From assembly GCA_900299185.1 (NCBI GenBank), contig OMIV01000314.1:1-35230 (forward strand): a stretch of DNA of 35,230 nt. Reading direction: 5' to 3'. The translations under genes were made by a program, and so were the position numbers. Below, in pieces: positions 1-35,230 of the stretch (the stretch's first letter is position 1; every line of letters starts with the position of its first letter). The stretch comes from Planctomycetaceae bacterium. Its GTDB lineage: Bacteria > Planctomycetota > Planctomycetia > Planctomycetales > Planctomycetaceae. Under the pieces are notes generated by a model, which saw only the letters and a list, made by a program, of their open reading frames with translations, did not search any database and was not told the DNA's origin.

Positions 1-99
1 GCGACCGGCGCTCGTAATCCCTTTCTCGCTGGTTCGGCAGGGAACGCACTCACGGCGAAGAGAATGAAGAACTCGCACATCGATCGAGCAGCGAGCTAA
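1..99 (+). CDS. Possible 3' end of a gene entering from the left edge
   Basis: Frame 1 is open from the first base to a TAA at 97-99 and would encode about 32 residues ending in HIDRAAS. The stop overlaps the stop of the convergent kinase gene by two bases, a common arrangement for converging genes. The stretch is too short to recognise a family, and an open frame of this length occurs often by chance at this base composition, so this is only a possibility. Confidence 0.2.
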   Translation, partial: ATGARNPFLAGSAGNALTAKRMKNSHIDRAAS

Positions 100-3000
100 T
101 CGACTTGGCGGCTGAGCTTACGGACTCGTTCGGCTTCTGCCGGTCGATCCAGAGCGATCAACGTAGCTGCCAAACTTTCCGAGACTGACCTCAACGTCGA
201 GTATGCAAAGCGGCTGCCGCCGTTGGTGCGCTGGCAGTAGCTGCTGATGTCGTCGCAGGCTGCTTGAAGTGTCTGACGCGAGGCTTCGAGCTGAGCGGCT
301 TTGGTCTCGGGTTTGGTGGAGACGCTGAGGCCAGACTCACGCAACAGATCGCCAAGCTGTTGTCGTACCTTGGCGAGCGGAATCTGCAGCGGTCCTTGAT
401 CGACATAACGCGCACCCAGCGGAGCGAGGATCTCGAGCGATCGACGCAAGCTGGCTTCTGCGGCTACTCGATCACCCCCGGCCGCTTGAGTCGCGGCTAA
501 CTTCGAATGAGCTGTCCCTTGTAAGAGTTGATACTCAGAGACTTGTGGGAAACGTGTGGCTAACTGCTCGGACATCACGACCGAACGCTGTAACGAGACC
601 TTGGCATCTTCCGACGACTGGGCTCGAGCGGCTTGTGTCAGCATGTCGGTCAGTGCGAACACGTAACTGGGCTCGTTGGGCGATTGTTGAGTCAATCGTT
701 CCAAATTGCTGACGGCTTCATTGAAGGAGTCGCGGGCGGTTTCGGCGTCTTGTCGCGTGGCGGCCAGCACCAGCCGATGGTTGAGGCATTGGGTCAGTGC
801 GAACTGATACTTGGGATCGTCGGGATACTCGCTCACGAGCTTGCGCAACTCGTCGCGAGCTTCCGTCAACACCGTCGCCAAACCTTCCAAAACATCTTTC
901 TGACGAACGCGCATCGGCGCGGGGATCGCTCGAAATCGAGGATCTTGAGGATCTTCGTTCTGAGACGATGGTTTCCGATTTTCATTCGGTGGCGGCGGTC
1001 CATCGGGCGGACCATCAACGCCGTCGTGCGGTGGTCGAGGTCTGCCGTCTCCTGGAGGTGGACCGAGCCGATCTGGGAAGTCGCGTGGCTTCATCGGTCC
1101 GTGATCGCCTCTGGGACTTGGAGGACCAGAGCGATCAGCAAACGCTCGAGGAGCGGGGCCTCGATCCTGTTTGCTGTCATGGGGCGGTTGTGGCGGACGC
1201 CGATCGTCCGGCGGTGGACCGTCGCCGCGAGGTCCGTTGCCGCGAGGTCCGTTGGACTGCGGTCCGAGCGGACTGCCGGGGCCTTGATCGGTCCCGCTGC
1301 GGATGTCGATCGAGGCATAGAGGTCCGTCGCGCGCGCTTTCTCAAACCGCATCGCCGGGTCGCTCATCACGGCATCGGGCAGGTCGAGGAAGACGCTGAG
1401 TGCATCGAGATGAGCCTGCAACGTTGCATGGAAGTCGCCGCGACGCAGGGCGAGTTGACCGAGTTCGTTATGAATCTTGGCGGTCAGCAACAGGAGCTTC
1501 GTGTGCCGAGGTTCGCGTTCGAGAAGCTTTTGGATGGACCCGAGTGCTCGCTGAAATTGGCTCTCGGCTTCGGTGAGTTGTCCCAGTCGCACCAAGATTG
1601 TTGCGGCTCGAAAGTCGGCGGCTGCGATGCGTTCGCCTAGCCGAGTGTTGTCTGAATTCTCCAGAGCGAAGCGGCGATAGAAGCCCAGAAGTTGATCGAG
1701 CATTAACGCATCGGCTGCTGACAGCGAGGCATTGCTAAGTCCTTGCTCGTTAGCGGGGAGATCCAGCGCGAGAGATTGCGGTACGCCGCGCGACGTGACG
1801 TTGTTCAAGATGCTGTCGAACGCGTCGATGGCGAGTTCCACATTGGACTCGGCGCGGCGATGTTCGAGTTGGGAGGACTCTAAAGCTTGCTCGACGCGCA
1901 CTCGGCCACGCCACTCGACTCCAGCCACCGCGATCAATGCCGAGACCGACACTGCTCCCAAAGAGGCCAAGGCCGGATTGCGACGACTCCAGCGGAGGGC
2001 TCGACCGATTAGCGATTCTCGCCGCGCCAAGATGGGGCGGTCGTCGATGAAGCGTTGTAAGTCTTCTGCCAGCGCTGCCGCCGTTTGATAGCGAGCGTTG
2101 GGATCGTGCGACGACGCTTTGACGATGATGGTTTCTAAGTCACGCGGAATGGCGCTGTTGACGGAGCGCGGTCGCGGGATGCTTTGATGCTTGAGTCGTT
2201 TGGTGAGCGTCGAGTTTTGATCACCTTCAAACGCAGGACGCAGCGTGCATAGTTCGAAGAGCGTTAGTCCCAAGCTGAAGATGTCCGTTCGCGGATCGGC
2301 TTTGCCTTCAAGTTGTTCGGGAGCCATGTAACGCACGGTGCCGACGAGATCTCCCGTGCCGGTGAGGTCATCAACATTAGTCAGCTTCACGAGACCAAAG
2401 TCGGTGATCCAGACGTTGTCGTCTCGATCGAGCATCAAGTTCGCAGGCTTAATGTCGCGATGCTGCATGCCGTGTTGATGGGCGTAGTGCAGGGCATGAG
2501 CTACCTGCAGAGCGATGCTGGCGGCGCGGCGTGGCGTGAGGCTCATGTGCGTCGGTTGCAGGTCCGTTGGTGATACAACTCGATTATTCGGACTCGGCGC
2601 GGGAGTTGGAGCTTCCGCTGGGAGCGGTGCCGAGGTCGACGTGATCTTGGTCGAGTCGAGACTGCTCGATGACTGGTTCTGCGAATCCATGAGCACTGTC
2701 GGAGAAGTGACATCGGCCGCAGACTTGTCGCTGCTGTTGCGAGCCAGCTTGCGTTCGCGAGCAATCAACGCCGAGACCGTCAGGCCATCGATGTATTGCA
2801 TCGCATAGAAGTAGAAACCGCGTTCCTCGCCGATGGCGAAGACGGGCACGATGTTGGTGTGGTGCAGCTTGGCGGCTGACTCGGCCTCGCGGTGAAAACG
2901 CTGCCGCTGTCGTTCCGAGCTGGCCACATTCGGATGCAGCACTTTGAGCGCGACTCGGCGGTGTAAGGATTGTTGCTCGGCTTCAAAGACGATCCCCATG

Positions 3001-3389
3001 CCGCCGCGACCGATCTCGCCGACGATGCGGAAGTCGCCGAGCGATTCCGTCCCGTCATCGATAAGCCGCTGCATGCGACGTTCTTGTTGCTGATCGTGGC
3101 GATGCTTTTGCCCGCTGCCTTCCATCAAGGCGATGGCCGGAAAGATCGCGCGAATCGCCGCCGCATGTTCGGGGTAACGCTGCGTGTATTCGTCGAGCGA
3201 AGGATGCTCGCCGGACCGAAGTCGAGCCGCGAACTCGTCCGCTAAGACGTCCACGGGATTGCGTTCGTCGTCGCTGGGCGGTGTTTCGGTGGGGCTCAGT
3301 TGCCGTTCGTCCCAAGTTGATTGGTCCTGCGGCACGACTGGCAGTCGCTCATCCTGAGTGATCTGAGAATCGGCGCGTTGTGAGTTCAT
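96..3389 (-). CDS. Membrane-anchored Ser/Thr protein kinase with TPR-like C-terminal region
   Basis: This is a 1097-residue Hanks-type (PknB-like) kinase that would phosphorylate Ser/Thr in proteins. It has a glycine loop GRGGMG at 127-132, the ATP-anchoring Lys149 in VALKV, the catalytic HRDIKPANL at 310-318, DFG at 330-332 and an APE motif at 356-358, so it looks active. A Ser/Thr/Pro-rich insert of about 65 residues (about 216-282) splits the two kinase lobes. A single hydrophobic segment at about 472-492 should anchor it in the membrane. The rest (about 500-1097) is helical and resembles degenerate TPR repeats, interrupted by a Pro/Gly/Arg/Asp-rich disordered block at about 697-810. The ECF sigma gene lies 128 bp upstream on the same strand. 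In planctomycetes ECF sigma factors and such kinases are often linked, so the kinase may control, or be controlled by, that sigma factor. Its substrate is unknown. Confidence 0.93.
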   Translation of the reverse strand: MNSQRADSQITQDERLPVVPQDQSTWDERQLSPTETPPSDDERNPVDVLADEFAARLRSGEHPSLDEYTQRYPEHAAAIRAIFPAIALMEGSGQKHRHDQQQERRMQRLIDDGTESLGDFRIVGEIGRGGMGIVFEAEQQSLHRRVALKVLHPNVASSERQRQRFHREAESAAKLHHTNIVPVFAIGEERGFYFYAMQYIDGLTVSALIARERKLARNSSDKSAADVTSPTVLMDSQNQSSSSLDSTKITSTSAPLPAEAPTPAPSPNNRVVSPTDLQPTHMSLTPRRAASIALQVAHALHYAHQHGMQHRDIKPANLMLDRDDNVWITDFGLVKLTNVDDLTGTGDLVGTVRYMAPEQLEGKADPRTDIFSLGLTLFELCTLRPAFEGDQNSTLTKRLKHQSIPRPRSVNSAIPRDLETIIVKASSHDPNARYQTAAALAEDLQRFIDDRPILARRESLIGRALRWSRRNPALASLGAVSVSALIAVAGVEWRGRVRVEQALESSQLEHRRAESNVELAIDAFDSILNNVTSRGVPQSLALDLPANEQGLSNASLSAADALMLDQLLGFYRRFALENSDNTRLGERIAAADFRAATILVRLGQLTEAESQFQRALGSIQKLLEREPRHTKLLLLTAKIHNELGQLALRRGDFHATLQAHLDALSVFLDLPDAVMSDPAMRFEKARATDLYASIDIRSGTDQGPGSPLGPQSNGPRGNGPRGDGPPPDDRRPPQPPHDSKQDRGPAPRAFADRSGPPSPRGDHGPMKPRDFPDRLGPPPGDGRPRPPHDGVDGPPDGPPPPNENRKPSSQNEDPQDPRFRAIPAPMRVRQKDVLEGLATVLTEARDELRKLVSEYPDDPKYQFALTQCLNHRLVLAATRQDAETARDSFNEAVSNLERLTQQSPNEPSYVFALTDMLTQAARAQSSEDAKVSLQRSVVMSEQLATRFPQVSEYQLLQGTAHSKLAATQAAGGDRVAAEASLRRSLEILAPLGARYVDQGPLQIPLAKVRQQLGDLLRESGLSVSTKPETKAAQLEASRQTLQAACDDISSYCQRTNGGSRFAYSTLRSVSESLAATLIALDRPAEAERVRKLSRQVD

Positions 3390-3517
3390 GACGGGTCGCT
3401 TGCGAGGGGAGAGTAGGCGAGCAGCGGTTGATCTTCATGACGATCGATACCGAAATCGGCACAAGAAGATCCACTGACGCAATCTGCCGATTTCTCGCGA
3501 GAACATCTGCGGGACGT

Positions 3518-4120
3518 TTAACCATTCATGACGTTCTGCAAGATCTCTGACAGTCGCGTCATGGCGCGCACATACCGGTTGCTGGCGGCGGTGATGCTGA
3601 GCCCTAATGCCTCGGCGACCTCTTTGTTGTTGAGATGTTCGAAGTGCCGCATGGCGAGGACCTCGCGGTCGATCTCGTCGAGCGTCGCGAGTGCGGCGTG
3701 AAGTTGTTCGATCTCTTCGGCCTTCATTGCCGCTCGACTGGGAGTGGTGTGGTTGGCCGCGATCGCACGGGCGATGGAGTAGCACGTGCCCGAACCGTCT
3801 TGCTCAAACGACAAAGATACTTCTTGAGTTGGGCTGCGCTTTTGGCCGAAGTGGCGTCGTTGAGTATCGATCAGAGTTTGCACCGTGATCTGACGAGCCC
3901 AGATGTAGAACGAGACTTCGGGGCGGCTGATGTAGTCCGTCACGCGTCGCGAGATTTCGAGATAGGTCTCTTGCAGGATGTCATGAGGATCAATGCGGCT
4001 GCGCAGTCGCGGGTCGAGCCGGAAGTCGACCAGACGTTCGAGTCGGTCGCGGCACGACGAAAACAAATCGGCAAGTGCGTGCTCACCACCGTGTTGGAGT
4101 TGTTCTGCTTCGACAGTCAT
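3518..4120 (-). CDS. ECF-type RNA polymerase sigma factor, planctomycete kinase-linked type
   Basis: This is an extracytoplasmic-function sigma-70 factor that should direct RNA polymerase to a regulon-specific promoter. Sigma region 2 is visible around LVDFRLDPRLRSRIDPHDIL and the following LQETYLEI. Region 4 is the helix-turn-helix stretch starting LDEIDREVLAMRHFEHLNNK and ending in the YVRAMTRL helix. The start is uncertain. An ATG at 4120 gives 200 residues, close to the usual size. A TTG at 4183 adds 21 residues that are mostly Thr-Pro repeats. Neither has a clear ribosome-binding site, and I prefer the ATG. No anti-sigma factor gene adjoins it. The downstream kinase on the same strand is the likely signalling partner, as in other planctomycete ECF-kinase pairs. 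Confidence 0.9.
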   Translation of the reverse strand: MTVEAEQLQHGGEHALADLFSSCRDRLERLVDFRLDPRLRSRIDPHDILQETYLEISRRVTDYISRPEVSFYIWARQITVQTLIDTQRRHFGQKRSPTQEVSLSFEQDGSGTCYSIARAIAANHTTPSRAAMKAEEIEQLHAALATLDEIDREVLAMRHFEHLNNKEVAEALGLSITAASNRYVRAMTRLSEILQNVMNG

Positions 4121-4183
4121 GAAGGTTGGTGTGGGGGTTGGAGTCTGCGGATCGAACCGCGGGTCATGAAAGCTCTTGGACAA

Positions 4184-4565
4184 CGGCTCGCGAACGCATC
4201 AATGAATTGTGTGAGATCGCGTTGCTCGTGTCGTAAGAACGACAGCTTTGGTTGAGAGCTGCCGCAACTGGAACGTGCGAGTTCGTGTCTCGTCAACGCC
4301 ATGAAATCCTCAATGGAGCCGATCGGGTCGCTCGATCTGCGGAGAAATTTCAAGTTCTTGAAAAAGACCTGTGGATTCGGCGGCGAGTCTTACGGTGTCT
4401 GTCTCGCCGACACACCTCGGGTCGCACAGCCCGCTGTGAATGCGACGATCTTCAAAACACGATTAGATTTGGAAGTCTTGCCGCTTCCGCGGCGCACGGC
4501 CTTCGTCTTAATGACACAGTTGGTCGTAACGATGTGCCGCCTATGAAGCACTGAGAAGAGGGGAT
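4184..4565. other. Divergent intergenic region between sigma factor and dioxygenase
   Basis: About 380 bases separate the sigma gene (minus) from the hairpin ahead of the dioxygenase gene (plus). The promoters of both divergent units should lie here, but I see no box strong enough to call. Small open frames at 4252-4554 and 4301-4546 on the plus strand end just before the hairpin. Their products resemble no family I know and they lack ribosome-binding sites, so I do not call them genes. Confidence 0.5.
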
Positions 4566-4634
4566 GCCACGGAGTCTCATTCGGGAGTGAACCTGATGTC
4601 TGATCGGGTTCGCTGAGGCTCCGTGGCTCTTTTT
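4566..4634 (+). terminator. Terminator-like hairpin in the leader of the dioxygenase gene
   Basis: GCCACGGAGTCTCA (4566-4579) pairs with TGAGGCTCCGTGGC (4614-4627) with one mismatch. An inner GAACC/GGTTC pairing extends the stem. The sequence TCTTTTT follows directly at 4628-4634. This is the form of a plus-strand intrinsic terminator, and it ends only 27 bases before the dioxygenase ATG. It could end an upstream transcript or act as an attenuator for the gene. Confidence 0.55.
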
Positions 4635-4661
4635 CAAACCACGTCACCAAGAGGACCAAAC

Positions 4662-5336
4662 ATGAGCTTGCCGATTCATCCACGTCGCGCGTTTCTACAA
4701 ACGATGGCTTTCAGCGCCGCCTACTTCACGACACGAGGTTTGTTTGCGGAAGAACTCTTCCAGACTCCGCGGCTGACAGAAGGCCCGTTTTATCCCGACA
4801 AGCTGCCGCTCGATAAGGACAACGATCTGATCATCATCAGTGACTCGACGACACCAGCCGTCGGCGAGATCACGCATCTGACGGGTCGCATTCTCGATGC
4901 GAAAGGTGATCCCGTTCGTGATGCCACGATCGAAATTTGGCAGTGCGACGCGAACGCCGTCTATCTGCACTCACGAGACAGCGAACCCAAGAAGCAGCAA
5001 CAAGACAAGCACTTTCAAGGCTTCGGTCGCTTCACGACGGGATCGACCGGCGAGTATCGCTTTCGCACGATCAAGCCCGTGCCGTATCCAGGTCGTCCGG
5101 CGCCTCACATTCACGTCAAGGTGCTGAAGGGCGACCGCGAACTCATCACCACTCAGATCCTGATGCGCGGCCATGAAGGCAACGCTCGCGATGGTGTTTA
5201 CAGCGGCGTGCGTGATGTCATTGATCGCGAGCTGATCTTGGCCGATTGGAACAAGGTGCCGGAATCCAAGTTGGGTGAGTGGTCGGCCAGCTTTGATGTT
5301 GTTCTGGGTCGCACGCCGGATGAGCGGCCTCGTTAG
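4662..5336 (+). CDS. Secreted intradiol ring-cleavage dioxygenase (protocatechuate 3,4-dioxygenase-like)
   Basis: This 224-residue protein belongs to the non-heme Fe(III) intradiol dioxygenases, which open catechol-type rings between the two hydroxyls using O2. The TEGPFYP motif at 39-45 is typical of the family. By comparison with protocatechuate 3,4-dioxygenase all four iron ligands appear present: Tyr101 (in AVYLHSRD), Tyr142 (in VPYPGR), His149 and His151 (in APHIHV). The N-terminus HPRRAFLQTMAFSAAYF resembles a Tat signal, so it is probably exported already folded with its metal. The start is taken as ATG 4662, preceded by AAGAGG. A GTG at 4623 would put 13 residues before the Tat motif and overlap the leader hairpin. 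No other ring-cleavage pathway genes are near, so the substrate is unknown. An exported role on lignin-like or humic aromatics is an inference. Confidence 0.9.
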   Translation: MSLPIHPRRAFLQTMAFSAAYFTTRGLFAEELFQTPRLTEGPFYPDKLPLDKDNDLIIISDSTTPAVGEITHLTGRILDAKGDPVRDATIEIWQCDANAVYLHSRDSEPKKQQQDKHFQGFGRFTTGSTGEYRFRTIKPVPYPGRPAPHIHVKVLKGDRELITTQILMRGHEGNARDGVYSGVRDVIDRELILADWNKVPESKLGEWSASFDVVLGRTPDERPR

Positions 5337-5398
5337 TCGTGTTTGGTTGCAGTTGATGTGAGTCGCAAGTCCGTGCATCCCCACTTTGGAAATTCATC

Positions 5399-6013
5399 AT
5401 GAAGAAGTACTTGGTGTTGTCTCTGTTTCTGCTGAGCCTGAATGGCGGCGCGTTTGCTCAACAACCTGGTCGGCCACCAGAGCGACGCGATGAACCACGC
5501 AATGAGCAACGTGCAGCAGGCGATAGTTCGTCGTTCGTGAATCGCATGCTGACGCTCGATAAGAACAAGGACGGCAAGCTCTCGAAGGCTGAAGTGACTG
5601 ACGCTCGACTTCAGGCTCTCTTCGATCGAGCCGATGCTGACAAGAACGGCGAAGTCACCAAGGACGAGTTAGCAGCGCTCTTCCAAAAAGAAGCGGCTGG
5701 ATCCAATCCAGGCGGTCGAGCAGGGATGCCTCCTGAAGGTGGAGCTGGAGGACGACCACAAGGTCGCGGCCCCGGTGGTCCGCAAGGTGGCCCTCAAGGT
5801 GGACCTGGAGCCGGCCCCGAGGCTGGTCCTGGCAATCGTGGATTCGGGGGACCACCACAGCCCGGCCAGATTCTGCCGCCGTTCCTGCGCGACGAACTCA
5901 AGCTCTCGGACGAGCAACGCAAGCAGCTCGATGATCTGCAAAAGCAAGTTGATCAGAAGTTGTCCGAGATCCTGACGGAAGCGCAACGACGCCAACTGCA
6001 AGAAGGCCGTTAG
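5399..6013 (+). CDS. Exported EF-hand calcium-binding protein with Gly/Pro-rich linker
   Basis: This 204-residue protein has a typical Sec signal peptide (1-20, cut after GGAFA). Two EF-hand loops follow, DKNKDGKLSKAE at 54-65 and DADKNGEVTKDE at 79-90, both with the acidic residues needed to hold Ca2+. Residues about 103-158 form a Gly/Pro/Gln-rich flexible linker. The C-terminal 45 residues form a charged amphipathic helix region (from LPPFLRDELKLSDEQRKQL). This last part resembles the helices of periplasmic Spy/CpxP-like or DUF-type sensors, but the similarity is weak. It lies 62 bp after the dioxygenase gene on the same strand and may be co-transcribed. Function beyond Ca2+ binding is not known. 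Confidence 0.88.
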   Translation: MKKYLVLSLFLLSLNGGAFAQQPGRPPERRDEPRNEQRAAGDSSSFVNRMLTLDKNKDGKLSKAEVTDARLQALFDRADADKNGEVTKDELAALFQKEAAGSNPGGRAGMPPEGGAGGRPQGRGPGGPQGGPQGGPGAGPEAGPGNRGFGGPPQPGQILPPFLRDELKLSDEQRKQLDDLQKQVDQKLSEILTEAQRRQLQEGR

Positions 6014-6233
6014 CGCGGACCCGGCGGTCGACGTGATTGAGCTTGATTCAGCAATGCCTGTTGAGGATTTCCTCGCTGAACCGTTTGTGGCTCAAGCGTG
6101 TGTCGTGAAGTCGGGCCGCTCAGATGCACGTCTTGGTTTGTCTTGGCTCGCGAAGTTCGATGGTCCTTTCGTCGTTCATGTTGACGAGGACTGAGAACGC
6201 GAGCCGTCATCAACATTGAAAAGGAAGTCCGTC

Positions 6234-6611
6234 ATGCCTCAGTCTTCTCGCGATGCCACTTCACGCCGCAAGTTCTTGAAAGATGGTGCCGTTGTCGCGC
6301 TCGCCGGAACTCCGCTGGTGAATGCGTTGCTGACAACGCCCGCTCATGCGATTTCTTTGCCTGCCACGGGCACCAGTTCTCAAGCCAAATCGACAAGTAC
6401 CGCCGTGGCGCGAATCTCATTGCCCAATCCAGGTGGAACGACAGGGACGACAACCGGAGGTACGACCACGGGAACTTCCGGCACAACGTCGGGGGGAACG
6501 ACGACAACGGGAACGAGCGGTGGTGGCTGCTCGGGAAGCGGTGGAGCGAGTGGGGCAACGTCCGGCGCGAGCAGTAGTGGCGGAGGTCGCGTTCGACCGC
6601 GGCGACGTTAA
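6234..6611 (+). CDS. Small Tat-exported Gly/Thr/Ser-rich protein of unknown function
   Basis: This 125-residue protein starts with a clear Tat signal: SRRKFLKDG at about 10-18, then a hydrophobic stretch and AHA as a likely cleavage site. The rest is almost entirely Gly, Thr and Ser in GTT/GGT-type repeats, with a single Cys in GGGCSGSGG, and ends in RVRPRRR. I recognise no folded domain. The start ATG 6234 is chosen because AAAAGGAAG lies seven bases upstream, while the TTG at 6216 is unsupported. Tat normally carries folded proteins, so a disordered cargo is odd. The mature part may fold on a partner or work as a surface or matrix polymer. It sits between the EF-hand gene and a lipoprotein gene on the same strand. 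Confidence 0.75.
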   Translation: MPQSSRDATSRRKFLKDGAVVALAGTPLVNALLTTPAHAISLPATGTSSQAKSTSTAVARISLPNPGGTTGTTTGGTTTGTSGTTSGGTTTTGTSGGGCSGSGGASGATSGASSSGGGRVRPRRR

Positions 6612-6669
6612 AAGTCAGTTCGCTGTGACCGGACATCGCGAACAAAGCCCTCGGCCCCGGAAGACGACC

Positions 6670-7134
6670 ATGAAACCCCTGCTGCGATTAATCGTGCTGT
6701 TGTCAGTGACCTCGCTGCTTGGTTGCGGTGGATCCAAGACGCCAGCGAGAGTCGCTGTGCATGGGTCGGTCATGACGGCCGAGGGCTTTATCGCGAACGG
6801 CACGATTCGGTTTCTGCCGCAACCCGGAACGACCGGGCCAGTCGCGATCACGGTGGTGAAAGACGGGCTCTATCGCTTCACCGCCGACGATGGACCTTAC
6901 CCCGGCGACTACAAGGCGGCGGTGAATCTCGAACTGGATCACGCCGAGCTTTCCAAGCTGAGTTCGACCACGCAGCAAGCTCCGCGCATGAACTGGGAGC
7001 AGCTCGTCACTGTTCCGAATGCCTCGCAGGCGATTCAGCATTTGGAATGGAAAGGGGATGCCGACTCATCTGCTCCGACGAAGGTCAACACGGTGCGTCG
7101 ATCGTCTCGGACATTGATCGTTCAATGTAATTGA
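6670..7134 (+). CDS. Small exported lipoprotein with transthyretin/carboxypeptidase-regulatory-like fold
   Basis: The 154-residue product begins with a short hydrophobic signal ending in the lipobox LLGC, so Cys19 should be lipidated and the protein tethered to a membrane. The following part (VHGSVMTAEGFIANGTIRF, then GLYRF and PYPGDYKAAV) has the pattern of beta-sandwich carboxypeptidase-regulatory-like domains, common in small planctomycete lipoproteins. The frame is open further upstream, but only ATG 6670 gives a signal peptide. The next gene encodes a DUF1559 protein. Such lipoproteins are often found beside DUF1559 genes in planctomycetes, which suggests a shared role at the cell envelope, but the function is unknown. 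Confidence 0.8.
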   Translation: MKPLLRLIVLLSVTSLLGCGGSKTPARVAVHGSVMTAEGFIANGTIRFLPQPGTTGPVAITVVKDGLYRFTADDGPYPGDYKAAVNLELDHAELSKLSSTTQQAPRMNWEQLVTVPNASQAIQHLEWKGDADSSAPTKVNTVRRSSRTLIVQCN

Positions 7135-7315
7135 TCTGCCACGCGTCTCTGATGTTGCTAGCTCACTCTGAGTGGCATCGTTGTGTATGTTGCTCGCGAC
7201 CCTGTTGCATCTTCGTGAGAGCACGCGGCTCGGATGCCGTCTGGTTTCGCTCTGTTGGGTTCATCTTCTCGGTCATTTCTTGCTCGTCGTCAGCACCTTC
7301 AGCGAGGGACGTCCT

Positions 7316-8224
7316 ATGACTCCACAAACGCGCCGAGCTTTTACGCTGATTGAATTGCTGGTGGTGATCTCGATCATCGCCATGCTCGTGGCGGTGTTGT
7401 TGCCGGCAGTGCAAAGCGCTCGAGAGTCATCGAGACGCTCTCAATGTTTGAACAACATGCGGCAGATTGGGTTGGCTCTGCATAACTATCACGAAGCCCA
7501 CAGTTGCTTTCCGATGGGGGCTCATGTGCGGCCTGGTCCGACCTATTCGATGGGCAGCTTGTTGTCGTTGCTGCCCTTCGTCGATCAGTTGGCTGCGTAT
7601 GAAACGGTGGACTTCAACAATCCCGATTGTTGTCAGATGACCAAGGCGCTGCAGGCGGCCAATAAGCCAAATGCCGCCGGTGCTCGCATCGTGAGTTACG
7701 TCTGCCCGAGTGACCCCAACTCCGGCCGAACGCTGAAGTCAGGACCAACGGGGCCGTTGCCGTCCTCGGCGGATTGCGGCGTGCTTTATCCCGGTAACTA
7801 CTTGGGAGTGTCTGGGGATTCCGGCATTGGCTATCCGTCTTGCTACTTCAACATCAACGCGACGACCAACGGCTCGGGCATGATGTTTACTCGCAGCGCG
7901 ACGCGGATTGATCACGTCAACGACGGAGCGTCTCAGACCCTCTTCTACGGCGAGCGGGGTTTGCCCAACGACTTGGGTTGGGGCTGGGTGATGTGTGGAG
8001 GCTCGGAATGCGAACAGTATCTCAGCTTGCAGAACGGACTCATTGGGCCGAGCAACACGCCAACCAGTAGCACGACGGTCAGTCAGTTCTGGAGTTGGCA
8101 TCCCGGCGGTGCTCACTTCCTGCTCGCTGACGGACACGTGCGGCTCGTCAATCTCAACTGCTCATACACCACGCTCCAGGCATTGAGCACCAGGTCGGGC
8201 AACGAAGTTGTGGGCGAGTTCTAG
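7316..8224 (+). CDS. DUF1559 family protein with type IV pilin-like N-terminus (copy 1)
   Basis: This 302-residue protein begins with a pseudopilin signal, [19 protein letters not shown], followed by [14 protein letters not shown] and QCLNNMRQIGLALHNYHE, the standard opening of the planctomycete DUF1559 family. The residue before the Phe is Ala rather than the usual Gly, so prepilin peptidase processing may be slower. The C-terminal HPGGAHFLLADGHVRLVN motif (the H-X9-DG type motif of the family) and the ending GNEVVGEF are also typical. The start at 7316 is the ATG placed just before the pilin signal. A longer frame from 7172 lacks support. These proteins are predicted to be surface or pseudopilus components, with no proven function. 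Confidence 0.93.
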   Translation: MTPQTRRAFTLIELLVVISIIAMLVAVLLPAVQSARESSRRSQCLNNMRQIGLALHNYHEAHSCFPMGAHVRPGPTYSMGSLLSLLPFVDQLAAYETVDFNNPDCCQMTKALQAANKPNAAGARIVSYVCPSDPNSGRTLKSGPTGPLPSSADCGVLYPGNYLGVSGDSGIGYPSCYFNINATTNGSGMMFTRSATRIDHVNDGASQTLFYGERGLPNDLGWGWVMCGGSECEQYLSLQNGLIGPSNTPTSSTTVSQFWSWHPGGAHFLLADGHVRLVNLNCSYTTLQALSTRSGNEVVGEF

Positions 8225-8257
8225 CAACGTGACATGAACATCGACTGTAAGAAGAAC

Positions 8258-8305
8258 GACGCTCGCAGCTAGTTGCTGATGGACTCAGAACCGGCGGCGA
8301 GCGTC
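8258..8305. terminator. Possible bidirectional terminator between convergent genes
   Basis: GACGCTCGC (8258-8266) is matched by GCGAGCGTC (8297-8305), giving a nine-base stem with a 30-base loop. It lies between the converging DUF1559 and hydrolase genes. There is no strong T-run on either side, so the call is weak. Confidence 0.3.
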
Positions 8306-8352
8306 TTGGCTTATTTGAGTTGTGGACCGAACGATGGTCGCCCAACCGCAAC

Positions 8353-9321
8353 TCATTTGGTGGCAGGCTTCGGTGCGAGCCAGCCGCCTTCGCGGAGCCA
8401 TTCACCGGCACGTGTGGGCCAGTGAGTGACGGCTTCGTTGGTGGGACGCAGGCCGTAACCGTGTCCTCCGGTGGCGTAGACGTGTAGCTCGGCCGTGCCG
8501 CCAGCTTGCTTGATGGCACCGGCCAGCAGCAGGGAATTCTGAGGCGAGACAGGATCATTGAAGGCATGCACAAAGAGCGTTGGCGGCGCGTTCTTGGGAA
8601 CAACGACATGCTCGCGCAACTTGAGATCGCCCTTTTCCAGAAGTCCGCCGGGATAGATCAGCATGGCGAAGTTTGGTTGGCTCGGGAGCTTGTCTATGTC
8701 GTCAGTGGCTTCGTATTGGCGAGCTTCCAAGAGCGATGTCAGTGCAGCTGTTTCTCCACCTGCAGAGAAGCCGCAGATGCCGATGCGCTGCGGGTCAATC
8801 TTCCATTCGGCTGCTCGGCTACGAACCAGGCTCATTGTTCGCTGAGCGTCTTGAACGGCAGCCGACCAACGCTTGTTGGGATCGCGGGCTGGCACTCGGT
8901 ACTTCAACACGATGCCCGTTACGCCGATCGTATTCAGCCACTCGGCGACTTCGGTGCCTTCCAGGTCGTAAGCCAAGATGTAATGCCCACCACCGGGGCA
9001 GATTACGACGGCCGCTCCGGTGTCCTTATCGGGGGCAGAGCGATAGACGGCGATCTGCGGCGTCGAGACGTTACCCAGCTTGATGATCCGCCGACCCGCG
9101 ATCAGCTTGTCTTCGGGCTTGGTGAGATCGCCTTCGGGCGGCAGTTCTTTGGTCTCACCAGGTGGTTTGCCCGGCCACAGATTGAGCACAACGGGTTCGG
9201 CTGCGACGACCGCTGGCTGAGCGGTTGCTAAAGCCAAGATGGTGCTCGCGAAGGCTGCGCGAACGAAGTTTCGCAAACGCTGCGACTTCGAACGATGAGT
9301 ACTCTTAATGAGGCTCAACAT
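8353..9321 (-). CDS. Secreted alpha/beta hydrolase (acetyl-xylan-esterase-like)
   Basis: This 322-residue protein has an N-terminal signal (hydrophobic run at about 22-40 ending VVAAEP). The body is an esterase-type alpha/beta hydrolase: oxyanion-hole motif CPGGGHY at 108-114, nucleophile elbow GFSAGG with Ser186, probable catalytic Asp256 in FNDPVSP and His287 in GGHGYG. Many planctomycete relatives are annotated as xylan esterases or feruloyl-type esterases. Deacetylation or de-esterification of plant or algal polysaccharide is the likely reaction, but the substrate is not fixed by the sequence. The start at 9321 is chosen because GGGAG lies six bases ahead of it. The frame continues 66 codons further without a ribosome-binding site. 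The gene is divergent from the second sigma factor gene. Confidence 0.88.
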   Translation of the reverse strand: MLSLIKSTHRSKSQRLRNFVRAAFASTILALATAQPAVVAAEPVVLNLWPGKPPGETKELPPEGDLTKPEDKLIAGRRIIKLGNVSTPQIAVYRSAPDKDTGAAVVICPGGGHYILAYDLEGTEVAEWLNTIGVTGIVLKYRVPARDPNKRWSAAVQDAQRTMSLVRSRAAEWKIDPQRIGICGFSAGGETAALTSLLEARQYEATDDIDKLPSQPNFAMLIYPGGLLEKGDLKLREHVVVPKNAPPTLFVHAFNDPVSPQNSLLLAGAIKQAGGTAELHVYATGGHGYGLRPTNEAVTHWPTRAGEWLREGGWLAPKPATK

Positions 9322-9606
9322 GGACGACTCCCAGTGAGATTTCGAAGGAATGAATGACGCGATGTGGAGTTCAACGAAACGCCAACGGGAGTCTGGCAAG
9401 TTGCTCGCTGACGACAATCCCCGCTTCGCTTGAAGACAACGACCAACGACGATTGAACCAATCCGCCAGAGAGCAGTGACTTGCAACTCATAAGGTTCTC
9501 TCGAATTACCGATTGCCATTTAGCAATAAATCTCCCAGCCTTCGCGCTGTCGTCAGGGCGGACGGTTTGATTCCCACTTCATGAGTTCGATCGAGGCGTC
9601 ATTGCC

Positions 9607-10296
9607 ATGTTGAATAAGCCATATCGTGACGAAGCGGCAGGAGATTTGACGCACGAGGAATTCGTCAAACTCGTCGATCGCATCGTCACCGGAGACACGC
9701 AGGCCCTGGCGGTGCTCTTCACTCATTACCACCCGCGGCTGTGGCGATTGGTCAGCTTTCGATTGCATCCCAAACTACGCGGCCGGGTTGATCCCGATGA
9801 CGTGCTGCAAGACGCCTGGATGCGAGCCGTCGAACGCATTGATTACTTCCTGAGGGATGCGTCGCGGTCGGCCTTCGTGTGGTTTCGCATGATCGTGTGC
9901 CAAACGTTGGTCGAGACTCATCGTCGGCACATGGGGGCCGAGAAGCGAAGTGCGGCCAAAGAGTTTTCGATGTCTCAGAAGTTTGATTCGCAATCGACGT
10001 CATCGTCATTGGCGTTTCACCTGCAAGGTCATCTCACGTCGCCCAGCAGCGCGCTCAGTCGAGCGGAGACGGCTAAGCAGCTCGATGCGATCCTTGAAAG
10101 CATGAGCGACATCGATCGAGAAGTGTTGGCTCTGCGGCACTTCGAGCAGCTCAGCAACACGGAAACCGCGCTGGTGCTCGAAATGTCCGAGCAAGCTGCC
10201 AGCATTCGCTACATCCGGGCGCTCAAGCGGCTGAAGGGCATTCTGGAAGTGTTGCCGGACTTCAGCATGTATCAGGCGCCCAACGCCGACGAGTAA
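9607..10296 (+). CDS. ECF-type RNA polymerase sigma factor (second copy)
   Basis: The 229-residue product has sigma-70 region 2 (LWRLVSFRLHPKLRGRVDPD and DVLQDAWMRAVERI) and region 4 (DIDREVLALRHFEQLSNTET followed by IRYIRALKRLKGIL). It closely resembles the sigma factor at 3518-4120 in motif order: RxDPxDxLQ and the DIDREVLAxRHFE signature occur in both, so both belong to the same planctomycete subgroup. No anti-sigma or kinase gene adjoins this one. The start ATG 9607 has GAGG about ten bases upstream. A weakly conserved linker (about 115-150) separates the two domains. The regulon is unknown. Confidence 0.9.
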   Translation: MLNKPYRDEAAGDLTHEEFVKLVDRIVTGDTQALAVLFTHYHPRLWRLVSFRLHPKLRGRVDPDDVLQDAWMRAVERIDYFLRDASRSAFVWFRMIVCQTLVETHRRHMGAEKRSAAKEFSMSQKFDSQSTSSSLAFHLQGHLTSPSSALSRAETAKQLDAILESMSDIDREVLALRHFEQLSNTETALVLEMSEQAASIRYIRALKRLKGILEVLPDFSMYQAPNADE

Positions 10297-10406
10297 CGTC
10301 GGTTGCTGTTTGATGAGAGTGAGCTCAACGCCTTCGCGGAGTGTCGCGAACGCAATCCGTTCGGGTTGTATTCCTTGCTACATGAATCTTGTTTTAGGAG
10401 TTCTCA

Positions 10407-10838
10407 GTGCCAATCGGAGTTCACGGACAATGGGCCTACGAGAGTTTGAGTCGGCCTGCTCTTGGTTCGCAGTGGTTGATCGACTTGTTTGACTGTGAAG
10501 CCGAGGGACTCGATGACCCGCAAGCACTAGAGGCGTTGCTCAGAGAGACGGCGGCACAAGCGCGACTGACACTGTTGCAAGTGGCCACGCACCGCTACGA
10601 GCCTCAAGGCATGACTGTAATTGGACTCGTGGCCGAGTCTCATATCTCGATTCATACCTGGCCCGAGCATCGCTTTGTCTCGGTCGATCTTTTCACCTGC
10701 GGCAGTGACGCGGGGTATCACGAAGTCTGTGATTCGCTATCGCGACACTTCAAAGCCAGGCATCACTCTCTGATGGTGCTGAAACGCGGTGACATGCGGC
10801 AGAGGAAGATCAATCCTTCGTGGATGCCGCCGTCGTAA
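10407..10838 (+). CDS. speD: S-adenosylmethionine decarboxylase proenzyme
   Basis: This 143-residue protein is a bacterial SpeH/SpeD-type S-adenosylmethionine decarboxylase. It makes decarboxylated AdoMet, the aminopropyl donor for spermidine. The self-cleavage motif ESHISIHTWPEH begins at Glu77, so cleavage before Ser78 would create the pyruvoyl cofactor. His83 and Cys98 stand 5 and 20 residues after it, as in the Thermotoga enzyme. The start is a GTG with a TAGGAG box six bases upstream, which decides it. No spermidine synthase gene adjoins it, so the aminopropyltransferase must be elsewhere, or this organism may use the carboxynorspermidine route and keep SpeD for another purpose. The sigma gene upstream ends 110 bp earlier and may or may not share a transcript. 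Confidence 0.95.
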   Translation: MPIGVHGQWAYESLSRPALGSQWLIDLFDCEAEGLDDPQALEALLRETAAQARLTLLQVATHRYEPQGMTVIGLVAESHISIHTWPEHRFVSVDLFTCGSDAGYHEVCDSLSRHFKARHHSLMVLKRGDMRQRKINPSWMPPS

Positions 10839-10853
10839 GGCGATGCGACTTAC

Positions 10854-10972
10854 CGTTCCCAGCTTGGCATGGGGACGCGTCTGCGGAGGGGCTGCTTCAA
10901 GTGTCGTCATTTGATGGCTCTCCGCCATTCGTGCTGAATCTTGGGATGTAAAGGGCGTTGCCAAGCTGGGCG
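10854..10972. repeat. Long-range inverted repeat of the CGTTCCCAG type
   Basis: CCCAGCTTGGCA (10858-10869, preceded by CGTT) is matched by TGCCAAGCTGGG (10959-10970) about 90 bases later. It begins 16 bases after the speD stop. Its edge motif CGTTCCCAG recurs reverse-complemented at 11255-11263, which suggests a dispersed intergenic element. Confidence 0.55.
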
Positions 10973-10995
10973 TCGATTGCGGCCTCCATGTCTCT

Positions 10996-11062
10996 TCTCT
11001 GCGTTCTCTGATTCTCTGTGGTGAAAGAATTCCTTACCGCAGAGAAGCAGAGAACGCAGAGA
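10996..11062. repeat. Large intergenic palindrome with 27-base arms
   Basis: The left arm (10996-11022, beginning TCTCTGCGTTCTCTG) and right arm (11036-11062, ending CAGAGAACGCAGAGA) match at 25 of 27 positions around a 13-base loop. The low-complexity CTCTGCG motif recurs in a second inverted repeat at 16370-16441, so it is probably a dispersed element rather than a terminator of one gene. No T-run follows. Confidence 0.75.
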
Positions 11063-11239
11063 GCTTTCATCAACAAGTCGTAATCCGCTGGAAGAACCGA
11101 CACTCCGCTACTGGTATTGATTCCGATGAAAGAGCCTCGTCATCCCAACCCATAGAGGAATTCAACAGAGTTGGCGGAGAGCCCATTTGATTTTGATGAC
11201 CTCGACGCAGATGGATCGTGAGGCAGAGCCTCCGAACTG

Positions 11240-11266
11240 GCATTCCCAGACGGAGCCTGGGAACGA
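11240..11266. repeat. Short CGTTCCCAG-type hairpin
   Basis: TTCCCAG and CTGGGAA pair around a short GC-rich loop, followed by CGAG. It lies 12 bases beyond the DUF1501 stop, where it could also help end that transcript. The ATTCCCAG...CTGGGAACG pattern is shared with the element at 10854-10972. Confidence 0.5.
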
Positions 11267-11277
11267 GTGGGATTGAA

Positions 11278-12693
11278 TCAGCTCGCGTACAACTCTCGCA
11301 CGGGTTCGCCGCCGTGCGAGATGTGGTTTGGTCGGCCAGTGAGATCTTCGATCGTCATGTGCGGATCGACGCCGAGTAGGTCATAGATCGTCGCGACAAG
11401 GTCACCGGCCGAGACCGGACGTTCGACTGGGTATGCCGCTTGATCGTCGGTGCGGCCCAGAACGGCGCCTCGCTTGATGCCGCCACCGGCCATCAGCACG
11501 AAGCCGCATTGAGGCCAATGATCTCGACCAGACTTCCCGTTGATCTTGGGAGTGCGGCCCATTTCTCCCATCACTACGACCAACGTCGTTTCCAGCAGAC
11601 CGCGTTGTTCCAGGTCGAGAATCAGTGCTGAAACAATGCGGTCCATCGTGGGAGCGAGCACTCGGCACATCCCGAAGTTGTTCTCGTGCAAATCCCAGTG
11701 ATTGCCGCTGTCGGCTTCTTCCCAGTTCACACTGACAAAGGTCGAACCGGCTTCGACGAGTTTGCGGCAGATCAACAAGCTCTCGCCCCACACGGTGCGA
11801 CCATATCGCTCGCGAATCGCCGTAGGTTCGTTCGAGATGTCGAAGGCCGATCGAGTCTTGGCCGAAGTCAGCAACGAGAACGCTTGCTGTTGGAAGTGGT
11901 CCATGCTGTCGACCGATCGAGAACGCTCGACCGACGCCAAACTTTGGTCGAGTTGATCGAGCAATGACTGCCGTCGATTGAGCCGATTCGCAGTGACATC
12001 AGGCAAGGAGTCGAGTGACGGCAGGACCGGCGTCCCAAGAGCATCGACGGGTTTGTAGAAGGCACCCTTCTGCTCGAACTTCTTGTCCCAGACCGTGAAG
12101 AGCGGGTCGTACTGACTGCCGAGATAACCGCCGTAGGGGCCGGCTCGACGCAGTGCCTGTGAGAAGCCGGGATATGACGGAAGGATTACATAGCGCGGGA
12201 CGTCGCTAGCTCCGATCCCAACGTGCTGGCAGACCGACCCGATCGAGGGATGGTCCGTGCGCTTGGCAAAGTAGTTCTCGCGATCGTTGCCGCCATCGAA
12301 GCCCGTGAAGACGTTGTACGGATTGTGGCTGTTGTATTTGTGGGAGTAAGTCCGAATGAGCGAGCAGCGATCCATGACCTGCGCGAGTTCGGGAAGTAGC
12401 TCGCCAATTTGCAAACCGGGGACGACCGTGTTGATCGGTTTGAACTCGCCGCGAATTTCGACGGGGGCCTTAGTTTTCAAATCGAATAGGTCCTGATGAG
12501 GCGGTCCTCCAAATAGATTCAGGAGCACGATCGACTTCGCTCGACCAAGTCGCGCCGATCGCGATTGCTCTGCCGCTTGCATGAAACTCGTCTGGCTGAT
12601 GCTGCCAAACAGACTGAGCCCGCCAACGCAGATCGCAGTGCGCCGCGAGATTCCAGCGGCTGAAGACGAGCGATTTCCAAGCAATCTCAGCAT
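11278..12693 (-). CDS. DUF1501 family secreted protein (copy 1)
   Basis: The 471-residue product belongs to DUF1501, a large planctomycete family with an alkaline-phosphatase/sulfatase-like fold and no proven activity. A Tat-type N-terminus (ISRRTAICVGGLSLFG at about 15-30) predicts export. Family landmarks include IVLLNLFGGPPHQDLFDL, the SHKYNSHNPYNVFTG region, ETTLVVVMGEMGRTPKINGK and GRDHWP, which fit the metal-binding parts of the fold. Its N-terminal region differs clearly from the other DUF1501 protein in this window, so the two belong to different subgroups. The start has a weak AGG seven bases upstream. The usual DUF1549/DUF1553 cytochrome-linked partner gene is absent. Upstream and on the same strand lie vapBC. 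Confidence 0.9.
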   Translation of the reverse strand: MLRLLGNRSSSAAGISRRTAICVGGLSLFGSISQTSFMQAAEQSRSARLGRAKSIVLLNLFGGPPHQDLFDLKTKAPVEIRGEFKPINTVVPGLQIGELLPELAQVMDRCSLIRTYSHKYNSHNPYNVFTGFDGGNDRENYFAKRTDHPSIGSVCQHVGIGASDVPRYVILPSYPGFSQALRRAGPYGGYLGSQYDPLFTVWDKKFEQKGAFYKPVDALGTPVLPSLDSLPDVTANRLNRRQSLLDQLDQSLASVERSRSVDSMDHFQQQAFSLLTSAKTRSAFDISNEPTAIRERYGRTVWGESLLICRKLVEAGSTFVSVNWEEADSGNHWDLHENNFGMCRVLAPTMDRIVSALILDLEQRGLLETTLVVVMGEMGRTPKINGKSGRDHWPQCGFVLMAGGGIKRGAVLGRTDDQAAYPVERPVSAGDLVATIYDLLGVDPHMTIEDLTGRPNHISHGGEPVRELYAS

Positions 12694-12805
12694 GTTGAAC
12701 CTACTGCCTGTGAAACCAACGCTGATCGAGAATCAAATCCACCGACGACTGTGAACAAGCACGACAACGGTGTCGACGCTTCTCTGCAAGCTGGTTGTGG
12801 CGAAT

Positions 12806-13213
12806 TCAGATAAAGGGATCGAAGACGGGCACTCCGCAACGTGAGAAGTCTTTGACGTTTCGTGTGGCGACCGTGAGCCCATGCAACTTGGCCGTCGCCG
12901 CGATCATGGTGTCGGCAATGCCGATCGTGAAACCGGTCTGCCGTGCTTGGTTACAGATTTCAGCCCAGACGATCGAGGTGTCGATTCCCCAATTCAAACA
13001 ATGGAGTTTGGATCGCAATGTATGAAACCACGAGACCAACCTCTGCCGACGATGGCCGCTGGGAAGGGCAGTGATCCCACACCAGATTTCTCCCATGACG
13101 ATTGGGTCAACAACAAGCTCCGTTTCATGAGCATCAATCCAAGCGCAGACTGTCTCATTCGGATGTTGCTTAGTCGGCTCACACAAGACGTTGACGTCAA
13201 TTAGGTATTTCAT
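12806..13213 (-). CDS. vapC: PIN-domain toxin, VapC family
   Basis: This 135-residue protein is a PIN-domain ribonuclease. It starts MKYLIDVNVL and carries the four acidic residues expected for the metal site: Asp6, Glu42 (in VMGEIW), Asp101 (in IGIADTMIAA) and Asp122 (in RNVKDF). VapC toxins cut tRNA or rRNA when freed from their antitoxin. The target here cannot be read from sequence. The start codon overlaps the antitoxin stop in an ATGA arrangement, so the two genes are translationally coupled. It stands between two unrelated DUF1501 genes, a position suggesting local insertion. Confidence 0.9.
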   Translation of the reverse strand: MKYLIDVNVLCEPTKQHPNETVCAWIDAHETELVVDPIVMGEIWCGITALPSGHRRQRLVSWFHTLRSKLHCLNWGIDTSIVWAEICNQARQTGFTIGIADTMIAATAKLHGLTVATRNVKDFSRCGVPVFDPFI

Positions 13214-13467
13214 TCGAAGTCGATTGTTTGGAGGTCGTCAGTCGTTTCCCTGCGTTCCATCGCCTCGAAGAGTCCCTTCTCAGGACAGTCGCGAAGGACA
13301 TCCAAGAGAGAACGATGGTCCTCAGATGTTTGGGGCGTCGCCTTCAAACGAAACATGCCCAGGCCGATGCGTTCGAATTCACATTCCTGTCCGGGGCGAA
13401 GGCCGTCGGCTCCTTGAAACTCAAGTGGGATGGCGAGCTGGCCATTGTCCGAAATTGTGATTCTCAT
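13210..13467 (-). CDS. vapB: AbrB-like antitoxin, VapB family
   Basis: The 85-residue product begins MRITISDNGQLAIP, a swapped-hairpin AbrB/SpoVT DNA-binding pattern, and continues with LRPGQECEFERIGLGMFRLK. The C-terminal part (LLDVLRDCPEKGLFE) is the kind of tail that wraps the PIN toxin. It should neutralise the VapC encoded next to it and repress its own promoter. The frame allows an ATG at 13491, eight codons earlier. I prefer 13467 because the hairpin begins right there, but neither start has a strong ribosome-binding site. The last base of its TGA stop lies inside the vapC start region. Confidence 0.85.
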   Translation of the reverse strand: MRITISDNGQLAIPLEFQGADGLRPGQECEFERIGLGMFRLKATPQTSEDHRSLLDVLRDCPEKGLFEAMERRETTDDLQTIDFE

Positions 13468-13555
13468 AAGGTTGCCGCCGCCTTCATGCATGGGGTGCGG
13501 ATACTTGAAACGTGTCCGTGGAATGTGATCGTCATCAGTTTTAGCAGGTTACATC

Positions 13556-14980
13556 ATGCGCCAAGCACTCGCGCTGAATCGACGTTCCTTTTTCGGAAAG
13601 TCCGCTGCCACGGGGCTCAGCACTATCGCTTTGGCATCGTTACTTGAGCCGAGCTTGCTGAATGCCGCGCCACAGAAAGGTGTGCTGGCAGAGTTGCCGT
13701 TGCCTCAGCGAGCCAAACGCGTGATCTGGCTGACGATGGCTGGAGGACCATCTCATTTGGAACTCTACGATTACCGTCCGAAGCTCGCCGAAATGGACGG
13801 TCGCCCGATGCCCGAGAGTCTGACGCGCGGCCAACAGCTGGCTCAGCTTCAAGGACAGAAGTTGGTGTGCTTGGGGCCTCAGTTCAAATTCAAGAAGTAC
13901 GGCCAGAGCGGTATCGAGATCGGAACGTTGCTGCCTCACATTGGCTCGGTCATTGATGACATCTGCCTCGTCCGCTCGATGACAACCGACGCCATCAATC
14001 ACGACCCGGCTCACACCTTCATGAATACTGGATCGCAAATCTCCGGTCGGCCCAGCATGGGTTCGTGGATCACGTATGGGCTCGGCAGCGAGACCGCTGA
14101 TCTCCCTGGCTTCATCGTGATGGTGTCAACGGGCAAGGGCCGGTCGCCGCAGCCGATTGCCATGCGGCAATGGAGCAGCGGGTTCTTGCCTTCTCGGTTT
14201 CAAGGCGTGCAGATGCGAAGTCGCGGTGAGGCCGTGCATTACCTCTCCAATCCGCCGGGTGTCTCGCGCGAGCAGCAAGGAGCGGCGGTCGAGGCCATCA
14301 ATGATCTCAATCGGTTGCTGAACTCGGTTGATCCTGATCCCGAGATTGAGACACGGATTGCTCAGTACGAGATGGCGTTTCAAATGCAGGTGAGTGTCCC
14401 CGAGTTAATGGATCTTTCGACTGAGGATGAGAAGACCATTTCGATGTATGGCTGCCAGCTCGGTGACGGTTCGTTTGCGAATAACTGCTTGTTGGCTCGA
14501 AGGTTGGCTGAACGAGGAGTCCGATTCATTCAGCTCTATCACCGCGATTGGGACCATCACAGTTTGCTGCGCGAAGAGCTTCCGTTGAGAGCACGCGAAG
14601 TTGATCAAGCCTGCGCGGCGCTCATTCGAGATCTCAAACAACGAGGGCTCTTTGACGACACGTTGATTGTGTGGTCGGGCGAGTTCGGTCGCACGCCGAT
14701 GTCTCAAAGCAATAAGGGACCGGTCGGTCGCGATCATCACAACAAGAGCATGTCGATGTGGCTGGCTGGAGCAGGGCTGCGTCGTGGAATGGCTTACGGT
14801 GCCACGGACGATCTGGGTTATGCCGCCGTGGAGAACATCGCCACCGTGCATGACTTGCATGCAACGATGCTGCATCAAATGGGCATTCAGCACAATGCTT
14901 TCAGCTTCAAGTTTCAAGGACTCGACGCGCGGCTGTCCGGTGTCGAAGGTGCTCGCGTGCTGACGGGAATTCTGAAGTAG
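13556..14980 (+). CDS. DUF1501 family secreted protein (copy 2)
   Basis: This 474-residue protein is of the common planctomycete DUF1501 type: Tat-type start (LNRRSFFGKSAATGLSTIAL), VIWLTMAGGPSHLELYDYRP, the GEFGRTPMSQ motif, GRDHHNKSMSMWLAGAG and a C-terminal VHDLHATMLHQMGI segment. In other planctomycetes this subgroup usually follows a DUF1549/DUF1553 gene, with which it may form a secreted complex. Here the upstream neighbour is vapBC on the opposite strand and no partner is seen. Activity is unproven; the fold resembles sulfatases/phosphatases. The next gene on the strand is the NHL-repeat protein, 120 bp away. Confidence 0.92.
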   Translation: MRQALALNRRSFFGKSAATGLSTIALASLLEPSLLNAAPQKGVLAELPLPQRAKRVIWLTMAGGPSHLELYDYRPKLAEMDGRPMPESLTRGQQLAQLQGQKLVCLGPQFKFKKYGQSGIEIGTLLPHIGSVIDDICLVRSMTTDAINHDPAHTFMNTGSQISGRPSMGSWITYGLGSETADLPGFIVMVSTGKGRSPQPIAMRQWSSGFLPSRFQGVQMRSRGEAVHYLSNPPGVSREQQGAAVEAINDLNRLLNSVDPDPEIETRIAQYEMAFQMQVSVPELMDLSTEDEKTISMYGCQLGDGSFANNCLLARRLAERGVRFIQLYHRDWDHHSLLREELPLRAREVDQACAALIRDLKQRGLFDDTLIVWSGEFGRTPMSQSNKGPVGRDHHNKSMSMWLAGAGLRRGMAYGATDDLGYAAVENIATVHDLHATMLHQMGIQHNAFSFKFQGLDARLSGVEGARVLTGILK

Positions 14981-15100
14981 CGGGAGACCGGTTCGGTGAG
15001 GTCGTTCGATTTCGGAATTCCTTGGCGAACATTATGAGGCGTGCAATCAGTTGGTCCGATTGGCCAACCTCGACCGTCTCATCACCAGGGAGTTTGCTTC

Positions 15101-16219
15101 ATGCTTCGTCGCACGTTTGTGTTGGGGATCACTCGCGCTGCTTTGTTCGCGGTTAGTGCAAGCCTTCTTACTGTCGGTGCTCTTGCAGCGGATGTCGTCA
15201 CTGTGGCTGGCAATGGTACGAAGGGCTTCGTGGCCGGTGAGCACGTCGCGACCGAGACGCCGATCGGCGAGCCATACGGCATTGCGAAAGGGCCTGACGG
15301 GCAGCTCTATATCTGCGAGATCGCAGCTCATGTCGTGCGGAAGCTCGATGAGAAAACCGGCAAGCTGACTCTCGTCGCCGGTAATGGAACGAAGGGGTAT
15401 GCGGGCGATGGTGGCCCGGCAACTTCAGCTCAACTCAATGAGCCTTATGAAGTCCGCTTCGATCAAGAGGGCAACGTCTTCTTCGTCGAGATGAAGAATC
15501 ACATCGTTCGTCGCGTTGATAAGCAGACGGGCAAGATCTCGACGGTGGCTGGAACGGGACAACCAGGCTTCACAGGTGATGGCGGTCCGGCGACTCAAGC
15601 CAAGCTCAACATTCCGCATTCCATCGCGCTCGACCATCAGAACCGACTATACATCTGCGACATCGGCAATCATCGCGTGCGAGTGGTTGATCTGAAGACC
15701 GGGATCATCAGCACGTTCGCAGGCAATGGCGAAAAGAAGCCTACTCCAGACGGAGCCAAGATTGATGGAGCACCGCTGAACGGTCCGCGAGCCCTCGACT
15801 TTGATGGCAAGCACAGCCTGTATCTCGCGCTGCGAGAGGGCAACGCGGTCTATCGCATCGACCTCATGACACAGACTCTGCAGCATCTCGCAGGCATTGG
15901 TAAGTCGGGCTATGCCGGGGACGGCGGACCGGCCAAAGCCGCGACTCTTGCCGGTCCGAAAGGCATCGCGCTGGGACCCACTGGCGACATCTATTTGGCT
16001 GATACCGAGAGCCACACCATTCGAGTCATTCGTCAGAAGACCGGTGTGATCGAGACGCTCGTGGGTGACGGCAAGAAGGGCGATGGCCCGGATGGTGCTC
16101 CGCGTTCTTGTCGCACCGCGCGACCTCATGGCGTGTATTGCGACAACGTCGGCAACGTCTACATCGGCGACAGCGAGAATCATCGAGTGCGTCGCATCTT
16201 GGATGCTGCGACGAAGTAA
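15101..16219 (+). CDS. Exported NHL-repeat beta-propeller protein
   Basis: The 372-residue protein has a signal peptide (about 1-29, ending VGALAAD) and then about six repeats of 55-60 residues. Each repeat has the form VAGxGxxGxxGDGGPA...L..P.GIALD..GxLYIxDxxNHRVRxVD. Six NHL units would close into one beta-propeller, a binding scaffold for proteins or carbohydrates. I see no catalytic residues. ATG 15101 is chosen for its AGGGA box about nine bases upstream and for the signal peptide. The frame extends 20 codons further without support. It may share a transcript with the DUF1501 gene upstream. Such pairs of secreted proteins are common in planctomycetes, but a joint function is not shown. 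Confidence 0.9.
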   Translation: MLRRTFVLGITRAALFAVSASLLTVGALAADVVTVAGNGTKGFVAGEHVATETPIGEPYGIAKGPDGQLYICEIAAHVVRKLDEKTGKLTLVAGNGTKGYAGDGGPATSAQLNEPYEVRFDQEGNVFFVEMKNHIVRRVDKQTGKISTVAGTGQPGFTGDGGPATQAKLNIPHSIALDHQNRLYICDIGNHRVRVVDLKTGIISTFAGNGEKKPTPDGAKIDGAPLNGPRALDFDGKHSLYLALREGNAVYRIDLMTQTLQHLAGIGKSGYAGDGGPAKAATLAGPKGIALGPTGDIYLADTESHTIRVIRQKTGVIETLVGDGKKGDGPDGAPRSCRTARPHGVYCDNVGNVYIGDSENHRVRRILDAATK

Positions 16220-16369
16220 GAGCAGCAGTTGTTTCCCGTCTCACAAACAAGCTCCGAAGTGCGAGGCTCTCGAAACTAAGGCGCTAAGACTTCAGTCTGG
16301 TTGCCGCTCGTGTCTCGACGATTCTTGGTTGGAGATTCAGCCCGGCACATTTCCAAATCATTTGAAACG

Positions 16370-16441
16370 CTGAGGTCGCCGAGATCGCAGAGGATTGAGA
16401 GACGCTTCAGGGCTTTCCTCTGCGTACTCCGCGCCTCGGTG
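16370..16441. repeat. Degenerate inverted repeat of the CTCTGCG type
   Basis: CTGAGGTCGCCGAGATCGCA (16370-16389, then GAGGA) is an imperfect inverted copy of TCCTCTGCGTACTCCGCGCC (16416-16435, then TCGGTG). It shares the CTCTGCG core with the palindrome at 10996-11062. A run TCTTTTTG follows at 16447-16454, so it may also end transcripts coming from the NHL gene. Confidence 0.5.
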
Positions 16442-16590
16442 TGAGATCTTTTTGCTTGTGCCATGCCGCTGGATGGATTGCTTGCTGGACGTTGCAGATC
16501 CTCAAAACGGATGCCGCGTGCTTGAGTTTGGCAATCGCTCTGCAAGCAATCGTCGGTTGTTTGTTGTGAGTGTGACTGAGGGTGCCTCAA

Positions 16591-16618
16591 TTGACGCTCG
16601 ATCGGTCCCAAATAGAAT
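16591..16618 (+). promoter_or_regulatory. Probable sigma-70 promoter for tatC
   Basis: TTGACG (16591-16596) and TAGAAT (16613-16618) are each one base from consensus with a 16-base spacer. The transcript would begin about 250 bases before the tatC ATG and carry a structured leader. Confidence 0.5.
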
Positions 16619-16741
16619 CACCGCCGTTCCGCTCACCCGACCTGCTCCGAATCGCGGGCAAACCGAGTGGACAGCAACTTGTCGCGCTCCGCCTTGATGG
16701 GCGCGAAATGTCAGCTTTGTGGCTGTCCCTGCTGAGGTTTG

Positions 16742-16784
16742 CCGACCGCGTGGTCGGTTAGCCTGCTCACACTTCCGAGTGAGC
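16742..16784 (+). promoter_or_regulatory. Two small hairpins in the tatC leader
   Basis: CCGACC-GCGT-GGTCGG (16742-16757) and GCTCAC-ACTTCCGA-GTGAGC (16765-16784) are perfect adjacent stems in the predicted leader. They match no riboswitch class I recognise. Confidence 0.35.
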
Positions 16785-16871
16785 CGCTGCCTCATGGCCG
16801 TGAGTTTCATCGCGGACTTTGTCGGCGCAGAAAGTGGCACAGTCCTGTCCCACTCATTTCCGAGGCCGAAC

Positions 16872-17963
16872 ATGACGACGTCCAAAGACCTCTTCGACGA
16901 TTCGACGATGACCTTTGGCGAGCACCTCGAAGTGCTCCGCGTGCATCTGATCAAGGCCATCATCGGCCTGTCGATCGCTGTGATTGGTTGCTTGTTTGTG
17001 GGCGACAAAGTGGTCGCCATCATCCGTGCTCCCGTTGAACGAGCCCTCCGCATTTACGACGTTCAAGTGGAAGACGACGTTGCCAATACGACCTCGCCGC
17101 TGTCTTGGGATTGGTGGAAGCAGCAGAGCGGTTTGAATGTGCTCGATCAGAAAGATCCGCTGGAAGAAGCACGGCTCAGCGTCCCTCCGATCGTTGGTGG
17201 AACGGCAACCGGGCAAACCATTGAAGTCGATGTGCTGCCGTCGGAACTCATCAACGTGCTGCACTCTGCTGACCCTGATCGGTTCCCCAAAGCTACCGCG
17301 AAGGAAGACGAGAAGCCGGTCTCGCTGCGAATGAAGTCGACGGCGTTTACCGAGCTGAATCAGGTCATCGAACGAACGAGCAAGCCGGTAACGCTCAACG
17401 TTCAAGAAGCCTTCATGATGTATATGAAGGTGGCGTTCATTGCGGGGCTGATCGTCGCGAGCCCGTGGGTCTTCTATCAGTTGTGGCTATTCGTCGCGGC
17501 GGGGCTGTATCCTCATGAACGCCGCTACGTTTACATCTATTTGCCGATGAGCATTGTGCTGTTTGTGGGCGGCTGTGTGTTCTGCTTCTATTGCGTGTTC
17601 CCGTTCATGCTTAGCTTCTTGCTGGGCTTCAACAAGATGCTGGGATTGCAGCCGCAGATTCGATTGTCTGAGTGGATCAGCTTTGCCGTGATGCTGCCGC
17701 TGGTCTTTGGAGTCAGCTTCGAGTTGCCGCTCATCATGTTGTTCATGGAGCGGATCTCGATCTTCGATGTCACCGCCTACCGCGAGAAGCGTCGCATGGC
17801 GATTCTGATCATCTCCTTCTTGTCGATGATGCTGACGCCTTCGGCTGACCCGATGAGCATGATCTTGATGCTGATCCCCATGTTGGCGTTGTACGAGTTC
17901 GGCATCTTGCTGTGCTTGTTGCAGCGACCCAAGACGCCGTTCGCTGGTGAGGCAACGGCTTAA
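16872..17963 (+). CDS. tatC: Twin-arginine translocase subunit TatC with large periplasmic insert
   Basis: TatC is the core receptor of the Tat pathway that exports folded proteins. Key features are kept: EHLEVLR at 17-23 (E. coli THLIELR, recognition Glu), RAPVER at 52-57, FYQLWLF at 201-207, LYPHERR at 212-218 (recognition Glu), FGVSFELP at 279-286 and TPSADP at 322-327. Six membrane segments can be drawn. At 363 residues it is about 100 longer than E. coli TatC. The extra length lies in the first periplasmic loop (about 58-175), which is hydrophilic and acidic. The frame stays open 51 codons upstream, but ATG 16872 places EHLE where TatC expects it. No tatA/B gene adjoins it. Several Tat substrates are encoded nearby: the dioxygenase, both DUF1501 proteins and the Gly/Thr-rich protein. 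Confidence 0.95.
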   Translation: MTTSKDLFDDSTMTFGEHLEVLRVHLIKAIIGLSIAVIGCLFVGDKVVAIIRAPVERALRIYDVQVEDDVANTTSPLSWDWWKQQSGLNVLDQKDPLEEARLSVPPIVGGTATGQTIEVDVLPSELINVLHSADPDRFPKATAKEDEKPVSLRMKSTAFTELNQVIERTSKPVTLNVQEAFMMYMKVAFIAGLIVASPWVFYQLWLFVAAGLYPHERRYVYIYLPMSIVLFVGGCVFCFYCVFPFMLSFLLGFNKMLGLQPQIRLSEWISFAVMLPLVFGVSFELPLIMLFMERISIFDVTAYREKRRMAILIISFLSMMLTPSADPMSMILMLIPMLALYEFGILLCLLQRPKTPFAGEATA

Positions 17964-17984
17964 TGCAGGACCAAGAATAAGGCC

Positions 17985-18032
17985 GAGTCGCGGAGCGGTT
18001 CGGCTACGTAGCTCAGTCGCTCCGCGACTGAG
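17985..18032. repeat. Composite palindromic repeat around CTACGTAG (copy A)
   Basis: Two opposed GTCGC-GGA-GCG type hairpins flank the palindrome CTACGTAG. The reverse complement matches copy B (21913-21960) at 45 of 48 positions. It lies just after the tatC stop. Confidence 0.85.
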
Positions 18033-18174
18033 AAGCACCGGCAATCGCGGTCTTCAAATCACGGTGTTGTTCATCGGCAAGTCCCTTGCATGAACCCACC
18101 CATTCAAGCTGGTAACAGCCAATGACCGGCCGCGCCAGCGAAGCCGATTGCACTTTCACTGACTGGAACTCTTG

Positions 18175-18942
18175 ATGTCCGATGAGCCGCAGAAACCTGA
18201 TTACGCTCATGCCGACATCGGCATCGTGTGTGCGTTGCCTTTGGAGTTGGAGCCGTTCTTGAAACGCTGCCAACGAGTGCTGACGTATTCCGGCGGCGAA
18301 TTCACTTTCAAAGGTGGGCGATATGACGGCATCCGCATTGCTGTCGTTGAGTGTGGCATGGGTTACGCTCGAGCCCGTCGCGCGACGGAAGCACTGATCG
18401 AAGGGCATTCGCCAAGTTGGTTGTTGTCTTGCGGCTTTGCGGGCGCACTTCTGCCGCAGATGAAGATTGGTCAGATCGTGATGGCGAACGAGATCGTGGA
18501 CATGCACGGTCAGCAGTTCTCGATCGATCTGAAGGCTGCGACCAATGAAGCGCAGGGACTTTATGTCGGTCGCGTTCTCACCGCTGATGAGATTGTGCGG
18601 ACCATCGCCGAGAGGCAAGAGTTACACGACAAGCATCAGGCCATTGCTGTCGACATGGAGAGCTTGGCGGTCGCGCAAGTGGCTCGTGAGCGGCGTGTGA
18701 AGTTCATGGGCGTGCGAGCCATCAGCGATGACATGTCGGCCGACCTTCCGAGCGAAGTGCTGTCGGTCATGGGTGGGAGCGGAGCCGTGCGAGTCGGTGC
18801 CGTCATTGGTGCGTTGTGGAAGCGGCCGGGCAGCATGAAAGACATGCTCAAGCTCCGCGATCACGCCGAACTTGCGGCCAAGAACTTGGCAGCCTTTCTC
18901 GATGGTGTGGTGCATCAACTTCAGCCTGCGGCCGCAAAGTAG
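18175..18942 (+). CDS. Nucleoside phosphorylase / nucleosidase superfamily protein
   Basis: The 255-residue protein belongs to the purine nucleoside phosphorylase/MTAN superfamily. It shows IGIVCALPLELEPF at 15-28, CGMGYARARRATEALI at 60-75, the purine-site VDMES at 159-163 and RAISDD at 181-186 with the Asp expected to protonate the base. The usual NxGSAG loop reads SCGFAGAL, a divergent form. Relatives include MTA/SAH nucleosidase, futalosine hydrolase and the hopanoid-associated phosphorylase HpnG. The divergence leaves the substrate open. A link to speD, whose pathway yields MTA, is possible but they are 7 kb apart. ATG 18175 is preferred over the TTG one codon before; the ribosome-binding site is weak. 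Confidence 0.8.
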   Translation: MSDEPQKPDYAHADIGIVCALPLELEPFLKRCQRVLTYSGGEFTFKGGRYDGIRIAVVECGMGYARARRATEALIEGHSPSWLLSCGFAGALLPQMKIGQIVMANEIVDMHGQQFSIDLKAATNEAQGLYVGRVLTADEIVRTIAERQELHDKHQAIAVDMESLAVAQVARERRVKFMGVRAISDDMSADLPSEVLSVMGGSGAVRVGAVIGALWKRPGSMKDMLKLRDHAELAAKNLAAFLDGVVHQLQPAAAK

Positions 18943-19058
18943 GGCTGTGATCTTACCGACGTGGCCGTCACGGTTGTTTCGTGTCGGCGCATCGCAGCAT
19001 CGCTTATCACTCTGCTCGTAATAGCGCGACTTCACGAAACACAGCTCAAGGAATCTGC

Positions 19059-19757
19059 GTGTCGACCGTCATTCCGCCTGCCTTTGCCTTTCACTTTGCG
19101 TTGCCCGTGCAACGGCATGACCGCTTGCCGCTGGCAGGGAAAAGATTGCTCGATCTGAGTAGTGACTATTCCATTCCTTGGCCGGACGCTTCGTTATTGG
19201 GAAGTGCTCAAGTTGCCGGACCGCCGACGGCGAATGTCGATCTGAGGATGGCTTGGAGCGAACGCGGCTTGGGGATCTCTGTCACCGTGAAGGGGAAGTC
19301 GAACGAGCCAACGGCCAATCTCTATGAACCGTTGGCGTCTGAGGGCTTGCAGGTGTGGATCGACACTCGCAACACGCAAACCATTCACCGCGCGAGTCGC
19401 TTTTGCCATCACTTCTGCCTGATTGCAGGTGGCACTCATGAGACTGCTCCGGAGCCGTGCGTGCTGCAATTGCCGATTGCACGAGCGTCCGAAGATGCGA
19501 AACAACAGTCGCCGTCGGCCTTTCGAATTGAGCGGCTGCAACATGCTGACGGCTACACGTTGGAAGCTTGGTTGCCAGCGGCGACGTTGACTGGCTTTGA
19601 TGTGGAGACGTGCTCGCAATTGGGATTCATGTGCTGGCTCGTCGATCGTGAGTTAGGCAACGTCTCGTTGACGGTCGGTTCCGAGTTTCCCTTCGCCAGC
19701 GATCCCAGCTTGTGGCAAACGCTCGATCTGGTAACGGACAAATCGCGGCTGCAATAA
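19059..19757 (+). CDS. CBM9/DOMON-like carbohydrate-binding fold protein
   Basis: A 232-residue protein with no clear signal peptide. Its middle (NVDLRMAWSERGLGISVTVK, then a gap and EGLQVWIDTRNTQTIHRASRF) follows the pattern of CBM9-like beta-sandwich modules in which a substrate-side loop carries W.DTR and a following HxAxxFCHxF. The end (YTLEAWLPAATLTGF, then GFMCWLVDRE) also fits. Planctomycetes have many unlinked versions of this module. The start is GTG 19059 because AAGGA lies six bases upstream and the conserved part begins soon after. The longer frame from 18981 has no such site. It ends 24 bases before the DUF2079 gene, so the two are probably co-transcribed. Function is not known. 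Confidence 0.7.
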   Translation: MSTVIPPAFAFHFALPVQRHDRLPLAGKRLLDLSSDYSIPWPDASLLGSAQVAGPPTANVDLRMAWSERGLGISVTVKGKSNEPTANLYEPLASEGLQVWIDTRNTQTIHRASRFCHHFCLIAGGTHETAPEPCVLQLPIARASEDAKQQSPSAFRIERLQHADGYTLEAWLPAATLTGFDVETCSQLGFMCWLVDRELGNVSLTVGSEFPFASDPSLWQTLDLVTDKSRLQ

Positions 19758-19781
19758 GGCCAAACTGCAACAGTGGGATTC

Positions 19782-21878
19782 ATGACCTCTCCATCTCTAT
19801 CATCGTCGCAAACTCCGACGAGTGTCGCTTGGGCGTTGCTCGTGTGTGTGGTTGGCTGCGCGGCTCTTGCTTGGGGATTGGAAGCCGTAGTCGAGTCTCC
19901 CGTCGCGGGGCCGAGCCTGTGGAGTTCGGTTGCTCTCAAGAGCGTGGCCGAAGTGCTTGGCGGAAGCGTGAGCTTCGAACCTGCCAGTCAGAGTTTGCTC
20001 GTCGACGTTCCCTACGTGTCGCTGCTTGGCCTGACTTCGGGCCTCTCAATCGTGGCAGTGATTGGTGCGTGGTGCGTTACGCGAAATCAAAGCTCGAATG
20101 CAGCAAGCCTGGCCAACACAGTCGCGGCGGCATGGCGTTGGTGGTGGATTGGTGGAGTCTTCGTCGTGCTCGACGCGCTGCTCTTGATTGCCGGAGCAGA
20201 GACTCTGGAATCGTTGTTACTCGCAAACGCAGCTCATGTGCTGTCGCTGGCTCTGGCTGGCTGGATCGCGACGCTGCTGAGTCGATTGATGCCGCGCGAT
20301 GGCAGCTTGGCCGGCGGATTGCCTTGGGGCGTATGGGTAGGGACTCTCGCGTATGTCGTCGTCTTCACGGCCATGAATTGGCAGCTTTATCGCACGTTGA
20401 TGCTGCCGCACGGCGACTCGGCCATGTACGAGGAGCATCTGTGGAACCTCACTCACGGCAAAGGCTTCCGCAGCTATCTGGATCAAGGTTTGTTTCTGGG
20501 CGAGCACATTCAAGTTGTGCATTTATTGTTACTGCCGTTGTATGTCGTCTGGCCGTCGCATTTGCTGCTGGAGCTGACTCAAAGCGTGGCCTTGGCAGCA
20601 GGAGCGATGCCTGTGTTTTGGATGGCTCGGCGAGCCAGCGGCTCGGCGCGAATCGGATGTTGGGTCGCCCTGGCGTACCTGCTTTATCCGCCGATGCAGT
20701 TCCTCGACATCGCGATCGACTTCAAGACGTTCCGCCCCGAAGCGTTCGTCATTCCGGCTTATCTCTTCGCGCTCGACCAGTTTGAACGACGACGCTTCAA
20801 GACCGCGATCGTCTGCTTGTTGATTGGTTTGTCAGCCAAAGAGGACTACGCGATTGCTCTGGCCCCTTTCGGTGTTTGGTTAGCCGCGACTGAGTTTTGG
20901 AAGGTTCGTGGTGACTCCGTCGCCGCTCCCGATCATAGACGCATGGGGGCTGTTGGAGTTGGCTTGGCGATCTTGGCCGTTGCCTATCTGCTATTCGCGA
21001 CCCGAGTGGCGATGCCGTACTTCCGGTCGGGCAACGAACTGCATTACGTCCGCTACTTCTCGAAATTTGGCGAGTCGTTCGGCGAAGTCGTCTTCAACAT
21101 GCTGACGAGCCCGATGCTGGTGCTCAGCGAACTCACTTCGGCGCCGTCGATCATCTACTTGTTAGCGGTATTTGTGCCCTTGGCTTTTACACCGCTGTGG
21201 TCGCCGTCTCGATTGCTGGTCGCCGCTCCTTTGTTGGTGCTGTTGTGTTTGAACGAAGTCATTCGACAAGACCCGTTTCCGAGGCATCACTTTCAAGCGC
21301 CCGTGATCCCGCTTTTGTTCTGGGCGATGACCGGGGCGATGGCTCGACTGAGTTCGCGGCAGGCGTCCGTCCTCAATTCTCCGCATGACAACTCAGCGTC
21401 GCTGGTGTGGCGAATCTTGCACCCCGCGCCGCAGTTCATGGCAGCTTTCGCCTGCGCGAGCGGTTTGCTGGCGAGCATCACTGCCGGACAAAGCCCGCTG
21501 GGGTTGCGGTTCTGGGATTCCGGGTCGGTCGCTTATTGGAAGTCGAATTACACGGTGACTCGCCGAGCGGAACTCATCGAACGCGTGCTGACGGAGATTC
21601 CTCAATCGGCCCGAGTGGCTTCGACGGACTTTGTGCATCCGCGGCTGACGCATTACGAGCGATCGTATGACTACAGCCATTACCCGCGAGCCGTTGCGAA
21701 CTACGAAGATAAAGTTCCGGACGATACCGACTACATCGTGATCGATACCGGGCACCGCTACAGCGACATCAAAGAGCCTCGGCAGATCCGCGAGTTGCAG
21801 CGCGAACCTAAAAAGTGGGAGTTGCTCGACTTGCAGACTGAAGGCGTCTTCATTGTCCTGCGGCGGAAACGACCGTAG
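19782..21878 (+). CDS. DUF2079 multi-pass membrane protein
   Basis: This 698-residue protein has about a dozen hydrophobic segments and the DUF2079 hallmark HGDSAMYEEHLWNLTHGKGF at about 209-228, followed by a GEHIQVVHLLLLPLY segment. A second conserved block reads DFKTFRPEAFVIPAYLFALD. The C-terminal 120 residues are soluble and contain TDFVHPRLTHYERSYDYSHY, likely facing the periplasm. DUF2079 is related to GT-C type membrane glycosyltransferases, which use polyprenyl-linked sugars with an acidic residue in the first loop. The Asp in HGDSA is a candidate for that role. The start could be GTG 19773, three codons earlier. The neighbouring CBM9-like gene suggests a glycan-related task, which is inference. 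Confidence 0.85.
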   Translation: MTSPSLSSSQTPTSVAWALLVCVVGCAALAWGLEAVVESPVAGPSLWSSVALKSVAEVLGGSVSFEPASQSLLVDVPYVSLLGLTSGLSIVAVIGAWCVTRNQSSNAASLANTVAAAWRWWWIGGVFVVLDALLLIAGAETLESLLLANAAHVLSLALAGWIATLLSRLMPRDGSLAGGLPWGVWVGTLAYVVVFTAMNWQLYRTLMLPHGDSAMYEEHLWNLTHGKGFRSYLDQGLFLGEHIQVVHLLLLPLYVVWPSHLLLELTQSVALAAGAMPVFWMARRASGSARIGCWVALAYLLYPPMQFLDIAIDFKTFRPEAFVIPAYLFALDQFERRRFKTAIVCLLIGLSAKEDYAIALAPFGVWLAATEFWKVRGDSVAAPDHRRMGAVGVGLAILAVAYLLFATRVAMPYFRSGNELHYVRYFSKFGESFGEVVFNMLTSPMLVLSELTSAPSIIYLLAVFVPLAFTPLWSPSRLLVAAPLLVLLCLNEVIRQDPFPRHHFQAPVIPLLFWAMTGAMARLSSRQASVLNSPHDNSASLVWRILHPAPQFMAAFACASGLLASITAGQSPLGLRFWDSGSVAYWKSNYTVTRRAELIERVLTEIPQSARVASTDFVHPRLTHYERSYDYSHYPRAVANYEDKVPDDTDYIVIDTGHRYSDIKEPRQIRELQREPKKWELLDLQTEGVFIVLRRKRP

Positions 21879-21912
21879 TGCTACGTCACAGCCACGGTTT
21901 CGGATGGCCAAT

Positions 21913-21964
21913 CTCAGTCGCGGAGCGACTGAGCTACGTAGGCGAGTCGCTCCGCGACTCGCTC
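21913..21964. repeat. Composite palindromic repeat around CTACGTAG (copy B)
   Basis: AGTCGC-GGA-GCGACT, then CTACGTAG, then GAGTCGC-TCC-GCGACTC: two self-complementary units pointing towards each other across a central palindrome. This is the best-preserved copy in the window and lies 34 bases after the DUF2079 stop. Confidence 0.9.
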
Positions 21965-22112
21965 AACCCGAAGTTCAATGTGCGACGGAGCATTAGTCGA
22001 ATTCATCAGAACTCGGATGACTCAGACCAAGCATCTCAAGTCTGACGACTTCAGCTTCGGTTGAGTTGGAATCATCCACGCGAACCGCGCCGATCTCTAG
22101 TTAGGTTTCTAC

Positions 22113-23627
22113 ATGCAGCCATTGCTTTCCATTCGCCGTGTCACAAAACGCTTCGGGGGAGTCGTCGCGCTGTGCGATGTGTCGTTTGATATTCAGCCCG
22201 GTAAGTTTCATGCGATCGTCGGCGAGAACGGTGCCGGCAAGAGCACGTTGATGAAGATCTTGTCGGGAGTCATTCCCGAGTTCGACGGCGAGATCTTGCT
22301 ACGCGGTGAGCCTGTGCGGTTCAGCGGGACGCGCGACGCCGAACAGGCTGGCATCGCGATCATTCATCAAGAACTCAATTTGGTGGAGCAGTTGTCGGTC
22401 GCTGCCAACATCTTCTTGGGACGTGAAAAACGCGGAGCGTTGGGCTGGCTTGATGATCGAGCGATGGAAGCCGCCGCTGCCGAGCTGTTTGAACGGTTGG
22501 GGTGTCGCATCGTTCCCACTCAGCTCGTGAGTGAGCTGCGGGTCGGCGATCAGCAGCTTGTCGAGATCGCCAAAGCTCTGTCGCTCGATGCTGACATTCT
22601 CATCATGGACGAGCCGACGAGTGCCTTGACCGAAGGCGAAGTGGAACGACTGTTTGGAGTCATTGAACGGCTGCGACAACGCGGCGTCACCATTCTTTAT
22701 ATCTCGCACAAGATGGATGAAGTCTTCCGCTTGTCAGATCAGATCACGGTCTTGCGCGACGGCAAATTCATTGCGACCAAGGCGCGAAAAGATGTCAGCG
22801 CCAAAGAGGTCACGCATCTGCTGGTTGGTCGCGAAATCGAAGATTCTGCTTCACGAACATTACGGCAAACCGGTGACGTCTTGTTGCAAGTCCGAGGCTT
22901 GCATCTGCCGCGTTCCGGGCACGCTCAACAATGGCGATTGAAAGACATCAGCTTCGAGCTGAGACGCGGAGAAGTGCTCGGCATTGCTGGGTTGATGGGA
23001 GCCGGACGGACCGAACTGTTGGAGTGCTTGTTTGGCATCAGTCCCGAATCGCCGACTGGAGAGGTCTTGTTGAATGGTCGCTCGTTGCGACTGAGCGAGC
23101 CGATCGATGCCATGAACGCAGGGCTCGCGCTTGTCACCGAAGATCGCAAACGACTGGGGCTCTTTGGGCACATGTCGGTCCGCGAGAACATCACCATTTG
23201 CACGCTCCATGAGATGACGTCCCTCGGATTGCTTTCATCGCAGGCGGAGTCAACTCGCGCTCGGGATGCCGTCGCTCAATTGCGAGTGAAGACGGCCAGC
23301 ACTGAGAGCCCCGTCCTCAGCTTAAGTGGTGGTAACCAGCAGAAGTGCATCATCGCTCGATGGTTGGAAACAAAGCCGACGGTTCTGTTGCTCGATGACC
23401 CAACTCGTGGCATCGATGTTGGTGCGAAGGCCGAGATCTATTCCGTCATTGATCAGCTTTGCCGCGACGGCTTGGGGATCATCGTGACGTCCAGTGAGCT
23501 TCCCGAATTGATCACGCTCTGCGATTGCATTCTGGTTTTGTGCGAAGGACGAATGACCGGGCAATTCCAACGTGGCGAGTTCAGCGAGCAGGCCATCATG
23601 GAAGCGGCAACTCGGCGTGGAGCTTAG
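22113..23627 (+). CDS. Sugar ABC transporter ATP-binding protein, RbsA/MglA type
   Basis: A 504-residue protein with two fused ABC ATPase domains, as in the ribose/galactose/xylose importers. Domain 1 has Walker A GENGAGKST (37-45), Q-loop IIHQELNL, a signature VGDQQLVEIAKAL and Walker B LIMDEPTSAL (163-172). Domain 2 has the degenerate Walker A GLMGAGRTEL usual for this family, a full LSGGNQQK signature and Walker B LLLDDPTRGID, where Asp replaces the common catalytic Glu. It should power uptake of a monosaccharide, but no permease (RbsC-like) or binding-protein gene is present on either side. The neighbours are a DUF2079 gene and a DUF1559 gene. Either the partners lie elsewhere or the protein has been separated from them. 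Confidence 0.92.
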   Translation: MQPLLSIRRVTKRFGGVVALCDVSFDIQPGKFHAIVGENGAGKSTLMKILSGVIPEFDGEILLRGEPVRFSGTRDAEQAGIAIIHQELNLVEQLSVAANIFLGREKRGALGWLDDRAMEAAAAELFERLGCRIVPTQLVSELRVGDQQLVEIAKALSLDADILIMDEPTSALTEGEVERLFGVIERLRQRGVTILYISHKMDEVFRLSDQITVLRDGKFIATKARKDVSAKEVTHLLVGREIEDSASRTLRQTGDVLLQVRGLHLPRSGHAQQWRLKDISFELRRGEVLGIAGLMGAGRTELLECLFGISPESPTGEVLLNGRSLRLSEPIDAMNAGLALVTEDRKRLGLFGHMSVRENITICTLHEMTSLGLLSSQAESTRARDAVAQLRVKTASTESPVLSLSGGNQQKCIIARWLETKPTVLLLDDPTRGIDVGAKAEIYSVIDQLCRDGLGIIVTSSELPELITLCDCILVLCEGRMTGQFQRGEFSEQAIMEAATRRGA

Positions 23628-23987
23628 CAATCGGCGAAACCATGCCTGCGATTCATGCGATTCCTTGTGATCTCATGATTCTTCAAAGCACGGCGTTGAC
23701 CGAGTTGGACCTGTCACGTTTCCACAAAAACCTTCCGGATGTGGAGTAACTCTTTCACCTCGGTGATCGAGCTTCCGCAGTCTCTCGGAAGACGCTTCGA
23801 AGGATGTAGCATTTCATATTGGTCGCCGGAGTCTGACGCTGGTCGCCGAAACGCGAATTGAATCAGACTTTCGGCCCTGATAGCCTGCTCTGCAATGTTG
23901 GTCAGGGTTGTCTGCATAGGGAGTTTTGTCAGTGCAGCCGCCTCCTGGCATCTCGCTCATAGTTCTCTTTGATACTTGGAGTCGGCC
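23628..23987 (+). other. Intergenic region before the second DUF1559 gene
   Basis: Some 360 bases without a supported gene. TGGTCGCCG occurs twice, about 20 bases apart, near 23820-23850. I see no convincing promoter boxes or RNA structure. Presumably the DUF1559 promoter is here. Confidence 0.5.
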
Positions 23988-24989
23988 ATGCGGACGATCG
24001 GGCACAGCACCCAACACTCTCGGCGCGAAGGATTCACGTTGATCGAATTGCTGGTCGTGATTGCGATCATCGCCGTGCTTGCTGCGATCTTGATCCCGGC
24101 CGTCCAAAGTGCTCGCGAGTCAGCTCGCCGGACGCAGTGCATCAACAACATGAAGCAGATTGTGTTGGCAACCTCCAACTACCACGACGTTCAAAAGACT
24201 TTTCCACCGGGGCTGATTACCGGGACCGTGGGGCCGACTCAAATCAACTTGCCTATGCCTTTGGTTGTTACGTTGGGAACCGCGACCAGTGCCGGTCCGG
24301 CACCCGTTGTGACGATTAGCGATTGGGTCTACTCCAACGACTATTCGTGGGCGGCTTTCATCCTTCCGCAATTGGGACAAGGCAACGTCAATTTGAATTT
24401 CAATGAGCCCAAGACTTCGGCCAACAACCAGTCTGGAGTTCAAGTTGTTATTTCGTCTTACGTGTGCCCGAGTGCTCAGCTTCCAAGTGCTCGACCACAG
24501 GCTGTCGCCGGAACGAATCTCGGCGGATATGCCTACATGACGTATCGAGCCAACAGCGGTACGAGTCCTCGACCTGGTAATACCAACGGGCAAACCGACA
24601 ACGGGGTGATGTATCGAGACAGTTCTGTTTCCTATCGAGATTTGGCTCGTGACGGCGAATCGAACACGGTCATGTTTGGCGAATCGCTGTTCGGTTTCTG
24701 GGGTGACGGCAATAGCTGCTGTGCCCGCGCTGCAGACGACGACGGCAATGACATCCCAGACTGGGGACGTGACGGTGCCAATCCTTCGGCTTCACCTTCG
24801 GCATTCGACAACTACTTGAATGCTGGCCAAGCCGGGCACTTCTTTGGTTGGGGAGCGTGGCATCCCGAAGTAGCGGTCTTCGGGATGGGTGACGGCTCAA
24901 CTCGTACCTTCGCGAAGACCTTGGACTTCAAGATTCTAAAAGCCATCTGCACCCGTGACGGCCAAGAACGATTCAACATGCCGAACTAA
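23988..24989 (+). CDS. DUF1559 family protein with type IV pilin-like N-terminus (copy 2)
   Basis: The 333-residue product has the signal [19 protein letters not shown] with the usual Gly before Phe, then [21 protein letters not shown] central [14 protein letters not shown] and the later [14 protein letters not shown] are typical of the family. The C-terminus differs from the other copies: [20 protein letters not shown] replaces the usual H-x-GG version, and it ends ERFNMPN instead of GNEVV. It may therefore belong to a different subgroup. ATG 23988 has a TTGGAG box five bases upstream. No lipoprotein gene follows this copy. The role is unknown. Confidence 0.92.
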
Positions 24990-25198
24990 GTTGGCTCACT
25001 ATGCGCCGGTCGAACCGCGCGACTAAGGCCACTCTCGATGTCAGAGATTGGTTTCTGAATGTCGAGATACTTAGCTTCAAAAGCACGACTTTCAGTTTGG
25101 CAGAGTGCCCATCAGGGGAATCTCGCTGACGATTAGCTTGTCTCAACCGCTTGCGATTGAGATCCAGCGAACCCCATTCAGGCCGTATTTGTCGAAGG

Positions 25199-25227
25199 TT
25201 GCAACGCGAAATAGTGGTGACTAGATT
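25199..25227 (+). promoter_or_regulatory. Probable promoter of tRNA-His
   Basis: TTGCAA (25199-25204) and TAGATT (25222-25227), each four of six to consensus, are 17 bases apart and end 32 bases before the tRNA. The rest of the gap back to 24990 shows nothing else I can name. Confidence 0.4.
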
Positions 25228-25259
25228 TCCGCACGCTTAAGCCGTCCAGGCGGCTTCAC

Positions 25260-25334
25260 GGTGGCTATAGCTCAGTTGGTTAGAGCGCCAGATTGTGGTT
25301 CTGGATGTCGCCGGTTCGAATCCGGTTAGCCACC
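25260..25334 (+). tRNA. tRNA-His (anticodon GTG)
   Basis: The cloverleaf folds completely: acceptor GTGGCTA/TAGCCAC, D arm GCTC...GAGC, anticodon stem CCAGA/TCTGG with loop TTGTGGT and anticodon GTG at 25295-25297, and T arm CCGG-TTCGAAT-CCGG. A G at 25260 can pair with C73 at 25334, the extra G-1 that identifies histidine tRNAs. The CCA end is only partly encoded (CC then T), so the tail must be added by enzyme. Confidence 0.97.
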
Positions 25335-25340
25335 CCTGCA

Positions 25341-25382
25341 AACGCCTCGTCAGAGTTTTCTCTGACGAGGCGTTCTGCTTTT
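25341..25382 (+). terminator. Intrinsic terminator of tRNA-His
   Basis: A perfect 15-base stem (AACGCCTCGTCAGAG, 25341-25355, with its complement at 25360-25374) has a TTTT loop and is followed by CTGCTTTT. It begins six bases after the tRNA and is the clearest terminator in the window. Confidence 0.9.
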
Positions 25383-25788
25383 CATCAGGCGGTTCACCGA
25401 ACTTGATACTGAGTTGGAGTTCTCGTTTGTTGAATGATCCTTGCGAGATATGGCCTTCTCATTTCAGGTCGTTTCGCTGAATGGCGGCGGAAATCGATCA
25501 ACTTCGTTTGAGCCCGGTGCGGTGTGCGTTGAACTGGTCTCCCCGCACAGGGGGCAATGTTGTAGGGTCTCGGCTCGATCGTCGGGCTGCGTGGTTGATT
25601 GGGCTGTTGAGAATGATGACTGACTGAGGTTGGCTGTGGCTGATGGGACTCAATGAGTGCTTCAATCAGACCTGGCGAGCTGATGCGGCTTCGTTCCGCA
25701 GTGTTCTCAGCACCGGAGATCGAACGTCGGAATGGAATGCCGACGCCAACTTGTTTGCAGACCTCATTACTGCCACGACACGGAAGTC
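25383..25788 (+). other. Intergenic region before the mla operon
   Basis: About 400 bases with only short overlapping open frames and no recognisable protein. The promoter of the mlaE-mlaF-mlaD operon should be here, but no box pair stands out. Confidence 0.5.
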
Positions 25789-26661
25789 ATGTCATCCTCA
25801 CAGGCACAGCCATCAGACTCGTTCATCCACGCGCTAGGACGGTTCTTTATTGAACTGATTCTGGAGCTGGGTGATCTGACTTTGTTTGGGCTCAGTTTGC
25901 TGAAGTCGCTGCTGCGGGGCATTCCCAAGCAGCGAGTCATTCTCGGTTGCATGTACGAGGTCGGAGTTCGCAGCGTGCCGGTCGTGTTGGTCACGGGGCT
26001 CTTCATCGGCATGGTGCTGGCCGTTCAAACCTATGATCAATTCGCATCGATGCGCATGGAGTCTCGACTGGGCGCGATCATCAATGTGTCGCTGGTGAAA
26101 GAGTTGGGACCAGTGCTGGCAGCGGTGATGTTGGCCGGTCGAGTTGGCAGCGCGATGGCCGCCGAGCTGGGCACGATGCGGGTCACCGAGCAGATCGACG
26201 CATTGCGAGCACTTGGAGCAAACCCCATTCAATATCTGGTCGTGCCTCGGTTTCTTGCGTGCTTCTTGCTGATCCCACTGTTGACGGTGATGGCCGATGC
26301 CGTCGGTGTCTTTGGTGGTTGGTTGCTGAGCACGACAGCGCTGGGCATCGAGAGCACGTTTTATTGGCATCACTCCAACAAGTATGTCGCGATCTTCGAC
26401 GTGGCTGGCGGGTTGGTGAAGAGCATGTTCTTTGGAGCTGCGATCGCGATCATCGCTTGCAATCGCGGCTTTCATTGCGGGGCTGGAGCAGAGGGCGTGG
26501 GCCGCGCTGCGACGGAGTCCTTCGTGTTGTCGTTCATCGTGATCTTGTCGCTCGACTTCTTCCTGGGCGTGTTGATCTCGGCTGTGTACCGACTCGTTTA
26601 TGCGGGACATGCAGCGTCAGTGTGGTTGGACTCGACTGGTTTCGTAGGAGGGCTGGTATGA
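25789..26661 (+). CDS. mlaE: Lipid ABC transporter permease, MlaE family
   Basis: The 290-residue protein is an MlaE/YrbE-type permease with about five or six membrane helices. The family signature [20 protein letters not shown] followed by [15 protein letters not shown] lies at 105-139. In Mla-type systems it moves phospholipid or other hydrophobic cargo between the inner membrane and an MCE protein. ATG 25789 is chosen because the family's conserved part begins soon after and CGGAAG lies just upstream. A frame start at 25732 adds 19 unrelated residues. The gene ends in an ATGA overlap with the ATPase gene, so the two are translationally coupled. Confidence 0.93.
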
Positions 26662-27503
26662 GTGCTGCCATGAAAGAGCCCTTTAGCAAGCCGCTATCGA
26701 GTCATGGTCCCGATGAGCCAATCGTCGAGTTCCGCAATGTGTCTCGAAGTTTCGGCAGCCATCAGATTCTGAGAAACATTGACCTAAGTGTGATCGCAGG
26801 TGAGACGCTTTGCTTGATCGGTGAGAGCGGTTGCGGCAAGAGCGTCACGATGAAGTTGATGATGGGGTTGATGGCTCCCAGTAGTGGCGATGTCCTGTGG
26901 GATGGCGTGTCGATTGTCGGACGATCTGATGAAGAACTCGTGCGCGATCGACTGCGGTTCGGATACCTGTTTCAGGGCGCGGCACTCTTCGACAGCCTCA
27001 ACGTCTACGAGAACATCGCGTTCGGTTTGCGACAGAACACACGCATGTCGGAAGACTTCATCCGCGAGACCGTGATGGAGCGACTCAAAGAAGTCGGCCT
27101 CGCGTCCACTGCGGCTTACAAGATGCCGTCGGAACTTTCGGGCGGCATGCGCAAGCGAGTGGGGCTGGCTCGAGCACTCGCCTTGATGCCAGACATCATT
27201 CTCTATGACGAACCGACCACGGGACTCGACCCGATCATGACGGACGTCATCAACACGCTTATCAAGAAGACACGCGACCGACGACCCGTCACCAGCATCG
27301 TTGTCACTCACGAGATGTCGACCGTTCGAAAAGTTGCCGATCGCATTGTGATGTTCTATCCGCTGTCACGACTGAAGCCCGACGAGCCACAGATTGTTTT
27401 CGAAGGCACTCCCGAGGAAGCGTTTTCGTCGGACGATCCCCGTGTCTCGCAGTTTGTGTACGGTGAGGCCGGAGAACGCATGCAAGAGCTGATGCTGGTG
27501 TAA
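26658..27503 (+). CDS. mlaF: Lipid ABC transporter ATP-binding protein, MlaF family
   Basis: A 281-residue single ABC ATPase. Walker A is GESGCGKSV (55-63), the Q-loop region [14 protein letters not shown] (101-114) matches MlaF proteins, the signature is [15 protein letters not shown] (160-174) and Walker [13 protein letters not shown] (181-192), followed by the His switch VTHEM. It should power the MlaE permease encoded just before. The start ATG 26658 lies inside the end of mlaE with TAGGAGG seven bases upstream. The much longer frame from 26259 is a shadow over mlaE. The 30-residue tail ([20 protein letters not shown]) is typical for MlaF of this type. Confidence 0.94.
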
Positions 27504-27598
27504 CAAGAAGTTCAACCGGCATCGAAGTGGTTGCTCTTCGGGACGCCGTTGAATGAGTGACGTGTGGGAACTTGCGGAATTCGAGTAAAGGATGACTC

Positions 27599-28738
27599 AT
27601 GACAGATCGCCAACTTCAATTTCGCGTCGGATTGTTTGTGCTCGCGTCGATCGTCGTCGCCGTCGTGATGGTGTTTCAGTTCGGCGAGTTCAAAGTCTTT
27701 TTCGCCAAGCAGTACGAAGTCGCCACTCACTTTGAAGCCGCGCCGGGCGTGCTTGTCGGGTCTCCCGTGCGGATGAACGGCATTCCGATTGGGGCCGTTC
27801 GAGATGTGATCTTGGATCACAAACGCGGCGGCGTGCTGGTGATGCTGCAAGTTGATGAGAAGTACAAACTGCGAGCGGACTCGGTCCCCATGCTGCAGCA
27901 GTCGTTGCTCGGTGACACGATCGTCGAGTTCTCGCCAGGTAAGAGCGATCAATGGTTCGACCGCAAGAGCGTGCTCGAAGGAACGCCGGTCTTTGACCTA
28001 ACAGAGCTTGCTCGACGAACAGAGCGGCATCTTTCCGAAGTCATGACATCGCTGACGGCGACCAGCCGTGAATGGCAATTGGTCGCTCGGAATGTGAATG
28101 GGCTAGTCGAGACCAATCGCGGAAACCTGGGAGACGTGATTGAGCGGACCGCTGCGGGGCTCGATGAATTCACGAAGACGATGGCTCAAGCAGGCAAAGC
28201 GTTCGACAACGCGAATCGAGTTATCGGTGACGAGCAAACGGTGACCAACTTGAAGAAGGCCGTTTCAGGCTTGCCGCAACTTGTGACCGAAACTCAGCAG
28301 ACCATCACAGCGATGCGCAGCACTGTCGGAACGATTAACTCGAACCTGCGAAACCTTGATGCTGCGACTCAACCGATTGCTAAGCACACAACTTCTATCG
28401 TGATGAGGCTGGATCAGAGTCTCGCCAACATGGAATCGCTGACGGGTGAACTGAAGCAATTCGCGGAGCTTGCCAACAAGTCAGATGGCTCGTTGCGGAA
28501 GTTCGTGTCCGATCCGGCTCTCTATCGAGATCTCGAACGGTCCGCGGCCACATTGTCTGTTTTGTTACAGAATCTCGATCCCGTCATTCGCGATATGCAT
28601 ATCTTCACGGACAAGGTGGCGCGGCGGCCGGAGATCATTGGTGTCGGCGGGGCACTGCGTCCTAGTTCGGGGCTGAAGGACGAAGAGACATCCTCTTCAG
28701 AAGTTCGCCCTGCTGGCTTCCAACGACCGGGCAAGTAG
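27599..28738 (+). CDS. mlaD: MCE-domain lipid-transport protein, MlaD family
   Basis: The 379-residue protein has one N-terminal membrane helix (about 9-28) and an MCE domain at about 38-115 (VATHFEAAPGVLVGSPVRMN, then GIPIGAVRDV and LLGDTIVEF). The remainder is a long, mostly helical periplasmic part with NTNLRxLxxxxxP-like heptads, expected to form a hexameric barrel or tube that carries lipid across the periplasm. It is about twice the length of E. coli MlaD, closer to the PqiB/YebT or plant TGD2 sizes. The gene follows mlaF by 95 bases with AAAGGA upstream. The C-terminal 40 residues are Ser/Arg/Gly-rich and probably unstructured. Confidence 0.92.
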   Translation: MTDRQLQFRVGLFVLASIVVAVVMVFQFGEFKVFFAKQYEVATHFEAAPGVLVGSPVRMNGIPIGAVRDVILDHKRGGVLVMLQVDEKYKLRADSVPMLQQSLLGDTIVEFSPGKSDQWFDRKSVLEGTPVFDLTELARRTERHLSEVMTSLTATSREWQLVARNVNGLVETNRGNLGDVIERTAAGLDEFTKTMAQAGKAFDNANRVIGDEQTVTNLKKAVSGLPQLVTETQQTITAMRSTVGTINSNLRNLDAATQPIAKHTTSIVMRLDQSLANMESLTGELKQFAELANKSDGSLRKFVSDPALYRDLERSAATLSVLLQNLDPVIRDMHIFTDKVARRPEIIGVGGALRPSSGLKDEETSSSEVRPAGFQRPGK

Positions 28739-29004
28739 TTGCCGACTCTTCGCGATGAGTGCGCTTCATGATCGAGTGACAGCATGCTCGGTGACGAAGT
28801 TTCGACCCGCTGCGGGAACTTTGTCTCGGTCGCTTTCGCTTGAATGTACGGGCTGGAACTCAGAGTTGAGAGTCCTTACTTCGAGGCGACGGTTCAAGCA
28901 TTCGAAGCTCGGCGTTGAGTCGTTCATTCTCGCTCTCATCGAGCGATAGCCGTAACTTGCGGGGGCGTCGACTCGCTGAGAATAAACGACCGGAGACTCG
29001 TCCT

Positions 29005-29760
29005 ATGCCATCGCCTTTTCCCGGAATGAATCCGTACCTCGAACACCGCACGGTGTGGCATGACTTTCATGAAGCGTTCTTGCCGGCGATTCGGGAAGAA
29101 ATCGCTCGACAGGTCCGACCGCATTATTTCGTTAGGATTGACGAGCATGTCTATATTCATGAACTGCCCGATGATGGGCGATTGCTCGGACGCGGCGATG
29201 TGACAATTCATCGGGAGCCAACTGCGCCGGTTCAGGACGCTGTCGCGATTGCCGAAGCTCCGTGCCGAGTGGTGTTGCCGACAGTCGACATCGAGCATGT
29301 GTCGTTCTTGGAAATCTGCGACCGCAACGATCAACGCGTTGTAACCGTGATCGAAGTCTTGAGTCCGTTCAACAAACGTCCTGGCCCGGATCGCGAGCAA
29401 TACATCGCCAAGCGAGCTGGCTTGATTCGAACCTACGTCAATTTGGTTGAACTCGATCTGTTGCGCGGCGGACCACGCATGCCCATGGAGCATCTTCCCG
29501 AGTGCGACTACTACGCGATGGTCAGTCGCTGGCAAAAGAGGCCCGAAGCAGGGATCTGGCCGATCAAGCTGCGCGAGCCGTTGCCGACCATTCCGATTCC
29601 ACTCGACGGCACGCATCCTGACGCCACTCTTGACCTGCAATCTGTCTTACATCGAGTCTTTGATGGCGCTGGTTATGAAGACTACGTCTATCGCCTGACT
29701 CCCGAGCGTCCCCTTAACGAATCTGACCAAGCCTGGGCTCAAACGATTCTCGGAGCGTGA
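29005..29760 (+). CDS. DUF4058 family protein
   Basis: The 251-residue product opens with MPSPFPGMNPYLEHRTVWHD, the invariant start of DUF4058, a family found in cyanobacteria and planctomycetes. Further conserved blocks are VTVIEVLSPFNKRPGPDREQ and YAKR-like YIAKRAGL, LVELDLLRGG, and the late LPTIPIPL. The core has the order of acidic and Lys residues (D..IEVLSP.NK) that has led to suggestions of a nuclease-like fold, but no activity is established. ATG 29005 is the only start giving the family N-terminus. The frame extends 30 codons upstream without family similarity. The gene stands between the mla operon and the isomerase gene and has no obvious partner. Confidence 0.93.
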   Translation: MPSPFPGMNPYLEHRTVWHDFHEAFLPAIREEIARQVRPHYFVRIDEHVYIHELPDDGRLLGRGDVTIHREPTAPVQDAVAIAEAPCRVVLPTVDIEHVSFLEICDRNDQRVVTVIEVLSPFNKRPGPDREQYIAKRAGLIRTYVNLVELDLLRGGPRMPMEHLPECDYYAMVSRWQKRPEAGIWPIKLREPLPTIPIPLDGTHPDATLDLQSVLHRVFDGAGYEDYVYRLTPERPLNESDQAWAQTILGA

Positions 29761-29849
29761 CGACAGCTAACGATGGCTTGTAGGTTGGAACTCTCAACGG
29801 TCACAGCAATCGCTTTGGACTTCTTAATCACTCGCTATGAGGACTCATC

Positions 29850-30671
29850 ATGCAGCTTGGTTTGATTAACTCGGCTTGGGCTCAAGCTGGACGCGATACC
29901 GCTTGGGGCATTCAGAAGACCAAAGAACTCGGCTTTGATTCCATCGACATCTTTGCGGATCCGCTCGACATCGACGTTTGCGAGCGGCGACTCATCAAAG
30001 ACGAATGTGATCGAGTCGGGCTGCCGATCGTGTCGATTGCGTGCGTGGCCGTGGGACTCATCGACTTCAATCCCAGCGTGCAACGATTTCATGTCGACCG
30101 AGTGAAGTCGTATCTCGATTTGGCCTACGAGTACCAAGCTCGCAACGTCTTGTTGGTCCTGGGCGAATACATCTGGAATCAAGAAGTCATTCCACCGGCT
30201 GAGCAATGGCGGACCGCTGTCGAGAACTGCCGTCGGTTGGCTGACTACGCTGCGAGCCTCGATGTGCAGATTGCTTTAGAGCTGGAGCCGTTCGCGCTGT
30301 CGTTGCTCAACAATGTCGACCAAATGGTACGGTTCATTGATGACGTTGCTCACCCAGCCTTGCAGGCCAATATCGATGTCTCGCATTTGTTGCTGGCGAA
30401 AGTCGATCCCATCGAAGTGCGACGGCTGAAGGGCAAAGCCATTCACGTTCACATCTCCGATTGTGATGGCATCAAGCATGGCGACCTGCCGCCTGGTCGA
30501 GGTGTGGTTCCGTTCGAACCGTATCTCAACGAGATCAAAGCGCTCGGTATCGACGGTGCGGTCTCGATCGAATTGGAGTACTCGCCCCAGCCCGATCAAA
30601 TCGAGCAATGGGTCGCCGAGGCCTATGCATCGACCGACCGGCTGATGCGTGCTGCCGGACTTCGCGGCTAG
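29850..30671 (+). CDS. Sugar isomerase/epimerase-like TIM-barrel protein
   Basis: This 273-residue protein belongs to the xylose-isomerase-like TIM barrel/AP endonuclease 2 superfamily. Likely metal ligands are Glu144 or Glu146 (in ALELEPF), Asp176 and His179 (in NIDVSH), His201 (in HVHISDCDG) and Glu241 (in SIELEY), all in the positions usual for sugar epimerases of this group such as hydroxypyruvate isomerase or tagatose epimerase. It has no signal peptide and should act in the cytoplasm on a keto-sugar or sugar acid. TGAGGA lies six bases before the ATG. The next gene on the same strand is a UxuB-like dehydrogenase, so both may act in a sugar-acid pathway. Confidence 0.88.
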   Translation: MQLGLINSAWAQAGRDTAWGIQKTKELGFDSIDIFADPLDIDVCERRLIKDECDRVGLPIVSIACVAVGLIDFNPSVQRFHVDRVKSYLDLAYEYQARNVLLVLGEYIWNQEVIPPAEQWRTAVENCRRLADYAASLDVQIALELEPFALSLLNNVDQMVRFIDDVAHPALQANIDVSHLLLAKVDPIEVRRLKGKAIHVHISDCDGIKHGDLPPGRGVVPFEPYLNEIKALGIDGAVSIELEYSPQPDQIEQWVAEAYASTDRLMRAAGLRG

Positions 30672-30713
30672 TTCAATCCATCGGCCTCAAGCGTCATCAC
30701 CATCCGCAGTGAT

Positions 30714-30757
30714 CTCAATCGCGGAGTGACTGAGCTGTGTCAGCAAGTCGCTTCGAC
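30714..30757. repeat. Decayed copy of the CTACGTAG palindromic repeat (copy C)
   Basis: CTCAATCGCGGAGTGACTGA and the following AAGTCGCTTCGACC match copy B with scattered changes, and the central palindrome reads CTGTGTCA instead of CTACGTAG. It lies between the isomerase and dehydrogenase genes. Confidence 0.65.
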
Positions 30758-30824
30758 CAATCGTCTTCTCAGCTACACTCCCGCGCCTTTTTGAATTCAC
30801 ATCATTCGTAACTCAGGAGCAGTC

Positions 30825-31652
30825 ATGGCATCGTCCGCAGCGTATTTGCAGGCACTTTTTGGTTTGGATGGAAAGACCGCCGTCGTCGTTGGTGGCACAG
30901 GAGTTCTGGGCGGGGCCATTGCCGAAGCCTTGGGAGGAGCCGGGGCGCATGTCGTTGTCGTCGGTCGAACTCTCAAGAATGACGAGAGTGGTCAGAGCAT
31001 CGTCGATCGGCTGAAAGCGGCGGGCGGCTCCGCAGAGTTCGTCGCGGCGGACAGCACCAAGCGTGAAGACATCTCGGCGATCGTCGCTCACTTGAAGGCC
31101 AACAATCGGCACTGCGACGTGCTCGTTAATGGCGCTGGAGTGAACTCTGCGACTCCGTTCTTCGACATCACGGACGAAGAGTTCGAACGCATCCTCAACA
31201 CTAATCTGCGAGCCGTTCAAATTGCCTGCCAGATCTTTGGCAAAGACATGGTTGAGCGTGGTACGAAGGGCTCGATCATCAATATCGCATCGCTCAGCGG
31301 GATCATTGCGCTGTCCCGAGTCTTCACGTACTCGGTCACGAAAGCCGGAGTGCTCAATCTCACTCAGAACTTGGCACGTGAGTTTGCGCAGTACGGCATT
31401 CGAGTAAACGCGCTCTCGCCGGGGTTCTTCCCTGCCGAGCAGAATCGCAAGATCCTCTCGCCCGATCGAGTCGCCAACATTCGACGTCACACGCCCACGT
31501 TGCGCGTTCAAGGTGATGATCCTCAAAGCCCGTTTGGAACGCCGGATGAGTTGGCCGGAGCTGTGTTGCTGTTGGCGGCATCGAAAGCAGGCAGCTTCAT
31601 CACGGGAACCAATTCGGTTGTCGATGGTGGCTTCACCGCGATGACCATCTAA
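30825..31652 (+). CDS. Short-chain dehydrogenase, UxuB/YjmF-like (probable fructuronate or related reductase)
   Basis: The 275-residue protein is a classical SDR: cofactor motif GGTGVLG (23-29), NGAG (102-105), catalytic Ser in ASLSG (155-159), Tyr169 and Lys173 in YSVTK. The segment SPGFFPAEQNRKIL at 198-211 is like the FF.TEQNR stretch of the B. subtilis YjmF/UxuB type D-mannonate oxidoreductases. This points to a hexuronate-derived keto acid as substrate, although many SDRs share such loops. It lacks a signal peptide. CAGGAG lies four bases before the ATG. The upstream isomerase gene is 150 bp away with the repeat copy C between, so they may be separately transcribed. Confidence 0.88.
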   Translation: MASSAAYLQALFGLDGKTAVVVGGTGVLGGAIAEALGGAGAHVVVVGRTLKNDESGQSIVDRLKAAGGSAEFVAADSTKREDISAIVAHLKANNRHCDVLVNGAGVNSATPFFDITDEEFERILNTNLRAVQIACQIFGKDMVERGTKGSIINIASLSGIIALSRVFTYSVTKAGVLNLTQNLAREFAQYGIRVNALSPGFFPAEQNRKILSPDRVANIRRHTPTLRVQGDDPQSPFGTPDELAGAVLLLAASKAGSFITGTNSVVDGGFTAMTI

Positions 31653-31755
31653 ACGTCAGGAGAACTCGGCTTTCAGCTTGATTCATCCGGCAGATCGATG
31701 CTTGGTTGTCCTTGGTTTGTGGAAGTTATGCCGCTGTGTTCGCCGAGTTCGAAGT

Positions 31756-31797
31756 CTTTACGAGCGACAGATCATGTCGGTCAGTCGCTCCGTAAAG
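31756..31797 (+). terminator. Hairpin after the dehydrogenase gene
   Basis: CTTTACGAGCGAC (31756-31768) pairs with GTCGCTCCGTAAAG (31784-31797) with one bulged base. No T-run follows, so it is either a weak terminator or another relative of the GTCGCTCCG repeat family. Confidence 0.4.
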
Positions 31798-31879
31798 TGT
31801 ATTCGGACTACGACCGATAACTTCAGAACGGAACGAGCACCATGCTTCCCGCAATTACGTGTCGCCCGAAAAAGTTAGC

Positions 31880-31908
31880 TGGATGATGCCCAATGGCATT
31901 CCTATAAT
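31880..31908 (+). promoter_or_regulatory. Possible promoter of the small secreted-protein gene
   Basis: A perfect TATAAT stands at 31903-31908, with TGGATG (three of six to consensus) 17 bases upstream. It is 40 bases before the GTG of the next gene. Confidence 0.4.
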
Positions 31909-31948
31909 CCCTCGCGCTTCGTGTCCTAGCTCTTGAAAAGGCGACTTT

Positions 31949-32389
31949 GTGACCGCAGTCCTCACAACACGACAAATCGATTTACGACCAGCATTACGCT
32001 GGGGCGTTGTTGTCGTGGGCTTTGTGATGTCTGTCTTGCTGAGTTCGAATGACGCCTTTGCGACGTGTGGTGATTATCTCCATTCGAGAAATATGAAGGC
32101 CCATCATCCGATGGCCGGTCATGACGCGGTTGATGGAGAATCAAGCCAGAAACCTACGGTTCCAGTGAGGACTCCATGTCAGGGGCCACAATGTCAGAAT
32201 CGTGAGCATGTTCCGATTGCTCCGATGACTGTACCGACTTCGGTGGCGCAGCGAACCGTTGAAGATGCGCTGCCCAGTTTCGTTCTGACACATTCTCTAG
32301 ATGTAGTGCGTCAGGGTGTTGAGTACCACGAGGCCGCTTTGAGTGCCTCGGATGGTTTTGTAAGTCGTCTAGAGCGACCTCCGCGGTAG
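31949..32389 (+). CDS. Small membrane-anchored or secreted protein of unknown function
   Basis: The 146-residue product has a hydrophobic segment at about 17-34 (WGVVVVGFVMSVLL) ending at DAFATCGDYL, which reads as a signal peptide or N-terminal anchor. The mature part has three Cys, two of them in PCQGPQCQ, several His (HHPMAGHD), and ends RLERPPR. I recognise no family. The Cys/His content could bind a metal or form a disulfide, which is a guess. The start is a GTG with AAAAGG about seven bases upstream and TATAAT further up. It stands alone between the dehydrogenase gene and the third DUF1559 gene. Confidence 0.6.
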   Translation: MTAVLTTRQIDLRPALRWGVVVVGFVMSVLLSSNDAFATCGDYLHSRNMKAHHPMAGHDAVDGESSQKPTVPVRTPCQGPQCQNREHVPIAPMTVPTSVAQRTVEDALPSFVLTHSLDVVRQGVEYHEAALSASDGFVSRLERPPR

Positions 32390-32754
32390 TCGTTCTGCCT
32401 ACTCCTATGAATGCATGGACCTTTCCTGCGCTTCATGTGCCTAGCCGTACCGGGCTTGGCCGCCACTTTGATGCCGAGGTCGATTCCGCCGAACGCTCCA
32501 GGCCATATTCGTTCCGGCAATCGAATGGACACATTTGAGGACGCAAAGGTCTTTGCTTTCGCCGCCTGTGAATGTCGCTGATGCGATCAGTCTCTTGCAG
32601 CATGTTTTGAGCTGCGTTGAGGGCTGCTCTGTTTCAGTCGCTCTGCTGTTTGGTTTTGACCAACGTGCGTTTCATGAGGCATTGCTGGTTGCCATCTAAC
32701 TCAAACGCAAGGTTCGAGCTCTGTGTAGCTCTTAATTCTATTTGGAGATTCACG
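32390..32754 (+). other. Intergenic region before the third DUF1559 gene
   Basis: About 365 bases, with no supported gene, repeat or RNA. A frame open on the plus strand from 32617 is only the unsupported 5' extension of the DUF1559 gene. Confidence 0.5.
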
Positions 32755-33705
32755 ATGCGATCTCGTCGTTCTGGTTTCACCTTGATCGAACTCTTAGTCG
32801 TCATTGCCATCATTGCTGTTTTGGTGGCGTTGCTCCTTCCTGCGGTGCAGCAGGCACGCGAAGCGGCGCGCCGCACTCAGTGCCGCAACAACATCAAGCA
32901 GCTAGGCATCGCTCTCGCCACTTATGAAGAGTCCTATTCCGCATTTCCGCCTGCTAACACCAATAACCTCTCGATGAATGCGCGGCTGCTGCCGCAGCTC
33001 GACATGAACAACATCTTCGAGCAGATCGATTTCAATGTCGCCTACAACAATGCCAGCAACGCCGTCGCGATGAACTCGATTGTGCCCGGCTTTCTGTGTC
33101 CTTCGGATCTTGATCAGCTTCCGGGGGCTCTTGGCGCACGTAACAACTATTACGCCAACACCGGCACCGAAATCATCTACACGCTGCCTTCTCCGACCGT
33201 TGGCGGCACGAACTACGGCATGCCATTTCCCAACGGGATCATCATTCAAGGTACGTCGATTCGCATACGCGACATCACCGACGGCGCCAGCAATACCGCT
33301 GCATTCTCAGAGCGAGTAAAGGGCGATGGTTCGAATGGTGTCTCGACTCCGAAGTCAGACACCTATCAGCCGGGGACTTATCCTGGAACGGCGGATCAAG
33401 CGCTCGCGGATTGCATGGCTGTTAATACGAATGACCTATCGAAGCAGGGGTATTCGAACTCCGGTGCGCCGTGGCTTCAGCCTTATCACAGCACGACGAT
33501 GTACTTTCACGTTGCTCCGCCAAATACGCGGTCCTGCATGTTTCCGCCCGGTCGAATAATGACGACGCCAAGTAGCTTCCATACGGGCGGAGTGAGCCTC
33601 GCTCTCTGCGATGGCTCGGTGAGGTTCATCTCAGACTCGATCGATTTGTCGCTCTGGCGTGCTTTAGGAACTCGCGCCGGTAATGAAGTCGTGCAGGAGT
33701 TCTGA
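32755..33705 (+). CDS. DUF1559 family protein with type IV pilin-like N-terminus (copy 3)
   Basis: This 316-residue protein starts [20 protein letters not shown], the canonical pseudopilin signal with Gly before Phe, then [29 protein letters not shown], the [16 protein letters not shown] region, [20 protein letters not shown] and the ending GNEVVQEF are all standard for the family. ATG 32755 follows TTGGAG and is the only start that fits the signal. A small lipoprotein gene follows 114 bp downstream, as another lipoprotein gene adjoins copy 1. The function is unknown. Confidence 0.94.
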
Positions 33706-33819
33706 TGCTCGCAGTTTGAAGGTTCGTAGTGACCCGATTCATCGGGGCTTGGCACTCGCGACGCGTCAATCGCGAAGGGCCTTATGAATGCGATCACAGC
33801 AAGCACCTCAGGAAGTCTC

Positions 33820-34197
33820 ATGACCCGACTGCTGACATACATCGTGCTGCTCGTCGTAGTCGCCGTATCTGGCGGGTGCTCGCAAGGAGCACGCTCACTG
33901 AAGCTCGACAAGGACGTCGCGCATCAGTCGTTCGAAACCTTCTTAAGCGCTTGGCGCGATGGGAAAACGCCGAAGGATCTTCAAGAAGGCAAGCCGCAAA
34001 TCATCTGCGGCGACCATCAATGGCGCAACGGACAGAAGCTTGTCAGCTTTGAGATCTTGCCGACGGAAGAGTCAGACGGCACGAACTTGAAGCTCACAGC
34101 GAAGCTGACGATCGAACTGGCCAACAAGAAAACCGAGGTTCGCACCGTCGAGTACATCGTCGGCACGAGTCCTGTCATCACGATCTTTCCACCATAA
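33820..34197 (+). CDS. Small exported lipoprotein of unknown function
   Basis: A 125-residue protein with a hydrophobic signal (LLTYIVLLVVVAV) and a lipobox-like VSGGC, so Cys21 is probably lipidated. The mature part, about 105 residues, has an alternating alpha/beta pattern (HQSFETFLSAWRDGKTPKDL, then LVSFEIL and LKLTAKLTIEL) that I cannot assign; planctomycetes have similar small lipoproteins after DUF1559 genes. ATG 33820 is used because CAGGAAG lies directly upstream. The frame reaches 33784 but those residues would precede the signal peptide. It may be co-transcribed with the DUF1559 gene. Confidence 0.72.
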   Translation: MTRLLTYIVLLVVVAVSGGCSQGARSLKLDKDVAHQSFETFLSAWRDGKTPKDLQEGKPQIICGDHQWRNGQKLVSFEILPTEESDGTNLKLTAKLTIELANKKTEVRTVEYIVGTSPVITIFPP

Positions 34198-34250
34198 GCG
34201 ACGACCTACGCGAGTGAACTTCGATTACACACAACTCAATAAGGCCCCGC

Positions 34251-35230
34251 ATGAAACGCATGAACTTTGCACTCCTCGCGACGCTGTGCGTGACGACCTT
34301 CGTTCGAGCCGAAGAACTCTCTGACGTGCCGCGACCGATTCCGGTCACTCGGCCCGAGATGAAGCAACTGCTCGAAGACATGAAGCAGCGCACGCCGCGT
34401 ATTCCTCTGCCGGAACTCACAGAAGCAGACAAAGAGAAACTCGGTGAGCGAGCTAACCAATATGAAACTCGCTTGCGGTATCACTACTTGCCCGGCGGGC
34501 AGACGAGCCTCAATGCACGGCCCGGGACCGGTGGCGGATTTGGAGGCTTCGGCGGGTTCGGATTCTCACGCGAAGCCGATCCGAAGATGTCGCTCGACTA
34601 TGCGTTTAAGACCGAGCTGTTTTGGATCGTCTCGCGCACGAACAACTGCCAGTACTGCCTCGGCCATCAAGAGTCGAAGTTGCTCGCTGCTGGGCTGAGC
34701 GAAGATCGCATCGCGGCACTGGATGGCAACTGGATCGACTTCGCTCCCAAAGAGCAGATTGCGTACGCCTTCGCGCGGAAGATCACGCTTGAGCCGCATC
34801 TCATCGGTGACGCCGATATCGAACGACTTCGCAAGCACTTCACCGACTTGCAGATTCTGGAGATGACTCTGTCAGTCGCCGGCAACAACGCGATCAATCG
34901 TTGGAAGGAAGGCGCGGGCATTCCACAGTCACATGACGGCGGTAACTTTTCGTCGGGACGCACGCGACCGGGCGAAGCAGCTCCAGCAACGACCGAAAAA
35001 CCCGCTCCGCAGACTTATCTCACCGCGACATCGCCAAAGTTTGAGAAGACCGTGAGCGAAGTCGCGGCGATCACATTCGACCCGAAGACCGGTGAAGTCA
35101 CTCGTTCGACAGTTTTCAAACGCGCTCCGCTCGAAGCCCGAGCCGATGCGGAAAAAGCTCTCGCGGCTTGTGCGACTCGGACGCCGCGTTTGCTGTTGCT
35201 CAGTGATTCAGAAGCTCGCGAGGTGGTGAA
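34251..35230 (+). CDS. Exported AhpD/carboxymuconolactone decarboxylase-like protein, 3' end missing
   Basis: The frame is open from ATG 34251 to the window edge, at least 326 residues. A signal peptide (about 1-20, ending FVRAEE) leads into a first domain with the AhpD-type active-site motif RTNNCQYCLGHQESKL at about 126-141. The two Cys and the His form the CxxC-x2-H relay used for peroxide reduction or other redox work. A Gly/Phe-rich loop (GGGFGGFGGFGF) lies before it. After a linker (PATTEKPAPQTY) a second related domain seems to begin (TPRLLLLSDSEAREVV), as in tandem-domain versions of the family. AAGG lies about six bases before the start. Export is unusual for AhpD proteins but seen in planctomycetes. 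Confidence 0.82.
   Translation, partial: MKRMNFALLATLCVTTFVRAEELSDVPRPIPVTRPEMKQLLEDMKQRTPRIPLPELTEADKEKLGERANQYETRLRYHYLPGGQTSLNARPGTGGGFGGFGGFGFSREADPKMSLDYAFKTELFWIVSRTNNCQYCLGHQESKLLAAGLSEDRIAALDGNWIDFAPKEQIAYAFARKITLEPHLIGDADIERLRKHFTDLQILEMTLSVAGNNAINRWKEGAGIPQSHDGGNFSSGRTRPGEAAPATTEKPAPQTYLTATSPKFEKTVSEVAAITFDPKTGEVTRSTVFKRAPLEARADAEKALAACATRTPRLLLLSDSEAREVV

Follow-up and report, generated by a model that had tools for sequence, protein, structure and literature searches.

An enlarged first periplasmic loop in TatC across Planctomycetia, with a predicted folded module in Planctomycetaceae

The tatC gene of the window, the stretch of 35,230 nucleotides from a Planctomycetaceae bacterium that was analysed here, encodes a twin-arginine translocase subunit with a much enlarged first periplasmic loop (P1), and the enlargement was confirmed as a real feature of the whole class Planctomycetia, of a known kind and mostly ordinary. 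We tentatively favour, with somewhat less than even confidence, a single-copy TatC in which P1 had been enlarged by the base of the class and in which a small module braces or covers the periplasmic cap.

The gene (16872..17963, forward strand) encodes 363 residues plus a stop and was identified by both Pfam and NCBIfam TatC profiles and by the fold of its AlphaFold2 (AF2) model. The Pfam profile PF00902 matched residues 17-336 over its full length (positions 1-208 of 208; E 8.7e-62; 209 bits against a cut-off of 25.1) and the NCBIfam profile TIGR00945 matched at positions 44-215 with 161.5 bits (cut-off 132.7). A structure search with the model placed seven solved TatC entries on top (Z 23.6 to 17.1), followed by an unrelated row at Z 6.0. 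The ATG at 16872 agrees with the common N-terminus of the relatives (xxSKDLFDDSTM and variants). The 7.87-Mb assembly contained a single TatC match, so a second tatC in this genome was rejected. The neighbours of tatC that were scanned encode a DUF1501 protein, an NHL-repeat protein, a phosphorylase-superfamily protein, a protein without a Pfam match, a DUF2079 membrane protein and an ABC ATPase. The DUF1501 protein (13556-14980) begins with a Tat-like motif (RRSFFGKS), and positions 6258-6350 of the window gave the third best Tat-signal match of the genome among the matches listed. The expectation of the preliminary description that many proteins are exported by Tat fits the count for this genome, where at least 63 Tat-signal matches exceeded the family cut-off (99 listed; 150 of the 284 candidates scored).

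The distance between the invariant proline entering P1 and the phenylalanine at its exit is 127 residues in the window (P54-F181) and 20 in E. coli (P48-F68; L066), a net gain of about 107 residues in the alignment. The insert (approximately residues 57-171; 17040..17384, forward strand) separates the P1 helix from the P1 element preceding TM2 and takes the place of approximately K51-T58 of E. coli; its exact ends depend on the alignment and may shift by a few residues. The earlier claims of about 100 extra residues in a first periplasmic loop at about 58-175 were therefore borne out to within a few residues. P2 exceeds that of E. coli by one residue in the alignment. According to the accessible text of Kneuper et al. 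2012 (PMC3712464), K51-T58 is the only part of P1 that tolerates single-residue insertions and deletions in E. coli. The same text notes the variable length of P1, which ranges from 14 residues in Staphylococcus aureus to 248 in the planctomycete Pirellula staleyi, and mentions, with the data not shown, that the extra stretch of larger TatCs falls between the structural elements of P1.

The AF2 model of the window TatC, built with 100 sequences, had a mean pLDDT of 84.4 and divided this region, all on the forward strand, into TM1 (helix 15-42; 16914..16997), a helix entering P1 that holds P54 (44-66; 17001..17069), an acidic linker of variable length (66-111; 17067..17204), a predicted beta-alpha-beta-alpha module (116-171; 17217..17384) and a conserved P1 exit with the helix leading into TM2 (172-211; 17385..17504; AF2 helix 177-211). 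At the exit, E179 is present in 76 and F181 in all 77 of the family sequences, which were picked among L067-L128 by similarity rank, without a taxonomic code. The linker is predicted to be mostly disordered (block pLDDT 44-55 over residues 61-110) and showed little conservation in the family alignment, with an aromatic stretch near W79, a position at which tryptophan occurs in 62% of the sequences filled there (75 family sequences). Its acidic character, which the preliminary description had pointed out, was confirmed: across 71 own-family-like sequences the linker contained 22.3% D+E against 8.9% K+R, and its net charge was negative in 65 of the 71, being -5 in the window.

The module was modelled with greater confidence, as strand 116-121, helix 123-133, strand 150-155 and helix 157-170, with a block pLDDT of 74 for residues 111-120 and 84-97 for 121-170, the blocks within 121-150 averaging 94-97. 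When the module was predicted alone (73 sequences) its four elements were retained at a mean pLDDT of 74.6 and a pTM of 0.43. The higher score in the whole protein would suit docking of the module without proving it; the shorter query may be the sole cause of the drop. V119, L126, L130, H131, P135, P139 and F159 were conserved in 64-92% of 75 family sequences.

Searches for relatives of the module found none with a named family or fold at the sensitivity used and with a module model of modest quality (pLDDT 74.6), which is no proof of a new fold. Pfam gave no match for the module of the window at E up to 0.5; over 60 module members it returned 16 families, all weak (best E 0.0087) and each in one or two members. 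The module profile reached a best E of 0.13 against PDB sequences, and the module model a best E of 1.6 in Foldseek and a best Z of 2.5 in VIA. Its identification as a known domain was therefore rejected. Within the own family, the profile matched 26 of 37 genomes, in all 26 inside tatC, some of these genomes having also contributed sequences to the profile. The 11 genomes without a match comprised nine of genus g38, probably Gimesia to judge by loop length, and two of g8. Matches were found in 32 of the 148 genomes of the class sample, and outside the own family they were weak. All 26 strong to moderate matches (E 4e-5 or better) fell in tatC. The seven weak ones comprise two in tatC (G353, G366) and five outside it (E 0.019-0.039) that look like chance, so use of the module as a domain in other proteins was also rejected. 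Alignment comparisons make it plausible that the P1 inserts of different orders share an ancestor: the first of these (A4 against A6, probability 97.2) was discarded as circular because A4 included the four A6 sequences, and after their removal (A7) the probability against A6 fell to 53.7; the comparison of A7 with A5, a Pirellulales-like set, yielded 80.6 across 23 columns.

To establish how widely the enlargement is distributed, we surveyed TatC in the relatives and in the class. A TatC match was found in 39 of 40 genomes comprising the own genome and its relatives and in 146 of the 148 class genomes. Among the matches listed, 136 of 137 full-length class TatCs spanned 260-356 residues of the 208-position profile (the insert being read from the match span; rows with partial or split matches, 13 by visual count, were set aside). 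The remaining one, a second and divergent TatC of G416, spanned 207 residues; this gene (L161, G416:C91:10310-10930) lacks the insert in a genome of the own family and may be a foreign gene or lie on a contaminating contig. In 129 genomes of other classes among the matches listed, the span was below 225 residues in 89, 225-249 in 9, 250-289 in 26 and 290 or more in 5, counting full-length rows outside the own class without partial or second ones, a set in which divergent TatCs (beyond about E 1e-57) are under-represented. By these listed spans many other classes of Planctomycetota are without the insert, and some other lineages of the phylum appear likewise to have long P1 loops.

In a tree of the TatC core (136 of 161 rows, 25 duplicates, fragments and odd rows, including the short second TatC of G416, being excluded) the 100 class rows formed one group (SH-aLRT 99), the class of the named MAGs resting on their tree position. 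P1 measured 75-379 residues in these rows, with a median of 129 and at least 75 in all 100, and 21-181 residues in the 35 rows of other classes. The latter combine the 21 best-scoring loci (P1 21-91) with 14 chosen for long span (P1 67-181), so a median taken over them would be no survey. As the class rows group together and all have a long P1, the enlargement would predate Planctomycetia or have arisen at its base; the deep branching order is unsure because the tree was built by a quick method without a mixture model and has long branches. The insert is thus neither confined to one strain nor absent in other planctomycetes, the two findings that the preliminary description had named as fatal to it, and was class-wide in our samples. 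The Gimesia-like TatCs L090, L092 and L105 fall within the class with a P1 of 75-83 residues and have a shorter loop of different make-up in place of the module, so they look secondarily changed. Another set of class members (L163, L164, L166 and L128/L165) has a P1 of 189-242 residues, similar in size to the loop described for Pirellula.

Three relatives carry leucine-rich repeats (LRRs) in the P1 linker, over the Pfam cut-off in all three: L103 (3032-4861; 610 residues, P1 374, best E 8.9e-15), L106 (3017-4861; 615 residues, P1 379, best E 2.3e-11) and L162 (180-2174 in G010:C66; an open frame of 665 residues, P1 372, best E 4.8e-19). L103 and L106 are MAG records with some ambiguous bases, of which none was seen in the L162 frame. 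The repeats lie upstream of the module, in a linker that thereby reaches 291-298 residues (46 in the window). The module itself has 56 residues in all three, as it does in the window, and so behaves as a unit. The three form one group in the tree (SH-aLRT 99), so a single graft event suffices to account for them. Since the genome of L162 (G010) has one TatC match and this protein bears about 245 extra LRR residues in P1, the translocase presumably still works with the graft in place. LRR domains are often protein-binding.

Selection on the insert was compared with that on the core in 13 independent close pairs, drawn from 71 sequences after the exclusion of LRR, Gimesia-like, fragment, duplicate and L026 rows. 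Pooled dN/dS was 0.051 for the core, 0.199 for the linker and 0.186 for the module, synonymous sites being near saturation in some pairs. By these sequence comparisons the insert is under constraint, about four times looser than that on the TatC core. A one-strain artefact or a frameshift was rejected, as the insert is class-wide, its frame open and its dN/dS well below 1.

Deme et al. 2026 (PMC13323110) give H12, E15, F94, Y100 and E103 as the residues of signal recognition in TatC. The corresponding residues of the window are H18, V21, F207, Y213 and E216, so the earlier statement that the recognition residues are intact holds for H12, F94, Y100 and E103 and fails at E15, which is V21 (16932-16934). 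Glutamate occupies the E15 position in 14 of 77 family sequences and in 34 of the 100 class rows; outside the class it was found in 29 of 30 sequences (D in the other) and in 33 of 35 tree rows (D in two). Immediately before it, 99 of 100 class rows have E, but so do 26 of the 35 others, and a shift of the contact to this preceding residue is only a guess. M330 of the window (17859-17861) corresponds to Q215, which hydrogen-bonds to the TatB backbone; methionine occupies this position in 97 of 100 class rows, whereas 30 of the 35 others have Q. R264 (17661-17663) corresponds to D150, a position with R in 93 of 100 class rows. A separate TatB was not recognised in the own genome, where the two TatA/B-family matches over the cut-off are both TatA-like, tandem and on a different contig from tatC. 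One to three such matches per genome were found in 21 genomes, and the proteins read looked TatA-like by eye, this listing having relied on a TatA-favouring pattern by which an unusual TatB would be missed. This agrees with the nine tatA and no tatB genes counted in five species of Planctomycetia and Phycisphaerae (Simone et al. 2013, PMC3827258, as far as its accessible text goes). A TatA-like protein may fill the role of TatB, and the earlier suggestion that the insert binds TatB is unlikely.

In the reading that we favour, P1 would have been enlarged at or before the base of Planctomycetia in its length-tolerant part, and the module would lie on the periplasmic side of the TatC trimer, above the P1/P2 cap, which it might brace or cover. 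By analogy with the P2 insert of Myxococcus xanthus it probably packs on TatC or on its copies round the threefold axis, and it would have no part in the binding of signal peptides, which takes place on the cytoplasmic side. Bracing is supported by the position of the insert in the E. coli P1 region that tolerates length change, by dN/dS values of 0.199 and 0.186 for linker and module, by the occurrence of the module in 26 of 37 own-family genomes always within tatC, by its constant length beside the LRR graft, by the TatC-TatC contacts that the folded P2 insert adds in M. xanthus (PMC13323110), and by the role of the cap itself, in which dominant-negative TatC substitutions cluster and give smaller TatBC complexes (PMC5102672, from its accessible text). 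It is weakened by a module dN/dS nearly four times that of the core, by the 11 of 37 own-family genomes without a module match and the replaced loop of Gimesia-like loci, by the weak support for homology with the P1 inserts of other orders, and by the disorder of the Nitratifractor P1 insert (PMC13323110). Several of these points also serve the main rival, an expansion with little function that is tolerated at a permissive hinge and retained for being harmless, which we regard as possible, although rather unlikely. P1 lengths of 75-379 residues among the 100 class rows, the roughly fourfold looser constraint, the Gimesia-like replacement, the disordered Nitratifractor insert and the variable P1 length noted already in 2012 (PMC3712464) are all as expected for it. 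However, dN/dS near 0.19 rather than near 1 in both linker and module, a long span in all but one of the 137 full-length class TatCs among the matches listed, the conserved hydrophobic pattern with a confidently predicted fold, and a module length that stays constant next to the LRR graft argue against an idle loop. The fast change and the replacement in one sub-lineage make the insert look helpful rather than essential.

The remaining explanations assign the insert a binding partner. That the insert is a docking site in the periplasm, whether for exported cargo, for a folding factor or for a component of the envelope, seems improbable: the idea accords with the LRR domains that three relatives carry as grafts in this loop and with the many Tat-signal matches of the own genome, but no partner was found, the linker is little conserved and no known family or fold of the module was found to hint at a ligand. 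Binding of TatA or TatB as an aid to their recruitment we hold to be very improbable, for although M in place of Q215 in 97 of 100 class rows means that the TatA/B interface may differ, a separate TatB was not recognised, and no crosslink to TatB was obtained from L49 or residue 63 of P1 in E. coli (Zoufaly et al., as cited in PMC3712464). A more far-reaching proposal, to which we give little credence, is a distinct Planctomycetia TatAC subtype that combines a cap platform, a changed TatA/B contact (M at Q215), a relaxed twin-arginine contact in Planctomycetaceae (E15 mostly lost), two TatA-like proteins and cargo-receiving grafts; if true, the fast-evolving platform would be a grafting site for domains, even LRRs, that take up or retain folded cargo when it comes out. 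The distribution suggests that a periplasmic extension of TatC is the rule across a bacterial class and not an oddity. How substrate passes the complex is a question to which naturally occurring P1 inserts close to the trimer axis are relevant, and for cryo-EM the insert adds mass to a Tat system in which no TatB is recognisable.

Long P1 loops of TatC are already in print for Pirellula and Nitratifractor, so the kind of feature is known. Our literature search, which covered mostly works other than subscription papers and preprints, found no paper uniting TatC, periplasmic loop, twin-arginine and Planctomycetes and, judged by titles and the starts of abstracts, none on a TatC with a leucine-rich-repeat insert. 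In the accessible parts of the literature found we met neither the module, with its distribution and the selection on it, nor the graft of LRRs, nor the changes at E15 and Q215. The TatC of P. staleyi, likewise from a planctomycete, has a long P1, and the place that the paper gives for the extra stretch of larger TatCs is the one seen here; its P1 is 248 residues against 127 (P54-F181) in the window; in the accessible text of PMC3712464 we found no fold, module, selection or class-wide survey for it. The TatC of Nitratifractor salsuginis (PDB 9E02, PMC13323110) has an insert of nearly equal length before TM2, residues 14 and 174 of the window aligning with its residues 4 and 161 in the structure match, so that calling the insert special to planctomycetes was too strong; its insert is disordered in the complex, whereas the window has a predicted folded module, and the module profile gave no match to this TatC at E up to 10. 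Planctomycete TatCs with an added non-cytoplasmic domain are also known from the anammox Kuenenia TatC-FecR (PMC2881027), in which FecR is a C-terminal fusion while the extension of the window is in P1. TatCs of family f48, which we infer to be anammox (L031, L033, L037-L039, L042, L045-L047, L055, L057-L059), have 425-434 residues with a C-terminal extension and no P1 insert, and Pfam found FecR in L037, the one scanned, which likewise has no P1 insert. Those of families f14 and f76 (L036, L041, L043, L044, L052) have 427-457 residues and a C-terminal extension, and in L041, the one scanned, TatC was the sole Pfam domain over the cut-off. The TatC of M. xanthus (PDB 9E03; isolated periplasmic domain 9E0S) likewise has an extra periplasmic domain, from which transport at the periphery has been argued (PMC13323110); that insert, however, is in P2 and forms a homotrimer, whereas the insert of the window is in P1.
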